In this document: in pieces, positions 1-64,000 of the stretch | How positions within the stretch are numbered: position 1 is the first letter of the stretch | How the letters are laid out: each line of letters begins with the position of its first letter | NCBI GenBank assembly: GCA_025964775.1 | Contig: JAOPYE010000010.1 | Location: 124,001 to 188,000, forward strand | Direction: 5' to 3' | Length of the DNA stretch: 64,000 bases | Source: Marmoricola sp. | GTDB lineage: Bacteria > Actinomycetota > Actinomycetes > Propionibacteriales > Nocardioidaceae | Program-made: the position numbers and the translations under genes | Notes under the pieces: model-generated | The model's input: the letters and a program-made list of their open reading frames with translations, nothing else | Told to the model about the DNA's origin: nothing | The model's database searches: none

Positions 1-611
1 GCGCCGGCATCGCGGGCTACACCGGCACCGACCCGGCGCTGCTGATCTCCGTGAACTACTTCGGCGCCATCGCGCTCGCCACCGGCCTGCACCCGCTGCT
101 CGCGAAGTCGGGGGCGGCCTCGGTGGTGCTGATCGCCTCGAACTCGGTGACGTGCCAGCCCGGTTGGACCAGTGACGGCGTCGTCGAGGCCTGTCTGGCC
201 GATGACGAGGAGACCGCGCGCACACTGGCGGCCGGACACGAGGCCGTGATGATGTACCCGGTCTCGAAGTTCGCCCTGGCCTCGTGGGCGCGCCGGGAAG
301 GGGTGCGGCCCGAGTGGGGCGGCGCCGGGATCCGGATCAACGCGATCGCACCGGGTCTGATCGCCACCCCGATGACCGACGCCCTGCGCAGGGACCCCGT
401 GTTCGGACCGTTCGCCGACGTGTACCCGAACGCGCTCGGCCGCCCCGGCGAGCCCGAGGAGGTCGCCGCACTGATCGCGTTCCTGCTCTCGACCGAAGCG
501 AGCCTGCTGGTCGGCACGATGATCCTCGTCGACGGCGGCACCGACGCGATCCTCAACACGGCACCCCCGCGCAGCACCGACCTGACGACCTTCCCGTTGG
601 AGATTCCATGA
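1..611 (+). CDS. SDR family NAD(P)-dependent oxidoreductase (5' end cut off)
   Basis: The reading frame is open from base 3, so the gene begins before the window; about 202 residues are visible. The fragment starts at the end of the NAG region, has the catalytic Ser in a strand reading LIASNS and the Tyr-x-x-x-Lys pair in YPVSK, then the usual PG..ATPM substrate loop and a C-terminal VDGG segment. This is a classical short-chain dehydrogenase, cytosolic, of unknown substrate. Its stop overlaps the next ATG by four bases (ATGA), so it is co-transcribed with the secreted protein downstream. The Rossmann glycine motif lies outside the window. Confidence 0.9.
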   Translation, partial: AGIAGYTGTDPALLISVNYFGAIALATGLHPLLAKSGAASVVLIASNSVTCQPGWTSDGVVEACLADDEETARTLAAGHEAVMMYPVSKFALASWARREGVRPEWGGAGIRINAIAPGLIATPMTDALRRDPVFGPFADVYPNALGRPGEPEEVAALIAFLLSTEASLLVGTMILVDGGTDAILNTAPPRSTDLTTFPLEIP

Positions 612-2122
612 ACCGCGTTCGCCTGATCGCCATCACCGTCATCGCCGCGCTGGCGGTCCTCGTGCCGGCGCAGATCGGTGCCGCCGACGGACTGCTGCCG
701 ATCCCGTCGCTGCCGACCGACTTCCTCACCGAGTCGTTCACCGGCACCGCGGCAACCGCGAACCCGTTGCCGCACGACCCGATCCCGCAGAACCCGTACC
801 TGTCGCCCAACGGCACGAACTCGATGCACAACGACGCCTACGGCTCGAACGCCTACGAGGTCAGCGGCCCGCTCGGGGTCCACCTCTCGGTGCGCTCCGC
901 GTCGTACGGCGTCTCGGAGTGCGCCACCATGGCCTTCGACTCGCGGGGCAACATCGTCGGTCTGTGCGGCGGCCTGCCGGGCTTCGCACTCCGGTTGATC
1001 GACCCCACCACCTTGCGCACCCTGGGCCCGGACCTCACGACGTCGAACCGTTCGCTCTACCCGCTGACGAATCCGTTCACCGACATCTGCGGGGGTACCT
1101 ACTTCTCGCTGAACAGCTCTCCGGGCCAGGACGACATCGCGTACGTCGTCACCTCGGCCCGCCAGGTGCTGAAGGTCCGCGTCGACCCGAACGGGTTCAC
1201 CACCCTGGGCACCTACGACGTCTCTGGCGTCGTTGCCTCCGACGACTGCCTCGTCGCCACCCTCCCGGACTGGTCGGGTCGAACCTTCTTCGTGACCCAG
1301 AACGGCGTGGTCGGCGCCATCGACCCGACCACCGGAGCAGTCAGGACCCTGCAGCTGCCTGCAGGCGAGGGGATCTACAACTCGATCTCCGGTGACCAGA
1401 CCGGCGCGATCTACCTGGTCACCGACCACAAGCTGTACGCCGTCGCCGCCGACGCAAGCGGAACGCCGGTGATCCGCTGGTCCGCGGCGTACGACCGCGG
1501 CAGCGTGCAGAAGCCCGGCCAGCTCTCCCAGGGTTCGGGCACGACGCCGACCCTGATCGGCCAGCACATCGTCGCGATCACCGACAACGCTGACCCGCGG
1601 ATGCACGTGCAGTTCTACCAGCGCGACGGAGCCGACGCCGGCAAGCTCCTGTGCCAGGCACCCGTCTTCGGCGATGGAGCCTCGGACACCGAGAACAGCC
1701 TCGCCTACGCGGGCGGCAGCGGAGGCAGTGCGTCGGTGATCGTCGAGAACAACTACGGCTACGCCGGCGTGCAGAGCACCGAACTCGGCGCGACGACGAC
1801 CGGCGGCGTCGCGAAGGTGACCCTGAACGCCGACCACACCTGCCAGGTCGACTGGACCAACCCGATCGTCTCGCCGACGACCGTGCCCAAGCTGTCGCTC
1901 GCCAACGGCCTGCTGTACCTCTACGCGAAGCCGAAGTCCTGGCTGCTCGACGACAGCTGGTACTTCTCAGCTGTGGACATCCGCACCGGTAAGACGAAGT
2001 GGATGCAGCGCACCGGGAACGGCATCCAGTGGAACAACCACTACGCGTCCATCTACCTCGGGCCCGATGGCGCCGCGTACATGCCCACCTTGGCCGGATT
2101 GATCCGCTTCAAGGACTCCTGA
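608..2122 (+). CDS. Secreted protein of unknown function, possible beta-propeller
   Basis: 504 residues starting at an ATG that overlaps the SDR stop. The N-terminus (MNRVRLIAI, a hydrophobic stretch rich in Ala/Val/Leu, then an Ala-Ala-Asp site near residue 27) is a signal peptide. The body is rich in Thr, Gly and Asp with repeated blade-like phrases (IDPTT, DQTGAIYLVTD, GPDGAAYMPT), which suggests a PQQ/SGL-like propeller, but I cannot assign a catalytic motif. Several Cys residues fit an exported, disulphide-containing protein. Translational coupling to an SDR suggests a shared pathway; the function is not recognised. Confidence 0.8.
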   Translation: MNRVRLIAITVIAALAVLVPAQIGAADGLLPIPSLPTDFLTESFTGTAATANPLPHDPIPQNPYLSPNGTNSMHNDAYGSNAYEVSGPLGVHLSVRSASYGVSECATMAFDSRGNIVGLCGGLPGFALRLIDPTTLRTLGPDLTTSNRSLYPLTNPFTDICGGTYFSLNSSPGQDDIAYVVTSARQVLKVRVDPNGFTTLGTYDVSGVVASDDCLVATLPDWSGRTFFVTQNGVVGAIDPTTGAVRTLQLPAGEGIYNSISGDQTGAIYLVTDHKLYAVAADASGTPVIRWSAAYDRGSVQKPGQLSQGSGTTPTLIGQHIVAITDNADPRMHVQFYQRDGADAGKLLCQAPVFGDGASDTENSLAYAGGSGGSASVIVENNYGYAGVQSTELGATTTGGVAKVTLNADHTCQVDWTNPIVSPTTVPKLSLANGLLYLYAKPKSWLLDDSWYFSAVDIRTGKTKWMQRTGNGIQWNNHYASIYLGPDGAAYMPTLAGLIRFKDS

Positions 2123-2283
2123 AAGCGGGCCAGATCACCAGTTTGGCCCCTGTTCTGCGCGTGACCTGCCCGTGTGCTCGGTCGTTGACCTTTCTGTGGG
2201 GTGACCTTCGGTCCCCCGCGTCATGCACCTGGTTCGGGGGAACAGGGCGCCTGGCGCGGGGGACGGTTGTCGTCCAGAGGCGT

Positions 2284-2334
2284 TTGCAACATCTCGGTGC
2301 GCCGAGGCGCCCTTTCACGACCGAGCGGTTGCAA
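2284..2334. repeat. Inverted repeat just after the DUF559-type gene
   Basis: Arms TTGCAACATCTCGGT (2284-2298) and ACCGAGCGGTTGCAA (2320-2334) pair over 15 bp with two mismatches and enclose a 21-nt loop. It sits four bases beyond the stop of the minus-strand gene at 2338, where a terminator would be, but has no T-run. The left arm shares an exact 14-mer with the repeat at 3236. Confidence 0.75.
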
Positions 2335-2337
2335 TAG

Positions 2338-3222
2338 CTAGCGCCCCAGGGTCCAGGAGCGAGCCCGCGGACTCTCCTGAGCACGCGAGACAGCCGATTT
2401 CATGCGATCCACGACCAGTGGCACGTTCGCAAGGTCGCCTCCGACGATCGTGAACATCTCGAGGCCGGCTCGCCTGAAGAGGTCCTCGCGTCGTACGTCG
2501 GACCGGTGACGCGCTTGTCCGCGGTGGAACGCGCCGTCGTACTCGCCGACGACGCCGAGCTCGGTGGACAACAGGTCGGGGCGACCGATCCAGGTACCGG
2601 AGGAGTCACCGACCGCCGGATTGCAGAGCGGCCGCGGATAGCCGGCGTCGAACATCCAGATCAGTCGCATCCTGGTCTCTTGCGGCGATCGGGAGCCGAC
2701 GTCCGACAACGTCAACGCAGCCCGTGCGAGCGCACGCCCGGACCATCCGGCCCGATCAGTGAGCAGCGCATCGATGTCGCCCCCAGTCAGGATGCCGGCA
2801 GCTAGCGCCATGTCGATGACCACCACGGCAGACCGCAGGTTCCCGGCCTGCCGCAGCGCGTCGAACGTTGCGCGAGCGGGAGTAGTGCACACGATGCCGT
2901 ACCGCTCGATGACCTCGCCGGGTGGCAATCGCTCCCGTCGCACCGTGAATCCGGCACCACGCCGCATGTCGCGACCCGGGGGAAGGAGGAGCGGCACGTC
3001 GAGGGCCGTGTGACCATCGTGGGCGAAGCCGTCGAAGAACCCTGCCCCGGCGAGTCGGAGCGCAGCCCATCCGGTCACGGCTCCCCCAGCGGGAATCCGC
3101 ATCGATTGCTCGAGGATCCGTTGCTCAACGGTCTGCTCGACCTCGCTCGCGACGTACAGCCTGGGCGACGTACGCCGCCAACGGGGCCCTCGGGCCTGCC
3201 CTTCGGTGGGACCTGAAACCAC
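2338..3222 (-). CDS. DUF559 / AbiEi-antitoxin-like orphan protein
   Basis: 294 residues. The N-terminal half carries the 'R-R-T-x-x-x-LYV' and 'TGWAALRLAG' phrases seen in proteins annotated as AbiEi-type antitoxin-domain proteins. The C-terminal part (about residues 215-280) matches the DUF559 very-short-patch-repair-like nuclease fold, with GEYDGAFHR and a following RREDLFRRAG helix. Such proteins occur as many solitary copies in actinobacteria; whether they are toxins, antitoxins or nucleases is unsettled. No partner toxin gene is adjacent. The gene is bracketed by two related inverted repeats (2284-2334 and 3236-3285), as if it were a cassette placed behind the bkd operon. Confidence 0.75.
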   Translation of the reverse strand: MVSGPTEGQARGPRWRRTSPRLYVASEVEQTVEQRILEQSMRIPAGGAVTGWAALRLAGAGFFDGFAHDGHTALDVPLLLPPGRDMRRGAGFTVRRERLPPGEVIERYGIVCTTPARATFDALRQAGNLRSAVVVIDMALAAGILTGGDIDALLTDRAGWSGRALARAALTLSDVGSRSPQETRMRLIWMFDAGYPRPLCNPAVGDSSGTWIGRPDLLSTELGVVGEYDGAFHRGQARHRSDVRREDLFRRAGLEMFTIVGGDLANVPLVVDRMKSAVSRAQESPRARSWTLGR

Positions 3223-3235
3223 CGGTGCACAAGCG

Positions 3236-3285
3236 TTGCAACATCTCGGCTGTGAACGGCGCCGATCGGCAACCGAGACGTTGCA
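3236..3285. repeat. Inverted repeat between bkdC and the DUF559-type gene
   Basis: Left arm TGCAACATCTCGG (3237-3249) pairs with CCGAGACGTTGCA (3273-3285) with one mismatch around a 23-nt loop. TTGCAACATCTCGG at 3236-3249 is an exact direct repeat of 2284-2297. It lies eight bases past the bkdC stop and 13 bases before the DUF559 gene start, so it could act as terminator, regulatory hairpin or cassette boundary. Confidence 0.75.
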
Positions 3286-3292
3286 CGCAGGC

Positions 3293-4735
3293 TCAGAAGA
3301 GCAACGCTGCTGCCGGGTCCTCCATCATCGAGGCGACATCGGCCAGGAACCGCGAACCGCTCTCGCCGTCGACGTGCCGGTGGTCGAAGGACAGCGTGAG
3401 GGTGCAGACGTCGCGGATCTCCAGCGACTCGTTGCCGGCGCCGTCGGTGACCACCCACGGCAGGCGCTTGGTCGCCCCGAAGCAGAGGATCGCTGATTCG
3501 CCCGGGTTGATGATCGGGGTACCACCGTCGACCCCGAACACGCCGACGTTGGTGATCGTGAACGTCCCGCCGCTCATCTCCGCCGGCTGGGTCCTGCCCT
3601 CCCGAGCGACAGCGGTCAGGTCGCCGAGGGCGCCTGCAAGCTCGAGCAACGAGAGCGAATCGGCGTCCTTGATGTTCGGGACGACGAGGCCGCGCGGGGT
3701 CGCCGCGGCGATACCCAGGTTGACGGCTCCCTTGAAGACGACCTCCTGGTTGGCTTCGTCCCACCACGAGTTGATCACGGGCGTACGTCGGATCGCGCGC
3801 ATGCACGCAGCCGCCAGGATCAGCAGGGGCGAGACCTTCACCCCGGCGAACTCGCGACGCGACTTCAACCTCGCCACGAACTCGGTGCTGCGGGTGACGT
3901 CGACGGTGATCCACTCGGTGACGTGCGGTGCCGTGAACGCCGAGGCCACCATCGCGGCGCCCATCATCTTGCGAACGCCCTTGATCGGCTCGCGACGGTC
4001 GGCGCGACTGCCGGACGGTGTCGACACAGGCGCCAGGGCGCCTTCATCAACCGCCGAGACGCTCCCGGCCGCTGCCTCGACGTCAGCACGCGTGACGACG
4101 CCTCCGGGACCGGTCGCAGCGCAGCTGGCCAGGTCGACCCCGAGATCCTTGGCCAGCTTGCGCACGGGAGGCTTCGCCAGGGTCACCGCCGAACCGATCG
4201 GGGTGTCGGCAAGATCGACGACCGAGGAGGAAGGCTCGGGAGCCTCCGCCACCACGGCCTCGACTAGCTGCATCACCCGGTCGTGCTGCTGCGGCGCACC
4301 GAGGTTGTAGACGTCGTGGACGTCGGCCTTCGCGGCGTGCACGCCAGCGGCTTCGGGAAGCGTCTTGCGGGCCCGTCGTACCGGGGCTCGTTCGGCCTTG
4401 TTGCGCCCGACCAGGCTCTCGCCCTCCCCGCCGCCCGACGCAGCCGGGTTGGACAGGTCGATCTCGCCCGGCGACTCCGGCGACGCAGCCGGGGCCGCGA
4501 CCCCGTCGCCGATCCGGATGATCGGCGTCCCCACCGCCACGGTCTCGCCCTCGGAGACCAGCAGTGCCTCGACGGAGCCGGCGTACGGCGACGGCAGCTC
4601 GACCAGTGACTTGGCGGTCTCGATCTCCACGACGATGTCGTTGATCTTGACCTCGTCACCGACCTTGACCCGCCAGGTCACGATCTCGGCCTCGATCAGG
4701 CCCTCACCGACATCGGGCAAAAGGTATTCACTCAT
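3293..4735 (-). CDS. bkdC: 2-oxoacid dehydrogenase E2 (dihydrolipoamide acyltransferase)
   Basis: 480 residues. A single N-terminal lipoyl domain has its lipoylated Lys in ETAKSLVE (about residue 42), followed by a flexible Ala/Pro/Glu linker, a peripheral subunit-binding domain (VRKLAKDLGVDL...GPGG, about 190-225) and the acyltransferase domain ending with the catalytic DHRHVDG. It transfers the acyl group from E1 to CoA in the branched-chain 2-oxoacid (or pyruvate) dehydrogenase complex. The ATG shares its A with the bkdB stop (TGATG), so translation is coupled. Family length and order match mycobacterial BkdABC. No E3 gene is present here. Branched-chain versus pyruvate specificity is inferred. 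Confidence 0.92.
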   Translation of the reverse strand: MSEYLLPDVGEGLIEAEIVTWRVKVGDEVKINDIVVEIETAKSLVELPSPYAGSVEALLVSEGETVAVGTPIIRIGDGVAAPAASPESPGEIDLSNPAASGGGEGESLVGRNKAERAPVRRARKTLPEAAGVHAAKADVHDVYNLGAPQQHDRVMQLVEAVVAEAPEPSSSVVDLADTPIGSAVTLAKPPVRKLAKDLGVDLASCAATGPGGVVTRADVEAAAGSVSAVDEGALAPVSTPSGSRADRREPIKGVRKMMGAAMVASAFTAPHVTEWITVDVTRSTEFVARLKSRREFAGVKVSPLLILAAACMRAIRRTPVINSWWDEANQEVVFKGAVNLGIAAATPRGLVVPNIKDADSLSLLELAGALGDLTAVAREGRTQPAEMSGGTFTITNVGVFGVDGGTPIINPGESAILCFGATKRLPWVVTDGAGNESLEIRDVCTLTLSFDHRHVDGESGSRFLADVASMMEDPAAALLF

Positions 4736-5712
4736 CAGAACTCCAGGCTCCGGTCGACGGCATCCAGCACACGGTCGAGGTCGGGGAGGTACTCCTCCTC
4801 GAGCCGGGACGGCGGGTAGGGGGTGTCGAAGCCACCGACGCGGAGCACCGGTGCCTGCAGCGAGTAGAAGCACCGCTCCGTGATCCGGGCCGCGATCTCC
4901 GAGCCCATCCCGAGGTTGGTGTGCGCCTCGTGGACGACGATCGCCCTACCCGTGCGCCGGACCGAGTCGTAGACCGGCTCCAGGTCGAGCGGCGAGAGCG
5001 TGCGCAGGTCGACGACCTCGACCGAGCGACCCTCACCTGCCGCCGCCTCGGCCACCTTGAGGCAGGTCTTCACCGTCGGTCCGTACGCCAGCAGCGTGAG
5101 GTCGGCGCCGGGCCGCGCGATCCGCGAGGAGAACAGCGGCACCGGCACGGCGGTCTCGTCGATGTCGGCCTTGTCGGCGTGGTACTGCCGCTTCGGCTCG
5201 AGGAACACGATCGGGTCGTCCGAGGCGATGGCCTGCTGGATCATCCAGTAGCCGTCGATCGGGTTCGAGCAGGTCACCACCTTCAGGCCCGGGGTGTGCG
5301 CGAACTGCGCCTCCGGTGACTCCGAGTGGTGCTCGACGGCGCCGATGCCACCGCCGTACGGGATCCGGATGACCATCGGCATCTTGACCGCACCGTGCGT
5401 GCGGAAGTGCAGCTTGGCGACCTGGCTGACGATCTGGTCGTACGCCGGGTACACGAAGCCGTCGAACTGGATCTCGCAGACCGGCCGGTAGCCGCGCATC
5501 GCCATGCCGACCGCGGTGCCGATGATGCCGGACTCGGCGAGCGGCGAGTCGATGACCCGGTCTTCACCGAAGTCCTTCTGGAGACCGTCGGTGATCCGGA
5601 AGACTCCGCCGAGCTTGCCGACGTCCTCACCCATGAGCAGGACCTTGGGGTCGTCCTCCATCGCCTTGCGCAGGCCCGCGTTCAGAGCCTTGGCCAACGT
5701 CATCTTGGTCAT
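4735..5712 (-). CDS. bkdB: 2-oxoacid dehydrogenase E1 beta subunit
   Basis: 325 residues beginning MTKMTLAKALNAGL. The transketolase-like pyrimidine-binding domain is marked by GEDVGKLGGVFRITDGL and SPLAESGIIGTAVGMAMRGYRPV, and the C-terminal transketolase domain by VEVVDLRTLSPLD. With E1 alpha it forms the thiamine-diphosphate-dependent decarboxylase of the complex. The stop overlaps the E2 start by one base and its own ATG overlaps the E1-alpha stop the same way (TGATG), giving a tight three-gene operon. Length is normal for the family and no key segment is missing. Confidence 0.93.
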   Translation of the reverse strand: MTKMTLAKALNAGLRKAMEDDPKVLLMGEDVGKLGGVFRITDGLQKDFGEDRVIDSPLAESGIIGTAVGMAMRGYRPVCEIQFDGFVYPAYDQIVSQVAKLHFRTHGAVKMPMVIRIPYGGGIGAVEHHSESPEAQFAHTPGLKVVTCSNPIDGYWMIQQAIASDDPIVFLEPKRQYHADKADIDETAVPVPLFSSRIARPGADLTLLAYGPTVKTCLKVAEAAAGEGRSVEVVDLRTLSPLDLEPVYDSVRRTGRAIVVHEAHTNLGMGSEIAARITERCFYSLQAPVLRVGGFDTPYPPSRLEEEYLPDLDRVLDAVDRSLEF

Positions 5713-6842
5713 CAGTGGGCTCCTTCGAACGAAGCGAGGTAGGCAGCGAAGGTGTCCCGCTGCTCTGCCAGCTCGGGCGTCTGGTCGACGTAGACCTGGT
5801 CGAAGATCGCCAGCGGGTGCTGCTCCGGCATCGACTTGCAGCCCTCGCGCAGCCGGACACCGAGCTCGTCGGCCTCGAGCTCGACGGAGTCGAAGAAGGC
5901 GTGGTCGGCCAGTCCGTTGCGGGTCAGGTAGACCTTCACCCGGCTGATGGGGTCCTTGAGCTTCCAGTACTCGAGCTCTTCGCTCATCCGGTAGCGGGTC
6001 GGGTCGTCGGTGGTCGTGTGGGCGCCCATCCGGTACGTGTAGGCCTCGACGAGCATCGGACCGTTGCCGTCGCGGGTGTACTGCAGCGCCGCCTGGGTCA
6101 CCGCGTGCACGGCGAGGACGTCGTTGCCGTCGACCCGTACGCCGGGGAAGCCGAAGCCGCGCGCCCGCTGGTAGAGGGGGATGCGTGACTGCCTCTCGAT
6201 CGGCTCCGAGATCGCCCACTGGTTGTTCTGGCAGAAGAACACCACGGGCGCGTTGTACGACGCTGCGAAGATGAACGCCTCGTTGACGTCGCCCTGGGAC
6301 GAGGCACCGTCGCCGAAGAACGCCACCACGCTGGTGTCCCGATCAGGATCGCCGGTGCCGACGAGCCCGTCGCGCTGGACGCCCATCGCGTAGCCTGTCG
6401 CGTGCAGCGTCTGCGCGCCGATGACGATCGTGTAGTTGCCGAAGTTGTGCTCGTTCGGGTCCCAGGCTCCCTGGTCGACACCCCGGAAGAGGCTGAGGAT
6501 CCGGAGCGGGTCGAGGCCGCGGCAGTACGCGACGCCGTGCTCACGGTAGGTCGGGAAGACGAAGTCCTGCGGCAGCAGCGCCCGGCCGCAACCGATCTGG
6601 GCCGCCTCCTGGCCGAGCAGCTGGGTCCAGATCCCGAGCTCGCCGTGCCGCTGCAGCGCCGTCGACTCGGTGTCGATGCGGCGGGTCAGCACCATGTCCC
6701 GGTAGAACCCGCGAACCACCTCGGCCTCGTCCCGACCGCCGGCGTCGAACGCGTAGTCGGGGTGCTCGACACGCTGTCCTTCGGGGGTCAGCAACTGGAT
6801 GAACTCGGGACCGCCCTGGGCAGTCGGGCCTAGCAGGCTCAT
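5712..6842 (-). CDS. bkdA: 2-oxoacid dehydrogenase E1 alpha subunit
   Basis: 376 residues. The thiamine-diphosphate motif is present as GDGASSQGDVNEA...NN (about residues 195-225), with the upstream substrate-binding region LLGQEAAQIGCGRAL and PTYREHG. The chosen ATG (MSLLGP) has AGGAG about eight bases upstream; the frame stays open further upstream but without family-like sequence. First gene of bkdABC; roughly 200 gene-free bases upstream hold the promoter, which I could not pin down. It decarboxylates the 2-oxoacid and passes the acyl group to E2. Confidence 0.93.
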   Translation of the reverse strand: MSLLGPTAQGGPEFIQLLTPEGQRVEHPDYAFDAGGRDEAEVVRGFYRDMVLTRRIDTESTALQRHGELGIWTQLLGQEAAQIGCGRALLPQDFVFPTYREHGVAYCRGLDPLRILSLFRGVDQGAWDPNEHNFGNYTIVIGAQTLHATGYAMGVQRDGLVGTGDPDRDTSVVAFFGDGASSQGDVNEAFIFAASYNAPVVFFCQNNQWAISEPIERQSRIPLYQRARGFGFPGVRVDGNDVLAVHAVTQAALQYTRDGNGPMLVEAYTYRMGAHTTTDDPTRYRMSEELEYWKLKDPISRVKVYLTRNGLADHAFFDSVELEADELGVRLREGCKSMPEQHPLAIFDQVYVDQTPELAEQRDTFAAYLASFEGAH

Positions 6843-7043
6843 GCGTGTGTCTCCTGTGGGTCTGCGCGAAGCGGGGTTTCCGCTCACGCATCTACAACTC
6901 ATGGCCCCCGTACAGCGCACCAGGGTGGGGTGCGATCTGTGGCGTGGGCCACATGACGTGTCCAAGGTACCCAGAGGGCGACCAGCGGCGCCAACCAACT
7001 CGTCAGTAACGTTGCGCGATAACCGCTCGCCACACCCGGGGCC

Positions 7044-7991
7044 GTGCGACAGGGTGGCGAGGTGCCCACCAGACCTGCTGGCCTCATCGCCTTCGCCCTG
7101 ACGATCGTCTACCTGGTCTGGGGCTCGACGTACCTGGGCATCCGGGTGGTCGTCAAGGAGGTGCCGCCCCTGCTCGGGATGGGTTCACGCTTCCTGGTGG
7201 CGGCGATCCTGCTCGGGCTGCTGCTGGGCCTGCGCAGCGGCTTCGCCAGGCTCCGCGTGACCCGCCGCGAGCTGCTCGGGTGCACGATCGTCGGGATGTT
7301 GCTGCCCGTCCTCGGCAACGGCCTGGTGTCGGTCGGCGAGGATCGTGGCGCGCCGTCCGGGGTCACCGCGCTGCTGATCGCGATCGCGCCGCTGATGATC
7401 ACCGTGTTCCGCTTCGCGTCCGGTGACCGACCGCCCGCACGCAGCGTCATCGGTATCGCACTCGGCCTCGTCGGTCTGGTCTACCTCGTGGTGGCGGGGC
7501 ACCGCGGTACCTCGGGCCACGTGCCGTTGGGGCCGGCGCTGATCGTGCTGTTCGCCAGTACCTGCTGGGCGTTCGGCTCCTGGGTCCAGCCGCGGTTGAC
7601 CCTGCCCGCCGATGCCTTCGTGATGACCGTCCACGAGATGTGGACCGGCGGCGTGGTGATGCTGGTCGCCGGGACGATCAGCGGTGAACGACTGCACCCG
7701 ACGGCGTACTCGCCGCACGTCTGGGTCGCGTGGGGCTACCTCGTCGTGTTCGGCTCGATGGTCGCGTTCTCGGCGTACGTCTGGCTTCTCGGGAACGCCC
7801 CGATCTCCCTGGTCGCGACCTACGCGTACGTCAATCCGGTGGTGGCCGTGATCCTGGGAGCCCTGATCCTGAACGAACCCGTCACCGCGGCCATCCTGGT
7901 CGGCGGAGCGGTGATCGTGGTCGGGGTCGCGATCGTGATCTCCGCCGAACGCGTCCGGACTCCCGCGGCGCTCGCGCCGGACCCTGACTGA
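7044..7991 (+). CDS. EamA/DMT-family transporter, YedA-like
   Basis: About 315 residues, almost entirely hydrophobic, with ten predicted membrane segments arranged as two EamA halves. The first helix region WGSTYLGIRVVVKEVPP is typical of YedA/RhaT-type drug-metabolite exporters. It would export a small molecule across the cytoplasmic membrane; the substrate is unknown. Two GTG codons are possible starts (7044 and 7062); the second is preceded by a purine-rich stretch. It is transcribed away from bkdA, so both promoters lie in the shared 200-bp gap. A stem-loop covers its stop codon. Confidence 0.88.
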   Translation: MRQGGEVPTRPAGLIAFALTIVYLVWGSTYLGIRVVVKEVPPLLGMGSRFLVAAILLGLLLGLRSGFARLRVTRRELLGCTIVGMLLPVLGNGLVSVGEDRGAPSGVTALLIAIAPLMITVFRFASGDRPPARSVIGIALGLVGLVYLVVAGHRGTSGHVPLGPALIVLFASTCWAFGSWVQPRLTLPADAFVMTVHEMWTGGVVMLVAGTISGERLHPTAYSPHVWVAWGYLVVFGSMVAFSAYVWLLGNAPISLVATYAYVNPVVAVILGALILNEPVTAAILVGGAVIVVGVAIVISAERVRTPAALAPDPD

Positions 7992-8001
7992 CTGGTCAGG
8001 G
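7982..8001 (+). terminator. Stem-loop at the end of the EamA gene
   Basis: CCCTGAC (7982-7988) pairs with GTCAGGG (7995-8001) around a six-base loop that contains the gene's own TGA. There is no T-run, as is common for actinobacterial terminators. Confidence 0.5.
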
Positions 8002-8132
8002 CGGCATGGCCCGAATGTGCATCGGGGATGTCCGAATAGTCAGATTTTGCACCGCTCTGTTCCACGAGTGCCCTCGGGCACCTACTGTGGATCGGGCCAT
8101 TGCGTTGGGGGACGCGGTGGCAGGAGGGGTTC

Positions 8133-8861
8133 ATGACCGCGCAGACGATCGGCGCCTTGTCGCTGGCACATGCGATCCACTACGCCGTCCTGGCCGTGGG
8201 GCTCGTGGGTCTGGTCGCGCTCCTCGCGCCCCGATTCATGCCCGTACGACGACCCGCGGACGAACACGAGCTCCGGGTCCTCGCGCTTGCCGGTCAGATC
8301 TCCGCAGGGACCCTCGGCCAGTCGGGTGGATCGCTGGCGACGCCCGACCCGGTGGAGCCGGCGCGAGCCGACGTCGTCACCGGCACCCTGCTCCCGCTCG
8401 CCGTCATCAGCTGCGCCGCGGCAGCCGCCGTGCACGCCGCGGTCGGGCCCGAGCACTTCCGCGAGCGCCTCGTCTTCGGCCTGTTCTTCGCCGCCGCCTC
8501 GATCGCCCAGCTCGGCTGGTCGTGGGTCATGGTGCTCAGGCCGAGCCGTCGCCTGGTGGCGATCGCCGCCCTCGGCAACGCCGGCGTACTGACGCTCTGG
8601 CTGGTCACCCGCACCGTCGGCCTGCCCTTCGGGCTGCTCCCCACTCCCGAACCTCTCGGCACCTGGGACGCTGCCGGCACCGTGTGGGAACTCGTCGTCG
8701 TCGCAGCGTGCGTCCAGATGCTCCAACGGCTTCCCCGGACCGCACCCAGCGGGACGCTGCACCTGGCTCGATGGGTCGACTGGCACCGCGGAGTGCGCGC
8801 GTGGACCGTGGTCTCGGTCCTGCTGCTTGCCGTGCTGTCACTGAGCGGCACCGGCTCATGA
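8133..8861 (+). CDS. Multi-pass membrane protein of unknown function
   Basis: 242 residues from an ATG with AGGAGGGG just upstream. About six hydrophobic segments span most of the length (for example HAIHYAVLAVGLVGLVALLA and FGLFFAAASIAQLGWSWVMVL), with no recognised catalytic motif. It ends 18 bases before a second membrane protein that is itself translationally coupled to a receiver-kinase protein, so all three probably form one sensory operon. A role as membrane input or accessory is inferred only from position. Confidence 0.8.
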   Translation: MTAQTIGALSLAHAIHYAVLAVGLVGLVALLAPRFMPVRRPADEHELRVLALAGQISAGTLGQSGGSLATPDPVEPARADVVTGTLLPLAVISCAAAAAVHAAVGPEHFRERLVFGLFFAAASIAQLGWSWVMVLRPSRRLVAIAALGNAGVLTLWLVTRTVGLPFGLLPTPEPLGTWDAAGTVWELVVVAACVQMLQRLPRTAPSGTLHLARWVDWHRGVRAWTVVSVLLLAVLSLSGTGS

Positions 8862-8879
8862 GCACCGCGGGGGCCTGAG

Positions 8880-9491
8880 ATGCACTCCTGGACCGTGGGC
8901 CTGATCGGGAACGCGGTGATCATGGTCGCGTACATGCTGATCACGCTCGCGATCATCCTGCCGCTCGCGCGCAGCCACCAGTTGCGGACCAATCCGCTGG
9001 GTGCCGCCACCGGCGCGATCTTCTTCACCTGCTCGGTCCACCACGGTGCGCACGCCCTGCACATGCTGCTGCCGAGCCTCGGCATCAGCGACCCCGATGG
9101 CCTCGCGATGCGCCAGGCCTGGGGCTGGCCGCTGGCGATCTGGGACGTCGTCGGTGCGCTCACGGCGGTCTACTACTGGACGCTGCGGCGCAACTACTCG
9201 TCCCTGATGCACGGGGCCCAGCTCTTCGAGGACCTGCGCCAGCGCGAACGCCAGGCCCTCGAGCTCAACGACACCGTCCTGCAGGGACTGGTCGTGGCGA
9301 AGATGGCCCTCGATCTCGACCAGCCCGGCCGGTCGCAGGAAGCGCTCGCGTCCTCGATCACCGCAGCGAGCCGGATCATCACCGACCTGCTCGGCCGCAG
9401 CCCGGACGGGGCCGACCTCCTGCTCCGCAGCTCACCTGCGGTCATCGACCATCCCGAACACGTCGACATCGGGGACGGGGAGCGCGGATGA
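8880..9491 (+). CDS. Membrane sensor-like protein with a kinase-type dimerisation helix lacking His
   Basis: 203 residues. Two to four N-terminal membrane segments (about 8-125) are followed by a cytosolic helix reading ERQALELNDTVLQGLVVAKM. This resembles the ELHD...Q signature of HisKA_3 dimerisation domains, but Asn stands where the phospho-accepting His is expected and no ATPase domain follows. It overlaps the REC-kinase gene by four bases (ATGA). I infer a catalytically inactive dimerising sensor feeding the next protein. The exact family was not recognised. Confidence 0.75.
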   Translation: MHSWTVGLIGNAVIMVAYMLITLAIILPLARSHQLRTNPLGAATGAIFFTCSVHHGAHALHMLLPSLGISDPDGLAMRQAWGWPLAIWDVVGALTAVYYWTLRRNYSSLMHGAQLFEDLRQRERQALELNDTVLQGLVVAKMALDLDQPGRSQEALASSITAASRIITDLLGRSPDGADLLLRSSPAVIDHPEHVDIGDGERG

Positions 9492-10927
9492 CGGCCGCCC
9501 TGCAGGAGTCCGAGTCGCTGCGCGTGGTGATCATCGATGACACCGCCGACCTGCGCGAACTCATGCGGATGGCACTGGTCAGGGGCGGGATGCAGGTCGT
9601 CGGCGAGGCCGGCGACGGTGCAGCCGGCATCGAGGCAGTCCGCAACGGCAACCCCGACGTCGTCCTGCTGGACCTCTCGATGCCCGTGATGGACGGCCTC
9701 GAGGCACTGCCGGCCATCCGGGAGCTGGCTCCCGACGCGCGGATCATCGTGCTCTCCGGGTTCGGTGCGAATCAGATGTCCGAGCGGGCCCTGGAGCTCG
9801 GTGCGGATGCCTACCTGCAGAAGGGCGCCTCGCTCGGACGGATCCTCGACTACATACGCGACGTCGTCAGCGGTTCCCCACTCCGGGTGGTGGCGGACGC
9901 GACCGACTCCCGACCGGCTCTCGTCGCGCCGGGTCAGGCGTCGGAGGCGACCGCACGTCCGATCGCCGCGGTCCGCGCAGCGGCGCCCGACACGGTGGCG
10001 CTGGCGCCGTACGGAATCCTCGAGGTCACCGCCGAACCGCCGTACCGGGTGGTCGCCGCGAATCCGGCGGCTCTCGACCTTCTCGAGTCCGTCCCCAGGC
10101 CGAACGCGCCGCTCGCGAGCTTCGCTCCGACCCTGGCGACCACGCTGGCCCACAATCGACTGGGCGGTGACCTGACGTTCGAGACCCACGTCGGTCCCCG
10201 GTCGACGCACGTCTCGCTCAGGCACGCCGGTGACTCCCTGCTGCTGTTCCTGCAGCCGACCGCCGACGAGGTGGCGACCCTGCGCACGGCGATCGCCACC
10301 ACCGCGCACGAGATCCGCGGTCCGGTCTCCGTGCTGCGGGCGATCGCCGAAACACTGTCCGAACAACGCACGACGAGCCCCGAGGACGGCGAACGGATGC
10401 TCGCCTCGATCGTCCGCCAGGCCCGGATGCTCGAAGGGATCAGCGCCGACCTGATCACCGCAAGCGCGATCCAGCGCGGCACCCTGCTGGTCGAGCCCCG
10501 GACGGTCGACCCGTTCGACGTCATCGCAGGGGTCGTCGGTGACCGGTACGCCGACACCGTCACCATCCAGGTCATCGATCCCCGGCCGGTGGCCGCGGAC
10601 CCTTTGCGGCTCGAGCAGATGCTCGGCAACCTGCTCGCCAACGCCCACAAGTACGGCCGCCCTCCGGTGAACGTGCTGGTCCGCGCCAGCAACGACCACG
10701 AGCACTTCGTCTGCATCGACGTCAGCGACAGCGGGTTCGGGGTTCCGGTCGAGTTCCGGCCGCACCTGTTCCGCGAATTCAGCCGGGCGTCCGGGACTGC
10801 GTCCGCAGGGACCGGACTCGGCCTGCACGTGGTCCGCACCCTGGCCCAGGCCCAGGGCGGCTCGGTCATGTACTCGTCCGGACCCTCGGGCGGGGCGACC
10901 TTCTCGATCACCCTGCCGGCGGGCTGA
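9488..10927 (+). CDS. Receiver domain fused to a C-terminal histidine kinase
   Basis: 479 residues with an unusual order. Residues about 10-130 are a receiver domain (VVIIDD, phospho-Asp in VVLLDLSMPVMDG, Lys in LQKGA). A middle part of about 110 residues looks PAS-like (GILEVTAEPPYRVVAANPAALDLL). The C-terminal kinase has an H-box AHEIRGPVSVLRAIAE, N-box NLLANAHKYG, and glycine boxes DSGFGVP and GTGLGLHVV. All expected kinase and receiver residues are present. No DNA-binding domain is seen, so output is by phosphotransfer or an unlinked regulator. Coupled to the Asn-containing membrane protein upstream. Confidence 0.9.
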   Translation: MTAALQESESLRVVIIDDTADLRELMRMALVRGGMQVVGEAGDGAAGIEAVRNGNPDVVLLDLSMPVMDGLEALPAIRELAPDARIIVLSGFGANQMSERALELGADAYLQKGASLGRILDYIRDVVSGSPLRVVADATDSRPALVAPGQASEATARPIAAVRAAAPDTVALAPYGILEVTAEPPYRVVAANPAALDLLESVPRPNAPLASFAPTLATTLAHNRLGGDLTFETHVGPRSTHVSLRHAGDSLLLFLQPTADEVATLRTAIATTAHEIRGPVSVLRAIAETLSEQRTTSPEDGERMLASIVRQARMLEGISADLITASAIQRGTLLVEPRTVDPFDVIAGVVGDRYADTVTIQVIDPRPVAADPLRLEQMLGNLLANAHKYGRPPVNVLVRASNDHEHFVCIDVSDSGFGVPVEFRPHLFREFSRASGTASAGTGLGLHVVRTLAQAQGGSVMYSSGPSGGATFSITLPAG

Positions 10928-10932
10928 TCGAT

Positions 10933-11778
10933 TCAGTCCGGCACGCTTCCCAGCCGGGCCGTCGGTGTTTCCAGCGCCTCCGGCCAGGCCAGGACCGCTT
11001 CGCCGTGGATGCGGAGCATCTCGTCGAGGAGATCAGCCGGGTCCTCGAATTCTCGCGGTTCCAGAGGCGGGTGCAGCTGCAAGTAGTGGCCGGCGCCCTC
11101 GCGCACGGCAGTGACCACGACGACCGGGGAGTTCGTCATCGTCGCGATGCGGGCGGCGCCGAAGGAGGCCAGCACGCGACGGCCCAGGAACGTCACCTCG
11201 GTGCGGCCGGGCAGGTCGGAGGCGATGGCCATCGTCGTCCCCGGCTTCAGGTGCGAGGCGATGAAGTCGGTCCCGCCGGCGGCCGCGACCGCCCGGTTGC
11301 TCCGGTGCGACAGCACGGTGCGCATCATCTGCCGCATCCCGGGATCGACCCCGGCTTCCAGCATGGTCGGCATCGCGACGATCAGGATCGGGCCGGCACC
11401 GGCACGAGTCAGCGAGGTGAACACACCCGGGTAGTCGTTGTGGTGCATGAAATTGAGGATCACCCCCCGGTCCGGGTCCCGCTTCGTGGTCAGCCACTCG
11501 ATGCCGCGCACGTCCTGGCGGCGCATCTTCCGCGGGTGCCAGCGGTCATGGGCCCGCATGGCGGAGTGGAACGCAAAGGCGTGGGCCAGCACCGGGATCT
11601 CGTGCGCACGGTCGGTGTGCCCGAGCAGGAACCTCAGCTCCGATTCCTGCATCTCGCGGAACTCCGGATCCTGCATCAGGACATCGATGTGCCTGCGCAC
11701 CAGCGCGCGCAGGGCAACGAGCGGGATCACCCGTCGTACCTGGAGCAGCCCGTTGTCCACCGCGCGCACGCTGCCCAA
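10933..11778 (-). CDS. LpxL/HtrB-like (lysophospholipid) acyltransferase family protein
   Basis: About 281 residues. The order resembles LPLAT/LABLAT proteins: a hydrophobic LNFMHHNDYPGVF segment near residue 120 at the catalytic-His position, then FLGRRVLASFGAARIA and SPVVVVTAVREG, which resemble the 'FLGRPV..GPA.LA..TGAPVVP' part of the family. A strict H-x4-D/E spacing is not obvious (HHND), so catalysis is uncertain. The start is TTG at 11778 or GTG at 11769; a TAAT-type -10 lies just upstream, so leaderless translation from the GTG is possible. It faces the REC-kinase gene tail to tail. Confidence 0.6.
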   Translation of the reverse strand: MGSVRAVDNGLLQVRRVIPLVALRALVRRHIDVLMQDPEFREMQESELRFLLGHTDRAHEIPVLAHAFAFHSAMRAHDRWHPRKMRRQDVRGIEWLTTKRDPDRGVILNFMHHNDYPGVFTSLTRAGAGPILIVAMPTMLEAGVDPGMRQMMRTVLSHRSNRAVAAAGGTDFIASHLKPGTTMAIASDLPGRTEVTFLGRRVLASFGAARIATMTNSPVVVVTAVREGAGHYLQLHPPLEPREFEDPADLLDEMLRIHGEAVLAWPEALETPTARLGSVPD

Positions 11779-12077
11779 ATTACAGGTTCCCCGATGTCAG
11801 GCCACGCGGACGGGGCGGCGCGTGCCGGGCGACGAGGCCAGGCACGCGCCTTCCGAAGCCGCACTGGAGCGGGTGGTGTCGGCGCTGCCCCCTGGGGGGG
11901 TGGGTGCAAGTCGCCCGATCCAGTATCTGGGGGCTGGCTTCGGCGTCTGCGATCAGACAATCCCCCACGTCCTGGAGCAAGTGGACGACCAGGGGGGACC
12001 GCCCGGCAAGGGGTGTTCGACAGGCGGTCACCGTGGGCTAGCCCGGTGGGGCCGGGCGGTGGCCTGCCAAACCGGAT
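11779..12077. other. Gene-free stretch rich in hairpins
   Basis: 299 bp with no convincing protein. Several strong self-complementary segments follow each other: GCGTGCC/GGCACGC (about 11819-11847), GCCCGG-tgggg-CCGGGC near 12040, CGTCC/GGACG near 11970, and G/C runs of six or more (11888-11900, 11990-12000). It lies upstream of the acyltransferase-like gene and downstream of pat, both on the minus strand. It could encode a structured RNA or a long leader, but I match no known RNA class with confidence. Confidence 0.3.
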
Positions 12078-13181
12078 CTAACCGGGATCCCCCGGACCAT
12101 TTCGCAGGTGGACCTTGCGAAAATCACCGGCCAGCCCTAGCAGGACGTCGTTCGCCGCGGTCTCTCCGATCGAGATCCGCACGCCGTCGTCGACGAACGG
12201 CCTGACCGTGATCCCGGCCGCTTCGGCAAAGGTCGCGAAGTCCGTCGTACGGGCACCCAGGTCCAGCCAGACGAAGTTGCCCTGGGGGTCGGGCACGGCC
12301 CAGCCCTGGTCGCGCAGTCCGGCGGTGACCCGGTCCCGCTCGGCGACCAGCGCTTCGACCCGGGCCATCAATTCGTCCTCGACGCCCAGGCTGGCGAGGA
12401 CGGCCGCCTGGGCGATCGTCGAGACACCGAACGGCAGCGAGCACGCGCGCACGGCAGCCGCGATCGGCTCCGGTCCGATCAGGTAGCCGACCCGCAGCCC
12501 GGCCAGCCCGTAGGCCTTCGCGAACGTCCGCAGCGCCACGACGTTCTCGCGCTCCTTCGCGAGCTGCACGCCGTCGAGCGGGTCGTCGTCGCGGACGAAC
12601 TCGCGGTACGCCTCGTCGATCGCGACCAGGACCTGGCCCGGGACGTGGTCGAGGAACGCCACCACGTCGGCGTGGCGCAGTGCAGGGCCGGTCGGGTTGT
12701 TCGGCGAGCAGAGCAGGACGACCCGGGTCCGGTCGGTGACGGCGGCAGCCATCGCCTCCAGATCGTGCCGTCCGTCGGAGGTCAGCGGCACGGGGACCGA
12801 GGTCGCCCCCTGCGCCGTGATGCCGATCGGGTAGGCCTCGAACGAGCGCCAGGCGTGCACGACCTCGTCGCCGGGATCGCAGAACGCCTGCAGGAGGTGG
12901 TAGATCACCGCGACGCTCCCGGTGCCGGTCGCGACCTGGTCGATCCCGACGCCGGCTCGCGCGGCGAGCGCCTCACGCAGTGCGGTCGATGCCATGTCCG
13001 GGTACCGGTTCATCGAACCCGCCGCCGCGGCCACCGCCTCGAGCACGCCGGACAACGGCGGGTACGGGTTCTCGTTCGACGACAACTTGTACGCCGTCAC
13101 TCCCGGCCGCGCCGTCGGCGGCTTGCCGGGCACGTAGGCGGGGATGCCCGCGAGCGCCGCACGTGGGGTCGGTGAGCTCAT
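12078..13181 (-). CDS. pat: HisC-family aminotransferase, aromatic amino acid (Pat) type
   Basis: 367 residues with the fold-type I PLP aminotransferase layout: [10 protein letters not shown] near residue 35, [16 protein letters not shown] and the PLP Lys in [16 protein letters not shown]. The sequence closely parallels mycobacterial HisC2/Pat ([10 protein letters not shown] start, [23 protein letters not shown]). It likely makes Phe/Tyr from arylpyruvates or acts as histidinol-phosphate transaminase; no his genes are nearby, which favours Pat. ATG start. It is divergent from an EamA exporter across a 38-bp gap that holds a long palindrome. Confidence 0.88.
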
Positions 13182-13185
13182 CTGA

Positions 13186-13215
13186 GCACCCTATGTCCGA
13201 CCGCACATAGAGTGC
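13186..13215. promoter_or_regulatory. Palindrome in the pat / EamA divergent promoter
   Basis: GCACCCTATGT (13186-13196) and ACATAGAGTGC (13205-13215) form 11-bp arms with one mismatch around eight bases, in the 38-bp gap between two divergent starts. It could be an operator for both genes, or partly reflect two back-to-back -10 elements. Confidence 0.5.
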
Positions 13216-13219
13216 GGGG

Positions 13220-14167
13220 GTGCTGTCGCGCCGCCCTGCCCTCGGAGTCGGGCTGGTGGTCCTCGGGGCGTGCTGCTTCACCGTCAACGCGGGCGTCTCG
13301 CGGGTCGCGCTGCGTGCCGGCGTCCAGCCGGCGATGCTCACCACGATCCGGGTGTCGCTGACCTTCGCGGTCCTGCTGGTGATCGCCGCACTCTTCCGGC
13401 GCTCGGCGCTGCGGCCGCCGCCTGGGCGGATGCTGCTGGTGGTCGTGGCGCACGGGCTCATCGGCGTCGCGGCGTTGCAGTGGACCTACTTCGTGGCGAT
13501 CGACCGGCTCCCCGTCGGGATGGCGCTGCTGCTCGAGTACCAGGCACCGATCCTGGTGGCGCTGTGGGCGCGCTTCGTCCAGCGCGAACAGGTCACGCGA
13601 GGTCTCTGGTGGGGGCTGGGCCTGGCAGTGCTCGGCCTCGGCGCCGCCACCCAGGTCTGGCGTGGGGCCCGGTTCGACGGCCTCGGCGTCCTGGCCGGCC
13701 TGGCCGCCGCGGTCTGCTTTGCCGGCTACTTCCTGATCGGGGAAGCCGCGGTCGCGCGGCTCGACCCACTGCGCCTGATCCTGTGGTCGTTCGGGGTCGC
13801 GACGGTCGCCCTGAACGTCGTCGATCCGCTGACGCGCTTCGACACCGGTCACCTCGACAGGCACGTCTCGCTGCTCGGCACCCTTGACCATGGGCACCTT
13901 CCGCTCTGGGCGGTGCTCGCCTGGGTCGTCGTGCTCGGCACGGTGGTCCCGTTCTTCGCCGAGCTGTTCGCTCTCTCGTTCGTCCGCGCCACCACCGTCA
14001 CCGTCATCGCGATGCTCGAGCCGATCGGAGTCTCCGCCCTCGGCTGGGGCTGGTTCGGCGAGTCGCTCGGACCCGTCGCGATCCTCGGCTGCCTGGCCGT
14101 CGTGGCGGGCATCCTCATCGGGCAGGCGTCGCGTCCGGCTCACATCGACCCGGTCGCGATCACCTGA
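13220..14167 (+). CDS. EamA/DMT-family transporter
   Basis: 315 residues with ten membrane segments in two EamA repeats; the N-terminus LVVLGACCFTVNAGVSRVALRAG and the second-half WSFGVATVALN...PFFAELFALSFVRATTVTVIAMLEPIG are typical of RhtA/YddG-type amino acid or metabolite exporters. The GTG start lies five bases past the divergent palindrome. Its promoter is shared with pat, so export of an aromatic amino acid or related metabolite is a reasonable but unproven guess. Its last 28 bases overlap the end of the convergent dimethylargininase-like gene. Confidence 0.88.
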   Translation: MLSRRPALGVGLVVLGACCFTVNAGVSRVALRAGVQPAMLTTIRVSLTFAVLLVIAALFRRSALRPPPGRMLLVVVAHGLIGVAALQWTYFVAIDRLPVGMALLLEYQAPILVALWARFVQREQVTRGLWWGLGLAVLGLGAATQVWRGARFDGLGVLAGLAAAVCFAGYFLIGEAAVARLDPLRLILWSFGVATVALNVVDPLTRFDTGHLDRHVSLLGTLDHGHLPLWAVLAWVVVLGTVVPFFAELFALSFVRATTVTVIAMLEPIGVSALGWGWFGESLGPVAILGCLAVVAGILIGQASRPAHIDPVAIT

Positions 14168-15039
14168 CCTCGACCGGTCATCAGGTCGCGACCCAGGGTC
14201 ACGTCCAGCGGGTTGGTCAGGCAGCGGATCGCTCCACCGCCCTTGAGGAATTCGCTCACGTCCACGATCACGATCGAGAAGCCCCACGCTTCCAGCTGCA
14301 ACCGCACGCGGTCGGGACACGCGGGCATCAGCACCGTCCGGCCGATCACGATCGAGTTCGCGCAGAACGTCATCGCCTCGGCCTCGGTGATGACCAAGGG
14401 GTCCGGGACGAGATCGAGCAGGCGAGCTGCGTCCTGTGACGAGAACGCGTCCGGACAGACGATCGCGCGAGAGGCGTCGAGCGGGCCGAAGGCCAGGTCC
14501 AGGTGGTACATCCCGGGGTGCACGATGCGTACCCCGTGCACCCGCACGTCGAGGTCGTGGGCCAGGTGCTTGAGCGCGAGCCGGTCGGTGCGCGGTCCGT
14601 ACCCGACGATGAGGTCGCCGCGCCAGGCGAATGCATCTCCGGCCTCGAAGTGCGCACCGATGCCGTCACTGCCGATCGTGCGGACACCGAAGCCGTGGTC
14701 GGTGAACCAGGCCGTGGCCGTCGCCGACTCCATCCGGCGCTCGGGGTAGCGCATGTGCGAGACGACGGCGACAGGCTCGGGGCCGGCCAGCGGCAGGCCG
14801 AGGTTCATCGCGTAGACCATGTCGGGGGCGTCCGCGCGCTGGTCGAGCACGGTGACGGTGCCGCCGGCGTCGGTGATCGCCGCGACGATCGCGTCCCACT
14901 GGGTGCGCGTCGTCAGCGGATCGGGCTGGTCCTCGAGGTCCATGAACGGGTTGATCCGGTACTCCACCCTGAAGTGGTCCGGCACGACCATGAGGTAATC
15001 CCGGCCCCAGGACAACTCCCTGCTCGATTCCTGCCCCAT
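14140..15039 (-). CDS. ddaH: Dimethylargininase / amidinotransferase-family hydrolase
   Basis: 299 residues of the guanidino-group-modifying fold. The nucleophilic Cys is in GGGAIRCLTNPLD near the C-terminus, the catalytic His is probably in HPGMYHLDL, and the substrate-binding region SHMRYPERRMES is present. It probably hydrolyses methylarginine or another guanidine (to citrulline and an amine), but related arginine deiminase-like enzymes cannot be excluded. ATG with GGGGAGGG upstream. Divergent from a GntR/FCD regulator with two operator-like palindromes between them, so control by that regulator is likely. Confidence 0.85.
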   Translation of the reverse strand: MGQESSRELSWGRDYLMVVPDHFRVEYRINPFMDLEDQPDPLTTRTQWDAIVAAITDAGGTVTVLDQRADAPDMVYAMNLGLPLAGPEPVAVVSHMRYPERRMESATATAWFTDHGFGVRTIGSDGIGAHFEAGDAFAWRGDLIVGYGPRTDRLALKHLAHDLDVRVHGVRIVHPGMYHLDLAFGPLDASRAIVCPDAFSSQDAARLLDLVPDPLVITEAEAMTFCANSIVIGRTVLMPACPDRVRLQLEAWGFSIVIVDVSEFLKGGGAIRCLTNPLDVTLGRDLMTGRGQVIATGSM

Positions 15040-15076
15040 GACACCCTCCCCGGTTCAGCAACATCCATGGTTGCCC

Positions 15077-15137
15077 GATTGTCGGACAATCTCAGTGTGC
15101 GTCATCCCTGGCCGGTTGTCCAAATCTTGTCCGACAA
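15077..15137. promoter_or_regulatory. Two operators for the GntR/FCD regulator
   Basis: ATTGTCGGACAAT (15078-15090) is a perfect palindrome and TTGTCCGACAA (15127-15137) is a second copy of the same core, TTGTCnGACAA; a further half-like TTGTCCAAA lies at 15117. Both sit in the 105-bp gap between ddaH and gntR. The TTGT-n-ACAA pattern matches known FCD-type GntR sites, so autoregulation plus control of ddaH is inferred. Confidence 0.8.
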
Positions 15138-15144
15138 TCAGGGA

Positions 15145-15822
15145 GTGCCAGATCAGAGCGCCTTCGCGAGCCTCAGCGTCGAACCGGTCAGCATCGTGGA
15201 CCGGGTCGCCGACGAGCTGCGCCGCGCGCTGTTCGACGGTGAGCTCGAACCCGGCACGGCACTGCGCGAAGTGGCCCTCGCCGCCTCGCTGGGCGTCTCC
15301 CGATCGACAGTCCGCGAAGCGCTCGGCACGCTGGTCGCCGACGGCCTGGTCGACCGGATCCCCAACAAGGGCACCGTGGTGCACGCCCTCACCGCCGAGG
15401 GCATCAGTGACATCTGCCGCGCGCGGCTGGTGCTCGAATCTGCCGGCATCAACACCTGGCCGACAGCGCCAGAGGCCGACCGGGACGGCGTACGGGATGC
15501 GGTGGCGCAGTTCGACCGACTCGCGTCGAGAAGAACGCCGGCCCAGGACCTGACAGCCGCGCACCTGGAGATCCACCGGTCGATCACGGCACTGACCGGG
15601 TCTCCCCGGCTGATCGCGCTCGCCGAGACCCTGTACGCCGAGATCCGGCTCGCGCTCGCCCACCTCGACCGGGTGCGCGGCAACGTCCGTGAGCAAGCGC
15701 ACTCGCACGGCGATCTCCTGGGCCTGCTCGAGAACGGTCGGATCGCCGATGCCAGCGCGGCGCTGGTGCAGCACCTCGCGGGCGCCGAGGAGTCGTTGCT
15801 GGAGTCGGTCCGGCAACCCTGA
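15145..15822 (+). CDS. GntR-family transcriptional regulator, FCD (FadR-like) type
   Basis: 225 residues from GTG. The N-terminal winged helix (about 15-80) has the GntR signature LREVALAASLGVSRSTVREALGTL (recognition helix SRSTVREAL) and IPNKGTVV. The C-terminal all-helical FCD ligand domain includes ARLVLESAG, AHLEIHRSI and HGDLLGLLE, with His/Asp residues that often bind a metal. One operator ends seven bases before the GTG, leaving no room for a normal leader, so the transcript may be nearly leaderless and self-repressed. The ligand is probably related to the ddaH substrate. Confidence 0.9.
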   Translation: MPDQSAFASLSVEPVSIVDRVADELRRALFDGELEPGTALREVALAASLGVSRSTVREALGTLVADGLVDRIPNKGTVVHALTAEGISDICRARLVLESAGINTWPTAPEADRDGVRDAVAQFDRLASRRTPAQDLTAAHLEIHRSITALTGSPRLIALAETLYAEIRLALAHLDRVRGNVREQAHSHGDLLGLLENGRIADASAALVQHLAGAEESLLESVRQP

Positions 15823-15833
15823 AACAACCGTTG

Positions 15834-15858
15834 CGACCCTCGAACCTGCGTAGGGTCG
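15834..15858 (+). terminator. Stem-loop after the GntR gene
   Basis: CGACCCT (15834-15840) pairs exactly with AGGGTCG (15852-15858). It lies 12 bases past the gntR stop and just before the next gene, so it can end the gntR transcript; no T-run follows. Confidence 0.45.
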
Positions 15859-15863
15859 GTCCC

Positions 15864-16244
15864 ATGATGAAGTTCGTGATCTGGGTCGTCATCAACGCCC
15901 TCGGCCTCGGTGCCGCCGTGTGGCTCTTCAAGGGCATCACGCTCGCCGGCGCCTCGGGGGACGGCCAGAAGATCGAGACCCTGCTCGTCGTCGGATTGAT
16001 CTTCGGCCTGATCACGCGCGTGGTCCGACCGATCGTGAACCTGTTGGCGCTTCCGTTCATTATCCTGACCCTCGGCCTGGGGCTGTTCGTGACGAACGCG
16101 CTGATGCTGCTGCTCACGAGCAAGATCTCCGGCAGCATCGGTCTGCACTTCCACGTCGACGGGTTCTGGACCGCGGTCTGGGGCGGCATCGTGATCTCGA
16201 TCGCCTCGATGATCGCCACCGCCGTGCTGCCCGACGGCGAGTGA
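15864..16244 (+). CDS. Phage-holin-family (DUF360) small membrane protein
   Basis: 126 residues with four membrane segments and the conserved RVVRPIVNLLALPFIILTLGLGLFV core of the DUF360/phage_holin_4 family. Despite the name, these are widespread chromosomal membrane proteins of unknown role, and nothing here suggests a prophage. The ATG at 15864 (or 15867) is chosen because upstream codons are not conserved-looking. Its stop overlaps the GTG of the phosphatase gene by four bases (GTGA), so the two are coupled. Confidence 0.85.
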   Translation: MMKFVIWVVINALGLGAAVWLFKGITLAGASGDGQKIETLLVVGLIFGLITRVVRPIVNLLALPFIILTLGLGLFVTNALMLLLTSKISGSIGLHFHVDGFWTAVWGGIVISIASMIATAVLPDGE

Positions 16245-16750
16245 CGACTCCCTCGACGCAGCGGATCGCGCTGGTCTGCCTGGGCAACATCTGCCGGTCT
16301 CCGACAGCCGACGTGGTGCTCAACGCCCTTCTCGACCAGACCGAGCTGGACGTGGTCGCCGAGAGCTGCGGCACCGCCGGTTGGCACGTCGGAGAGCCGA
16401 TGGACCCGCGTTCCGCACGCGTCCTGGCCGACGCCGGGTACGACCCCAGCCGACACCGGGCCCGCCAGTTCGGTCCCGAGTGGTTCGACAGCGCCCTGAT
16501 CCTGGTGATGGACCGGCAGAACCTGGCCGACGTCCTCGCCGTGCTGCCGGCGGATCGGCACGACAGGGTGCGGCTGTTCCGCAGCTACGACCCGGCCGTC
16601 GACCCGGGCCAGCCGGTGCCCGACGTACCGGATCCCTGGTGCGGCGGCGCGGACGGTTTCGCGGCCGTCCTCGCGATGATCGAGCGGACCTCGGCGGCTC
16701 TCGTCGACGTCGTGAGGTCTGGTCAGCATGGGTACGGAGGTTCACTATGA
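16241..16750 (+). CDS. Low-molecular-weight protein-tyrosine phosphatase
   Basis: 169 residues from GTG. The P-loop CLGNICRSP near residue 13 supplies the nucleophilic Cys and Arg, and the general-acid Asp is in VPDPWCGG near residue 125. Length and layout match PtpA-type LMW phosphatases, which act on phosphotyrosine or low-molecular phosphoesters in the cytosol. Coupled to the membrane protein upstream. No tyrosine kinase gene is nearby, so the substrate is unknown. Confidence 0.92.
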   Translation: MTTPSTQRIALVCLGNICRSPTADVVLNALLDQTELDVVAESCGTAGWHVGEPMDPRSARVLADAGYDPSRHRARQFGPEWFDSALILVMDRQNLADVLAVLPADRHDRVRLFRSYDPAVDPGQPVPDVPDPWCGGADGFAAVLAMIERTSAALVDVVRSGQHGYGGSL

Positions 16751-16753
16751 GCC

Positions 16754-17614
16754 ATGGCCCGGATGCGGACTCTCGCGGAGAGAGCTGAGAACCTGCTCGG
16801 CTCCGCCGTCGTCTCCACGTCTCCGGTGGCCGGCGGCGACACCTGCACCTCGACCCGGATCCGGCTCAGTGACGGTCGCTCGGCCCTGATGAAGACCCGC
16901 TCGCACGCGCCCGAAGGCTTCTTCGAGGCCGAGGCCCGGGGGCTGCGCTGGCTCGCCGAGCCCGGCGTCGCCGCCGTCGCGGAGGTGCTCGGTGTCCAGG
17001 CCGACTGCCTGATCGTCGGCTGGATCGAGCCGACCCGGCCCTCACCGGAAGCAGCTGCAGAGCTCGGCCGGATGCTCTCCCGCCTGCACGCCAGCGGCGC
17101 ACCCACGTTCGGTGCCGAGCAGGACGGCTTCATCGGATCGTTGCCGTTGCCCAACCGCACGGCGCCCACCTGGCCGGAGTTCTTCGCGGTCCGTCGGGTG
17201 CTCCCGTACCTGCGCCTCGCTGTCGACCGCGGCCACGTCGATGCCGAGGACGCGGCGGCAGTGGACGGCGTCATGCACCGGATCGTCGAGCTGGCCGGAC
17301 CCGAGGAGCCACCCGCGCGCCTGCACGGAGACCTGTGGTCGGGCAACCTGGTCTGGAACGTCGAACGCTCCGGGGTGCTGGTCGACCCGGCGGCGTACGG
17401 CGGCCATCGTGAGACCGACCTGGCGATGCTGACCCTCTTCGGCCTGCCCCAGCTCGCCCGGGTGCTCGCGGCCTACACCGAGGAGACGCCGCTCGCCGAC
17501 GGCTGGGAGGAGCGCCAGCCGCTGCACCAGCTCTTCCCGCTGCTCGTGCACGCCGCCCTGTTCGGCGGCCGCTACGGAGTGCTCGCAGGGGACGCCGCCC
17601 GCAAGCTCACCTAG
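16754..17614 (+). CDS. Fructosamine-kinase / aminoglycoside-phosphotransferase family protein
   Basis: 286 residues, three bases after the phosphatase gene. The kinase-like fold shows VAGGDTCTSTRIRLSDGRSALMKT (ATP-binding N-lobe with a Lys), ARLHGDLWSGNLVW (catalytic loop HGDLWSGN) and VLVDPAAYGGHRETDLAM (metal-binding DPA, as in fructosamine kinases). It probably phosphorylates a ketoamine such as a protein-bound or free Amadori product, the first step of deglycation. The pairing with a small phosphatase may reflect repair or sugar-phosphate handling; this is inference. Confidence 0.88.
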   Translation: MARMRTLAERAENLLGSAVVSTSPVAGGDTCTSTRIRLSDGRSALMKTRSHAPEGFFEAEARGLRWLAEPGVAAVAEVLGVQADCLIVGWIEPTRPSPEAAAELGRMLSRLHASGAPTFGAEQDGFIGSLPLPNRTAPTWPEFFAVRRVLPYLRLAVDRGHVDAEDAAAVDGVMHRIVELAGPEEPPARLHGDLWSGNLVWNVERSGVLVDPAAYGGHRETDLAMLTLFGLPQLARVLAAYTEETPLADGWEERQPLHQLFPLLVHAALFGGRYGVLAGDAARKLT

Positions 17615-17620
17615 TCGTTT

Positions 17621-17637
17621 GCTCAGCGTGCGCTCAG
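17621..17637 (+). promoter_or_regulatory. Direct repeat upstream of mprA
   Basis: GCTCAG occurs at 17621-17626 and again at 17632-17637, spaced 11 bases start to start (one helical turn), as for OmpR/PhoB-type response regulators. It lies about 22 bases before the mprA GTG, which fits autoregulation. A related CTCA...CTCAG pair is found upstream of pepD. Confidence 0.55.
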
Positions 17638-17659
17638 GGGTAGATGGCACTCTTGGAGC

Positions 17660-18364
17660 GTGAGTCCCGAAGCCAAGCCGCACGTCCTCGTCGTCGACGA
17701 CGACCGCGCCGTCCGTGAGTCCCTGCGCCGCTCCCTGGAGTTCAACGGCTACGCGGTCTCGCTGGCTCAGGACGGAGCCGAGGCACTCGCCGGGATCAGC
17801 GCCATCGGGCCTGACGCCATCATCATGGACGTGATGATGCCGCGCCTCGACGGCATCGAGACCACCCGCGCCCTGCGGTCGGTGGGCAACCACGTCCCGA
17901 TCCTGGTGCTCACCGCGCGCGACGCGGTGGGTGACCGGGTCGAGGGCCTCGACGCCGGCGCCGACGACTACCTGGCCAAGCCGTTCTCCCTCGACGAGCT
18001 CCTGGCCCGGCTGCGCGCCCTGCTTCGCCGCGTCAGCACCGACGTCGGCGACCCCGACGAGCACCTCGAGTTCGCTGACCTGACGATGGACCTGGCCTCG
18101 CGCGAGGTGAAGCGCGGGACCCGCGCGATGACCCTGACCCGCACCGAGTTCTCCCTGCTCGAGCTGTTCCTGCGACGCCCCCGGCGGGTGCTCGAACGCT
18201 CCTTCATCCTCGAGGAGGTCTGGGGCTTCGACTTCCCGACCACCGCGAACAGCCTCGAGGTGTACGTCGGCTACCTGCGCCGCAAGACCGAGGCCGAGAA
18301 CGAGTCGCGCCTGCTGCACACCGTGCGGGGCGTCGGCTACGTCCTGCGCGAAGAGCCGACGTGA
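17660..18364 (+). CDS. mprA: Response regulator, OmpR family, MprA-like
   Basis: 234 residues from GTG. The receiver domain has [10 protein letters not shown], the phospho-Asp in [13 protein letters not shown], Thr in LTARD and Lys in LAKPF; the C-terminal winged helix (about 135-228) ends with [15 protein letters not shown]...[12 protein letters not shown]. It is followed by a four-base overlap with an MprB-like kinase and then a PepD-like protease, the same order as the mycobacterial envelope-stress locus mprA-mprB-pepD. It should bind the CTCAG-type repeats here and before pepD. Confidence 0.92.
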
Positions 18365-19770
18365 GCGTCCGCAACCCGATCACCAGCGCATGGACAGGCC
18401 TGCACTACCGCCGGTCACTGGCCAGCCGGGTCACCCTGCTGACCACGGTCGCGGTGGGGTTCGCCGTCAGCGTGGTCGCCTTCGCCGCGTACGCGACGGT
18501 GCGGACCCAGACCGTGGGCGCGCTGGACGACTCCCTGCTGACCCGCGCCGATCAGGCCGCGGCGACCAATCCGCTCGAGGTGCTCGCCGGCCAGCAGATC
18601 CCGCAGTGGGCGCTCGGCGCGGCAAGCGTGAAGATCACCTTCGTCGACACCAACGTCCAGCCGATGCGTCTCTACAGCCCGGGGACCGAGGCACCGTTCG
18701 GCGTCGGTGCCACCGAGATCGCGGTCGCCCGCGGCCAGCGGAACCACTCGGCCCGCACGGTCTGGTCGGCCGGTGAGCGCTGGCGCGTGGTGGCGGTCAA
18801 CGCCGGCGCGGGGCAGGCGTTCGTCCTGGCGCAGTCGACCGAGTCGACCGACCGCATGCTGGACCGGCTCGGCCTGGTGATGCTGCTCTTCGGCGTTGCC
18901 GGCATGATCACCGCCGGCCTGGCCGGCTGGGCGGTGGCGCGCAACGGCCTGCGCCCGGTACGCCGTCTCACCGACGCCGTCGAGGACATCGCCCGGACCC
19001 AGCGCCTCGAGCCGATCCCGATCGACGGTTCGGACGAGGTGGCCCGGCTGGCCCAGTCCTTCAACGACATGCTGCGTGCGCTCTCGGCCTCCCAGCAGCG
19101 CCAACGCCAGCTCGTCGCCGACGCCGGCCACGAGCTGCGCACGCCCCTGACCTCGTTGCGGACCAACCTCGACCTGCTGGTCCAGGCCGATGCCACCACC
19201 GGGCTTTCCGCCGAGAGCCGTGCCGAGCTGCTCGACGACGTCCGCGCCCAGATCAACGAGATGACCACGCTGATCGGTGACCTCGTCGAGCTGGCGCGCG
19301 AGGAACCCGTCGTCCCGACCGTCGAGCCGGTCGAGCTGACGGCGATCCTCGAGCAGGCCGTCGCCCGGGTGCGCCGGCGCGCCGATGTCGAGTTCGACGT
19401 ACGGACGTCGCCGTGGTGGGTGACCGGCGACGCGGGCGCGCTGGAGCGAGCGATCACCAACCTGCTCGACAACGCCGCCAAGTGGAGCCCGCCGGGCGAG
19501 ACCGTGATGGTCACGCTGACCGAGGGCACCCTGATGGTCGCCGACCGCGGGCCCGGCATCTCGCCGCGGGACCTGCCGCACGTCTTCGACCGCTTCTACC
19601 GCTCGGCCGAATCACGCAGCATGACCGGGTCGGGCCTCGGACTCTCGATCGTCCGGAGCGTCGCCGAACGCCACGGCGGAATCGTCCGCGCCGGCACCGG
19701 ACCGGGCGGCGGAGCCGGCTTCTGGTTCAGCCTTCCCGGGCAGCCTTCGCCGCCGCTCGTGACGACCTGA
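18361..19770 (+). CDS. mprB: Sensor histidine kinase, MprB-like
   Basis: 469 residues from a GTG overlapping the mprA stop. An N-terminal membrane segment (about 25-48), an extracytoplasmic sensor of about 115 residues, a second membrane segment ([21 protein letters not shown]), a HAMP domain with [17 protein letters not shown], the HisKA box [15 protein letters not shown] and an HATPase with N-box [10 protein letters not shown] and DRGPGI / GSGLGLSIV boxes are all present. It senses envelope stress and phosphorylates MprA; the downstream PepD homologue probably feeds back on the signal. Confidence 0.92.
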
Positions 19771-19918
19771 AGCGAGCGCCATCAGAGGTGGTGCATGGCA
19801 AGGCGGAGGAGGGAAGGCGTCCTTTGGCGGAGCGCCAGCGGAGCGGACGTCGACCGACGACAACGCGGCCAGGCGCCGCGTCTGGTGGGGCTCGAAGTCT
19901 TGGCGCGGTCGTAGGGAC

Positions 19919-19936
19919 CTCAAAGAGAGTTCTCAG
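19919..19936 (+). promoter_or_regulatory. CTCA repeat upstream of pepD
   Basis: CTCA at 19919-19922 and CTCAG at 19932-19936 resemble the repeat before mprA, though the spacing is 13 rather than 11. They lie 24 bases before the pepD ATG in a 189-bp gap without other genes, a plausible second MprA site. Confidence 0.4.
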
Positions 19937-19959
19937 ACTCGGTCGGCACCATCGGAGAC

Positions 19960-21264
19960 ATGACCGACGCGAACCCGCCCGAGTACGACCCGGTCCAGTC
20001 ACCGGCTCCGGATGCCGCTTCACCCGATCACGGGTACACCATGCCTCTCCCGCCGTACCAACAGCCCGCCTCCGCGACTGCGACCGCACCCGCACGTCGA
20101 CCCGGAGGCATCACGGCGGGAATCATGGTCGGAGCACTCCTCCTCGGAGGGGCAGCCGGGGTCGGTGGCGCCGCCTGGTACGACGCATGGAACGGCAGCG
20201 GCACACCCGTCGCCGCCAGCGCCTCCGGCCCGGTGCAGGCGACCAACGCAGCGTCCTCGGCAAGCGGCTCGGTCGAGAAGGTGGCTGCCTCGGTGCTGCC
20301 GTCGGTGGTCAAGATCAACGTCACCGGCAACTCGGCGTCCGGGTCCGGATCGGGGATCATCCTGTCGGCCGACGGCAACATCCTGACCAACAACCACGTC
20401 GTCTCGCTCGCGGGCAACGGCGGTTCGATCACCGTGAACTTCAACGACGGCAAGACCGTGAAGGCGACCGTCGTCGGGACCGACCCGGTCACCGACCTCG
20501 CAGTCATCCACGCCCAGGGCGTCTCCGGGCTGACCCCGGCCACCATCGGCAGGTCCTCGTCGCTCCAGGTCGGCCAGGCCGTGGTCGCCGTCGGATCGCC
20601 GTACGGGCTGAACTCGACGGTCACCTCCGGCATCGTCTCCGCCCTGAACCGGCCCGTCTCGGTCTCGACCTCCGAGCAGGTGCCGACGAGCCCGTTCGGT
20701 GGCTTCGGGTTCGGCAACGGCCAGTCCCAGCAGCCGTCCGCAGGCTCAAGCACGACCTACCCGGCGATCCAGACCGACGCCGCGATCAACCCCGGCAACT
20801 CCGGTGGTGCGCTGGTCGACATGAGCGGTCGCGTCGTCGGCGTGAACTCCTCGATCCGTACGGCGGACGGCGCCTCGGACTCCTCCACCGGCGGCTCGAT
20901 CGGCCTGGGCTTCGCGATCCCGATCGACGAGGTGCTGCCGATCGTGAACCAGATCATCGAGCACCAGAAGCCGACGCACGCGCGGCTCGCGGTCACCGTC
21001 TCCGACGTCTCCAGCAACACCCTCGCGCAGGGGGCCCTGGTCCGCACGGTCGAGTCAGGTGGCGCGGCAGCAGCAGCCGGTCTCCGCAACGGCGACGTGA
21101 TCACGAAGGTCGACGACGAGCTGATCGACGGCTCCGAATCTCTGATCGCCACGGTCCGCGGTCACCGGCCCGGCGACAAGGTCACCCTGACCTACCTGCG
21201 CAACGGCAAGACCGAGACCACCACGGCGACCCTCGGGTCGGACGCGTCCTCCAGCACGTCCTGA
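19960..21264 (+). CDS. pepD: Membrane-anchored HtrA-type serine protease, PepD-like
   Basis: 434 residues. A Pro-rich cytosolic N-terminus is followed by one membrane segment (GGITAGIMVGALLLGGAAGV), a trypsin-like domain with His in LTNNHVVS, Asp in VTDLAVIHA and Ser in NPGNSGGAL, and a C-terminal PDZ domain (about 345-430, AAAAGLRNGDVITKVDDE). It degrades or chaperones misfolded proteins outside the membrane. Position behind mprAB matches the mycobacterial mprA-mprB-pepD arrangement, but a 189-bp gap with its own CTCA repeats suggests a separate promoter. Confidence 0.92.
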   Translation: MTDANPPEYDPVQSPAPDAASPDHGYTMPLPPYQQPASATATAPARRPGGITAGIMVGALLLGGAAGVGGAAWYDAWNGSGTPVAASASGPVQATNAASSASGSVEKVAASVLPSVVKINVTGNSASGSGSGIILSADGNILTNNHVVSLAGNGGSITVNFNDGKTVKATVVGTDPVTDLAVIHAQGVSGLTPATIGRSSSLQVGQAVVAVGSPYGLNSTVTSGIVSALNRPVSVSTSEQVPTSPFGGFGFGNGQSQQPSAGSSTTYPAIQTDAAINPGNSGGALVDMSGRVVGVNSSIRTADGASDSSTGGSIGLGFAIPIDEVLPIVNQIIEHQKPTHARLAVTVSDVSSNTLAQGALVRTVESGGAAAAAGLRNGDVITKVDDELIDGSESLIATVRGHRPGDKVTLTYLRNGKTETTTATLGSDASSSTS

Positions 21265-21275
21265 CGGCGAGGACC

Positions 21276-22481
21276 TCAGAGGAGGGCGGCACGGAGACGT
21301 GCCGCCTTCCATCTCGTCTCGGCCCATTCCTCCTCCACCTCCGAGCGGACCGTGATCCCGCCGCCGGTGCCCAGACGCCAGGGCCCGTCGCCTGATCGGA
21401 ACAGTGATCGGATCACCACGCCGAGATCGGCACGGCCGTCACCCGAGATCCACCCGAAGGCGCCGGCGTACGGACCGCGCGGCTCGTCCTCGATCGCATC
21501 GATGATCTGCATCGTGCGCAGCTTGGGAGCACCGGTCATCGACCCGGCCGGGAACATTGCGCGCAGTGCTTCGACAGTGCCGACCTCAGCGCGCAGCTGA
21601 CCGGTGACCGTCGAGACCAGCTGGTGCACGCTGGCGTACGACTCGACCTCCATCAGCCCGGGAACCACGACCGTGCCGGGCTCGCACACCATGGCCAGGT
21701 CGTTGCGCAGCAGGTCGGTGATCATCAGGTTCTCGGCACGGAACTTCGCGTCGGTGGCGAGCCGGCCGCGAAGGATCTCGTCCTCCTCCGGCGTTGCTCC
21801 CCGCGGCGTGGTTCCCTTGATCGGCCTGGTCTCGACCCTCCGGCTCCTGTCGATCGTGGCGAACCGTTCGGGTGAGGCGGAGAGCAGCCAGAGATCTCCG
21901 TGCCGCAACAGGCCTGCGTACGGCGCCGGGTTGTCGGTGCGCAGGCGGCCGTAGATCTCGACCGGTTCGCGCCCGGACGCCAGGTCCTCGCGATAGGTCA
22001 GGTTGACCTCGTAGGAGTTGCCGGCCAGCAGCTCCTCCTGCACCTGCTGGAATCCGCGCACGTAGCCCTCGGGAGCCACCTGCCGCAACGCCGGCTCAGC
22101 CAACCGCACCGGCTCCCGGTCCGGCTCCTCGAAGACGGCCACCGTGCGCGCCCGCATCCAGACGGCATCGGGCAGGCCGGGTGTCGAGCGTGCCGGCAGG
22201 TCCGGGCGGGCGGCGTACCCGAAGAAGCCGACCCAGTGCGTGCCGGGATCACCGTCGAGCCGCCCCTGCAGCACGGTGAAGATGTCGTCCCCGACGATGC
22301 GCCCGGACGGATGCTCGGTGACTTCGCGCCGTACGACGTCGAAGGTCAGCGACACCTCGTCGGACTCGAGCCAGCCCATGATCGAACGGCGTCCCGACCA
22401 CGGCTGCGAACCACCGCCGTCGAGCCAGAAGCAGCGCTCGTGCTCGGCCGCGATGCGGGCGAACTCCTCCAGGGCACTCAT
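21276..22481 (-). CDS. pabB: Aminodeoxychorismate synthase component I
   Basis: 401 residues. The chorismate-binding domain has SYEVNLTYREDL, LLSASPERF, RPIKGTTPRGATPEED, ITDLLRNDLAMVCEPG, the FPAGSMTGAPK core and the closing GTGGGITVRS. It adds ammonia to chorismate to give 4-amino-4-deoxychorismate for folate. The ATG overlaps the pabA stop by four bases. Lower similarity at the N-terminus is normal for PabB. It is the last gene of a three-gene set that also holds a fused PhzE-like enzyme. Confidence 0.9.
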   Translation of the reverse strand: MSALEEFARIAAEHERCFWLDGGGSQPWSGRRSIMGWLESDEVSLTFDVVRREVTEHPSGRIVGDDIFTVLQGRLDGDPGTHWVGFFGYAARPDLPARSTPGLPDAVWMRARTVAVFEEPDREPVRLAEPALRQVAPEGYVRGFQQVQEELLAGNSYEVNLTYREDLASGREPVEIYGRLRTDNPAPYAGLLRHGDLWLLSASPERFATIDRSRRVETRPIKGTTPRGATPEEDEILRGRLATDAKFRAENLMITDLLRNDLAMVCEPGTVVVPGLMEVESYASVHQLVSTVTGQLRAEVGTVEALRAMFPAGSMTGAPKLRTMQIIDAIEDEPRGPYAGAFGWISGDGRADLGVVIRSLFRSGDGPWRLGTGGGITVRSEVEEEWAETRWKAARLRAALL

Positions 22482-23062
22482 CTCGTCCCCAGACTGGGCA
22501 TGGTCAGAAACGTCGCGATCAGGCTCCGGCCGTGCTGCGACAGGATCGACTCGGGGTGGAACTGCACCCCGTGCAACGGCAGGTCGCGATGGACCACCCC
22601 CATCACCACACCCTGCGACGTCGCCGTCACCCTGAGCACGTCGGGCACTGCTGTTGCCGCGAGCGAGTGGTACCGCACGGCCTCGAAACGCTCCGGTACG
22701 CCGGCGAAGACACCGCTCCCGTCGTGGTCGATGACGGCCACCTCGCCATGCGCCGGCGCCACGCGCTCGACGGTGCCACCGAAGGCGTGGACGAGCGCCT
22801 GCATCCCCAGGCACACGCCGAGAACCGGGATGCCCAGGCCGAACACCCCGGCTCCCAGGGCAAAGTCGGCCGGCTCGGCCGGATGCCCCGGGCCGGGCGA
22901 CAGCACCAGGTGGGTCGGTGGAGCAGCCGCGATCCTGGCCAGCAACCCGGGCTCGTCGTGCTCGAGGACCACCGGCAGCTCCCCGGTGACACCGGCGACC
23001 AGGTGGACGAGGTTCCAGGTGTAGGAGTCGTGGTGATCCACCACGATCACCTTGGCGGTCAT
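22478..23062 (-). CDS. pabA: Class-I glutamine amidotransferase, PabA/TrpG type
   Basis: 194 residues. The triad is visible: nucleophilic Cys in LGVCLGMQAL (about residue 83), and His/Glu in VQFHPESIL. VDHHDSYTWNLVH and LSPGPGHPAE are standard for anthranilate/aminodeoxychorismate synthase component II. It supplies ammonia from glutamine to PabB and possibly to other chorismate enzymes. Overlaps the genes on both sides by four bases, so the trio is translated together. Confidence 0.92.
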   Translation of the reverse strand: MTAKVIVVDHHDSYTWNLVHLVAGVTGELPVVLEHDEPGLLARIAAAPPTHLVLSPGPGHPAEPADFALGAGVFGLGIPVLGVCLGMQALVHAFGGTVERVAPAHGEVAVIDHDGSGVFAGVPERFEAVRYHSLAATAVPDVLRVTATSQGVVMGVVHRDLPLHGVQFHPESILSQHGRSLIATFLTMPSLGTR

Positions 23063-25005
23063 GTCACCCGGTTGACGAGGTCGAGCATCAGCCGTTGCAG
23101 CAGAGCCACGCCGTTCTCGGTCAGGATCGACTCCGCGTGGAACTGAACTCCGCGGAAGTGCGGACCGGCGAGCAGGTGGATGTCACCGGTCGCCGGATCG
23201 GTCTCGACCGTCACGCCCTCAGGCAGGGGGTTACCGTCATGGTGCCGACCGACACCGTGCCTTCCTACAAACGTGTTGTAGAAGCCGACCACCTCAGGAC
23301 GCCCACCGATCGACACCGTGGACTGCGTCCCCTGGAAGACGATGTCCTTGAAGGCCAGCGGGATGCCGAGCCGGTCGCAGAGGACCTGGTGGCCCAGGCA
23401 CACCGACAGGAACGGCTTCCCGGACGCCAGCAGCCCGTCCACCGCGCCCCGGAACGTCGCGATCTTGGCGCTGGTCGGATCGCGCGGGTCCCCAGGACCC
23501 GGACCGACCACAGCCAGGTCGTAGGCATCGAAACTGCCCGCAACGAAGTCCTCGTGGCGGATCACGGTCGGCTTCATCCCGAGCACGGTGAACACGTGGC
23601 AGAGCATGTTGGCGAAGTCGTCCTCGCCATGCAGGATCGCCACCGAGCGACCGGTCAGCTCGGGCGCCGGCGCTGCCCCGGACTGGTCGGTCAGCCAGAA
23701 CTTCGAGAGCCGCTGGTTGCGCGAGTTCAGCGCGATCAGCACGTCCTCGTCGTGGGTCAGGTCCTCGATCTGGGACGGCTTGCCGGTGGCCGCCGCCACC
23801 AACCCGAAGGCGCTGAGGATGCCGCTGGCCTTGGCGAACGTCTCGGCGACCTCGGACGCCGGATCGGAGTCGCGCACCAGCGTCGCGCCCGCCGTCACCT
23901 TGAGCGCGCCGGTCGGCGAGACGTCTGCGGTGCGGATGAGGATCGGCGAGTCCGCCGTCTGGGCACCGGTCTCGTCGCGTCCGATCAGGGCCAGGGCGCC
24001 GGCGTAGTACCCGCGGCCTTCCGGTTCGTACTGCTTGATCAGCCGACAGGCGTTCTCGACCGGGGCGCCGGTCACGGTCGCCGCGAACATGCTGGTGCGC
24101 AACACGTCGCGGACGTCCGACCGGGTCCGACCGGCCAGCAGGTACTCGGTGTGCACCAGGTGTGTCATCGGCTTGAGGAACGGCCCGAGCACCTGACCAC
24201 CCTCGTGGCAGATGTCGCACATCATCTTGAGCTCCTCGTCCACGACCATGAAGAGCTCGTAGATCTCCTTCTCGTCGGCGAGGAACTCGAGCAGCCGTTC
24301 CTTCCGTTCCGCCGGCGCCAGCCCGCCCAGGCGGAACGTGCCCGAGATCGGGTTCATCCGCACCGCACCGGCGTGCACGCTCACGTGCCGCTCCGGCGAG
24401 GCCCCGATCAGGAACCGGTCGCCGGTCCAGAAGCAGTAGGTCCAGTAGGCGCCGCGCTCGTTCTCCAGCAGCCGGCGCAGCACCGTGAGCGCCTTGGCCG
24501 GCCCGGTCTCCGGGGTCCAGTCCGCGAGCTGGGCACGGTAGTGCCGACCGATCACCAGGTTGGCGCCCTGGCCGTGGCCGATCTCGTCGGCGATGATCCG
24601 GCCGACCATGTCGCCGTACCGGTCGTCGGAGAGTTCGAAGCCACCGCGATCGGTGAAGTCCACGGCCTCGTCCGGAAGCGCGGCGATCAGGTCCTCGAGC
24701 GCTACCTCGAACTCGTGCTCGATCTGGACGACCGCCAGCGCGGTGCCGTCGTCGTGGACCTCGAACCCGCGCTCGGCCACCTGGCGGAACGGGACTGCGA
24801 CCAGGGTGTCGAAGCGCCGGCCTGCCTCCGGAACACCGTCACCGACCGGGATGTCGGCCAGCTTGTCGATCGCGGCCAGCGGTCCACCCACCAGCGTGAC
24901 CGTCTCGCTGTCGCGGATCCGGATCACCGCCCACGCCTGCTGCCCCATCACCTGCGCGAGGGCGGCCCCTGGTTCGGGGCGGGCTGCATCGGCATGGGGG
25001 GACAT
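23059..25005 (-). CDS. Fused chorismate-amination enzyme, PhzE/anthranilate-synthase type
   Basis: 648 residues from an ATG at 25005 (MSPHADAARPEPG). Residues about 1-430 form a chorismate-binding component I (ISGTFRLGG, DEELKMMCDICHEGG, MFAATVTGAPVENACRLIK, VTAGATLVRDSDP); about 450-645 are a fused amidotransferase with Cys in LSVCLGHQVL and His/Glu in VQFHAESIL. The DICHEGG and FHAES wording is typical of PhzE-like 2-amino-2-deoxyisochorismate synthases rather than housekeeping TrpE. No other phenazine or enediyne genes are seen nearby, so the product could also be anthranilate. Overlaps pabA by four bases. Confidence 0.85.
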   Translation of the reverse strand: MSPHADAARPEPGAALAQVMGQQAWAVIRIRDSETVTLVGGPLAAIDKLADIPVGDGVPEAGRRFDTLVAVPFRQVAERGFEVHDDGTALAVVQIEHEFEVALEDLIAALPDEAVDFTDRGGFELSDDRYGDMVGRIIADEIGHGQGANLVIGRHYRAQLADWTPETGPAKALTVLRRLLENERGAYWTYCFWTGDRFLIGASPERHVSVHAGAVRMNPISGTFRLGGLAPAERKERLLEFLADEKEIYELFMVVDEELKMMCDICHEGGQVLGPFLKPMTHLVHTEYLLAGRTRSDVRDVLRTSMFAATVTGAPVENACRLIKQYEPEGRGYYAGALALIGRDETGAQTADSPILIRTADVSPTGALKVTAGATLVRDSDPASEVAETFAKASGILSAFGLVAAATGKPSQIEDLTHDEDVLIALNSRNQRLSKFWLTDQSGAAPAPELTGRSVAILHGEDDFANMLCHVFTVLGMKPTVIRHEDFVAGSFDAYDLAVVGPGPGDPRDPTSAKIATFRGAVDGLLASGKPFLSVCLGHQVLCDRLGIPLAFKDIVFQGTQSTVSIGGRPEVVGFYNTFVGRHGVGRHHDGNPLPEGVTVETDPATGDIHLLAGPHFRGVQFHAESILTENGVALLQRLMLDLVNRVT

Positions 25006-25078
25006 GCTCGGAACGGTACCAACGCGAACGCTGGCCTCCGGAGCCGTTTTGCGGGGGCGAGACGGCACAATCAAGCGC

Positions 25079-25717
25079 ATGAGTGACCGCACCCGGATCC
25101 GTCGCATCCCCGAGAAGGCGGTCACCGACGTGGCCACCCTGTACGCCGTCCTCGACGCGGCCCGGGTCGCCCACGTCGCGTTCGTCCACGACGGCGGCTG
25201 CGTGAACATCCCGGTGGCCAGCGCCCGCGACGGCGACCGGCTCTTGTTGCACGGCTCCACCGGAAGCAGGCTCTTTCGCACGCTGGCCGATGGCGCCGAA
25301 GCCTGCGTCACCGTGACGTTGCTGGACGGGATGGTGCTCGCGCGGTCGGCGTTCGAGTCCTCGATGCACTACCGCTCGGCCATGATCTTCGGCCGACCGA
25401 CCGAGGTGGAGGACAAGCTCGTGGCCCTGGAGGCGATGAGCGAGGCCTGGATGCCCGGGCGCTGGGCAACCTTGCGCGCCCCGCATGCCAGGGAGCTCGC
25501 CGCCACCATGGTCCTCGAGCTGGCCCTGGACGAGTGGTCGGTCAAGGTCAGCGACGGCGACCCGGACGATCCGCCCGAGGACCTCGACGAGCCGGTCTGG
25601 GCCGGCGTACTGCCGATGGTCGCGACGTTCGGCGACCCGCTGCCGGCCCCGGACCTGCGCGGCGATCCTCCGCTACCGGACTACCTCGCGGACTGGCGGA
25701 TCGGCATCGTCTCGTAG
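25079..25717 (+). CDS. Pyridoxamine-5'-phosphate-oxidase-fold (NimA-like) flavoprotein
   Basis: 212 residues. It begins RTRIRRIPEKAVTD, the usual start of this family, followed by VAHVAFVHDGGCVNIPVAS and LLLHGSTGSRLFRTL, which form the split-barrel FMN site, and FESSMHYRSAMIFGR. It likely binds FMN or F420 and reduces a small substrate; function is not known. It is divergent from the PhzE-like gene (73-bp gap). Its last 37 bases overlap the end of the convergent AHSA1 gene. Confidence 0.85.
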   Translation: MSDRTRIRRIPEKAVTDVATLYAVLDAARVAHVAFVHDGGCVNIPVASARDGDRLLLHGSTGSRLFRTLADGAEACVTVTLLDGMVLARSAFESSMHYRSAMIFGRPTEVEDKLVALEAMSEAWMPGRWATLRAPHARELAATMVLELALDEWSVKVSDGDPDDPPEDLDEPVWAGVLPMVATFGDPLPAPDLRGDPPLPDYLADWRIGIVS

Positions 25718-26178
25718 ACAGGCGTGAGCTCGTCCCAGCGCACCTTCCAGGCCGACGACTCGCCGGCCAGCGAACGACCCAGGTCATCGAGGTGTGCCTG
25801 CCAGCCGGCGCCGTAGAAGTGGAGCCCGTCCAGCGGCAGCCCGCGCTCCTCGACCACGAGCCGGGTCCGGTCACCCTCCTCGCTCAGCCAGGCCTCGATC
25901 TCGGCCTCGTCGTCGGTGCCGGGTTGCATGGTCAGCAGGAGGTGGTGCGGACCGTCGCAGACCTCGATCCGCCCCGGACCGGTCCAGGTGCTGGTGAAGC
26001 TCACGTGGATCGTGCCCCCGACGCGCACGTCGCCCGATACCTCGGCGATCCAGCGACTGAGGCGATCGGTCGTCGTACAGGCGTCCCACAGGTCGAGGAT
26101 GTCGGTGTCGTAGACGTCCTCGACGCGAACCGCGCCGCGCTTCTCGTCGAGCGCACGCATGCTGCCGATGGTCTTCAT
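25681..26178 (-). CDS. SRPBCC / AHSA1-domain protein
   Basis: 165 residues. The Bet v1-like fold is suggested by VRVEDVYDTDILDLWDACTTTDRLSRWIAEVSGDVRVGGTI, a typical AHSA1 opening (helix, WT..DRL..W, then D-x-R-x-GG), and a final helix HLDDLGRSLAG. Such proteins bind hydrophobic ligands in the cytosol. The ATG overlaps the ArsR stop by four bases, a very common ArsR-AHSA1 pairing, and expression is presumably repressed by that regulator. Confidence 0.85.
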   Translation of the reverse strand: MKTIGSMRALDEKRGAVRVEDVYDTDILDLWDACTTTDRLSRWIAEVSGDVRVGGTIHVSFTSTWTGPGRIEVCDGPHHLLLTMQPGTDDEAEIEAWLSEEGDRTRLVVEERGLPLDGLHFYGAGWQAHLDDLGRSLAGESSAWKVRWDELTPVYETMPIRQSAR

Positions 26179-26501
26179 GAGCGGGTCCTCTTTCCTCGGG
26201 CGATTTCGGTGTGCAGGGCGTCGAGCCGGGAGTGCCACAGCGCGCGGTAGTCCTCGAGCCAGGCGTCCACCTCGGCCAACGGTTCCGGGCGCAGGCTGTA
26301 GATCCGTCGCTGCGCGTCCTGGCGTACGTCGACCAGACCGGCCTCGCGGAGCACCCGCAGGTGCCGTGACACCCCTGGCCTGGCTATCGGCAGTGCGGCG
26401 GCGAGCTCACCGGCCGTGGCCGGATGGACCCGGAGGATCTCGAGCAAGGTACGACGGCTCCCGTCCGCCAGCGCCTGCAACACCGTGTCCATGCCTCCCA
26501 C
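26175..26501 (-). CDS. ArsR-family regulator
   Basis: About 108 residues. The winged helix (MDTVLQALADGSRRTLLEILRVHPATAGELAAAL, then RPGVSRHLRVLREAGLV and the wing RRIYSLRPEPL) is characteristic of the ArsR subgroup paired with AHSA1 proteins; no metal-binding Cys cluster is present. Start is GTG 26501 or ATG 26492; the only Shine-Dalgarno-like GGGAGG sits directly against the ATG, which hints at the GTG or a leaderless message. Two CGTAACCG repeats abut the start and are a likely operator. Confidence 0.85.
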   Translation of the reverse strand: MGGMDTVLQALADGSRRTLLEILRVHPATAGELAAALPIARPGVSRHLRVLREAGLVDVRQDAQRRIYSLRPEPLAEVDAWLEDYRALWHSRLDALHTEIARGKRTRS

Positions 26502-26525
26502 CGTAACCGATCAGGTACGTAACCG
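26502..26525 (-). promoter_or_regulatory. Direct repeat at the ArsR promoter
   Basis: CGTAACCG is found at 26502-26509 and again at 26518-26525, immediately upstream of the ArsR gene. The 16-base period and position suggest an autoregulatory operator. Confidence 0.45.
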
Positions 26526-26585
26526 CAAGGGTACAGATAACGGGTGTCAGGTCTCTGACAGGTGCTGCACCCTAGGGTGGCTGGC

Positions 26586-26762
26586 ATGAGCGTCCTGTCC
26601 CGTGTGGCCTACGTCGTCACCCTCGCCTGGGCCATCGTGATGGGCGGCCTGGTCCCCGGCTTGCTGCTGTCGCTTGCCTACGGGCGCATCCTGGGGTTGA
26701 TCGCCGGAGTCATCGGAGCGTCGATCGGCTTCCTGGTTCACCGGTTCGCCTGGGCGGAATGA
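26586..26762 (+). CDS. Small two-helix membrane protein
   Basis: 58 residues from ATG with AGGGTGG upstream. Two hydrophobic segments (VVTLAWAIVMGGLVPGLLLSLAYG and GLIAGVIGASIGFLVHRFAW) are joined by a short turn. No family recognised. It lies between the divergent ArsR gene and the ECF sigma gene, and ends ten bases before the sigma gene's predicted promoter. Confidence 0.6.
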   Translation: MSVLSRVAYVVTLAWAIVMGGLVPGLLLSLAYGRILGLIAGVIGASIGFLVHRFAWAE

Positions 26763-26771
26763 GCGTCGGCG

Positions 26772-26799
26772 TGAACCGGACGACCGTCTCGTTCGTTCT
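26772..26799 (+). promoter_or_regulatory. Predicted ECF (SigL-like) promoter of the sigma gene
   Basis: TGAACC (26772-26777), 16 bases, then CGTTCT (26794-26799), 28 bases before the sigma ATG. The same TGAACC-N16-CGT pattern recurs at 28017. As I recall, mycobacterial SigL promoters have a TGAACC -35 and a CGT-type -10, so autoregulation is likely. Confidence 0.65.
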
Positions 26800-26826
26800 C
26801 ATGGGTGGAGGTACCTACCCAACGCC

Positions 26827-27336
26827 ATGTCAGAGAACCCGACCGCCCTGTTGCAGCAGCTGCATGAGGAACATGCCGTCGCGCTGTGGTCTTTCTGCCT
26901 GCACCTGACCAGCGATCCGGTCCGTGCCGAGGACGTCGCCCAGGAGACGTTCCTACGAGCGTGGCAGCACTGCGAGGAGCTGGTCGAGCGGCCCGGCTCG
27001 ATCCGGTCCTGGCTGTTCACCGTCGCCCGCAACATCGTGATCGACGAATGGCGCAGCAAGCGCTTCCAGAACGAGCGGCCCACCGACCAGCTGCCTGAGC
27101 CCGGCGATCCGGTCGACCAGACCGACACACTGCTCCAGGCCTGGGTCGTCGCGGAGGCGATCACGCAGCTCTCGAGCGAGCACAAGGCGGTCCTGCTCGA
27201 GTGCTACTACCGCGGCCGGACCGTGGCAGAAGCTGCGCGCCTGCTCGGCGTACCTGAGGGAACCGTGAAGAGCCGCACCCACTACGCGTTGCGTGCACTG
27301 CGGCTCGCACTGGAGGAGATGGGGGTGGGGGCATGA
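26827..27336 (+). CDS. ECF RNA polymerase sigma factor, SigL-like
   Basis: 169 residues. Region 2 (about 15-85) contains DPVRAEDVAQETFLRAWQHC and SWLFTVARNIVIDEWRSK; region 4 (about 110-165) contains SSEHKAVLLECYYRGRTVAEAARLLGVPEGTVKSRTHYALRALR. No extra domains. It overlaps a zinc-finger anti-sigma gene by four bases. Together with the TGAACC-N16-CGT promoters before itself and before the small exported protein gene, this resembles mycobacterial SigL-RslA, a system linked to redox and envelope functions. Which homologue it truly is remains inferred. Confidence 0.92.
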   Translation: MSENPTALLQQLHEEHAVALWSFCLHLTSDPVRAEDVAQETFLRAWQHCEELVERPGSIRSWLFTVARNIVIDEWRSKRFQNERPTDQLPEPGDPVDQTDTLLQAWVVAEAITQLSSEHKAVLLECYYRGRTVAEAARLLGVPEGTVKSRTHYALRALRLALEEMGVGA

Positions 27337-28019
27337 CCGGGTGCGGGCACGACCATGAAGACGGTGCGTATGTCCTCGGCGCGCTGACCCCGGAGGACCG
27401 GCTCGCCTTCGAGCGCCACCTCCCGGGCTGCGCCGCGTGCGCAGAGTCGGTTCGCGAGCTGGCCGGGCTTCCCGGCCTGCTGGCCCGGGTGCCCGTCGGG
27501 CTCCTCGATCCAGCCGAGGTCCCGACGCCGCTGCCCGAGACGCTGCTGCCCGGCCTGTTGCGCCGGGCCGGGCAGGCGCGACGTCGGCGCACCTGGGTCG
27601 CAGGCGGGCTCGTCGCCGCGTCCGTTGCCGCGGCGGTTGCCGTCGGTGTGGCCGGGTTCGCCGGTCGCGACTCGGGATCGCCGCCGACGGCGAGCCCGCC
27701 GACCGCGGCGGCTCGGCAACTCACGCCGATCGGAGCCCAGTCGATCTCCGGCTGGGTGTCGCTGACGCCCGTGGCCTGGGGCACCCGCGTGGACCTGACC
27801 TGCGCGTACGGCGCATCGAGCAGCGACTACACCGGCGCCACGTTCGCGATCTACGTCGTGCGCTCCGATGGCACCACCGAGCGGATGGCTTCCTGGAGGG
27901 CGCTGCCTGGCCAGACCAGCCATGTCGCCGGCTCCACGGCCACGAGGTCCAGCGACATCAAGGACCTCGAGGTCCGCAACGCTGCCGGCGCGACGGTACT
28001 GGACCTCGCACACGGGTGA
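27333..28019 (+). CDS. Anti-sigma factor with N-terminal zinc-finger (zf-HC2)
   Basis: 228 residues. The N-terminus has the zinc-binding pattern His-x3-Cys-x2-Cys in FERHLPGCAAC plus HDHEDGAYVLGAL upstream, which binds the sigma factor. One membrane segment (TWVAGGLVAASVAAAVAVGV, about 90-112) is followed by an extracytoplasmic domain of about 110 residues, like RskA/RslA C-terminal regions. It holds the ECF factor inactive until an external or redox signal. Its TGA stop forms the first three bases of a second ECF promoter. Confidence 0.9.
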   Translation: MTGCGHDHEDGAYVLGALTPEDRLAFERHLPGCAACAESVRELAGLPGLLARVPVGLLDPAEVPTPLPETLLPGLLRRAGQARRRRTWVAGGLVAASVAAAVAVGVAGFAGRDSGSPPTASPPTAAARQLTPIGAQSISGWVSLTPVAWGTRVDLTCAYGASSSDYTGATFAIYVVRSDGTTERMASWRALPGQTSHVAGSTATRSSDIKDLEVRNAAGATVLDLAHG

Positions 28020-28044
28020 ACCATCCGTGGTTGCCGACCGTGTC
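28017..28044 (+). promoter_or_regulatory. Predicted second ECF promoter
   Basis: TGAACC (28017-28022), 16 bases, then CGTGTC (28039-28044), 54 bases before the ATG of the small exported protein. The -35 element overlaps the anti-sigma stop codon, so the exported protein and L,D-transpeptidase can be driven separately by the same sigma factor. Confidence 0.65.
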
Positions 28045-28097
28045 AGGTACGGGAGGGATTCAGCCCGAGCAGTGCGCCAACCCACCAAGGAGTCATC

Positions 28098-28373
28098 ATG
28101 TCGAGACGCATCATCGCCACCGTGACACTCGCTGCAGCCCTCGGTCTGCTGTCCGCGAGCCCCGCGCTCGCAGACCGCGCCCCGGGTGGCCCCGGACAGC
28201 CGGACCAGTCCTGCCAGCTGGTCGAGCCGAACACGCCCGGACACGCCGCCAACAGCCCGGGATCGCCGTTCAACGAGCCCGGCATCAACAGCGGCGCCGG
28301 CGGGATCGGTGGCCAGCACTACTCCGAGAAGTCCCAGTACGACGTCGCCTGTTACCAGCAGTCCGTGCACTGA
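28098..28373 (+). CDS. Small exported protein of a conserved actinobacterial type
   Basis: 91 residues with AAGGAG before the ATG. A signal peptide (SRRIIATVTLAAALGLLSASPALA) ends near residue 26. The mature part is Gly/Pro-rich with two Cys (DQSCQ and DVACYQ) and closes with SEKSQYDVACYQQS, a tail I recall in other small secreted actinobacterial proteins, which have no known function. The two Cys may form a disulphide. It follows a predicted ECF promoter and is a likely regulon member. Confidence 0.7.
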   Translation: MSRRIIATVTLAAALGLLSASPALADRAPGGPGQPDQSCQLVEPNTPGHAANSPGSPFNEPGINSGAGGIGGQHYSEKSQYDVACYQQSVH

Positions 28374-28387
28374 GGTTTGATCGGGGG

Positions 28388-29101
28388 ATGAAGATCCCCG
28401 CAAGCACAGTGCTGGTTGCGACGGCACTGGCCGCCTTCGCGCTGCCAGCGGCCAGTGCCACCCCGCAGCCGCCGACGACGATCACGCTGAGCGGTGTCGC
28501 GGTTCAGCTGGAACCGGGGACACGACAAGTCATCACCGTGAACCGGACCTCGGGCAGCCATGCCCGGATCGCCTTCTGGCGTCGCCTCGGCGACGGTCGG
28601 TGGGTCAGGCCGATGGTCTCGGGAAACGCCCGGATCGGCTACGGCGGGCTGGTCGCGGCCAGCCAGCGCCGCCAGGGGACCGGCACCACCCCGCTTGGCA
28701 CGTACCGCTTGATCTCCGCATTCGGTACAGGACCCGACGCGAGCGGCTGGCGGCTGCCGTACCGCCGGATCAGACCGCAGTCTTACTGGGTCGAGGACAA
28801 CCGTTCGCCGGACTACAACCGTTGGCGCAGCCGGTACGCCGGCGGGTTCCGCTGGTGGCTGGACCCCGAGCGCGTGAACGGATCCGAGCGGCTCGCGGAC
28901 TACCCGACCGAGTACCAGATGGCGATCGTCACGTCGTTCAACTACGACAACCCGGTCCGTTACCGGGGTGCCGGGATCTTTCTCCATGTCAACGGCGCCG
29001 GCGCGACCTCAGGGTGCGTGTCCGCACCTGCCGGCTTCCTGAGATCCGCGCTCCGCCGCCTGCAGCCGGACCTGCTGCCCGTTATCGCGATCGGCCCGTG
29101 A
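28388..29101 (+). CDS. Secreted L,D-transpeptidase (YkuD-like) family protein
   Basis: 237 residues from ATG 28388, 14 bases after the exported-protein gene. A signal peptide (STVLVATALAAFALPAASA) is followed by a domain with GTGTTPLGTY, LPYRRIRPQSYWVEDN, YRGAGIFLHVNGAG and ATSGCVSAP, where His and the SGC Cys are the catalytic pair of L,D-transpeptidase-like enzymes. It probably cross-links or trims peptidoglycan outside the cell. It may be read from the ECF promoter at 28017, which would tie the sigma factor to cell-wall maintenance. Confidence 0.85.
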   Translation: MKIPASTVLVATALAAFALPAASATPQPPTTITLSGVAVQLEPGTRQVITVNRTSGSHARIAFWRRLGDGRWVRPMVSGNARIGYGGLVAASQRRQGTGTTPLGTYRLISAFGTGPDASGWRLPYRRIRPQSYWVEDNRSPDYNRWRSRYAGGFRWWLDPERVNGSERLADYPTEYQMAIVTSFNYDNPVRYRGAGIFLHVNGAGATSGCVSAPAGFLRSALRRLQPDLLPVIAIGP

Positions 29102-29113
29102 CCGGAGAGCTGG

Positions 29114-29335
29114 CTACAGCTTCGACATCTTGGTGAACGGGCTGACGACGCGAACCGTGTGCGTCTGGAAGTCGACCGTCACCCCGCCGGCGTCGGCCCC
29201 CACCACCCGTCCGAGCCCGTGGGCGTCGTGGGACACCATGTCCCCGACCGCGAACGTCTCGATGATCGGCTCGGGATCGGGCTGGAAGGGACTGTTGGCG
29301 AGATGGCGACGCCGTGGACCAGGGAGGCTTGTCAT
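29114..29335 (-). CDS. Small protein with a CarD/Tudor-like domain
   Basis: 73 residues. The C-terminal 45 residues (FAVGDMVSHDAHGLGRVVGADAGGVTVDFQTHTVRVVSPFTKMSKL) have the 'VGD.V.H..HG.GRV' pattern of the RNA-polymerase-interacting domain of CarD and TRCF, as a stand-alone small barrel. No DNA-binding helix part of CarD follows. Possible role in transcription or nucleic-acid binding; not proven. The ATG lacks a strong ribosome site. Confidence 0.6.
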   Translation of the reverse strand: MTSLPGPRRRHLANSPFQPDPEPIIETFAVGDMVSHDAHGLGRVVGADAGGVTVDFQTHTVRVVSPFTKMSKL

Positions 29336-29382
29336 GTACTGCCAGTGTGCGCCTCTTCGGCCCCGCAGGGAAACCAGCGCGC

Positions 29383-29790
29383 TCAGGAAGCCTGACGGAA
29401 AGGAACGACCTCGTCGAGCTGCGCGCGTACCCCGGGCAGCTGGTCCACGAGGGACAGGAACCGGTGCCGCGCGATCACGAGTACCAGGACCGACGAGGTG
29501 GAGACCACCGTCGCGGTCCGAGGGCGACCGGTGAGCAGGGCGATCTCGCCGACGAAACCGCCCGGGCCGAGGGTGGCGACGTGGTTGCCCCGCTTGTAGA
29601 CCTCAGCTGTGCCCGAGACGATCACGACGAACTCCTGGCCGTGCGCACCCTCGTGCGTGAGCTCCCTGCCCTGTGGGAGCCAGAGCTCGTCGGAGATCGC
29701 GGCGATCTCCTGGATCTCTGCCTCCGAGCAGTTCGCGAAGAGTGGGAGCTGGCGGATCACGGCCAGCTTCGGATCACGATGGATTCTCAT
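29383..29790 (-). CDS. Cyclic-nucleotide-binding-domain protein without DNA-binding domain
   Basis: 135 residues, ATG with GGAGGTG upstream. It consists of one cNMP-binding barrel: LPLFANCSEAEIQEIAAIS, then HGQEFVVIVSGTAEVYKRGNHVATLGPGGFVGEIALLTGRPRTATV. The GEIALL..RTATV phosphate-binding cassette is intact, so it may bind cAMP or cGMP. There is no helix-turn-helix, so it is not a Crp-type regulator by itself; it may be a ligand-controlled partner. Partner unknown. Confidence 0.85.
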   Translation of the reverse strand: MRIHRDPKLAVIRQLPLFANCSEAEIQEIAAISDELWLPQGRELTHEGAHGQEFVVIVSGTAEVYKRGNHVATLGPGGFVGEIALLTGRPRTATVVSTSSVLVLVIARHRFLSLVDQLPGVRAQLDEVVPFRQAS

Positions 29791-29903
29791 GTCTGCACCT
29801 CCATACCCAGAGTATGTGAAGGCTCAAGCATGTCCTGCGCGTGTCACCGGGATGTGTCGGCGACATCACGTCCAGGGGTCCGAATTCCCCTACTGTTGGC
29901 TCC

Positions 29904-30089
29904 GTGGCGACCGTGATCTCGTTCCTCGTACTAGCCGGCATCGGCCTGCTCGTGTACGTGAGCATTCGTGCGAAGAGCCGCTACCGGCACAGCATGGACA
30001 GCGCCTACGCGATCCCCGAGGACATGCGCCGTGCCGACGACCAGCCGCCGCCGGAAGCCGACACCGGCTGGATGATCAACCCGCGCTGA
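29904..30089 (+). CDS. Small single-pass membrane protein
   Basis: 61 residues from GTG: one hydrophobic helix (VISFLVLAGIGLLVYVSIRA) then a charged cytosolic tail ending TGWMINPR. The start is set by the membrane segment; codons further upstream do not look protein-like. No family recognised. Confidence 0.5.
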   Translation: MATVISFLVLAGIGLLVYVSIRAKSRYRHSMDSAYAIPEDMRRADDQPPPEADTGWMINPR

Positions 30090-30103
30090 CGGCCGGGGCC
30101 GGT

Positions 30104-30289
30104 CTACGACGCGAGCGACGTGGTCACTCGATTGATTGCCTCGCGGATGCCAGCCAGAAGCTCCATGCGGGTCAGATCATCCATGTCGGCCGGCCAGTAG
30201 GGCTCGAATCGACGGAGCGCAGCTATGACGAGCTTGGCCTCGTCCGGCGTCAACGCGATCGATACGCGCTCGGTATCGCTTTCACCCAT
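30104..30289 (-). CDS. Small hypothetical protein
   Basis: 61 residues from ATG 30289 (an in-frame start at 30331 would add 14 residues). It reads as an acidic-to-neutral helical protein, ERVSIALTPDEAKLVIAALRRFEP followed by MELLAGIREAINRV. No motif recognised. It lies in a stretch (about 30.1-31.3 kb) that is visibly less GC-rich than its surroundings and is followed upstream by a CPBP-type protease on the same strand. Confidence 0.5.
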   Translation of the reverse strand: MGESDTERVSIALTPDEAKLVIAALRRFEPYWPADMDDLTRMELLAGIREAINRVTTSLAS

Positions 30290-30345
30290 CGTTTGACGGT
30301 ACGCCGACCAAGCGCACTTGGCCACGGTCACTGACGCCTGGGTGG

Positions 30346-31311
30346 TCAGGGTTCGGCGTCAGCTGCGGGCGCTGGCGGCGGCGCGATCCAGGTCTGTCCG
30401 TCCCACCACCACCAGTACCCGGCGCTGTTCTGGTGCCAACCGATCGGGGTGGCCGCCGCCATCAGGGCGGTCTGGTTCCGGTGATATCGGCGGATCAGCC
30501 GGCGGATCACGGCCACGATGCCCCAGATGATGAGGCCAAGCACAGGCGCAAGAAACATCAGGCCAGCGACGGCAGACGACCAGTAGACGCCGACCGTGCC
30601 TGTCATATCCCAGTACGAGTGGGCCAGGATCAGCCCAAGAATGGCGTGAAAGCGCAGGTAGATGAAGATCATCGCCACTGCCCACACGGTGAGGCCGGCG
30701 GCCGGGAAGCCGCAATACACGTGATACGCGAGGCGCAGCACGAGCCCAGCGATGATGACCTGCCACCACGGCCACTTCGCGGCCCGCAGGAACACCAGCG
30801 GGACGACCAGCACGACGATCTCCTCAACCGGCCCCGCGAACAAGGCGCCAGCCGCACTGGGCCACGCGGAGGCGGCTGCGTGACTGCGAGGGTAGGCGCC
30901 GATCCCCAGGAGATCGCTGGCAATGGAGCCCGCCAGGGTGGCACACCAGCCGAGCCCGAACGCTTTCAGTTCTGCGCTCCACCGTGCGCCAGGCACCCTC
31001 GGCTTGGACCAGGACGGGGCCTCGATTGCCAGGAAGGCGACGGCGATGACAGCGGCGACAGCGGTGAGGGTGAGCACGATGATGCTCTGGATCGACCAGC
31101 CGGTGGCGGTGTGGGCGAGGGCTCGGATGTGGGCCGACGTGAGATAGCGGATCGCGGCGTAGATGGGCAACGCGAACCCGATCACGTAGACGCAAGCGAC
31201 CCGCAGCAGTGCCCCGGTCGGTCCGGTCCGACCTGTCCTCTCGACCTCGTGGGCCGTCAGCCAACCACTCAGCCGCGATGGCCAGCGTCGGACGGCGGCG
31301 ACGACGGTCAC
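30346..31311 (-). CDS. CPBP-family intramembrane protease
   Basis: 321 residues with about eight membrane segments. The family motifs appear as Glu-Glu in GPVEEIVVLVVPLVFLR, His in LAYHVYCG and His in LAHSYWDM, which place the metal-binding residues inside the membrane. A C-terminal soluble tail contains GYWWWWDGQTW, a DUF2510-like Trp motif. Such proteins process membrane proteins or confer self-immunity to peptides. Codon choice is less GC-biased than in neighbours, hinting at transfer. The EE motif lacks the usual following Arg spacing, so activity is probable rather than certain. Confidence 0.75.
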   Translation of the reverse strand: MTVVAAVRRWPSRLSGWLTAHEVERTGRTGPTGALLRVACVYVIGFALPIYAAIRYLTSAHIRALAHTATGWSIQSIIVLTLTAVAAVIAVAFLAIEAPSWSKPRVPGARWSAELKAFGLGWCATLAGSIASDLLGIGAYPRSHAAASAWPSAAGALFAGPVEEIVVLVVPLVFLRAAKWPWWQVIIAGLVLRLAYHVYCGFPAAGLTVWAVAMIFIYLRFHAILGLILAHSYWDMTGTVGVYWSSAVAGLMFLAPVLGLIIWGIVAVIRRLIRRYHRNQTALMAAATPIGWHQNSAGYWWWWDGQTWIAPPPAPAADAEP

Positions 31312-31632
31312 TGGGACGCTCCGACGATCTCGAGCGATCGCACATCGATCATCGGGCCGCGGCCGAGACGGCGAAATTCCATGTGCTGACGCTAGGGCAC
31401 ATTCGCCCGGGCGACTCGATGGAATGGATCGGGGTGGTCAGGTACAACTCCGCGGCCCTGAGACCACCACCGGAGGGTTCCAAGACATCCGGATCTGCGA
31501 CGACGGGTAGCCCGCTCGCGGCCCGCTCGGACCATTGACGCGCCGGAACTCGAACTGCGAGGATAATTGCGGTGATACCGGGCGTCGGTCGACGCCCCTG
31601 GTGGCGCTGTCACCACAAGCGAGGAGTCCGCG
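31312..31632. other. Gene-free stretch between two divergent genes
   Basis: 321 bp between the CPBP gene (minus) and a secreted protein gene (plus). I see no convincing reading frame, hairpin pair or tandem repeat. It must hold both promoters; a GAGGAG ribosome site for the secreted protein is at 31621. Short frames on either strand here have no sensible composition. Confidence 0.5.
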
Positions 31633-32589
31633 ATGGGTCGCAGGTCCGGAGTATTGACAGTTCTTGCCCTCACCGCTGGGGTGGCCTTGGGCGTCGCATC
31701 GATGACGGTACCGGCCAACGCCCGGGACGCGGGCCCGGCGCCCGCGGCGTCGGCGAAGGCCGGTCCGGGCGTGGCAGGTCCGGCGAGCGGTTTGGTCCGG
31801 CCGCACGGAGCGAGGAGTGGGGGTGGGGGTAAGCCGACTCCCAACATGACCTTCCACGGTGGTGTCATCATGCCGACCGCGGCGATCAAAGCGGTCTTCT
31901 GGGGAACGACGTGGGGGACCTACAGCGGTGACAAGATCACGGGCATCGACTCGTTCTACACCGGTTTCAGCGGTTCCAATTACGCCAGGACCAGCGACGA
32001 GTACCGCGACTCGAGCGGCGGCGTCGTCGGGCCCACGTCCACCTACCAAGGCCACCTGATCGACACGTCAGCGGCGGCTGGTGGCGCAAACACCTCAGTC
32101 ATCCTGGCTGAGGTGAACAAGCTGGTGTCCTCTGGGGCCATCGTGCCCGACCCGTCCGGCAACAGCTACGTCCCGGTCTACACCGACGTGCCCCGGGGGT
32201 CGGCGGGCTACTGCGCCTGGCACGCCGCAGGCACCAGCCCAACAGGAGTCAGGATCGAGTTCGCCTTCTTCTTCAAGCTGGACGGAGATGCCGGGTGCAA
32301 CCCCGCAGACACGACGACCGGGCACTCTGAGGGCCTTGCCGCGATCGCGAACGTCAGCGCCCACGAGCTGAGCGAGGCGCGGACCGATCCCGCCAGCCCG
32401 GGTGCGTGGTACGACTCGAAGGGGGCTGAGAACGGCGACAAGTGCGCCTGGACGTTCGGGGCACCGTCGGTGACCTTCTCCAACGGCTCCGCGTGGAAGT
32501 TGCAGGGAGAGTGGAGCAACGCCGCCTACACGGCAGGCACCGGTTACCCCAACTCATCTGGACAACACGGCTGCCTCGGCGGCAGCTGA
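31633..32589 (+). CDS. Secreted EXORDIUM/phosphate-induced-like protein with HExxE motif
   Basis: 318 residues; ATG with GAGGAG seven bases upstream. Signal peptide GVLTVLALTAGVALGVASMTVPANA. The mature part has NMTFHGGVIMPTAAIKAVFWG, ILAEVNKLV, CAWHA and ANVSAHELSEARTDPASPGAWYD, the arrangement seen in bacterial homologues of phosphate-induced protein 1 (EXORDIUM-like). The HELSE segment resembles a zinc-protease helix (HExxE with a downstream Asp), so metal-dependent hydrolysis is possible. Four Cys fit an exported protein. Role unknown. Confidence 0.75.
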   Translation: MGRRSGVLTVLALTAGVALGVASMTVPANARDAGPAPAASAKAGPGVAGPASGLVRPHGARSGGGGKPTPNMTFHGGVIMPTAAIKAVFWGTTWGTYSGDKITGIDSFYTGFSGSNYARTSDEYRDSSGGVVGPTSTYQGHLIDTSAAAGGANTSVILAEVNKLVSSGAIVPDPSGNSYVPVYTDVPRGSAGYCAWHAAGTSPTGVRIEFAFFFKLDGDAGCNPADTTTGHSEGLAAIANVSAHELSEARTDPASPGAWYDSKGAENGDKCAWTFGAPSVTFSNGSAWKLQGEWSNAAYTAGTGYPNSSGQHGCLGGS

Positions 32590-32645
32590 ACGCCCGAGCC
32601 GAGCGCCCTGACCTCGACTGGCAGTACTCCATGGCCAGCTGAGGA

Positions 32646-34097
32646 TCAGTCGTTCTTCGACGCGCGCCAGCTCCGCTCGAAGGGCAGCCGCCAGGCGTGC
32701 GGGGCGATCAGCTGGTGGATCGCGTTCGGGCCCCAGCTGCCCGGGGAGTACGCGCGCACCGGCGGAGGGTTGTCGAGCAACGGCTGCGACTTCTCCCAGA
32801 GCGTCTCGACACCGTCGGCCGTGGTGAACAGGGTGTGGTCCCCGCGCATCGCGTCATAGATCAGTCGCTCGTACGCCTCCAGGACCGAGGACGAGCTGAT
32901 GGTCTCGTTGGTGGCGAACTGCATCGAGAGCTTCTCGAGCTTCATGCCGGGCCCGGGGCGCTTGCCGTAGAAGGACAACGACATCTTCGACTGGTCAGCG
33001 AGGTCGAAGGTCAGGTGATCAGGGCCATGCGTGCCTGCGTTGGATCCCGCCGGGAACATCGTCAACGGCGGCTCCTTGAACGCGATCGAGATGATCCGGG
33101 CCCCTTCGGCCATCTTCTTGCCGGTGCGCAGGAAGAACGGGACGCCGGCCCAGCGCCAGTTGTCGATCTCGACCTTGAGCGCGATGAACGTCTCGGTGTC
33201 TGAGTCGCCGGCCACGCCGTTCTTGCCGCGGTACCCGTCGTACTGGCCCCGTACGACGTTCGCCGGGTCCAGCTGGCGCATCGAGCGGAACACCTTGTTC
33301 TTCTCGTCGCTGATCGGCCCCGGGGCGAGCGAGGTGGGCGGCTCCATCGCCATGAACGCGAGCACCTGCATCAGGTGCGTGACCACCATGTCCTTGTAGG
33401 CGCCGGTGCCCTCGTAGAACGCGGCGCGGCCTTCGAGGCCGAGCATCTCGGGAACATCGATCTGCACGTGGTCGATGAAGTTGCGGTTCCAGATCGGCTC
33501 GAAGAGGCCGTTGGCGAAGCGGAACGCCAGGATGTTCTGGGCCGCTTCCTTGCCCAGGAAGTGGTCGATCCGGAAGACCTGGCTCTCGTCGAAGACCTGG
33601 TGGACCCGCTCGTTGAGCACCTTGGACGACGCCAGATCAGTGCCGAACGGCTTCTCCATGATGATCCGCGACCGGTCGACCAGCCCTGCCTCGTCGAGCT
33701 GGCTGAGCACGTCGAGGGCGGCCTTCGGCGGCACGCTGACGTAGTGCAGCCGGCCGATGTTGTCGGCGATCGTGCCCAGTTCCGCGACGAGTTCGGCCTC
33801 GGCCATCGAGACCGCTTCCGCAAGTGCCATGGGTCCGTAGGACTGCGGCACGTAGGACAGCATCGGGGAGAACCGTGCCCAGCTGTCCTCGGTCAGCTCA
33901 CCCTTGCCGAACTCCTCGCACGCGTCGCGCGCCAGCTTCACGAAGTGCTCGGTGTCGACCTCCTCCAGCGAGGTCCCGACGATCCGGGCGTCCTTGAGCA
34001 GGCCGGCTTCGAACAGTCGGAGCAGCCCGGGCAGCAACTTGCGCCGGGCCAGGTCTCCCGTGGCGCCGAACAGGACGATGACGTGCGGTCGATCCAT
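32646..34097 (-). CDS. zwf: Glucose-6-phosphate dehydrogenase
   Basis: 483 residues from an ATG beginning MDRPHVIVLFGATGDLARRKLLPGL, the NAD(P)-binding motif GATGDLA. The active-site stretch RIDHFLGKEAAQN, the EKPFG motif and the C-terminal YERLIYDAMRGDHTLF region are intact. It oxidises glucose-6-phosphate to 6-phosphogluconolactone, supplying NADPH. It is not next to tal/tkt/opcA, unlike the main pentose-phosphate cluster of many actinobacteria, so this is probably a second, stand-alone copy. Confidence 0.95.
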   Translation of the reverse strand: MDRPHVIVLFGATGDLARRKLLPGLLRLFEAGLLKDARIVGTSLEEVDTEHFVKLARDACEEFGKGELTEDSWARFSPMLSYVPQSYGPMALAEAVSMAEAELVAELGTIADNIGRLHYVSVPPKAALDVLSQLDEAGLVDRSRIIMEKPFGTDLASSKVLNERVHQVFDESQVFRIDHFLGKEAAQNILAFRFANGLFEPIWNRNFIDHVQIDVPEMLGLEGRAAFYEGTGAYKDMVVTHLMQVLAFMAMEPPTSLAPGPISDEKNKVFRSMRQLDPANVVRGQYDGYRGKNGVAGDSDTETFIALKVEIDNWRWAGVPFFLRTGKKMAEGARIISIAFKEPPLTMFPAGSNAGTHGPDHLTFDLADQSKMSLSFYGKRPGPGMKLEKLSMQFATNETISSSSVLEAYERLIYDAMRGDHTLFTTADGVETLWEKSQPLLDNPPPVRAYSPGSWGPNAIHQLIAPHAWRLPFERSWRASKND

Positions 34098-34132
34098 GTC
34101 CCTGACGGTAGCCCGTCGGTGTTGCCTCCGGG

Positions 34133-36487
34133 TTACGAAGCCGTCCGGTTCCTGATCGCCACGTACGTCCGGCACGGCTCGTTGCGCAGCACACCGCACG
34201 TCGGCATCGGCGTCGGGATGCTCAGCCCCGGTACGACGGGAAGCACCAGTCGCGACGGCATCGAGGCGGAGTGCGCGATCGCGACCGTCGCGGTGCCACG
34301 CGGCAGCGCTCCGGCGAACGCCCAGATCGGCTGGTCGCCGTTCGGGGCCGAGATCGTGATCCGGATCCGCGACCCGGCCCGGTACGCGTGGCCTTCGAAG
34401 TACAGCGGGATCGCGACCTTGACGAACCGGTCACTCGGGAGCGGACTGACATCGGCCTTCAACAGGCTCAGCACCGGCTCGAGCAGCGTGCTCCGCTGCT
34501 TGAGCACGTTGTTGGTGCCCCTCGCCAGTGCTCGCTCGTTGCCGCGCACCCAGCCGCTCTGGACGTAGGTCTCCTTGCCGTCGGGCCGCACTTCGCTGAC
34601 CGTCGCCTGCACGTCGACGTTCGGTTTCGAGGACCGCACCCAGACGTAGACCGCACCAGCACCGAGCACCGTCGTGTTGCTGGTCAGCGGCTTCGTCAGG
34701 TAGGAGACAGCGGTGCCTGCCGGGCGCTGCAGCCACTTCCACGACCACTGCGACGCGTTGCCCCACAGCCCGCCGCTCCCGGTTTTGCCGGTGAAGTCGG
34801 TGGCCGCGATCGCCCTCGGATTGGCGGTGTACTTCTCGACGCGTCTCGCCCTCGTGGGCGCGTCGGTCAGTCGGCCCCCCGAGGCGAGGTACCAGGAGCG
34901 GGCAACGGTGCCCGGGACCGGGAACGTCGAGAAGTCGTGCTCGTACCCCGGGTAGGGGTTGCCCGGCTTGGTCGCAGCAGCGACCAGCGGGGTCGACCCG
35001 GCGCCGTTGTCGAAGAGCACCCGCACGCGCGGGGTCTTGTTGAACTCAGCAAGCGCAGCGCCGTACACGATCTGGCCCTGGATCGGGTCGTTCGGCAGCG
35101 TCATGATGTCGGAGTTGGGGATCCCGAACGCGGTCTGGTAGATCAACGGCGCCGTCACCTGGAGGATGGCCGAGTTGATCGCCGGCGCCTGATGGGCGAC
35201 GTACAGCTCGAGGAAGTCGTACCAGCGGTTGAACGTCTCGGGATCCACCGAGTCGGTGTGGACCCCGTTGGTGAAGGTGAACCACTTCTTGGTCGTGCCG
35301 GTGAAGTGCCGGACCAGGGCCGGGCAGTGAGCTCCGGTCTGCTCGTCCTCGAACTGGCAGGCCAGGAACACCGGCACCGTGATCTTGTGGACGAACGAGA
35401 TCGGGTCGAGCGGGTCCGCGACCTTCGCGATGTAGTGGCTGTTGGCCTTGATCTTCGCGAGCAGGTCGACCGCCTCACCGTGCATGGCCTGGTTCGCCTT
35501 GCAGATCGTGTCGCCTGCCTGGACCCGCTGGTAGGCCCATGCCTGGCCGCCGGTCGCACTCGCCGGGCGGGCGTCGTGGACGCGTTCCTTGGCCCACGCG
35601 AGCGCGAATCCGGTGTTGAGGATGCCACCGGGGAACAGCGTGGTCGCCACCGAGTCGATCGTCGAGAGCGGCGCGATCGCCGCGAGGTCCGGCGGGTCCG
35701 TCTGGGCCGTGAAGAGCTGGCTGATGGCGCCGTACGAGATGCCCATCATGCCGACCTTGCCGCCCTTGACCCACGGCTGGTGGGCGATGGTCTCGATGAC
35801 GTCGTACCCGTCGAGGTTCTGCATCGTCTCGAAGAAGTCGAACGCACCGCCCGAGCACCCGGTCCCCCGCATGTTCACGTCGACGACGGCGAAGCCCATC
35901 AGGTTGGCCAGGGTCGCGATGCCGTTCTCCGGGCCCTTCGGTGTCGCTGTGCCGTAGCCGGAGTACTCGATCAGCGTCGGGTACGGCGGCGTGAAGTCGA
36001 GGTTGAGGTTGGGGAACTCGATGCCTGCCGGAACACCGCCGAGGTCGGCCGGACTGGTCGGCGGGTGCACCGTGTAGGCCAGTTTCGTGCCGTCGCGCGT
36101 GGTCAGGTAGCCGTACCCGTTGCTGGTGATCTTCTGGTGGTAGATCGCCGGATCCCAGGGAGCCGACGCGGTCGAGTGCACCTTGAACGCCGCCGACAAC
36201 TGGCCCGTCCCGTCACGGCGGACCCGGTAGCCGGACCCGGGCCTCACGTTGCGGAAGAGCACTGCGCCCAAGCTGTCGGCGCGCTTGCTCGCAATCCGGT
36301 GGCCGGCGCTGTCGAGCAGGTCCATCCGCGCGTGCGCGGGCAGGCCGGTGAGCCAGACCTGCCGGGCACCGCCGTGAGCGACGATGGCGCCGGCAGCCAC
36401 TGCTCCCGGCACGACCAGTCCGGCGAGGGCGAGGAGTGCGGCCGCCAGTACGGCGATCACCACTGGAACACGTTCGCGATGTGTCAC
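34133..36487 (-). CDS. Secreted CocE/NonD-family hydrolase (X-Pro dipeptidyl-peptidase-like)
   Basis: 784 residues from GTG. The signal peptide (VPVVIAVLAAALLALAGLVVPGAVA) precedes a beta domain, then the alpha/beta-hydrolase part with IEYSGYGTATP, NMRGTGCSGGAFDFF and the nucleophile in GMMGISYGAIS (about residue 255), the Asp in CQFEDEQTG and the His in TNGVHTDSV. The C-terminal jelly-roll of the X-Pro peptidase family follows (about 560-770). It hydrolyses peptides or esters outside the cell. Only 35 bases separate its end from the zwf start. Confidence 0.88.
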   Translation of the reverse strand: MTHRERVPVVIAVLAAALLALAGLVVPGAVAAGAIVAHGGARQVWLTGLPAHARMDLLDSAGHRIASKRADSLGAVLFRNVRPGSGYRVRRDGTGQLSAAFKVHSTASAPWDPAIYHQKITSNGYGYLTTRDGTKLAYTVHPPTSPADLGGVPAGIEFPNLNLDFTPPYPTLIEYSGYGTATPKGPENGIATLANLMGFAVVDVNMRGTGCSGGAFDFFETMQNLDGYDVIETIAHQPWVKGGKVGMMGISYGAISQLFTAQTDPPDLAAIAPLSTIDSVATTLFPGGILNTGFALAWAKERVHDARPASATGGQAWAYQRVQAGDTICKANQAMHGEAVDLLAKIKANSHYIAKVADPLDPISFVHKITVPVFLACQFEDEQTGAHCPALVRHFTGTTKKWFTFTNGVHTDSVDPETFNRWYDFLELYVAHQAPAINSAILQVTAPLIYQTAFGIPNSDIMTLPNDPIQGQIVYGAALAEFNKTPRVRVLFDNGAGSTPLVAAATKPGNPYPGYEHDFSTFPVPGTVARSWYLASGGRLTDAPTRARRVEKYTANPRAIAATDFTGKTGSGGLWGNASQWSWKWLQRPAGTAVSYLTKPLTSNTTVLGAGAVYVWVRSSKPNVDVQATVSEVRPDGKETYVQSGWVRGNERALARGTNNVLKQRSTLLEPVLSLLKADVSPLPSDRFVKVAIPLYFEGHAYRAGSRIRITISAPNGDQPIWAFAGALPRGTATVAIAHSASMPSRLVLPVVPGLSIPTPMPTCGVLRNEPCRTYVAIRNRTAS

Positions 36488-36507
36488 GCCCGCAGATTAC
36501 GCCACAA

Positions 36508-38634
36508 TCACGTGCGCGTCAGGGTCACCAGGCGTTGAGTTGCGCGGGTCAGGACGACGTAGAGCGTTGCGGCACCGGTGCTCGACTCGGCCTCGATCTC
36601 ACCCGGTTCGACCACGACGATGCCGTCGAACTCCAGGCCCTTGGTGTCCAGGCCGGTCAGCACCACCACGCGAGCCTCGTCGCCGGTCGACTGCTCGGCG
36701 TACCCGGGCCAGCTCGCCAGCCAGGCCGAGACCTCGGCACGCCGCGCCACCGGTACGACGATCCCGACGGTGCCGTCGACCGCGTTGGTCAGGTCGGCCA
36801 GCGCCGTCCGGGTGCCCTCCTCCAGGTCGGAGACCCTGCGCTCCTCGGGCTCGTTGCCGGTCGAGCGCACCGCGTTCGGCAGGTCAGCAGCCAGGCCGGC
36901 CCGCTCGGCGAAGGCCGCAGCGAAGGCATAGATCTCCGAGGAGTTGCGATAGTTCGTCGAGAGGTGGAACTCGTGCTGAGCCTTCTGACCGAGGGCTTCG
37001 CTGCGGGCCTTGATCGCCTCGGCCGGAACGGGCCAGGAGGACTGGGCCGGGTCACCGACGATCGTCCAGGTGGCCGTGCGGCCGCGACGACCGACCATGC
37101 GCCACTGCATCGGCGTCAGGTCCTGGGCCTCGTCGATGAGCACGTGCGCGTAGCCGTCGTCCTCGACCCGGTTGGTCGGCGGGGTCCAGGACCGCTGTCC
37201 GCCGTACTCGCGCTCTGAGCCGAGGGTGAGCTCGACCAGCGACGAGTCGGCGATCCCGAGCGGGTCCTCGTCGATGTCGTTCACCAGGGGCGGATCGCCG
37301 AGGAGGTAGCGGAGCTCGTCGATCAGCGGGATGTCGTCGACCGACAGGTCCTCGCCCCACGACTTGGTCAGCAAGCGGACCGCCTCGTCGTCCAGGACGC
37401 CTTCGGCAACCCGGGTCAGGACGTCGGTGTCGCGCAGCCAGCCGAGCACGGTCGCAGCGTCGAGGACCGGCCACCAGTTCGACGCGAAGTCGAGGAAACG
37501 GTCATCAGTGCGGACCTCCTCGGCGAAGTCCTCCTTGGTCCGTTCGCGCGCACGCTCGGACTTCACCTGGCGCCACATGTGGTCGATCAGGGTGGAGGCG
37601 ACCTTGTTGGTCGACCGGTTGCGCGGACCCATCGAGAGCAGCTGGCGGCGCACCTGGCCGAGCTCGCGGGGACCGAGCGTGATCACGTCGTCGCGGTAGA
37701 ACATCCGGTACTCGCGCGGGCCACCCGGAACCGACTGGCGCGACGTACGCCGGAGCAGCTCAGCCATCTCGACGGCGCCCTTGACCTCGGCCACCCGCGG
37801 GTCGTCGCGGCGCGAGGCCTTGAGCCCGTCGACGACGTCGCCGAGGGACCGCAGGGCGACGGCAGTCTCACCGAGCGACGGGAGCACGCGCTCGATGTAG
37901 CGCATGAAGACGCCGGACGGGCCCACGACGAGCACCCCGCCCGTCTCGTAGCGGCGACGGTCGCCGTACAGCAGGAACGCAGCGCGGTGCAGGGCCACGA
38001 CGGTCTTGCCGGTACCGGGACCGCCGGTGATCAGGACGACCCCCTTCTCGGGGGCGCGGATCGCCTTGTCCTGCTCGGCCTGGATCGTCGCGACGATCGA
38101 GTGCATCGAGCGGTCGCGGGCGCGGGAGAGCTGCGCCATCAGTGCGCCCTCGCCGACGATCGGGAGTTCGGTCTCGACCTCGGCATCGAGCAGGTCGTCC
38201 TCGACCCCGATGACCTGGACACCCTGGCTGCGCAGGATCCGGCGCCGGATCACGCCGTGCGGATCGGCGTGTGTGGCCTGGTAGAAGACCGCTGCTGCCG
38301 GCGCGCGCCAGTCGATCAGCAGCACGTCGCGGTTGGTGTCGCGCAGCCCGATCCGGCCGACGTACCGGGGCTCGGGATCGACCTCGGCGCGCATGTCGAG
38401 GCGCCCGAAGACGAGGCCTTCGTGGGCCGCGTCGAGGGTCGCCATCCGGCGCGCAGCCTGGAAGAGCATCGCGTCGCGCTCGACGAGCCCGCCCTCGTGG
38501 CCGAGCTGTCCGCGGGCGCGGCCTTCAGCGGCGAGCTGCTCGGCCGAGCGGGCCGATTCCGCGAGTTGGCGGTAGACCGTGTCGACGAACTCCTGCTCGC
38601 TCGCTATCTCGCGGGCGGCGACGTCATCGTTCAA
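36508..38634 (-). CDS. HelR/HelD-like RNA polymerase-recycling ATPase
   Basis: 708 residues with a TTG start supported by AAGGA nine bases upstream. N-terminal coiled arm (about 1-90), then UvrD-like 1A with Walker A GGPGTGKTVVALHRAAFLL, a large insertion (about 290-480), Walker B/DEAQDL in HVLIDEAQDLTPMQW, GDPAQSS, STNYRNSSEI and the final helicase motif LYVVLTRATQRL. This is the actinobacterial HelD/HelR type that removes stalled RNA polymerase from DNA and can confer rifamycin tolerance. The rifamycin-associated palindrome known upstream of some helR genes is not seen; instead a 79-bp tandem repeat precedes it. Confidence 0.85.
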   Translation of the reverse strand: MNDDVAAREIASEQEFVDTVYRQLAESARSAEQLAAEGRARGQLGHEGGLVERDAMLFQAARRMATLDAAHEGLVFGRLDMRAEVDPEPRYVGRIGLRDTNRDVLLIDWRAPAAAVFYQATHADPHGVIRRRILRSQGVQVIGVEDDLLDAEVETELPIVGEGALMAQLSRARDRSMHSIVATIQAEQDKAIRAPEKGVVLITGGPGTGKTVVALHRAAFLLYGDRRRYETGGVLVVGPSGVFMRYIERVLPSLGETAVALRSLGDVVDGLKASRRDDPRVAEVKGAVEMAELLRRTSRQSVPGGPREYRMFYRDDVITLGPRELGQVRRQLLSMGPRNRSTNKVASTLIDHMWRQVKSERARERTKEDFAEEVRTDDRFLDFASNWWPVLDAATVLGWLRDTDVLTRVAEGVLDDEAVRLLTKSWGEDLSVDDIPLIDELRYLLGDPPLVNDIDEDPLGIADSSLVELTLGSEREYGGQRSWTPPTNRVEDDGYAHVLIDEAQDLTPMQWRMVGRRGRTATWTIVGDPAQSSWPVPAEAIKARSEALGQKAQHEFHLSTNYRNSSEIYAFAAAFAERAGLAADLPNAVRSTGNEPEERRVSDLEEGTRTALADLTNAVDGTVGIVVPVARRAEVSAWLASWPGYAEQSTGDEARVVVLTGLDTKGLEFDGIVVVEPGEIEAESSTGAATLYVVLTRATQRLVTLTRT

Positions 38635-38698
38635 CTTCGCTGGTCCTTCGGAACGGGAATCGGGGAGTCGTCAACTCTACCCGTGCTCAGGCAAGGTC

Positions 38699-38956
38699 GT
38701 GGATGAAGTCACCCAGTTGGACATGCTTCTAGGAAATAGAGCCCGGCATGCAGGAATCTCGTGCCCTACGCCAGATCGTGGATGAAGTCACCCAGTTGGA
38801 CATGCTTCTCGTAAATAGAGCCCTGCATGCAGGAATCTCGTGCCCTACGCCAGATCGTGGATGAAGTCACCCAGCTGGACATGCTTCTAGTAAAAAGAGC
38901 CCGGCATGCAGGAATCTCGTGCCCTACGCCAGATCGTGGATGAAGTCACCCAGCTG
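38699..38956. repeat. 79-bp tandem repeat, three full copies and a partial one
   Basis: Units start at 38699, 38778 and 38857; a fourth, partial unit from 38936 lies inside the 3' end of the VWA gene. Copies differ at only a few positions. Each unit repeats the last codons of that gene (minus-strand LGDFIHDLA plus stop). A 16-bp perfect inverted repeat (38907-38922 with 38956-38971) spans the true stop codon. The array fills the gap between the VWA gene and the HelR-like gene. Confidence 0.95.
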
Positions 38957-40306
38957 CACGAGATTCCTGCACTCGACCATGGGAAGCAGCGCGGCATACT
39001 TGTTCGCCGCGGAGTCGCCGGTGTTCCAGTGCCGCGGCGATTCCGGGTTCAGCCACCAGGTGTGCCGGGCGTCGTGGGTCATCTGCTTGACCACGTCCAG
39101 CGCCAGGTCGGAGTAGTTCGACCGGGCATCGCCGAGGATCAACAGGTTCGTCTTCGGCGTGAGCGCGTCGCCGTGGAGCTCGGTGAACCGGGTGAAGGCC
39201 CGGCCGTAGTTCGTGCGACCCCAGAGGCTGGCGTACTGGGCACTGGCTGCCAGCGAGGCCATCGTCTCGATCGGGTCCGCGCCCGGACCGAACCGGTCCG
39301 AGACCTCGTGGATCTCGTCGACGAAGGTGAAGGCGCGCACCCGGTTGAACTGCTCGCGCAGCGCGAACACGAGCATCAGCGTGAAGTTCGCGAAGTTCGC
39401 CACCGAGCCGCTCACGTCGCAGAGCACGACCAGGTCGCTGCGGCTCGCCCGCCGCGGACGGTGGTGGGTCTCGAGCGGTACCCCGCCGGAGGAGACCGAG
39501 GCGCGGACCGTACGCCGGAAGTCCAGCGGGCCGCGCTGCTTCGACGCCTTGTGCCGGTTGAGCCTGGTCGCGAGCCGCCGGGCCAGTGGCCCGATCTCGC
39601 GGCGCATCTCCTCCAGGTCGCTCTTGCGCGCGGAGGTGAAGTCGAGCTGCTCGATGCTCTTGCGCACGGTGTAGCGGGCCACGTGCTCGGGGCCGCGGAC
39701 CTCGGCCGCACGACGGCGGACCTCCGCGTCGACCATGGCACTGAACGCGGCCACCTGGGCCTCCACGAGGCGGCGCAGGGTCGGGTCGGTGTCAAGGTCG
39801 GCGAGCAGACCCTCGAGCACGCGGTCGACGAGCTCGCCCGGCGAGACCCTGTTCATCACGTTGTACGACGACCATCGCTGCTCACCGGGACCGCGTCCGC
39901 GGATCAGGCCGAACCGCTGGACCGCCTCGCGGGCCAGGACGTTCAGGGCGTCCGGGTCGCCGATGCCCAGAGCGTTGACGAGCTGCTCGCGGAAGTCGGC
40001 GAGGTCGGCCGGGCCGTCGCCGAGGGACTCGCTGCGCTCGTCCACCTCGGCGTCGTCGGGTTGGTCGGGGCGGGTGGGATCGCCTACCAGGGCAGGGAAA
40101 TAGAGGTCGAAGACATGGTCGAACCCGGCCCGGTGCGGTTGTCGCTTGACCAGGGTCGCGGCGTAGGCGGACCGGACGATCTCGCGGTCGCTCAGGCCGA
40201 GGGCGAGGACGGCGTCGGCGGCATCGAGCCCTTCGGACAACGAGACCGGAAGACCGGCAGTGCGCAGTGCCTCGACGAACGCGATGTGCCGATCCAGGAG
40301 CGACAT
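38924..40306 (-). CDS. VWA-domain protein, CoxE/MoxR-associated type
   Basis: 460 residues starting MSLLDRHIAFVEALRTAGLP. The C-terminal von Willebrand A domain (about 275-455) has the MIDAS motif D-x-S-x-S in VVLCDVSGSVANFA and a later Asp in LLILGDARSNY. The N-terminal part is the CoxE/DUF58-like helical region. It follows a MoxR ATPase gene by four bases; such pairs act as chaperones inserting metals or remodelling protein complexes. The last 24 bases belong to the 79-bp repeat array, so the stop region has been copied downstream. Confidence 0.9.
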   Translation of the reverse strand: MSLLDRHIAFVEALRTAGLPVSLSEGLDAADAVLALGLSDREIVRSAYAATLVKRQPHRAGFDHVFDLYFPALVGDPTRPDQPDDAEVDERSESLGDGPADLADFREQLVNALGIGDPDALNVLAREAVQRFGLIRGRGPGEQRWSSYNVMNRVSPGELVDRVLEGLLADLDTDPTLRRLVEAQVAAFSAMVDAEVRRRAAEVRGPEHVARYTVRKSIEQLDFTSARKSDLEEMRREIGPLARRLATRLNRHKASKQRGPLDFRRTVRASVSSGGVPLETHHRPRRASRSDLVVLCDVSGSVANFANFTLMLVFALREQFNRVRAFTFVDEIHEVSDRFGPGADPIETMASLAASAQYASLWGRTNYGRAFTRFTELHGDALTPKTNLLILGDARSNYSDLALDVVKQMTHDARHTWWLNPESPRHWNTGDSAANKYAALLPMVECRNLVQLGDFIHDLA

Positions 40307-40310
40307 CGAT

Positions 40311-41189
40311 TCACCCCTGTCGCAACCGCAGCTCGCGCACGGCGCGGTCGACGTCGCTGCTGTGCTTGAGGACGACGCCGAGGGTGGCATCGATCGTCGC
40401 CGCGTCCAGGGTGCCGGTACCCAGGGCGACCAGGGTGCGGGCCCAGTCCACGGATTCGGCGATCGACGGAGCCTTGCGGAGCTCGAGAGCACGGAGCCGG
40501 GTCACCGTCTCGACGATCTCACGGGCGAGCCGCTCCTCGATCGCCGGAACCTGGCCGACGAGGATCTGGTGCTCGCGATCGGCATCGGGGTAGTCGATGT
40601 GCAGGTACAGGCAGCGCCGCCGTACCGCCTCCGACAGCTCCCGGGTCGCGTTCGAGGTCAGCACCACGAGCGGCCGCCGTACCGCCGCCATCGTGCCGAG
40701 CTCGGGGATGGTGACCTGGAAGTCGCTCAGCACCTCGAGCAGGAGACCCTCGACCTCGACGTCGGTCTTGTCGACCTCGTCGATGAGCAGGACGGTCGGC
40801 TCCTCACGACGGATCGCCGTCAGCAGGGGCCGGGTGAGCAGGAACTCCTCGGTGAAGATGTCGTCGTGCGTCTCCGACCAGGACTGGTCACCCGAGGAGG
40901 CCTGGATCCGGAGCAGCTGCTTCTTGTAGTTCCACTCGTACAGCGCGCGTGCCTCGTCGAGACCCTCGTAGCACTGCAGCCGGATCAGCTCCGCGCCGGT
41001 GGCCCGGGCGATCGCCTTGGCGAGCTCGGTCTTGCCGACACCCGCCGGGCCCTCGACGAGCAGAGGCTTCTCGAGCGCGCCGGCGAGGTAGGTCGTGGTG
41101 GCAGTGGCGGGATCGGCCAGGTAGCCGGCGGCGGCAAGCCGCTTGTCGGCGTCAGCCGCGGAGTCGAACCAGGTCACGGTGGCCATCAT
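40311..41189 (-). CDS. MoxR-family AAA+ ATPase
   Basis: 292 residues. Walker A GPAGVGKTELAKAIA (about 48-62), Walker B TVLLIDEVDK (about 135), sensor 1 VVLTSNATRELSEAVRRRCLY and a C-terminal helical lid are present. The GLDEARALYEWNYKKQLLR and ELGTMAAVRRPLV segments are typical of the CoxD/MoxR subgroup paired with CoxE-like VWA proteins. It should drive remodelling of a client together with the VWA partner downstream; no obvious client (for example a CO dehydrogenase) is encoded nearby. Confidence 0.92.
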   Translation of the reverse strand: MMATVTWFDSAADADKRLAAAGYLADPATATTTYLAGALEKPLLVEGPAGVGKTELAKAIARATGAELIRLQCYEGLDEARALYEWNYKKQLLRIQASSGDQSWSETHDDIFTEEFLLTRPLLTAIRREEPTVLLIDEVDKTDVEVEGLLLEVLSDFQVTIPELGTMAAVRRPLVVLTSNATRELSEAVRRRCLYLHIDYPDADREHQILVGQVPAIEERLAREIVETVTRLRALELRKAPSIAESVDWARTLVALGTGTLDAATIDATLGVVLKHSSDVDRAVRELRLRQG

Positions 41190-41273
41190 GCCTGAGCGTC
41201 GTGGTCGATTACGGCGACGTGTTCATCCTCACCCGGATAGCCTGATCGGACGTGGATCAGCCGGGGAGGGCCG

Positions 41274-43361
41274 ATGCGGAAGTTCGTGGGGGCAGTTCTG
41301 TGCCTGGTGGTGTCTGTTTTGAGCGTGTTCATACCTTCTGTGACACCGGTGGCGGGGGCCACGGCAGCAGTGCGGTCGGTCGTGGTGACCGGCAGCGGGG
41401 CCGCGATGTACCCCGACTTCGACCCCACCATCACCCGGTACGCGCTCACCACCGACGCCACCACGGCCGGGACGGTGAGAGTCGACGCGACGACGTCGGA
41501 TCCTGCCGGCACCGTGTACGTCGATGGAGCAGTCGCGGTCGGCCCGACGGACGTCACCGGGCTGACCGCGGGTGATGAGATGTCGGTGATCATCGACGAC
41601 AGCAGCGGCCGGACGGCGTACTCGGTGATCTACCTGCCGACCGACTTCCCGAAGATCAGCGTCACCACGAACGCGGCCGGCGTGCAGCCCGGACTGATCG
41701 CCCTGACGCTGAACACCTTCGAGCAGAACCCGCTTCCTGCGTTCGACACGATCATCGACCGCAACGGCGTCCCGATGTACGCCGTGGCAGCGGCCCGCCA
41801 GGACCTCGACCTCAAGCAGCAGCCCGACGGCAGCATCACCGTGCAGCGTCCGACCACGGACCCGGCCGGCACCGGGGTGGACGTGGTCACGCTCGATGAC
41901 CAATTGGCCGAGAGCGCCCGTACCCACGGTCAGGCACCGCTGACGAACACCGACGGCCATGACTCCGAGCGGTTGCCCGACGGCAGCACCCTGCTGCTCG
42001 GCTACGAGCCGAACGCGACCACCGGCAAGACCGACGCGACCATCCAGAAGCTCGATCCGCTCGGCACGCCGGTCTTCACCTGGAACTCCTCGGCACTCGC
42101 CGATGAAACAGTCGCCGGTACGAACGCCGACTACGCGCACGTCAATTCGATCGTCTCGATCGAGAACGGCGACGTGCTGGTCTCGTTCCGGCACCTGTCT
42201 GCGGTGCTGCGGATCGCGACGGTCGCCCACGACGGCTACCAGCCCGGCGACATCATCTGGAAGCTCGGCGGCCGGGACAGCAGCTTCACCTTCGTCAACG
42301 ACCCGTACGGCGGGCCCTGTGCCCAGCACGCGGCCAGCGAGCTCGCCAACGGAGACATCCTGCTCTACGACAACGGCACCAACGGCTTGTGCGTGGACCC
42401 GGCCGACCCGACCGGGCCGACGATCAACCGGGGGCAGACCCGGGTCGCCGAGTATGCGCTGGACACGACCACGCACACCGCGACGCTGGTCTGGGACTAC
42501 ACGCCGCTCGGGAAGTACGCCTCGTTCGCCGGGTCGGCCAGGCGGACGGCCGACGGCGACACCCTGATCGGCTGGGCCGACGACCGCAACGCGCTGGCGA
42601 CCGAGATCACCAGCGACAAGCAGGTGCTCTGGGAGGTCACGGCGCCACCGGCGCTGCCGGGGCACTCGCGCTACATGAGTTACCGGGCTTCGCTGATCAC
42701 CGACCTGACCGACAAGATCAAGCCGTTCGCGCTGCCCAGCGGGCCTGCTGACGGTGCGCGCTTCACCGTCGGCGACGTGGCAGCGGCCGGGGCGCACTGC
42801 ACTGATCGCGGCGGGTCGAACCTGGCGACGTGCGCAGTGACCGGGGCTTCCGGCGGCCTGCTGGACACCGCGACGGCGGGTACCCGGTCGTGGGCAGTCA
42901 CGGCCACGGACGGGGCCGGGAACACCACGACGGTGACCCGCAGCTACACCGTCGTGCCACCCGTGCGCTCGGCCGACTCGACGATCCGCAAGGACGGTTC
43001 GACAATCTGGGCCACGACCGTGCACCAGGCCACCCACCGCGGTCAGAACGGTACGTCGTACTGGCTGGTCCGCAACGGCGGGAACCGGGCCGATTCGTTA
43101 GCCCTGCGCGGCACCGTCGGGACGACCCGGTTCGTGGTGCACTACTGGTCTGCCGGTCGCGACGTCACCGCCGCCGTTCTCGCAGGCACGTTCCGGACCG
43201 TGAGGCTCGCGCCCGGGCAGTCACAGGTGGTGCGGGTCGTCGTCAGACCTACCTACCGCGCGCCTCGGGGGGTCGTCCGGGCGTTCATGTTGCGCAGCGT
43301 CCCGGCTGGATCGGGTGCGGCCCCGGACCAGGTGGTCGTGCGGGAGACGGCCCTGTTCTAG
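41274..43361 (+). CDS. Secreted arylsulfotransferase-family (ASST-like) protein
   Basis: 695 residues, ATG with GGGGAGGG upstream. Signal peptide (KFVGAVLCLVVSVLSVFIPSVTPVAGA), a cadherin-like beta domain, then a six-bladed propeller with DGHDSERLPDGSTLLLGY, DYAHVNSIVSIENGDVLVSFRHLSAVLRI, QHAASELANGDILLYDNG and MSYRASL, matching the ASST/arylsulfotransferase-like family. The His in YAHVNS corresponds in position to the sulfate-carrying His of classic ASST, but this subgroup may not transfer sulfate. Ig-like repeats form the C-terminal 180 residues. Convergent with the MerR gene. Confidence 0.82.
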   Translation: MRKFVGAVLCLVVSVLSVFIPSVTPVAGATAAVRSVVVTGSGAAMYPDFDPTITRYALTTDATTAGTVRVDATTSDPAGTVYVDGAVAVGPTDVTGLTAGDEMSVIIDDSSGRTAYSVIYLPTDFPKISVTTNAAGVQPGLIALTLNTFEQNPLPAFDTIIDRNGVPMYAVAAARQDLDLKQQPDGSITVQRPTTDPAGTGVDVVTLDDQLAESARTHGQAPLTNTDGHDSERLPDGSTLLLGYEPNATTGKTDATIQKLDPLGTPVFTWNSSALADETVAGTNADYAHVNSIVSIENGDVLVSFRHLSAVLRIATVAHDGYQPGDIIWKLGGRDSSFTFVNDPYGGPCAQHAASELANGDILLYDNGTNGLCVDPADPTGPTINRGQTRVAEYALDTTTHTATLVWDYTPLGKYASFAGSARRTADGDTLIGWADDRNALATEITSDKQVLWEVTAPPALPGHSRYMSYRASLITDLTDKIKPFALPSGPADGARFTVGDVAAAGAHCTDRGGSNLATCAVTGASGGLLDTATAGTRSWAVTATDGAGNTTTVTRSYTVVPPVRSADSTIRKDGSTIWATTVHQATHRGQNGTSYWLVRNGGNRADSLALRGTVGTTRFVVHYWSAGRDVTAAVLAGTFRTVRLAPGQSQVVRVVVRPTYRAPRGVVRAFMLRSVPAGSGAAPDQVVVRETALF

Positions 43362-43366
43362 CTTTC

Positions 43367-44263
43367 CTAGCCGGCGTCGACGTTCTCGGTCGCCAGCACC
43401 TGGGAGAGGTAGTCGGTCAGCAGGTCCTCGATGGTGCGTTCCATCGACTCGGCCAGCGTCCCGATCACCGAGTTCATGGCCAGCTCGCGGAAGCGGGTCA
43501 AGGTGCCGACCAGCTCGCCGACCTCGGCGCTGGTGGGGTCGGTGGCGCCGAGGAACGTCTCGCCCACCTGACGCACAGCTTCGTTGACCAGGGCCCTGGC
43601 GATGTTGTCGACCGCCATCGAGACCTCGCTGTGCAGCTTGACCAGCGCCTCGGTGGGCATCCCGAAACCGCGCATCTCGGCGAAGGCGCGCAGCAGCTCG
43701 GGCCGCTTGACCAGGGCCTTCGCACCCTTGATCTCGACCAGCCCGACGTCGATGTAGCGCTGGAGGCTGTCCTTGTCGATGGTCAGCTCGCGCACCTCGG
43801 CCAGGGTCATCGTCGCCGGAGCGTCCTCCAGGCGCGGCGGCACCAGGGCCTTCTCCAGGCCGAGGACGTCAGCGAGGTCGTTCCCGCCCTCCCAGGCGTT
43901 GAGCATCTCGGTGATGTGCCCACTGGTGTAGCCGCGCTCGAGCATCGAGCTGATGATCTTGAGCCGGGAGAGGTGACTGTCGTCGAAGATCGCGACCCGG
44001 CCCTCCCGCCGCGGCGGGTGCAGCAGGCCGCGCTCCTGGTAGGCGCGGATGTTGCGCACCGTGACGTTGCTGGCGCGGGCCAGGTCGTCGATCCGGTAGG
44101 TCCGGCCCTCGACGTGGGCCTCACGCCCGCGCCCCAACGACAACAGCTGGCGCACCGCGGCGTCCACCGCCCCCTTCGGGTCCCGCGCCAGCTGGCGCTG
44201 CCCGCGGCGCAACGACTCGAGGACGTTGTCGACCGCTCGGAGGTTGAGGGAGGGCGCAGCCAT
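43367..44263 (-). CDS. MerR-family regulator, last gene of the monooxygenase operon
   Basis: 298 residues from ATG 44263. The winged helix (about 65-135) reads RTYRIDDLARASNVTVRNIRAYQERGLLHPPRREGRVAIFDDSHLSRLKII, with the MerR start displaced by a 60-residue N-terminal extension. The long C-terminal effector part (about 160 residues) is helical without Cys pairs, so it senses an organic ligand rather than a metal. It sits two bases after the monooxygenase gene and is the natural candidate to bind the GCCATTGG-type palindromes before the two nearby operons. Confidence 0.88.
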   Translation of the reverse strand: MAAPSLNLRAVDNVLESLRRGQRQLARDPKGAVDAAVRQLLSLGRGREAHVEGRTYRIDDLARASNVTVRNIRAYQERGLLHPPRREGRVAIFDDSHLSRLKIISSMLERGYTSGHITEMLNAWEGGNDLADVLGLEKALVPPRLEDAPATMTLAEVRELTIDKDSLQRYIDVGLVEIKGAKALVKRPELLRAFAEMRGFGMPTEALVKLHSEVSMAVDNIARALVNEAVRQVGETFLGATDPTSAEVGELVGTLTRFRELAMNSVIGTLAESMERTIEDLLTDYLSQVLATENVDAG

Positions 44264-44265
44264 GA

Positions 44266-45771
44266 TCAGACCGCCGCCAGGTCCCGCGGGATGTTCCACA
44301 GCCGAACGGCGGCGTTCGACGCGACCTCGTAGTCACGGATCCGGAAGTCCTGCATCTGACGAAGATACTGGGTCGCGAACCCGGGATACATCGAGGCGTT
44401 GAAGCCGTCGGCCGTCAGGTACCAGCTGGAACAGCCCGACATCCAGGTCGTGCTCCTCAACCGCCGCTGGATCGACGCGTTGTAGGCGTCCTGGACGTCC
44501 TTCTTCACGTCCAGCCAGCGCAGGTCCTGCTCGACGATCGTGCGGATCCCCGCGACGGCGTAGTCGATCTGGCCCTGGACGTAGACCAGCAGCGAGTTGT
44601 GACCGGGACCCGAGTTCGGACCGCAGGTGAAGAACAGGTTCGGGTACCCGTGCGCGCTGGCGCTCTTGTAGGCCTGGGGGTGGCCGGACCACTCCTCGCC
44701 GAGCACCTGCCCGTCGAGCCCGGTGATCGGGTACGGCGGACCGTCGAGGTGAACGTCGTACCCGGTGGCGAAGACGATGGCGTCCACCTCGTGCTGCAAG
44801 GCGTCGCAGGTCTGCAGTCCCCGGGGGGTGATCTTCGCGATCGGCCAGGTGATCAGCTTGCAGTTCTCGGCCTGCAGCGCCGGGTAGTAGTCGCTCGACA
44901 TCAGCATCCGCTTGCAGCCCGCCCGGAAGTCAGGGGTCAGCTGCCGCCGCAGCCACTTGTCCTTCACGGTCATCCGGATGTGCAGCTTCCCCGCCTGCTG
45001 GATCACCGACGTGATCGGCGTGTTCCAGACCAGGCCGGTGGCAGCCGCCTCATGGGCCACGAAGAGCGCAGTGCGCGCCGCCTGCTGTGCGATGGGGAGG
45101 CGCTCGAACACCTGCTTCACGGCTTCCGGGGTCACCAGGTCGACGCGGGGCATCACCCACCCCGGGGTGCGCTGGAAGACCTTGACCGAGCCGGCGACCT
45201 TGACCAGCTCGGGGATGATCTGGACCGCGCTGGCACCGGTGCCGATCACGGCCACGCTCTTGCCCGCGAAGTCGTAGTCGTTGTCCCAGCGAGCGCTGAG
45301 GATCCGTGCGCCTTCGAAGTCGTCGATGCCACGGATCTTCGGCAGGCTGGCGTCCGACAGGGGTCCGGAGGCAACGACGACGGTACGGGCGTGGAACGTG
45401 CGTCGCCCGGCGCTGACCTCCCAGCGCGCTTCGCGCTTGTCGAACCTCATCTTCGTGACCTCGGTGTTGAACCGGATGTCCTTGACCAGGTCGAAGCGCT
45501 CGGCCAGCTCGGTGATGTGCGCATGGATCTCGGCGCTCGGCGAGTAGGTCCGCGACCAGCCCGGGTTCTTCGCGAAGGAGAACGAGTACAGCTGGGACGG
45601 GATGTCGCACGCCGCGCCGGGATAGGTCGCGTCGCGCCAGGTCCCGCCGACCCGGTCCGCGCGCTCGAGGATCACCAGGTCCTCGATGCCGGCCTCGCGC
45701 AGCTTGATCGCGGTCCCGAGACCGGTGAAGCCGGCGCCGATCACCAGCGTCGTGTAGACCTTCGCACTCAC
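44266..45771 (-). CDS. Flavin-containing monooxygenase, EthA/MymA-like
   Basis: 501 residues from GTG (GTGA overlap with the upstream gene). FAD motif GAGFTGLGTAIKLREAG, NADPH motif VIGTGASAVQIIPEL, and the C-terminal FATGYDVH are present. The Baeyer-Villiger fingerprint region reads FEGARILSARWDNDY: the usual His (FxGxxxHxxxW) is replaced by Ser, so ketone oxygenation is uncertain. Neighbours (hydrolase, SDR, diiron protein, MerR) recall the mycobacterial mymA locus and suggest oxidation of a hydrophobic ketone, alcohol or lipid. Confidence 0.88.
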   Translation of the reverse strand: MSAKVYTTLVIGAGFTGLGTAIKLREAGIEDLVILERADRVGGTWRDATYPGAACDIPSQLYSFSFAKNPGWSRTYSPSAEIHAHITELAERFDLVKDIRFNTEVTKMRFDKREARWEVSAGRRTFHARTVVVASGPLSDASLPKIRGIDDFEGARILSARWDNDYDFAGKSVAVIGTGASAVQIIPELVKVAGSVKVFQRTPGWVMPRVDLVTPEAVKQVFERLPIAQQAARTALFVAHEAAATGLVWNTPITSVIQQAGKLHIRMTVKDKWLRRQLTPDFRAGCKRMLMSSDYYPALQAENCKLITWPIAKITPRGLQTCDALQHEVDAIVFATGYDVHLDGPPYPITGLDGQVLGEEWSGHPQAYKSASAHGYPNLFFTCGPNSGPGHNSLLVYVQGQIDYAVAGIRTIVEQDLRWLDVKKDVQDAYNASIQRRLRSTTWMSGCSSWYLTADGFNASMYPGFATQYLRQMQDFRIRDYEVASNAAVRLWNIPRDLAAV

Positions 45772-46718
45772 GCGGCGTTCATCCCCTTCTTCACGCCCGT
45801 GGTCACCGGCTCGTAGGTGAGCTCCTTGAACCAGGTCGGGATCGGGCGGAACAGCGCCTTCGGGTAGTACTCCGACAGCTTCACCATGCTGTTGGCGAGC
45901 AGGTGGTAGGGGTGCTCGGAGTTCACCACCATCTTCGAGTGCACCCGCAGCACCTGGAAGAGAGGCACCCGGTGGGTGAACTCACCGCGACGGCCGAGCT
46001 TCTCGAACCGGTTCATGGCGGCGTACAGCTTCTCGGGTTCCAGACCCATCTCCACGAGGTTGTTGCGCATCCGGTTGAGCAGCGGCACGTACATCAGCGC
46101 CCCGATGATCAGGCCGGGCGAGGCGACGTTGGACACGAAGTCGATCGCGAGCTTGCGTGCCCGGGCATGGCCGATCAGGTCGAGCACCTCGAAGTCGACC
46201 GCGATGTGCCGGGACTCGTCGTTGTTGATCTTCTCGAAAACTTGGTGGCAGACCGGGTCGTGCACCTCCTCGAGCAGGAACTTCAGCAGCGCGCCGTCCA
46301 GGGCCACCTCGAGCATGGGGATGACGGTGCCCAGCACCGAGAGCGGCATGTCGTCGGCGTACGTGTCGAGCCACTCGATCGCCATCCGGATGTTGACGCT
46401 CGGCTCGGGGATCTCGTCGCCCTCCAGCATGCCCCAGCGCTTCATCAGCGCGAGCTCGGCGTTGGCGTGCCGTTGCTCCTCGGCGTGGAAGTACCGGTAG
46501 ATCTCCGCGATCGTCGGCGTCGGCGCCTTCTTGGCCATCGCGGCGAACCCGCGCGCGCCGACGTTCTCGATCCAGCACAGGTCTGCCATGAACGCCTTGA
46601 GCTTGGGCTTGAAGTCCTCGCTGATCGTCTCGACACCGGGTGCGTCCCAGTCGATGTCGGCGAGCGCCCACTGGCGGTCCTTGATCTTCTGCAGCATCTC
46701 GTCCATGTCCATGGCCAT
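45768..46718 (-). CDS. Ferritin-like diiron protein of unknown substrate
   Basis: 316 residues. Two metal-binding helices are visible: EIYRYFHAEEQRHANAELA (about 75-93) and FEKINNDESRHIAVDFEVL (about 160-180), with further Glu residues in EWLDTYAD and LLEEVHD. This is the E-x2-H pattern of non-haem diiron oxygenases such as AurF-like N-oxygenases and acyl desaturases. It is translated together with the flavin monooxygenase and one base after the SDR, so it probably performs an oxidation in the same pathway. No signal peptide. Confidence 0.75.
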   Translation of the reverse strand: MAMDMDEMLQKIKDRQWALADIDWDAPGVETISEDFKPKLKAFMADLCWIENVGARGFAAMAKKAPTPTIAEIYRYFHAEEQRHANAELALMKRWGMLEGDEIPEPSVNIRMAIEWLDTYADDMPLSVLGTVIPMLEVALDGALLKFLLEEVHDPVCHQVFEKINNDESRHIAVDFEVLDLIGHARARKLAIDFVSNVASPGLIIGALMYVPLLNRMRNNLVEMGLEPEKLYAAMNRFEKLGRRGEFTHRVPLFQVLRVHSKMVVNSEHPYHLLANSMVKLSEYYPKALFRPIPTWFKELTYEPVTTGVKKGMNAA

Positions 46719-46719
46719 C

Positions 46720-47619
46720 TCAGCTGCCTTCCTGTGCGGGTGCTGGCGTCTCGCGGAGTTCGACGACCGGGCTCGTCGCGGGTAGGGGATCGCCGCCGAG
46801 CGGTCCGTACCGTTCGAGCAGGCCGACGACGCGGGTGTAGGTGTGCGGCAGCGTGCGCTTGATCTGCCAGCCGATCTTGGCGTCGAGCTGGGGCATCACG
46901 TACAGGCCGCCGCGGTCGTGGGTGTCCAGGCAGATCCGAGCGACCTTCTCCGGCGACATCCCGAACTGCATCAGCCTGGTGGCCGCGGCGGTCGCCTTGT
47001 CGCTGATCCGTCCCGAGGTGACGATGTTGGTCTTCACGAAGGTCGGGCAGAGCACGCTGACCTTGACGCCGGTTCCGGCCAGCTCCGCGGCCAGGGTCTC
47101 GCTGAGCGAGAGCACACCGGCCTTGCTGACGTTGTACGCCGCCATCCGCGGCGCGGCTCCGAAGCTGGCCGCCGAGGCCACGTTGATGATCCCGCCGCCG
47201 TGTCCGTTCCAGGCGGCTTCGCGGAGCATGGGAGCGAACACGTGGCACCCGTTGATCGGGCCCCACAGGTTGATGCCCAGGGTCCACTGCCAGTCCTCGA
47301 TCGGAGCGTCGCCGACGACCTCGCCGCCGGCGCCCACGCCGGCGTTGTTGATCACCAGCGTCGGGACGCCCTCGAACCAGCGACCGGCCTCGGCGGCCAG
47401 GTGCTGGACGTCCGCCAGCCTGGACACGTCGCAGTGCACGGCGATCGCCGAACCGCCGTTGTCCTCGATCGCGGTGACGGTGCGCTGCGCGCCGACCAGG
47501 TCGATGTCGCTGACGACGACCTGCCCGCCGCGCCGGGCCAGCTCGAGCGCGAACGCCTGGCCGATCCCGCTGGCCGCGCCGGTGACGACGGCACGTGAGT
47601 TCCTGCTGACCTTGCTCAT
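46720..47619 (-). CDS. SDR family oxidoreductase
   Basis: 299 residues. Rossmann motif TGAASGIGQAFALEL, NNAGVGAGG, catalytic Ser in INVASAASFG and YNVSK; the 80-residue C-terminal part beyond the catalytic core (LPHTYTRVVGLLERYGPLGG) is longer than usual and is typical of lipid or steroid SDRs. The tail SPVVELRETPAPAQ may come from a repeat element, since similar Pro-Val-Val-Glu phrases arise from palindromic insertions elsewhere in this window. The ATG overlaps the hydrolase stop by four bases. Confidence 0.88.
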   Translation of the reverse strand: MSKVSRNSRAVVTGAASGIGQAFALELARRGGQVVVSDIDLVGAQRTVTAIEDNGGSAIAVHCDVSRLADVQHLAAEAGRWFEGVPTLVINNAGVGAGGEVVGDAPIEDWQWTLGINLWGPINGCHVFAPMLREAAWNGHGGGIINVASAASFGAAPRMAAYNVSKAGVLSLSETLAAELAGTGVKVSVLCPTFVKTNIVTSGRISDKATAAATRLMQFGMSPEKVARICLDTHDRGGLYVMPQLDAKIGWQIKRTLPHTYTRVVGLLERYGPLGGDPLPATSPVVELRETPAPAQEGS

Positions 47620-48617
47620 GCGGTGACCTCCTGGTCGCCGGATTCTCGGGCTCGCACACGTGCGTCCAGCGCGTCGACCACGAAACGTGCGGCCCGGCGC
47701 ACGGCCCGGTCCGCCTCGGGCACCATCCGGTTCGCCGCCTGGAAGACATGCATCTGACCGGGCCAGATCTCGAGCCGGACGTCGGTTCCCGTCGCCGCGA
47801 GCATGTCGGCGATGTGGTGCGCGTCAGCCGCGAGGAACTCGGCGCCGCCGGCCTGGATCAGCGTCGGCGGGAGCACCTCACCGGGCCCGACGACGTGGGT
47901 CAGTCGCGGGTGCCGCGGATCGGTCTCGCCGAGGTAGTGCGCGAACAGCTTGCGCACCCCGGCGGCAGAGATCATCGGGTCCGGGATCGCCTTCTCCCGC
48001 TCCGCAATCAGGTCGCAGGTCACGTCGGCGAGCGGCGAGAACATCACCAACCCGGCTGGCAGCTCGCGACCTTCACGCAGGAGCCTCAGGGCCAGGTCCA
48101 GGGTGAGGTGCCCACCGGCCGAGTCACCGACGACGACGATGTTGTCCGGGGACCAGCCCTGGGCGAGCAACCACTTGTAGGCGCGGTCGATGTCGTCCGG
48201 CGCAGCCGGGAACGGGTGCTCGGGCGCCAGCCGGTACTCGGCGCTGAAGACGGTCACCCGTGATTCCCTGGCCAGCCGGCTGACCAGCGGCCGGTGCGTC
48301 CTGGTCGAGCACAGGGTGTAGCCGCTGCCGTGGATGTAGAGGATCACCATGCCCGGCCGCGGAGTCACCGGACGGACCCACTCACCCTTGATCCGCCCGT
48401 GGCGCTCGGTGGTCGAGTCGACCGGGACCACCTCGACGCCCAACGGTGTCGTACCGGCGCCGGCCATCATCGTGGCCAGGAGTCGACGGGTGATCTTGAC
48501 GCCGAGCTCGCCCTCCGGGACGAGGTGCTCGAGCGGTCGGATCGTGCGCATCGTTGCCCAGCGGGCGAAGCGGGCGCGGGAGGACGGGGGGCGAGGCGTG
48601 AAGGTCGGCAGCACCAT
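47616..48617 (-). CDS. Alpha/beta hydrolase of the hormone-sensitive lipase family
   Basis: 333 residues. Oxyanion-hole motif HGSGY (variant of HGGG) in VILYIHGSGYTLCST, nucleophile in VVVGDSAGGHLTLDL, Asp in GAEFLAADAHH and His in WPGQMHVFQ, in family IV lipase order, like LipR of the mymA locus. It hydrolyses esters, possibly the lactone or ester made by the monooxygenase of the same operon. First gene of the five-gene operon; a palindrome shared with the neighbouring repeat-protein operon lies 21 bases upstream. Confidence 0.9.
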   Translation of the reverse strand: MVLPTFTPRPPSSRARFARWATMRTIRPLEHLVPEGELGVKITRRLLATMMAGAGTTPLGVEVVPVDSTTERHGRIKGEWVRPVTPRPGMVILYIHGSGYTLCSTRTHRPLVSRLARESRVTVFSAEYRLAPEHPFPAAPDDIDRAYKWLLAQGWSPDNIVVVGDSAGGHLTLDLALRLLREGRELPAGLVMFSPLADVTCDLIAEREKAIPDPMISAAGVRKLFAHYLGETDPRHPRLTHVVGPGEVLPPTLIQAGGAEFLAADAHHIADMLAATGTDVRLEIWPGQMHVFQAANRMVPEADRAVRRAARFVVDALDARVRARESGDQEVTA

Positions 48618-48637
48618 TCGATGACACCACGAACTGT

Positions 48638-48652
48638 GCCATTGGTCAATGG
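48638..48652 (-). promoter_or_regulatory. Palindromic operator before the hydrolase operon
   Basis: GCCATTGGTCAATGG (48638-48652) contains a perfect CCATTG/CAATGG palindrome. CATTGGTCA is repeated at 48656-48664. A close match (GCCATTGG..., 50270) lies before the next operon, so a shared regulator, perhaps the MerR protein, is inferred. Confidence 0.55.
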
Positions 48653-48661
48653 TTACATTGG

Positions 48662-50044
48662 TCAGGCTCGTGCGGTGGCCATCAGGTCTGCCGCAGCAGC
48701 GCCGAGCTCACCGCCGACGGCGGCCGCACGGATTCGCTTCTGGTTCCCTGCCGAGAGTCGGTCGAAGCGAGCGAACAACCGCTCCTGAGCGGTCGGGCTG
48801 AGCCGCTCGAACGCGACCTTGGCGGCTGCCCAGTCAGCGCCGGACGCGATCTCGGTGAAGAGGTCGTCGAGGACCGCGTCAGGCAGGTCGTCCACCACGG
48901 CGTCGATCGCCGGGGTCCACTCCAGCAGCGGTACGACGGCCAGCAGATCGGCCGCGCTCGCGACGGCCAGAGCGCCCTTCAGCATGTCAGGGGTGACGAC
49001 TCCGACGAACCGCGCCATCCCGGCGTACTCGGCACGCGCGAACAAGGCCGACGCGATGCCGGCGACGGTCTCGACCGGCACCGAGCCGACGATCGGCCCC
49101 ATCCGGCTCGGGTCGAGCACCATCGCCAGATCAGCGAGCTCGCTCGCGTCGAGCTCGGCCAGGATCGCCGTGACCTGCTGGGGCTTGAGCTGGGCGATCA
49201 CCGTGTCGAGGTTGTCGTTCCACTCCAGCAACGGGACGACCGCGAGCAGGTCGCGGCCGCTGGCGACCCCGAGGGCAGCGTGCAGCATCTCGAGGGTCAC
49301 CACACCCACGAACGCAGCCATGCCGGCGTACTCACCCCGCTCGAACAGGGCCGCAGCGATCCCCGCCACCGTCTCGACCGGCACGGCTCCGACGATCGGC
49401 CCCATCCTGCTCGGGTCCAGCGCCAGCGCCAGGTCCGCGAGCTCGCCGGCATCCAGGGACGTGGCGATCTGGGTGACCTGCGCCGCCGGGAGCTCGGCGA
49501 TCACCGTGTCGAGGTTGTCGTTCCACTCCAGCAACGGCACGACGGCGAGCAGGTCGTGCGGTGACGCGGCGTGGAGCGCGGCGACGAGGGCCTCGACGGT
49601 GACGGTGCCGACGAACTCGGCCATCGTCGCGTACTCCTTCCGTCCGAAGAGCTCCTTGGCCACCTTGCCGATCGGTCCGGCCGGCAGCTGCTGGACCACC
49701 GGCCTCGAGCGGACCGGATCGAGGGCGAGGGCGATCTCGGCCAGGTAGGGGATCGAGACCCGGCCGATCAGGTCCCGCGCCTTCGCGGGCTCGAGCATCT
49801 CGGCCGTGCGCGCGGCCATCACCGGGGGCAGGAACTTCTCGGCGAGAACGCCGGCCAACGGCCCCGGGATCGTCCGGGAGAGCCCGGCGATGCGGGCGAA
49901 CCGCTGCTGGGCATCACCGAACAGCGTCTTGCTGATCTGGTCGTGGAACGCGCGCAGGTCGGCGTCCGGAACGCCCTCCAGGCCACGGATGTCGCTCGGG
50001 TCGAGGCGCAGCAGTCGTGCGATCCGGCCGATCTGCGGACTCAT
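48662..50044 (-). CDS. Protein with 101-residue tandem repeats, unknown function
   Basis: 460 residues from ATG 50044, overlapping the stop of a 70-residue gene by four bases. After a helical N-terminus it carries about three and a half copies of a 101-residue unit; each holds DLLAVVPLLEWNDNLDTVIA, a L-D-x-x-ELADLALALDPSRMGPIV stretch and ETVAGIAAALFERGEYAGM. The second and third copies differ at few positions and are also alike in DNA, so the expansion is recent. Regular Leu/Ala spacing suggests an alpha-solenoid, loosely like the MgtE N-domain. No membrane segment, no enzyme motif. Function not recognised. Confidence 0.85.
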   Translation of the reverse strand: MSPQIGRIARLLRLDPSDIRGLEGVPDADLRAFHDQISKTLFGDAQQRFARIAGLSRTIPGPLAGVLAEKFLPPVMAARTAEMLEPAKARDLIGRVSIPYLAEIALALDPVRSRPVVQQLPAGPIGKVAKELFGRKEYATMAEFVGTVTVEALVAALHAASPHDLLAVVPLLEWNDNLDTVIAELPAAQVTQIATSLDAGELADLALALDPSRMGPIVGAVPVETVAGIAAALFERGEYAGMAAFVGVVTLEMLHAALGVASGRDLLAVVPLLEWNDNLDTVIAQLKPQQVTAILAELDASELADLAMVLDPSRMGPIVGSVPVETVAGIASALFARAEYAGMARFVGVVTPDMLKGALAVASAADLLAVVPLLEWTPAIDAVVDDLPDAVLDDLFTEIASGADWAAAKVAFERLSPTAQERLFARFDRLSAGNQKRIRAAAVGGELGAAAADLMATARA

Positions 50045-50253
50045 CCGAGCAGCGCCTTGCGGACGATCCCGCGGACGGCGAACGGCACGCCCGCGATCGC
50101 CTTCTGCACCGACGTCTCCATGTCGGCGTGCTGCTGCTTCTTCGCGGTGCCGATCTGCTCGGCGAGGCGGGCCAGGGTCTCGGGCGGCAGGGCGCTGATC
50201 GACGCAGGCGGCTGTGCCCCCAGGACCTTGATGAGCTCGGCGTCGGACTTCAC
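50041..50253 (-). CDS. Small helical protein, first gene of the repeat-protein operon
   Basis: 70 residues from GTG with AAGGGAG seven bases upstream. Two amphipathic helices (DAELIKVLGAQ and LARLAEQIGTAKKQQHADMETSVQKAIAGV) and a short C-terminal helix. No family recognised. It overlaps the repeat-protein gene by four bases, so the two products are made together and may bind each other. A GCCATTGG-type palindrome lies 17 bases upstream. Confidence 0.7.
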   Translation of the reverse strand: MKSDAELIKVLGAQPPASISALPPETLARLAEQIGTAKKQQHADMETSVQKAIAGVPFAVRGIVRKALLG

Positions 50254-50269
50254 GGGACTCCCTTACGTT

Positions 50270-50285
50270 GCCATTGGCTGATGGC
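50270..50285 (-). promoter_or_regulatory. Palindromic operator before the repeat-protein operon
   Basis: GCCATTGGCTGATGGC has GCCAT/ATGGC arms and shares GCCATTGG and the following ATGG with the site at 48638. Same distance class from its start codon, so common control of both operons is inferred. Confidence 0.5.
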
Positions 50286-50324
50286 AGCGTTGCCGAGGAA
50301 ACCCGTGGCGTCAAGCGACCGGGC

Positions 50325-50840
50325 TCAGTCCAGCGGCCTCAGCTCGTCGGCGTACGACAGCGAGACCCGGCTCAGTACGCCGGCGTCGTTGACGGCGTAC
50401 TGGCCCATCCGCCACAGCGGCGGGCTGTAGGCGTGGACCGACACCGATCCGTGGACGGCACCGTTGAGACGGTGGATGTGATCGGCCCCGAACGAGTACA
50501 CCGTGCCCTCGGTCACGCGGGTCTCGCGTGCTCCGTGCTCCAGTGTCAGGTTGCTCTCGACCAGCTCGCCGGCCACGACCGCGACCGCACCGGCGGAGAG
50601 GTCGTGGTCGTGCCAGCCGGTGTCGTTCTCCGGGGTCCAGCACAGCAACCAGATGTCGACGTGCGCGTCACGGTGCAGCGAGACGTAGACCCGCTCGTCG
50701 GCATCGAACGCGACCAGGTGCTGCCACTCCTCCTGGCGAGCGGCCAGGTCGGCGACCAGGTCTTCGAGCTCGGGTCGGGTGAGGTCGCGACCGGGCAGGT
50801 CCGCAGCCCTGACGACAGCGGTCAGCTCGCGATGGCCCAT
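50325..50840 (-). CDS. Cysteine dioxygenase family protein
   Basis: 171 residues; ATG with AGGAGG nine bases upstream, inside the last codons of the amidohydrolase gene (19-bp overlap). The cupin iron site is visible: DTGWHDHDLS (two His) and DHIHRLNG (third His). Such enzymes oxidise cysteine or a related thiol to the sulfinate with O2. Short relative to mammalian enzymes but normal for bacteria. Operon with an amidohydrolase under a palindrome-controlled promoter. Confidence 0.85.
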   Translation of the reverse strand: MGHRELTAVVRAADLPGRDLTRPELEDLVADLAARQEEWQHLVAFDADERVYVSLHRDAHVDIWLLCWTPENDTGWHDHDLSAGAVAVVAGELVESNLTLEHGARETRVTEGTVYSFGADHIHRLNGAVHGSVSVHAYSPPLWRMGQYAVNDAGVLSRVSLSYADELRPLD

Positions 50841-51769
50841 GCCGACTCACCTCCTCCGAGCGGCGTCGGCTCGAGCAAGCGCCCCGGGTTGGTGACCCGT
50901 ACGGCGCGAGTCGCGGCGGCTCCGAGGAACTCCCTCACGGGCTCGCCGTAAGGACGATCACTGCCGAGGACGAGGGCGTCGATCCCGAGCACCCGCACCA
51001 GCGCATCGAGTGCCTGCGGCCCGTAGCAGGAGGTGTCGACGTAGACCAACGGGTCGATGTGGCCGGCGCTGCCGCCGCGGAGTCGCTGCCGCTCGTGGTG
51101 CACCGGCGCGAGCCCGGCCCCGGCGGCGAAGACGAGTCGCAGGTCGGGAAACAGGGAGCGTCCGCCGACGGCGTGCCAAGCCCACCAGGCCGCACCCATC
51201 TGCGCGACGTACCCGACCACCGGGTGCCACCAGTCGGGTACCGGCCCGCGCAGCGGATCGGTCGTCATGGGACCGGGATGGACCAGCACCGGCTTGCCGG
51301 CGACCTCGGCGGCAAGCAGGAGCGCCCCGACCCGCTCCCATGCTGCCGGCGAGGCCACCGACGTCGCCGGCAACTGGAGCCCGACGAACCTGTCGCGCGC
51401 GAGCAGCGTGTGCAGCGCGGCGACATCCGGTTCGACGGCAGGCACCGACGCCCACGCCCGGAAGTGTCCGGGCAGCTCCTGCGCGCCGCGATGCCAGGCA
51501 TCGATCAGGGGCGCGGCTTGGGCTCGTGGCAGCGATTCGATCCCCAGCGGAGCAGAGAGGCTGAGGCACGCCGTGCCGACCTCCGATTCGTGGTCCGCGG
51601 CGATGCGCCGCTCGACGTCATGGGACAGGGGGTCGACAACGTAGGGCGGTTCGCCTGCGGTGTGCAGGGTCCAGCCGCGGAGATAGGGCACCTGGGTACG
51701 CGCACGAAGTCGATCGACGAATTCGGGCGTCCACAAGTGCTGGTGCACGTCGACAGCAACGTGGGTCAT
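50822..51769 (-). CDS. Amidohydrolase-family (TIM-barrel) metal-dependent hydrolase
   Basis: 315 residues. Metal motif HxH in VDVHQHLW at the N-terminus, His in VLVHPGP, and the catalytic Asp in LVLGSDRPYGEP. Most like the amidohydrolase-2 / decarboxylase-type group (TIM barrel, one metal). ATG with AGGAGG upstream. It overlaps the cysteine dioxygenase gene, so it may act in thiol or sulfinate metabolism, but the substrate is unknown. Confidence 0.85.
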   Translation of the reverse strand: MTHVAVDVHQHLWTPEFVDRLRARTQVPYLRGWTLHTAGEPPYVVDPLSHDVERRIAADHESEVGTACLSLSAPLGIESLPRAQAAPLIDAWHRGAQELPGHFRAWASVPAVEPDVAALHTLLARDRFVGLQLPATSVASPAAWERVGALLLAAEVAGKPVLVHPGPMTTDPLRGPVPDWWHPVVGYVAQMGAAWWAWHAVGGRSLFPDLRLVFAAGAGLAPVHHERQRLRGGSAGHIDPLVYVDTSCYGPQALDALVRVLGIDALVLGSDRPYGEPVREFLGAAATRAVRVTNPGRLLEPTPLGGGESAWAIAS

Positions 51770-51784
51770 GACTCAGCCTCCTCT

Positions 51785-51798
51785 CTTACTGTAGTAAG
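51785..51798 (-). promoter_or_regulatory. Palindromic operator and AT-rich promoter of the amidohydrolase operon
   Basis: CTTACT/AGTAAG is a perfect 6-bp-arm palindrome. On the minus strand it lies between an AT-rich -10-like TATGAT (about 51811-51816) and the AGGAGG ribosome site, the position of a repressor site. The 35-bp stretch is strikingly AT-rich for this genome. Confidence 0.6.
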
Positions 51799-51822
51799 TG
51801 AGTAGACTTTATCATATAGACG

Positions 51823-52203
51823 TCAGCCCTTGACGGTCACCAGCACAGTCGGGCTGACGCCCCGGGCGTGGCCAGCAGCGGCGGGCTTGACCACCCGCAG
51901 GACCACCACGCCGCTCCCGCCGAACAGCGGGTGGAAGGCGTAGGTCGAGGTCGAGGTCAGGGCGCGGGAGGACACGGCGCGCCAGTTGCCGTTGACGTAG
52001 GTCTGCAGGAACACCTTCTGCCCGGGTGCCGCGACCCGCACGATGCCCTTGAGCGTCACGCGCCGCCCGGCGGCGACCGACGTGGTCTGCGGCGAGACCG
52101 TCACCCGGTAGCGCGTTCCGGCCTGGGCCGGACCGGACAACCCGAGGGTCACGGCGGCGAGCACGGTCACGAGCGCCACGGACAGCGCGATACGCATTCT
52201 CAT
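51823..52203 (-). CDS. Small secreted Ig-like-fold protein
   Basis: 126 residues. Signal peptide (RIALSVALVTVLAAVTLGLSGPAQA) then one beta-rich domain: RYRVTVSPQTTSVAAGRRVTLKGIVRV, VFLQTYVNGNWRAVSSRAL and SPTVLVTVKG, like single bacterial Ig-like repeats that usually occur in arrays. A free secreted domain with no catalytic motif; role unknown. Its ATG at 52203 has a second ATG two codons on. Confidence 0.7.
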   Translation of the reverse strand: MRMRIALSVALVTVLAAVTLGLSGPAQAGTRYRVTVSPQTTSVAAGRRVTLKGIVRVAAPGQKVFLQTYVNGNWRAVSSRALTSTSTYAFHPLFGGSGVVVLRVVKPAAAGHARGVSPTVLVTVKG

Positions 52204-52251
52204 CTGGTCAGTCCCCCATCGTTCGACCCCCAGATTACCGGGCGAGCACGA

Positions 52252-52279
52252 AACCCCGCCCGGTTTCCCGGACGGGGTT
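52252..52279 (-). terminator. Terminator hairpin after tRNA-Ser
   Basis: On the minus strand AACCCCGTCCGG and CCGGGCGGGGTT pair over 12 bp (one G-U) around a GAAA-type loop, followed by TTTCG. It starts seven bases past the tRNA 3' end. Confidence 0.75.
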
Positions 52280-52285
52280 CAATGG

Positions 52286-52372
52286 CGGTGGCGGTGGGAT
52301 TTGAACCCACGGTGGGTTTGACCCCACACAGCATTTCGAGTGCTGCACCTTCGGCCGCTCGGACACGCCACC
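52286..52372 (-). tRNA. tRNA-Ser (anticodon CGA)
   Basis: 87 nt. The acceptor GGTGGCG pairs with CGCCACC, followed by discriminator G. The anticodon loop reads CTCGAAA (anticodon CGA), there is a long class-II variable arm, and the T-arm is GTGGGTTCAAATCCCAC. CCA is not encoded. It reads UCG serine codons and is followed by a strong hairpin. Confidence 0.95.
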
Positions 52373-52421
52373 GCCGGAGAGGTTACCGGAGGTGGCCCAT
52401 CGGGCTGAAATCGGCCAGCAG

Positions 52422-52874
52422 TCAGCGGTGCTCGGCGAAGAAGGCCTCGAGAAGGGCGGCCGACTCGTCAGCCAGGACGCCGCCGATCACCTCGGGGCGG
52501 TGGTTCAGTCGCCGGTCCCGTACGACGTCCCACAGGCTGCCGACGGCGCCGGCCTTCTCGTCGTACGCACCGAAGACCAGGCGAGCGACACGGGAGAGCA
52601 CGATCGCGCCGGCGCACATCGTGCACGGTTCCAGCGTCACGACCAGCGTGCAGCCGTCGAGCCGCCACTCGCCACGCGCTGCAGCGGCCTGGCGCAGCGC
52701 GACCACCTCGGCGTGCCCGGTCGGATCGGCGTCGCGTTCACGAACGTTCACGCCGGTCCCGATCACCTGCCCGTCGGCATCCAGCACGACGGCGCCGATC
52801 GGGACGTCACCGCTCGCGCTCGCTCCGGCTGCGCAGTCGAGTGCCTGTCGCATCGCGGCGTCCCACGACGACAC
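52422..52874 (-). CDS. tadA: tRNA-specific adenosine deaminase
   Basis: 150 residues from GTG. Zinc-dependent deaminase motifs are HAE (in [11 protein letters not shown]) and PCTMC (in [14 protein letters not shown]), with the N-terminal DVPIGAVV. It converts A34 to inosine in tRNA-Arg(ACG). Length is typical. It follows by three bases a gene for the actinobacterial TadA-associated protein. Confidence 0.95.
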
Positions 52875-52877
52875 CGA

Positions 52878-53372
52878 TCAGTCGTCCGGGTCCGTGTAGT
52901 CGTCGAACTCGTCGCCGAAGCCGAGCTGGGTCGCGATCTCGCCGAGGACGTCCTCGGGGTGCAGGTCCAGGTCGTCGAGCAGCTCGCCCATGTCAGCGGC
53001 CGGGAAGCCCATGTCGGCCAGGATCGCGAGATCACCGGCAGGAACGGGCTCCTCCTCGTCGACCTCGACGTGGACGCCGAGGTGGTCGACGGCCGAACGG
53101 GCCAGCGTCCAGTCCGGGGCAGCGGTCGCGTCCGAGAGCAGGACCCTGACCAGCGACCCCTGGACGCGGACGAGCAGCACGAACTCCTCGTCGATCGAGA
53201 TCAGCGCGAGGGCACCGGTCTCGCCGGGGTAACGGCGCAGCTCCTTCGCGATCGACTCCACGTCCTCGAGCGCGTGCTCGCGCAGCTCGGCCAGGTTCCA
53301 GGTGCCGTCGTCGAGGTAGGCGACCAGGGCAAGGTCGATGTCGTTGACCTCGGCATCAGTCACGTCCGACAC
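52878..53372 (-). CDS. tRNA adenosine deaminase-associated protein
   Basis: 164 residues from GTG, highly acidic. Features: [55 protein letters not shown] and a C-terminal [28 protein letters not shown]. This is the actinobacterial family always found just upstream of tadA; its biochemical role is unknown. Co-transcribed with tadA (three-base gap). Confidence 0.88.
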
Positions 53373-53477
53373 ATCGCACCACCCTTCGAAGACCCCGTCG
53401 TCGGCACCCGCGCTGGCGGGCCACTACTGATGGTCGCAGCAAGCACGCCGGTGCGCCAAGTGCGTAACCTTCCCTTC

Positions 53478-54119
53478 ATGCGCCTGCACGTTGTCGATCA
53501 CCCGCTCGTCTCCCACAAGCTCACGACGCTGCGCGACGAACGCACGCTGTCGCCGGAGTTCCGCCGCCTGACCGAGGAGCTCGTCACCCTGCTGGCCTAC
53601 GAGGCCACCCGCGAGGTGCGGGTGGAGAACGTGACGGTGCAGACGCCCGTCGGCCCGGCCGACGGCGTCGCCCTGAGCCGGCCGCGCCCCCTCGTCGTAC
53701 CGATCCTGCGCGCCGGTCTCGGCATGCTCGAGGGCATGATGCGGCTGGTCCCGACGGCCGAGGTCGGGTTCCTGGGGATGGTCCGCAACGAGGAGACCCT
53801 CGAGGCCTCCACGTACGCCGAACGACTGCCCGCCGACCTGTCCGGCCGCCAGTGCTACGTCCTGGACCCGATGCTCGCGACCGGCGGCACCCTGGCCGCG
53901 GCGCTGAAGTTCCTCACCGACCGCGGCGCCGACCACATCACCGCGATCTGCCTGCTGGCTGCGCCCGAGGGCGTGGCGAACCTCGAAGCCGGCGTCGCCG
54001 ATCTCACGATCCCGATCACCGTGGTCACCGCAGCGCTGGACGAGCGCCTGAACGAGAAGGGCTACATCGTCCCGGGTCTCGGTGACGCCGGCGACCGGTT
54101 GTACGGCCTGGCGCAGTAG
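53478..54119 (+). CDS. upp: Uracil phosphoribosyltransferase
   Basis: 213 residues beginning [24 protein letters not shown]-binding loop [13 protein letters not shown], uracil-site [17 protein letters not shown], and RAGLGML are all canonical. It salvages uracil to UMP using PRPP. Divergent from the TadA-associated gene with a gap of about 105 bp. Confidence 0.97.
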
Positions 54120-54161
54120 GGGTTCCGGGAACCGGAGGCTCCCGGACTGCGTCCGATCCGT

Positions 54162-54938
54162 ATGTCCGAGAACACTGCCCCGAACCGCAGCCTGAACCTG
54201 ATCGCCGCCCTGCTGCTGGTGATCGCCCTGATGGGCGCCTTCGTCATCGGGAACCACGTCGACCGTGCCGCGGCCGACCCGGCCCCGGCCGACCCGGTCG
54301 ACCCGTCGGTCCGCGGCCTCGTCACCCAGGGGACGGGTTCGATCGACGCCACCCCGAACCAGCTCCAGTTCACGGTCACCGTGTCCAACAACGCGGCCCA
54401 GACCGCCGGCGCCATCGCCCGGACCAGCGGGGATCTGCACAAGGTGAAGGCCGCGTTGCTCAAGGCCGGCATCGCGAGCAAGGACATCACGACCCAGGAC
54501 CTCTCGATCCAGCCGAACTACGACTACTCCGGCGGCACCCAGCGGGTCACCGGCTACTCCGCCAGCGAGGACCTGAGTGTCCTGGTGCGCAAGCTCGCCT
54601 CCGCGGGCTCGGTGATCAGCACGGCGGCGACGGTGGCCGGCAACTCAGTCAGCGTCGGCAACATCTCGATGACCATCGGCGACAGGAACAGCCTGGTGGC
54701 CCAGGCGCGAGCCAAGGCCGTCGCGGATGCCCGGAGCGCGGCGCGGTCATTGGCCGGTGCGGCCGGACTGCACGTGGGCCGTGCCGTCTACATCGAGGAG
54801 GTCGCCGGTGGTGGCGTTCCCGTCGACTACCCCGTCGCAGCTGGCCTGGGCGATCTGGCCGCGAGCAAGTCCATCCCGATCTCGGCGGGCTCCCAGAAGG
54901 TGACCGTGAACGTGAAGGTCCGTTGGACCCTGTCCTGA
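54162..54938 (+). CDS. SIMPL-domain (DUF541) exported protein
   Basis: 258 residues. One N-terminal membrane segment or uncleaved signal (LNLIAALLLVIALMGAFVIGNHV), then the DUF541 fold: VTQGTGSIDATPNQLQFTVTV, KAALLKAGIASKDITTQDLSIQPNYDYS, GYSASEDLSVLVR and a final AKAVADARSAARSLAGAAGLHVG. These periplasmic/extracytoplasmic proteins are related to E. coli YggE, with unknown biochemical role, linked to oxidative stress. 42 bases after upp, possibly the same transcript. Confidence 0.88.
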   Translation: MSENTAPNRSLNLIAALLLVIALMGAFVIGNHVDRAAADPAPADPVDPSVRGLVTQGTGSIDATPNQLQFTVTVSNNAAQTAGAIARTSGDLHKVKAALLKAGIASKDITTQDLSIQPNYDYSGGTQRVTGYSASEDLSVLVRKLASAGSVISTAATVAGNSVSVGNISMTIGDRNSLVAQARAKAVADARSAARSLAGAAGLHVGRAVYIEEVAGGGVPVDYPVAAGLGDLAASKSIPISAGSQKVTVNVKVRWTLS

Positions 54939-54948
54939 GGGCGGCGAC

Positions 54949-55125
54949 TCAGTAGTAGAAGACGGTGACCTGGCCGGTCGCAGTCGCGAGCATCACCAGC
55001 GCGACCAGCAGGACCAGGATGATGTAGCCGCTCTCGCGGGCCTGACGGTCGCGGTCACGTTCGGGGGCCGAGTAGCGGAACCCGTCGTCGGGACCCATCC
55101 GGAACTCATCGGTACGTGCTGCCAT
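54949..55125 (-). CDS. Small membrane protein
   Basis: 58 residues from ATG with GGAGG upstream: a charged cytosolic half (RTDEFRMGPDDGFRYSAPERDRDRQARES) and one C-terminal membrane helix (GYIILVLLVALVMLATATGQVTVFYY). No family recognised. Convergent with the SIMPL gene. A REP-like palindrome lies between it and pntB. Confidence 0.6.
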   Translation of the reverse strand: MAARTDEFRMGPDDGFRYSAPERDRDRQARESGYIILVLLVALVMLATATGQVTVFYY

Positions 55126-55160
55126 GGCGGTACCTCCACCTCCAAGGTACGCCGAATTCG

Positions 55161-55249
55161 GGTTTCGAGACAGGCCGTGCCGGCCTTCCTCAACCACCGG
55201 TGGTTGAGGTCGGTGGTTGAGGAGGTTGCGCAGCAACCGTCTCGAAACC
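55161..55249. repeat. REP-like composite palindrome next to pntB
   Basis: Outer arms GGTTTCGAGAC (55161-55171) and GTCTCGAAACC (55239-55249) are a perfect 11-bp inverted repeat; inner arms CCTCAACCACCGG and CGGTGGTTGAGG pair too. A 31-base core (55215-55245) is identical to 57018-57048 inside pntAA. Such elements are common between genes of nocardioform actinobacteria. Confidence 0.8.
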
Positions 55250-55257
55250 GCTGCGGG

Positions 55258-56640
55258 TCAGAGTGCCTTGACCGCGGTCAGCAGCTTGCCGAGGGTGTCC
55301 TTGGCGTCGCCGAAGAGCAAGGAGGTCGTCGGTTCGAAGAGCAGCTCGTTCTCGATGCCTGCGAAGCCGGGACGCATGGAGCGCTTCATGAAGATGACCT
55401 GCTTGGCCGCGTCGGCGTTGAGGATCGGCATGCCGTAGATCGGCGCACTCGGCGTCGTCCGCGCGGCCGGGTTGACGACGTCGTTCGCACCGACGACCAG
55501 GACGACGTCGGTGCTCTTGAAGTCGTCGTTGATCTCGTCCATCTCGATGAGCTGCTCGTAGGGAACCTGGGCTTCCGCGAGCAGGACGTTCATGTGACCG
55601 GGCATGCGACCGGCGACCGGGTGGATCGCGTAGTCGACCTCGGTGCCGCGGGCCACCAGGACATCGACCAGCTCACGCAGCGTGTGCTGCGCCTGGGCGA
55701 CCGCGAGTCCGTAGCCCGGGACGATGATGACCTTCTCGGCGTACGCGAGCATGATCGCCGCGTCCTCCGGGCCAACCGACTTCACCGGTCGGTCCGAGGC
55801 CTCACCGGCACCGAGGGTGGAACCACCCTTGAGGGCCCCGAACAGGATGTTGGCCACCGAACGGCCCATCGCGCCTGCCATCAGCAGGGTCAGGAAGGTA
55901 CCGGAGGCACCGACCAGGGTTCCGGCGACGAGCAGCACCGTGTTGGCGAGCACGTAGCCGCCGGCGGCCACGGTCAGACCGGTGAACGCGTTGAGCAGCG
56001 AGATCACGATCGGGACGTCGGCTCCGCCGACAGGCAGCACCAGCAGCAGGCCGATGGCCAGGCCGAGCAGTGCCAGCACGATGCCGACGAGCATGCCTGG
56101 GCTGTGGACCAGCACCACCGAGAGGACGATCACCGCGATGAACGAACCACCGAAGGCGATCGGCAGGCCCGGGAACACCACCGGACGCGAGGTCATCAGC
56201 TCCTGGAGCTTGGCGAAGGTGACCACCGAGCCGGCGAAGGACACCGAGCCGACCACGATGGTGAAGGCGGTCGCGGCCAGGTTGAACCACGAGATATTCG
56301 CGCCGTCGCCGATCTGGTGCAGCTCCAACAGCGCGACCAGCGCTGCGGCCCCACCGCCGACGCCGTTGAACAGGGCCACCATCTGAGGCATCTGGGTCAT
56401 CTGGACCCGCTTGGCGCCGATGACTCCGCCGATCGTGCCGATCACGATCGCGACGATGATCAACGGCACGTGCTTCATGTTGCTGACGTAGAAGAACGGC
56501 AGCGCACAGGCGATCACGGCCGCGGCCGCACCGACGAGGTTGCCGTTGCGCGCGGTCTTCGGGCCCGACAGGCCCTTGAGGGCGAGGATGAAGGCGACGC
56601 CGCAGAAGAGGAAGACGTACTGCGCCCAGGTGTCGATCAC
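55258..56640 (-). CDS. pntB: NAD(P) transhydrogenase beta subunit
   Basis: 460 residues from GTG. About nine membrane segments are followed by the NADP-binding domain III (VIIVPGYGLAVAQAQHTLRELVD, IHPVAGRMPGHMNVLLAEAQVPY, NDVVNPAA, MKRSMRPGFAGIENELL). With PntAA and PntAB it forms the membrane proton-translocating transhydrogenase that makes NADPH from NADH. The GTG overlaps the PntAB stop by four bases. Last gene of the operon. Confidence 0.95.
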   Translation of the reverse strand: MIDTWAQYVFLFCGVAFILALKGLSGPKTARNGNLVGAAAAVIACALPFFYVSNMKHVPLIIVAIVIGTIGGVIGAKRVQMTQMPQMVALFNGVGGGAAALVALLELHQIGDGANISWFNLAATAFTIVVGSVSFAGSVVTFAKLQELMTSRPVVFPGLPIAFGGSFIAVIVLSVVLVHSPGMLVGIVLALLGLAIGLLLVLPVGGADVPIVISLLNAFTGLTVAAGGYVLANTVLLVAGTLVGASGTFLTLLMAGAMGRSVANILFGALKGGSTLGAGEASDRPVKSVGPEDAAIMLAYAEKVIIVPGYGLAVAQAQHTLRELVDVLVARGTEVDYAIHPVAGRMPGHMNVLLAEAQVPYEQLIEMDEINDDFKSTDVVLVVGANDVVNPAARTTPSAPIYGMPILNADAAKQVIFMKRSMRPGFAGIENELLFEPTTSLLFGDAKDTLGKLLTAVKAL

Positions 56641-56956
56641 TTGGAGGCTCCCTCGGTCGGATCGGCCTTCTTGGGCTTGCGGACGAACATCTGCAGCATC
56701 CGGTCGGTCACGACGAAGCCGCCGACCATGTTGACCGCGGCGAGCACGATGGCGATCAGGCCGACCGTCGTGGCGAGCGCGTTGTCGGTCTCACCCGTGA
56801 CGATGATCGCGCCGAGCAGGATGATGCCGTGGATCGCGTTGGCGCCCGACATCAGCGGCGTGTGCAGGGTCGAGGAGACCTTCGAGATCACCTCGATGCC
56901 GACGAAGACGCTCAGGATGAAGAACGTCAGCCACATGACCGACGGATCGATTCCGC

Positions 56957-56960
<4 letters not shown>
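56637..56960 (-). CDS. pntAB: NAD(P) transhydrogenase alpha 2 (membrane) subunit
   Basis: 107 residues with three membrane helices (WLTFFILSVFVGIEVISKV, HGIILLGAIIVTG, GLIAIVLAAVNMVGGFVV). This is the domain that in E. coli is fused to PntA. It contacts the proton channel of PntB. Overlaps both neighbours by four bases (GTGA). Confidence 0.93.
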
Positions 56961-58264
<1,304 letters not shown>

Positions 58265-58300
58265 CCGTGCAACTTATTGCACGACCGACTTGTTGCCCGA

Positions 58301-58324
58301 GTTTTGAGACGGGAGTCTCAAAAC
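58301..58324 (-). terminator. Perfect hairpin between the VIT1/CCC1 gene and pntAA
   Basis: GTTTTGAGAC (58301-58310) and GTCTCAAAAC (58315-58324) are exact 10-bp arms with a 4-base loop, seven bases past the stop of the minus-strand VIT1/CCC1 gene. The A/T-rich base of the stem serves as the T-run equivalent. Confidence 0.65.
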
Positions 58325-58331
58325 GGCACCC

Positions 58332-59072
58332 TCAGCCCGTCACGTTGCCCACGACGTGCCCGATCACGTAGGTGATCGCCATCGCGAGCACGCCACCGGC
58401 GATGTTGCGCAGGATCGCCCGGCGGACCTCGGCCTCGGCGAACCGGGCGGAGCCGAAGCCGGTCAGCGCGAGCGCCAGCACCACCGCGATCACCGTCGCC
58501 CAGATGCGGAAGCTGTGCCCGACCAGGGTGATCGTCAGCAGCGGAAGCAGCGCCCCGAGGGTGAACGCGATCATCGACGCGGTGGCTGCCTGCCAGGGGT
58601 TGGTGAGGTTGTCCGGGCTGATCCCGAGCTCGGCCTCGGCGTGTGCCCCGAGCGCGTCGTGAGCGGTCAGCTCCTCGGCGACCCGACGCGCGACCTCCTC
58701 GCTCAACCCCTTGTTCCGGTAGATCCCGGCCAGCTCGGCCAGCTCCTCCTCCGGATCCTCCTCGAGCTCGCGACGCTCCTTCTCCAGCAGGGCCCGCTCG
58801 GTGTCGCGCTGCGTGCTCACCGAGACGTACTCGCCGGTGGCCATGCTCAGCGCGCCGGATGCGAGACCTGCCGTCCCGGCCAGGAAGATCGTGTGTCGAT
58901 CGGTGGTGGCGCCCGCGACACCCATCACCAGGCCGGCCACCGAGACGATGCCGTCGTTCGCGCCGAGGACGGCGGCACGGAGCCAGTTGAGCAGGCCTGA
59001 GGTGTTGCGGTGCGGCTCGTCGTCGTGGGGGCCGATCTCAGCATCGGGCGGAAGTTCGGCCTCGGTCGTCAT
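58332..59072 (-). CDS. VIT1/CCC1-family metal transporter
   Basis: 246 residues from ATG 59072 (MTTEAELPP). The family signature LRAAVLGANDGIVSVAGLVMGVAGA is present, followed by GLASGALSMATGEYVSVSTQRDTERA, the Glu-rich cytosolic helices EEELAELAGIYRNKGLSEEVARRVAEEL that bind metal, and three C-terminal helices. It moves Fe2+ or Mn2+ across the membrane, probably out of the cytosol. A hairpin follows the gene. Confidence 0.9.
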   Translation of the reverse strand: MTTEAELPPDAEIGPHDDEPHRNTSGLLNWLRAAVLGANDGIVSVAGLVMGVAGATTDRHTIFLAGTAGLASGALSMATGEYVSVSTQRDTERALLEKERRELEEDPEEELAELAGIYRNKGLSEEVARRVAEELTAHDALGAHAEAELGISPDNLTNPWQAATASMIAFTLGALLPLLTITLVGHSFRIWATVIAVVLALALTGFGSARFAEAEVRRAILRNIAGGVLAMAITYVIGHVVGNVTG

Positions 59073-59114
59073 GGGCCCAATCCACCATGTTTCAGGGCTG
59101 TCGGGCAACGAAGG

Positions 59115-59702
59115 CTAGCCTCGGCTGCCCGCCCGGAGCAGCCACCGGGGCAGGTGCACGGTGAACCGGTACGACGTGCGGTAGGTGGCCGGGTCGGTTC
59201 CCGTCACGGTCGCGGCCACCGAGGTCGTGACCTTCCCGAGCTGCACCGTGCAGTGCACCGACGTACCGGTCGGGCCGGCCAGGTAGGGGCACCGGACCGT
59301 CGTCGGCACCGTGCTCGTGCGTTTCGCGAGGATCGCGGTGAGGTCCGACTGCAGGCGTTGCGCCGACACGCCGAACTCGGCGACGTCGTCGTCCATCGCG
59401 ACGTGCAGGTCGCCCCCGTCCCGGGTGCTGACCACCTGGACCGTCCCGTACATCCGCACCACCCGGCCGCCACTGAGCTCGGCGACCCGGACACAGCGCA
59501 CCGACGCCCCGACCCGGAACCGCAGGGTCGGGCAGGTGAGCGCACCGCGCGCCATCCCGGGGTGCATCTCCTCGAGCTGGCGCTCGGCCATGACGCCGAC
59601 CTGACTGCCGGCCAGGTGGTCGATGTGCGGGACCGTGCTCCCGCACCCGGTCAGCATCAGGCCGGTCATGGCAAGAGCCAAGGAGACACCCCCTTCACGC
59701 AT
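59115..59702 (-). CDS. Lipoprotein with DUF4333-like domains
   Basis: 195 residues. The N-terminus MREGGVSLALAMTGLMLTGCGS is a lipoprotein signal with lipobox LTGC. Two related ~80-residue regions follow, each with the C-P-x-x-x-x-VGxxVxC pattern (ALTCPTLRFRVGASVRC; TVRCPYLAGPTGTSVHC), as in DUF4333 proteins. Surface-anchored, function unknown. Its ATG shares a base with the sirtuin stop (TGATG), so translation is coupled to cobB. Confidence 0.75.
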   Translation of the reverse strand: MREGGVSLALAMTGLMLTGCGSTVPHIDHLAGSQVGVMAERQLEEMHPGMARGALTCPTLRFRVGASVRCVRVAELSGGRVVRMYGTVQVVSTRDGGDLHVAMDDDVAEFGVSAQRLQSDLTAILAKRTSTVPTTVRCPYLAGPTGTSVHCTVQLGKVTTSVAATVTGTDPATYRTSYRFTVHLPRWLLRAGSRG

Positions 59703-60400
59703 CAGGCGGTGGCCTCCGCGGTGGTCAGCTCGGCGACCCAGGCCGGGACGAGCTCGGTGGCCGGTCCCTGGCGGGAGACGTGGAAGTCGCTGTTGGAGGC
59801 GCGTTCGAGGTTGAGCTCGAGGGTCTCGCTGCCTCCCGCGATCGCGTAGTCCACGAAGGCCGCGGCCGGGTAGACGACACCGGACGTGCCGATCGAGACG
59901 AAGAGGTCACAGCTGAACAGCGCCCGATGGATCTCGTCCATGCCGTAGGGCATCTCGCCGAACCAGACGACATCGGGTCGCAGTCCGGCGATGCCGCACC
60001 CCGGGCACGGCGGCTCGTCGGCCAGGGACCGCTCCCACGGGATCCGGACGTCGCAGGCCCGGCACCACGCGGCCCGCAACTCCCCGTGCATGTGGTGCAC
60101 CCGTTGCGACCCTGCACGTTCGTGCAGGTCGTCGATGTTCTGGGTGATCAGCAGCAGGTCGTCGCCGAGCTCGGCCTCGAGGTCGGCCAGCGCTCGGTGC
60201 GCCGCGTTGGGCTCCACCCGCGCCAGGGCGGCACGGCGTTCGTCGTAGAAGCGCTGCACCAGGCCGCGATCGGCGTCGAACGCCTCGGGGGTGGCCACGT
60301 CCTCGGGTCGATGCCCTTCCCAGAGACCGTCGGAATCGCGGAACGTCGGCACGCCGCTCTCGGCGGAAATGCCGGCACCGGTGAGCACCACGACCTTCAC
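59702..60400 (-). CDS. cobB: NAD-dependent protein deacylase (sirtuin)
   Basis: 232 residues from GTG. Rossmann motif TGAGISAESGVPTFRD, catalytic His in HHMHGEL, ITQNIDD, four zinc Cys (CRAC and CPGC), and the Tyr-x-x-Arg pair in RFYDERR that marks class III deacylases with desuccinylase activity. It removes acetyl/succinyl groups from lysines with NAD. Lipoprotein gene coupled downstream; the functional link is unclear. Confidence 0.92.
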   Translation of the reverse strand: MKVVVLTGAGISAESGVPTFRDSDGLWEGHRPEDVATPEAFDADRGLVQRFYDERRAALARVEPNAAHRALADLEAELGDDLLLITQNIDDLHERAGSQRVHHMHGELRAAWCRACDVRIPWERSLADEPPCPGCGIAGLRPDVVWFGEMPYGMDEIHRALFSCDLFVSIGTSGVVYPAAAFVDYAIAGGSETLELNLERASNSDFHVSRQGPATELVPAWVAELTTAEATA

Positions 60401-60429
60401 GAACGAAGGCTATCCCCGGCTTCCCAGCG

Positions 60430-61155
60430 TCACCGGTATTCCGGGTTCACGTGGTCAAAGCGCTGGCCGGCGTCCCAGGCCGAGCGCTGGTTGCCGTACC
60501 CGGGCACGCCGCCGGCATCCTTGAGCATCCTGGCGAGGTGCATCAGGTTCCAGGTCATGAAGGTCGTGTTGCGGTTGGTGAAGTCGTTCTCGGGCCCACC
60601 GCTGCCCGGGTCCAGGTACGACGGACCGGGGCCGGCCTCGCCGATCCAGCCGGCATCAGCGTTCGGTGGGATCGTGTAGCCGACGTGCTGCAGCGAGTAG
60701 AGGATGTTCTGGGCGCAGTGCTTGATCCCGTCCTCGTTGCCCGTGATGAGGCAGCCGCCGACGCGGCCGTAGTAGAGGTACTGGCCCTTGTCGTTCTGCA
60801 GCGAGGAGAGCGAGTAGAGGCGCTCGATGATCAGCTTCATCTGGCTCGAGTTGTCCCCGAGCCAGATCGGACCGGCGAGCACCAGGATGTCGGCATCGAG
60901 CAGGCGCGGGTAGATCGCGGGCCACTGGTCGCTGGCCCATCCGTGCTCGGTCATGTCCGGGTAGACGCCGGTCGCGATGTCGTGGTCGATCGCACGGAGG
61001 ACCTCCACCTCGACCCCGTGCTTGCGCATGATCGCGACGCTGGTCTCGACCAGACCCTCGGTGTGACTCGGCTCGGGCGAGCGCTTGAGCGTGCAGTTGA
61101 TGAACATGGCACGCAGGCCCGTGAAGGCGGGCCCGCTCTGTTCGGTCTGGGTCAT
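60430..61155 (-). CDS. Flavodoxin-fold NAD(P)H-dependent oxidoreductase
   Basis: 241 residues from ATG 61155 with GGAAGAG upstream. FMN-binding features are INCTLKRSPEPSHTEGLVE (phosphate loop), GPIWLGDNSSQMKLIIERLY and GGCLITGNEDGIKHCAQNILY, as in WrbA/NADPH-dependent FMN reductases of the flavodoxin_2 type. It ends with a 50-residue tail containing MTWNLMHLARMLKDAGGVPGYG. Substrate unknown; likely quinone or nitro compound reduction. Minus strand, 47 bases after the MFS gene, so possibly the same transcript. Confidence 0.85.
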   Translation of the reverse strand: MTQTEQSGPAFTGLRAMFINCTLKRSPEPSHTEGLVETSVAIMRKHGVEVEVLRAIDHDIATGVYPDMTEHGWASDQWPAIYPRLLDADILVLAGPIWLGDNSSQMKLIIERLYSLSSLQNDKGQYLYYGRVGGCLITGNEDGIKHCAQNILYSLQHVGYTIPPNADAGWIGEAGPGPSYLDPGSGGPENDFTNRNTTFMTWNLMHLARMLKDAGGVPGYGNQRSAWDAGQRFDHVNPEYR

Positions 61156-61202
61156 GGTGCCGACTCTTCCGAGCCGGCACCATGACCACAAGGGGGTAGT
61201 CC

Positions 61203-62423
61203 TTACGCGGCGATGACGACTGGCTTCGACCCTTGCAGCCCGAGGGCCCCAGCAGCGACGCACGCCAGCGCCACAGCGGCGGTGAACCACGGGAACACCG
61301 GCGCCAGGCCCCAGGTGGTCGCCGCCCAGCCGGCGAGGATCGTCGGCGCGGCCATCGCGGCGTACGCGAGCAGGTAGTAGGCGGACATGACCTCGCCGCG
61401 ACGGTCGGCGGGAACCACGCGACCGAGGTAGCGCAGCGAGCCTCCGAAGGCCAACCCGAACGCGAGCCCCATCAGCACGGCGGCGAGGACGACCAGGGTC
61501 GCGTGGTGACTGTCGAGAGCCAGCACCCCGAGACCGAGGGCGAACGCGGTCCCGAAGTCGCCGATGATTGCAGCCCGGCGCGCATCGAGTCGCCCGCCGA
61601 CAGCCTGGCTGACTGCCGCCGACGCGGCCATGGCAGCGACGACCACGCCACCGAACACCACGCTGTGCACGCCTGTCTTCTGGCCTGCGAACGCCGGGAA
61701 CAGCGAGAGGTAGACGCCGAGCACCGACCACGCCGCCATCACCCCGAGGACGGCGAACCGGAAGTCGGCTGCGATCGAGGCCGGCACCGCCGGGCGCGCG
61801 ATCCTGATCGGCGCCGAGGACCGGTTTCGGTGCGGCTCGGGGATCGGCAGCACGGCCAGCAGGAGCAGCAGGACGACCAGCGCGACCACGGCGTAGGGCA
61901 TCACCAGCGGGTCCGGCCCGAACTGCGCCAGCAGCGAGGCGCCCAGGATGGTCGCGGCGATCCCGACGTTGAACATGATCCCGGTCAGGTGGCCGGTGCG
62001 CGCGCCGTGCTCGGGGCGCAGGTCGAGCAGCGCGGCGGACCCGACGACGACCGTCGTACCGACGGCCATGCCGTGCAGGGCTCGCGCCACGATCAGCGCG
62101 GCCACCCCGTTGGCCAGCATGAAGATCGCCAGCCCGGCGATCATCGCGACCATCGCGCCGACCAGCAGCGGCTTGCGTCCGAAGCGGTCCGAGACCACGC
62201 CCGCCACGAGGACCGCGGCCAGGGCGCCGAACGCGTAGACCGAGAAGATCACCGTGGTCGTGATCGGTGCGAGGTGCCACTTCTGCTGGTAGATGCCGTA
62301 GAGCGGGGCGGGGGCACCGGACACCCCGAGCGCGACGGCCATCAGCGTGATCAGGAGTGGGTACGCCGGGATCGACCGGCGAGGTGTCGAGGTCTGAACG
62401 GCGGTCGGGAAGGTTGTGCTCAT
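61203..62423 (-). CDS. Major facilitator superfamily exporter
   Basis: 406 residues from ATG with GAGGAG upstream. Twelve membrane segments; the A-motif between helices 2 and 3 reads GVVSDRFGRKPLLVGA. Helices 1-6 contain LHGMAVGTTVVVGSAALLDLRPEHGARTG, similar to bacterial drug-efflux MFS. Divergent from an ArsR-family gene; two palindromes in the gap suggest ArsR repression. Probably exports a toxic organic compound, together with reduction by the downstream flavodoxin-type enzyme. Confidence 0.9.
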   Translation of the reverse strand: MSTTFPTAVQTSTPRRSIPAYPLLITLMAVALGVSGAPAPLYGIYQQKWHLAPITTTVIFSVYAFGALAAVLVAGVVSDRFGRKPLLVGAMVAMIAGLAIFMLANGVAALIVARALHGMAVGTTVVVGSAALLDLRPEHGARTGHLTGIMFNVGIAATILGASLLAQFGPDPLVMPYAVVALVVLLLLLAVLPIPEPHRNRSSAPIRIARPAVPASIAADFRFAVLGVMAAWSVLGVYLSLFPAFAGQKTGVHSVVFGGVVVAAMAASAAVSQAVGGRLDARRAAIIGDFGTAFALGLGVLALDSHHATLVVLAAVLMGLAFGLAFGGSLRYLGRVVPADRRGEVMSAYYLLAYAAMAAPTILAGWAATTWGLAPVFPWFTAAVALACVAAGALGLQGSKPVVIAA

Positions 62424-62446
62424 CGCGGTTGTTCTCCTCGTGCTAG

Positions 62447-62503
62447 GTTCGATCAACGTCGAACACGCTGACAGTACCTACAAGTTCGATGGATATCGAA
62501 CTT
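62447..62503. promoter_or_regulatory. Two operators between the MFS and ArsR genes
   Basis: GTTCGA/TCGAAC arms lie at 62447-62452 and 62459-62464; AAGTTCGAT (62482-62490) and ATCGAACTT (62495-62503) form a perfect 9-bp-arm palindrome. Both share the GTTCGA half-site. The gap between divergent starts is about 106 bp, so one regulator can cover both promoters. Confidence 0.75.
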
Positions 62504-62529
62504 ATTCCGATCGCGGTGAGGAGATGCAG

Positions 62530-62847
62530 ATGGAAGCCGATCTGAGCAAGTCCAGCGAGCTGATCCCGGTCGGCCCGTTGCAGCAGGTTCTCGCAGCCCT
62601 GGCGGACCCGGTACGCCTCGAGATGGTGCGGCGACTGGCCGACGCCGAGGACAGCACGGCAGCCTGCTCCCTGCTGTACGACGGCATCGGCAAGTCGACC
62701 GCGAGCCACCACTTCAAGACACTGCGCGAAGCCGGCGTCACCCAGCGCCTCGTCGAGGAAGGCCAGACTCACCAGAGACTGCGCACCGACGACGTCGAAG
62801 GGGCGTACCCGGGCGTCCTGACCTCGATCCTCAGTTCGCCACGGTGA
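62530..62847 (+). CDS. ArsR-family regulator divergent from the MFS exporter
   Basis: 105 residues from ATG 62530 (an in-frame ATG at 62524 overlaps the GAGGAG ribosome site, so the later one is preferred). Winged helix: LQQVLAALADPVRLEMVRRLAD, TAACSLLYDGIGKSTASHHFKTLREAGVTQR and the wing EEGQTHQRLRTDD. No metal-site CxC pair; the single Cys in AACSLL is probably redox or structural. Its last 17 bases overlap the convergent NAD(P)-binding gene. It should bind the GTTCGA palindromes. Confidence 0.88.
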   Translation: MEADLSKSSELIPVGPLQQVLAALADPVRLEMVRRLADAEDSTAACSLLYDGIGKSTASHHFKTLREAGVTQRLVEEGQTHQRLRTDDVEGAYPGVLTSILSSPR

Positions 62848-63418
62848 AGCGCGCGCGCACGTGCTCCCGGTTCTCGATCTCGTCGACCAGCGCCACCGCG
62901 TAGTCCTCGATGCTGATCTGGTCGCCGACCGGCGACTCGTCGCCGACCAGGTAGGAACCGGTCCGCTGGCCCGGAAGGATCACCGGTGCCGGGGAGAGAT
63001 AGGTCCAGTCGACGCTTTCGTGCGCAGCGCGCAGGATCTCCAGTGACGCCGCGCCTTTGAGTGCCTCGGCCTTGTAGATCTCCGGGAACTCGGGGGTGTC
63101 GACCAGTCGGACCCCGCCGACGGTGAGGCTGCCCGCACCACCGACCACGACCAAGCGGCGGTCGCCGAGGGTCGCTGCCAGGTTGGCGATCGTGTCGGGG
63201 AACCTGGTGCCGTCGTCACTGGTACGGCTCGGGCCGAGCGCGGAGACGACCACCTCGTGCTGAGCTGAGACGCCGGCGCTGAAGGTCGGGTCGAACGCGT
63301 CCCCGGTGAGGTCGCTGCCACTACGGCTGATCCCGGTGACCTCGTGTCCGCGCGAGCGGGCTTCGGTGACGATGGTGCTTCCGATGGCGCCGGTGGCGCC
63401 GTACACGGCGATCTTCAT
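62831..63418 (-). CDS. NAD(P)H-binding protein, atypical SDR
   Basis: 195 residues from ATG with AAGGAG upstream. Rossmann motif KIAVYGATGAIGSTIVTEARSRGHEVTGISRS, then VVVSALGP, VVVGGAGSL and DWTYLSPAPVILPGQRTG, matching the NmrA/BVR-B-like 'NAD(P)-dependent epimerase' group often named YwnB-like. Divergent from an HxlR regulator; such pairs respond to electrophiles or quinones. The active-site Tyr-Lys of classical SDRs is absent, normal for this group. Confidence 0.88.
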   Translation of the reverse strand: MKIAVYGATGAIGSTIVTEARSRGHEVTGISRSGSDLTGDAFDPTFSAGVSAQHEVVVSALGPSRTSDDGTRFPDTIANLAATLGDRRLVVVGGAGSLTVGGVRLVDTPEFPEIYKAEALKGAASLEILRAAHESVDWTYLSPAPVILPGQRTGSYLVGDESPVGDQISIEDYAVALVDEIENREHVRARFTVAN

Positions 63419-63448
63419 GACTGCTCCTTGATCGGTCTGGAGCATCGA

Positions 63449-63467
63449 CAGTATCTATTTGATACTG
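63449..63467. promoter_or_regulatory. Operator between the NAD(P)-binding and HxlR genes
   Basis: CAGTATCTATTTGATACTG is a perfect palindrome with 7-bp arms around TATTT, 31 bases upstream of the lower gene's start. The GTATC-n5-GATAC form fits HxlR/QorR-type sites. AT-rich for the region; it likely overlaps both promoters. Confidence 0.7.
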
Positions 63468-63503
63468 GGTACTTCAACGTGCTATAGATACCTTGTGGAA
63501 ACC

Positions 63504-63860
63504 ATGGATCTCGCACCGGATGCGTTCGCCCGCGAGTGCGCCTCGCGGGTCGTCCTGGACCGGATCGGCGACCGCTGGACCGTCCTCGTCGTCGCCGCCC
63601 TCAAGGACGGCAGGCTGCGGTTCTCGCAGCTCCGCAACCGGATCGAGGGTGTGACGCCGAAGGTCCTGACCCAGACGCTGCGCGCCCTCGAACGCGACGG
63701 CGTGCTGACCCGTGAGGTCTTCGCCGAGGTACCCCCGCGCGTCGAGTACGAGCTCACCGAGCTCGGCCGGAACCTACTCACCCCGATCGAGGCCATCCGG
63801 GTCTGGGCCGAGCAACACGCGGCGACGATCGTGGAGAACCGCGCCAGCTTCGACGCCTGA
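63504..63860 (+). CDS. HxlR-family transcriptional regulator
   Basis: 118 residues from ATG 63504 (GTG 63495 also possible). The family pattern is clear: CASRVVLDRIGDRWTVLVVAALKDGRLRFSQLRNRIEGVTPKVLTQTLRALERDGVLTREVFAEVPPRVEYELTELG. The conserved Cys near the N-terminus (ECASRVVL) is the redox-sensing position in many HxlR proteins. It probably represses the divergent NAD(P)-binding gene and itself via the GTATC palindrome. Confidence 0.92.
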   Translation: MDLAPDAFARECASRVVLDRIGDRWTVLVVAALKDGRLRFSQLRNRIEGVTPKVLTQTLRALERDGVLTREVFAEVPPRVEYELTELGRNLLTPIEAIRVWAEQHAATIVENRASFDA

Positions 63861-63877
63861 CCTCTACGGTGGCGGGC

Positions 63878-64000
63878 ATGAGTCTTCCGCCGCCGCCAGA
63901 CGCCGAGATCGTCGGACCCGCCAAGACCCCACGACAGCTGACGCTGTCGATCAGCATCGACCGCGCCGCCCTGCCGAGCGCGGCGACAGCTCTCGGCGTC
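63878..64000 (+). CDS. Start of an unidentified gene (3' end cut off)
   Basis: An ATG 17 bases after the HxlR stop opens a frame that runs to the window end for 41 codons (MSLPPPPDAEIVGPAKTPRQ, then LTLSISIDRAALPS). The first half is Pro-rich and the second looks like a beta strand plus helix. Nothing more can be said from this fragment. Confidence 0.45.
   Translation, partial: MSLPPPPDAEIVGPAKTPRQLTLSISIDRAALPSAATALGV

Follow-up and report, generated by a model that had tools for sequence, protein, structure and literature searches.

A lone gene for a nuclease-like protein in the window, by which the whole analysed stretch of 64,000 nucleotides is meant, is bracketed by two copies of an imperfect palindrome. 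Homologues of this gene in relatives are mostly bracketed by palindromes of their own, and copies with the same arms are dispersed elsewhere in some of these genomes. We propose, with an even chance of being right, that the encoded nuclease recognises its own palindromes and spreads them as RAYT proteins spread REP sequences, with an unrelated enzyme.

Results

Two dyads around one gene in the window

The features of the locus are summarized in Table 1. The sequence TTGCAACATCTCGG occurs exactly at 2284-2297 and 3236-3249, in both cases on the + strand and 952 bp apart, and the complementary arms end at 2334 and 3286, with two mismatches in 14 positions for each pair. The upstream dyad is located 13 bp ahead of the GTG codon and 6 bp beyond the stop codon of the gene for a 2-oxoacid dehydrogenase E2 (bkdC-type). 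This result confirms the earlier note, in which a lone gene with an imperfect hairpin on each side, both with the same left arm, was described. Half-site matches with at most three mismatches number 8 in the window, as compared with 3.35 expected, and 8 matches are reached in 2 of 100 shuffles. The other neighbour of the gene encodes a 504-aa protein without a Pfam match at E≤1e-4. An adjacent gene for a DUF1814 nucleotidyltransferase toxin, the partner in AbiE, is not present among the neighbours of the gene in the window.

Table 1. Positions of the gene and of the dyads that bracket it in the window
Feature	Position	Strand	Description
51-bp dyad, downstream copy	2284..2334		arms TTGCAACATCTCGG / CCGAGCGGTTGCAA, 23-nt middle; 3 bp beyond the stop codon of the gene
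Gene for a 294-aa nuclease-like protein	2338..3222	-	open frame; GTG start; short N-terminal region, AbiEi-like region and C-terminal region of predicted Vsr/DUF559/MTES_1575 type
51-bp dyad, upstream copy	3236..3286		arms TTGCAACATCTCGG / CCGAGACGTTGCAC, 23-nt middle

Four other repeats are seen in the window. An extra hairpin, GTCCCCCGCG ... CGCGGGGGAC, is located directly left of the first dyad (2211-2264) and is nearly unchanged in the genome of a sister species (G004). A long inverted repeat, GATTGTCGGACAATC ... TTGTCCGACAATC, is located at 15077-15139, an inverted repeat with perfectly matching 14-bp arms (CAGGAATCTCGTGC) and a 33-nt loop at 38909-38969, and a small palindrome built of TGGTTGAG words at 55187-55223.

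The encoded protein

The window protein has no match in Pfam or in NCBIfam at E≤1, and matches the AbiEi models of PADLOC at residues 78-157 with a best E value of 1.1e-6. The AbiEi-like region extends approximately from residue 78 to 164, and the PADLOC AbiEi models match 21 of the 30 aligned sequences. At E≤0.01, MTES_1575 is matched, weakly, by 6 of these 30 sequences and DUF559, also weakly, by 5, and DUF2726 is the sole other Pfam family. Three of five named relatives score above the Pfam cut-off for DUF559 and one scores just below it, and the Rhodococcus ruber protein matches AbiEi at 5e-11 and no Pfam family at E≤0.01. The label "DUF559-type" that was originally given to the gene is thus appropriate for the family, relatives of which pass the cut-off, but not for the window protein itself.

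R186, D216, E227 and G230 are invariant among the aligned homologues, and D229 and H233 are nearly so; D216, E227xD229 and H233 are located in the C-terminal nuclease region. The AlphaFold2 model of the window protein has a mean pLDDT of 91.4. Sequence profiles point to a nuclease fold of the Vsr/DUF559/MTES_1575 type for this region, and MTES_1575 is reported to have a Vsr-type REase fold (PMC3710099). The HUH/Y1 tyrosine transposase, which is the RAYT enzyme, is not detected by Pfam searches either of the window protein (E≤1) or of the 30 aligned sequences (E≤0.01).

Bracketing of homologous genes

DUF559/AbiEi-type orphans are frequent among the relatives, in that a homologue of the window gene is present at E≤1e-10 in 45 of the 58 genomes. 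To our knowledge, no role is agreed upon for them. Because two of the seven dyad copies in one of the genomes (G036) flank a homologue of the window gene, the flanks of the homologues were tested directly, by scanning them for long dyads without a prescribed sequence (17-nt loop, at least 14 of 18 arm matches). In set 1 (31 loci, 350-bp flanks), which was available during development of the measure, 28 such dyads are detected in 23.0 kb of flank and 1 in 93.2 kb elsewhere. In the later sets, for which flanks of 650 bp were used, they number 32 in 54.1 kb of flank and 0 in 58.3 kb elsewhere for set 2 (40 further loci, in which L262, a duplicate of L067, is counted), and 42 in 40.8 kb of flank and 18 in 71.9 kb elsewhere for set 3 (30 loci from twelve dyad-bearing or other genomes of the family, with wrong gene bounds for L297, which is cut by a contig end).

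When the best dyad of each 650-bp flank is taken, an odd-centred dyad with at least 15 of 18 matches is found at 76 of 199 homologue flanks, in which L262 is dropped and the wrong bounds of L297 persist, and at 1 of 60 flanks of other genes, which are supplied by 30 loci including L139 and L157. The corresponding numbers for even-centred dyads are 18 of 199 and 5 of 60. The best repeat between the left and right flanks (400 bp) was also scored without assuming a palindrome, for 99 loci from Nocardioidaceae and order relatives, with L262 dropped and L297 absent. The score is 20 or higher in 81 of these 99 loci, in some of which (L269, L272, L308 and L309, kept in the count) the repeats are tandem-like instead, and in 7 of 297 mismatched pairings. 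Two of the 30 control loci are above 20, both of them invalid (overlapping flanks, L139 and L157). The score is below 20 in 18 loci, among them the window, with a score of 18 that 10 of the 297 mismatched pairings also reach, and its counterpart in the sister genome, with a score of 15. Bracketing is a strong rule that the window itself illustrates only weakly, and the suggestion that the gene and its hairpins belong together holds far beyond this one window.

In the brackets of L054, L058 and L251, a second, even-centred small palindrome (for example GGCAGTTTCACCGGCTGGCCGGTGAAACTGCC) is located beside the dyad.

Structure and position of the dyads

In the average over 76 dyads, pairing is high at distances of 9 to 31 bp to either side of the centre and drops to 0.2-0.5 further in, which corresponds to 23-bp arms and a 17-bp variable middle; the selection of the dyads favours offsets 9-27, while offsets 28-31 are free of selection. 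Identity between the left and right copies is highest in two blocks, at 9-14 and at 19-29 bp from the centre, with a dip between them, so that the arm is bipartite, and the blocks are approximately one helical turn apart. The half-site consensus has a conserved ACG core, and many arms begin with TAGTCC, on both sides, to be compared with the one-sided GTAG/CGTC tag of RAYT systems. The arms are alike on both sides of one gene and different between genes. Arm similarity tracks protein similarity (46 loci, 783 pairs, rho 0.31, a value that none of 999 permutations reaches), a co-divergence that is partly expected from common descent.

The two dyads align on their centre in 37 of 38 two-sided loci, in direct order in 20 and inverted order in 17, although orientation is weakly determined for such near-palindromes. 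Their positions relative to the gene are regular. Of 39 downstream units, 31 have their edge between -15 and +20 bp relative to the stop codon, and overlap between the nominal edge and this codon is seen in 15. In 33 of 36 cases, the first aligned codon follows the edge of the upstream unit at a distance of 100-230 bp, and the upstream dyad precedes the earliest possible start by a median of 55 bp (36 cases), a spacing from which the 13 bp in the window differs.

Dispersed copies and resident genes

Copies that fit the pattern, the bracketing ones included, number 5 in the source genome of the window (G000), 4 in G017, 7 in G036, 15 in G122 and 20 in G071; copy numbers in Nocardioidaceae are low (4-20). 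Each of these five genomes with at least four copies contains a family gene that is bracketed by the same arms (the window gene, L039, in G000, L253 in G017, L074 in G036, L293 in G122 and L291 in G071). The core pattern, which fits one arm class and leaves the other classes uncounted, occurs in 19 of 245 genomes of the family, mostly once, and the reversed control in one genome. G123 and G028 were looked at among the single-copy genomes, and the single copy of G123 is also part of a bracket (L310). A pattern with a variable gap matches 164 of the 245 genomes, mostly by chance, and served as a lead to G122 alone. In the copies of G017, the outer arms are nearly identical and the 17-nt middle varies.

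The positions of 33 solo copies, including 11 of the 20 copies of G071 and leaving out the five solo copies of G036, were classified with approximate gene calls, by a caller that missed at least one gene (at C8) and according to which L160 is co-directional, whereas reading of the ORFs makes it divergent. Thirteen copies are located between convergent genes, 15 between co-directional genes, 2 between divergent genes and 3 inside a called gene. Three peculiarities are seen among the copies of these genomes. The right outer end of L225, L317 and L321 in G122 differs (GTGTCCCCCAAG), as if these copies were hybrid or truncated. The outer arm GGATAG of L107 and L161 in G017 apparently provides the neighbouring gene with its stop codon (trmD-like and carboxyltransferase-like by reading). 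In G071, tandem dyad pairs 92-390 bp apart (L327, L333 and L291) have near-identical middles, which suggests local duplication.

Four records were obtained by a protein search of the plasmid collection, and a second search, with one of them as a query, gave seven, of which four loci are new. Left-right repeats are present in 7 of 8 named loci and absent in that of Nonomuraea. The records of R. ruber and Nonomuraea look chromosomal, and the former (NZ_CP145323.1) is labelled as a plasmid yet carries serS and pks13. It contains six 47-bp dyads in 74 kb, with 13-bp arms CCGAATGTCACAT and one mismatch in one copy. Each of these dyads is located 10-44 bp from an annotated gene 3' end; four are between convergent genes, and five are intergenic while one overlaps a gene end. 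Two of them bracket Rruber_RS29040 and a third is beyond the next gene. This gene, Rruber_RS29045, is also enclosed by two dyads, so that three dyads flank two genes (L352/L353). The Tsukamurella loci L348 and L349 have an even centre and a 24-nt loop, which indicates that odd centring is not universal. Phages give no match, and none of the six pattern matches in viral contigs is in a contig that encodes a relative. A pattern scan of public contigs gave 22 stretches, none of them with the exact 23-nt spacing, and these were treated as unrelated.

Turnover between the source genome and its sister

The source genome (3.9 Mb, 53 contigs, 94% complete) contains the paired dyad pattern at 5 places, and the reversed control at 0, over its whole length. 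The three copies outside the window (C34:178455, C8:48067 and C29:90447) all have the 23-nt spacing, and none of them adjoins a gene of the window family. One follows an antiporter-like gene at 23 bp, another follows a short gene on L015 at 8 bp, and the last is located between convergent clpX-like and valS-like genes (names by reading). The occurrence of the hairpins away from such genes had been proposed as evidence against a link between them. Three of the five dyads in this genome are indeed solo, which taken literally would refute the link, but a REP-like element predicts such solo copies, and dispersed copies share the arms of the resident gene in all five genomes with at least four copies.

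The window arms are present only in the source genome and its sister G004 among the 58 genomes searched, the source genome included, and likewise in 2 of 24 genomes of the genus. When a covariance model is applied to 14 genomes, seven copies score 55.8-64.5 bits, and no other place scores above 28.3. Single weak matches in G010, G011, G013, G033 and G056 were taken as chance. The sister genome contains the window gene at the same place with 92% identity. Its downstream dyad is kept with substitutions, and its upstream dyad is absent, with unrelated sequence separating the coding region from the E2 gene. Of the three dyads outside the window, those at C34 and C29 are missing from the sister genome, and that at C8 is present there with a decayed stem. 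Intergenic spacers differ wholesale between the two genomes, and no clean empty site is found in this comparison. These results indicate that the dyads come and go while the gene persists.

The source genome contains a second homologue of the window gene (L040, C11:86773-87645; 47% identity), which is the sole other one at E≤0.01, and accordingly a full unit in multiple copies, as for a transposase-style element, is not detected in this genome at that threshold. L040 is bracketed by arms of its own, GTCCGGCACG..., which are unlike the window arms. When the regions near the E2 gene (bkdC) in other genomes are compared, an E2 match is present in 17 of 20 regions, which extend approximately 2 kb past E2 and are cut in some cases, and a gene of the window family in 2 of 20 (G009 and G010), approximately 2 kb away, a comparison that is little informative about an empty site. 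The proposal that the gene and its two hairpins move together as a cassette is not supported, since the sister genome has the gene with the downstream dyad alone, and the dyad is multi-copy while the gene is not.

Discussion

Proposed recognition and spread of a palindrome by its nuclease

According to the reading that we prefer, the gene product would be a DNA-binding nuclease of the PD-(D/E)XK type, with an AbiEi-like and a Vsr/DUF559-like region, and its cognate site would be the palindrome that brackets the gene. One monomer would bind each arm, which is bipartite and typically 23 bp long, and a pair of monomers would bind the dyad. The upstream dyad, promoter space, the gene and the dyad at the stop codon would form a REPtron-like unit. 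We infer binding because AbiEi-type antitoxins are described as binding paired 23-bp inverted repeats (PMC7319586), so that the 23-17-23 dyad is most simply the binding site of the protein; the protein probably recognises the dyads that bracket its gene. Of the roles that the earlier note considered for the hairpins, that of a target of the encoded nuclease-fold protein is the best fitting, although binding itself is deduced from sequence.

The later steps are speculative. The nuclease may nick or cut the dyads, and repair or recombination at the cuts may copy the dyads into other intergenic sites, mostly beyond gene ends. A RAYT-like role is suggested because a predicted nuclease is associated with dispersed palindromes that turn over between sister species, and the odds that the protein actively disperses its dyads seem to us roughly balanced.

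It is rather unlikely that the dyads serve in regulation only, such that the protein binds the two dyads to control and insulate its own gene by AbiEi-style autoregulation and the solo copies are dispersed by another cause. AbiEi and Rv2827c are reported to autoregulate via 23-bp inverted repeats (PMC7319586), and the position of the upstream dyad ahead of the start codon, both in the family and in the window, agrees with such a role. However, nearly the same sequence is located at the stop codon, where one would not expect an operator, the solo copies are mostly located past gene ends, and the sister genome retains the gene without the upstream dyad.

It is unlikely that the complete unit is a present or former mobile element, with the dyads as its ends or recombination sites and the solo dyads as scars or empty sites. 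The unit is regular, consisting of a gene of approximately 0.9 kb, its flanks and near-identical ends, its nominal edge overlaps the stop codon in some cases, and its layout is like that of an insertion sequence or a site-specific cassette. However, the ends occur in both direct and inverted order, the second homologue in the source genome, the sole other one at E≤0.01, is diverged and has different arms, and no clean empty site is found, the spacers differing wholesale between the source genome and its sister.

It is improbable that the dyads act as RNA, either as terminators or as mRNA 3' hairpins, and are kept alike on both sides by gene conversion. All twelve folded strands have z values of -2.2 to -5.1, and the strand with the better G-U pairing is that of the gene ending just before in four copies of the source genome, of which the two between convergent genes are uninformative. 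However, one copy of G017 has a wobble pair on the non-transcribed strand, and the covariation pair counts are reached by 88 of 500 shuffles, and both results argue against the regulatory RNA that the earlier note offered as a possibility. In addition, the middle is at least 17 nt long, no U tract is seen, and the arm has a central dip and co-diverges with the protein. An Rfam search of positions 1-7000 of the window gives three matches, all far under the gathering scores. A regulatory RNA is unnecessary, because the arms are bipartite like a protein site.

Chance, or unrelated repeats that bracket the gene without any biological link to it, is a negligible explanation: palindromes are common in GC-rich spacers, as the even-centred ones at control flanks illustrate, but the left-right repeats separate homologous loci from mismatched pairings (81 of 99 against 7 of 297), and the three locus sets agree.

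If the preferred reading, that of a nuclease spreading its own palindrome, is correct, it would provide a mechanism for short intergenic palindromes outside RAYT lineages. Provided that every gene of the family has a DNA site of its own on both flanks, the substrate would be readable from the genome, and binding and cleavage would be testable at once. The many diverged protein-site pairs would then be a natural data set for DNA-recognition specificity.

Comparison with known systems

The RAYT gene itself is usually not multi-copy. RAYT genes have a copy of a palindrome on either side, further copies of which are scattered extragenically near the 3' ends of upstream genes, and REPINs consist of paired conserved ends around a spacer (PMC2817692, PMC3116915, PMC3733652); the REPs that flank a RAYT gene are reported to be inverted in every case (PMC2817692). 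The window family is similar to RAYT/REPtron systems in that the gene is located between two palindrome copies (81 of 99 loci, a few of them of the tandem type, with 18 as the score of the window pair). It is also similar in that the palindrome is dispersed extragenically (4-20 copies in five genomes, 30 of the 33 placed solo copies outside called genes, and six dyads in 74 kb in R. ruber). It differs from them in that its enzyme is AbiEi-like with a putative Vsr-type nuclease and has no HUH/Y1 tyrosine transposase, its brackets are direct (20) or inverted (17), with weakly determined orientation, its units are typically 23-17-23 bp, and its hosts are Actinomycetota. A CGTC class of REP is reported to be without a dedicated transposase (PMC3733652). 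The same paper describes TIRtrons, in which a RAYT-like gene is flanked by long terminal inverted repeats, and small dispersed families are formed by some of these repeats. The window family resembles them, by description and not letter by letter, in that the gene is flanked by repeats, and differs from them in that the TIRtron enzyme is described as a tyrosine transposase.

Similarity to the AbiE type IV toxin-antitoxin systems is seen in the AbiEi-like protein. The typical arm spans 9-31 bp from the centre, namely 23 bp, and AbiEi and Rv2827c are reported to bind 23-bp inverted repeats that occur in pairs with a spacing of 3 or 13 bp (PMC7319586). Unlike AbiE, the window gene has no adjacent toxin, a nuclease region is added, and the repeat is present at both gene ends and dispersed. 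The C-terminal region resembles the Vsr-like/DUF559/MTES_1575 nucleases. Caulobacter VsrA, a DUF559 protein, is reported to be responsible for the SOS response in a methyltransferase mutant and is hypothesised to act on T:G mismatches (PMC12907096). Unlike VsrA, for which no bracket is mentioned in the accessible part of that report, the window family is bracketed by palindromes. Among the papers listed in searches of a collection with few subscription papers and without bioRxiv, mostly by their abstracts, none connects DUF559, AbiEi or Vsr proteins to bracketing or dispersed palindromes.

The window family is assigned neither to RAYT nor to AbiE, because it lacks the RAYT enzyme feature and has no partner toxin in the window. 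Somewhat more tentatively than for the window gene itself, and at slightly less than even chances, we suggest that a counterpart of the RAYT-REP systems, independent of them and non-homologous, exists in Actinomycetota. This would be a large family of AbiEi-like, Vsr-type nucleases, so far annotated as hypothetical proteins or DUF559 orphans, each of which keeps and spreads its own palindrome of the 23-17-23 type, with several orthogonal systems in one genome and with co-evolution of protein and palindrome.
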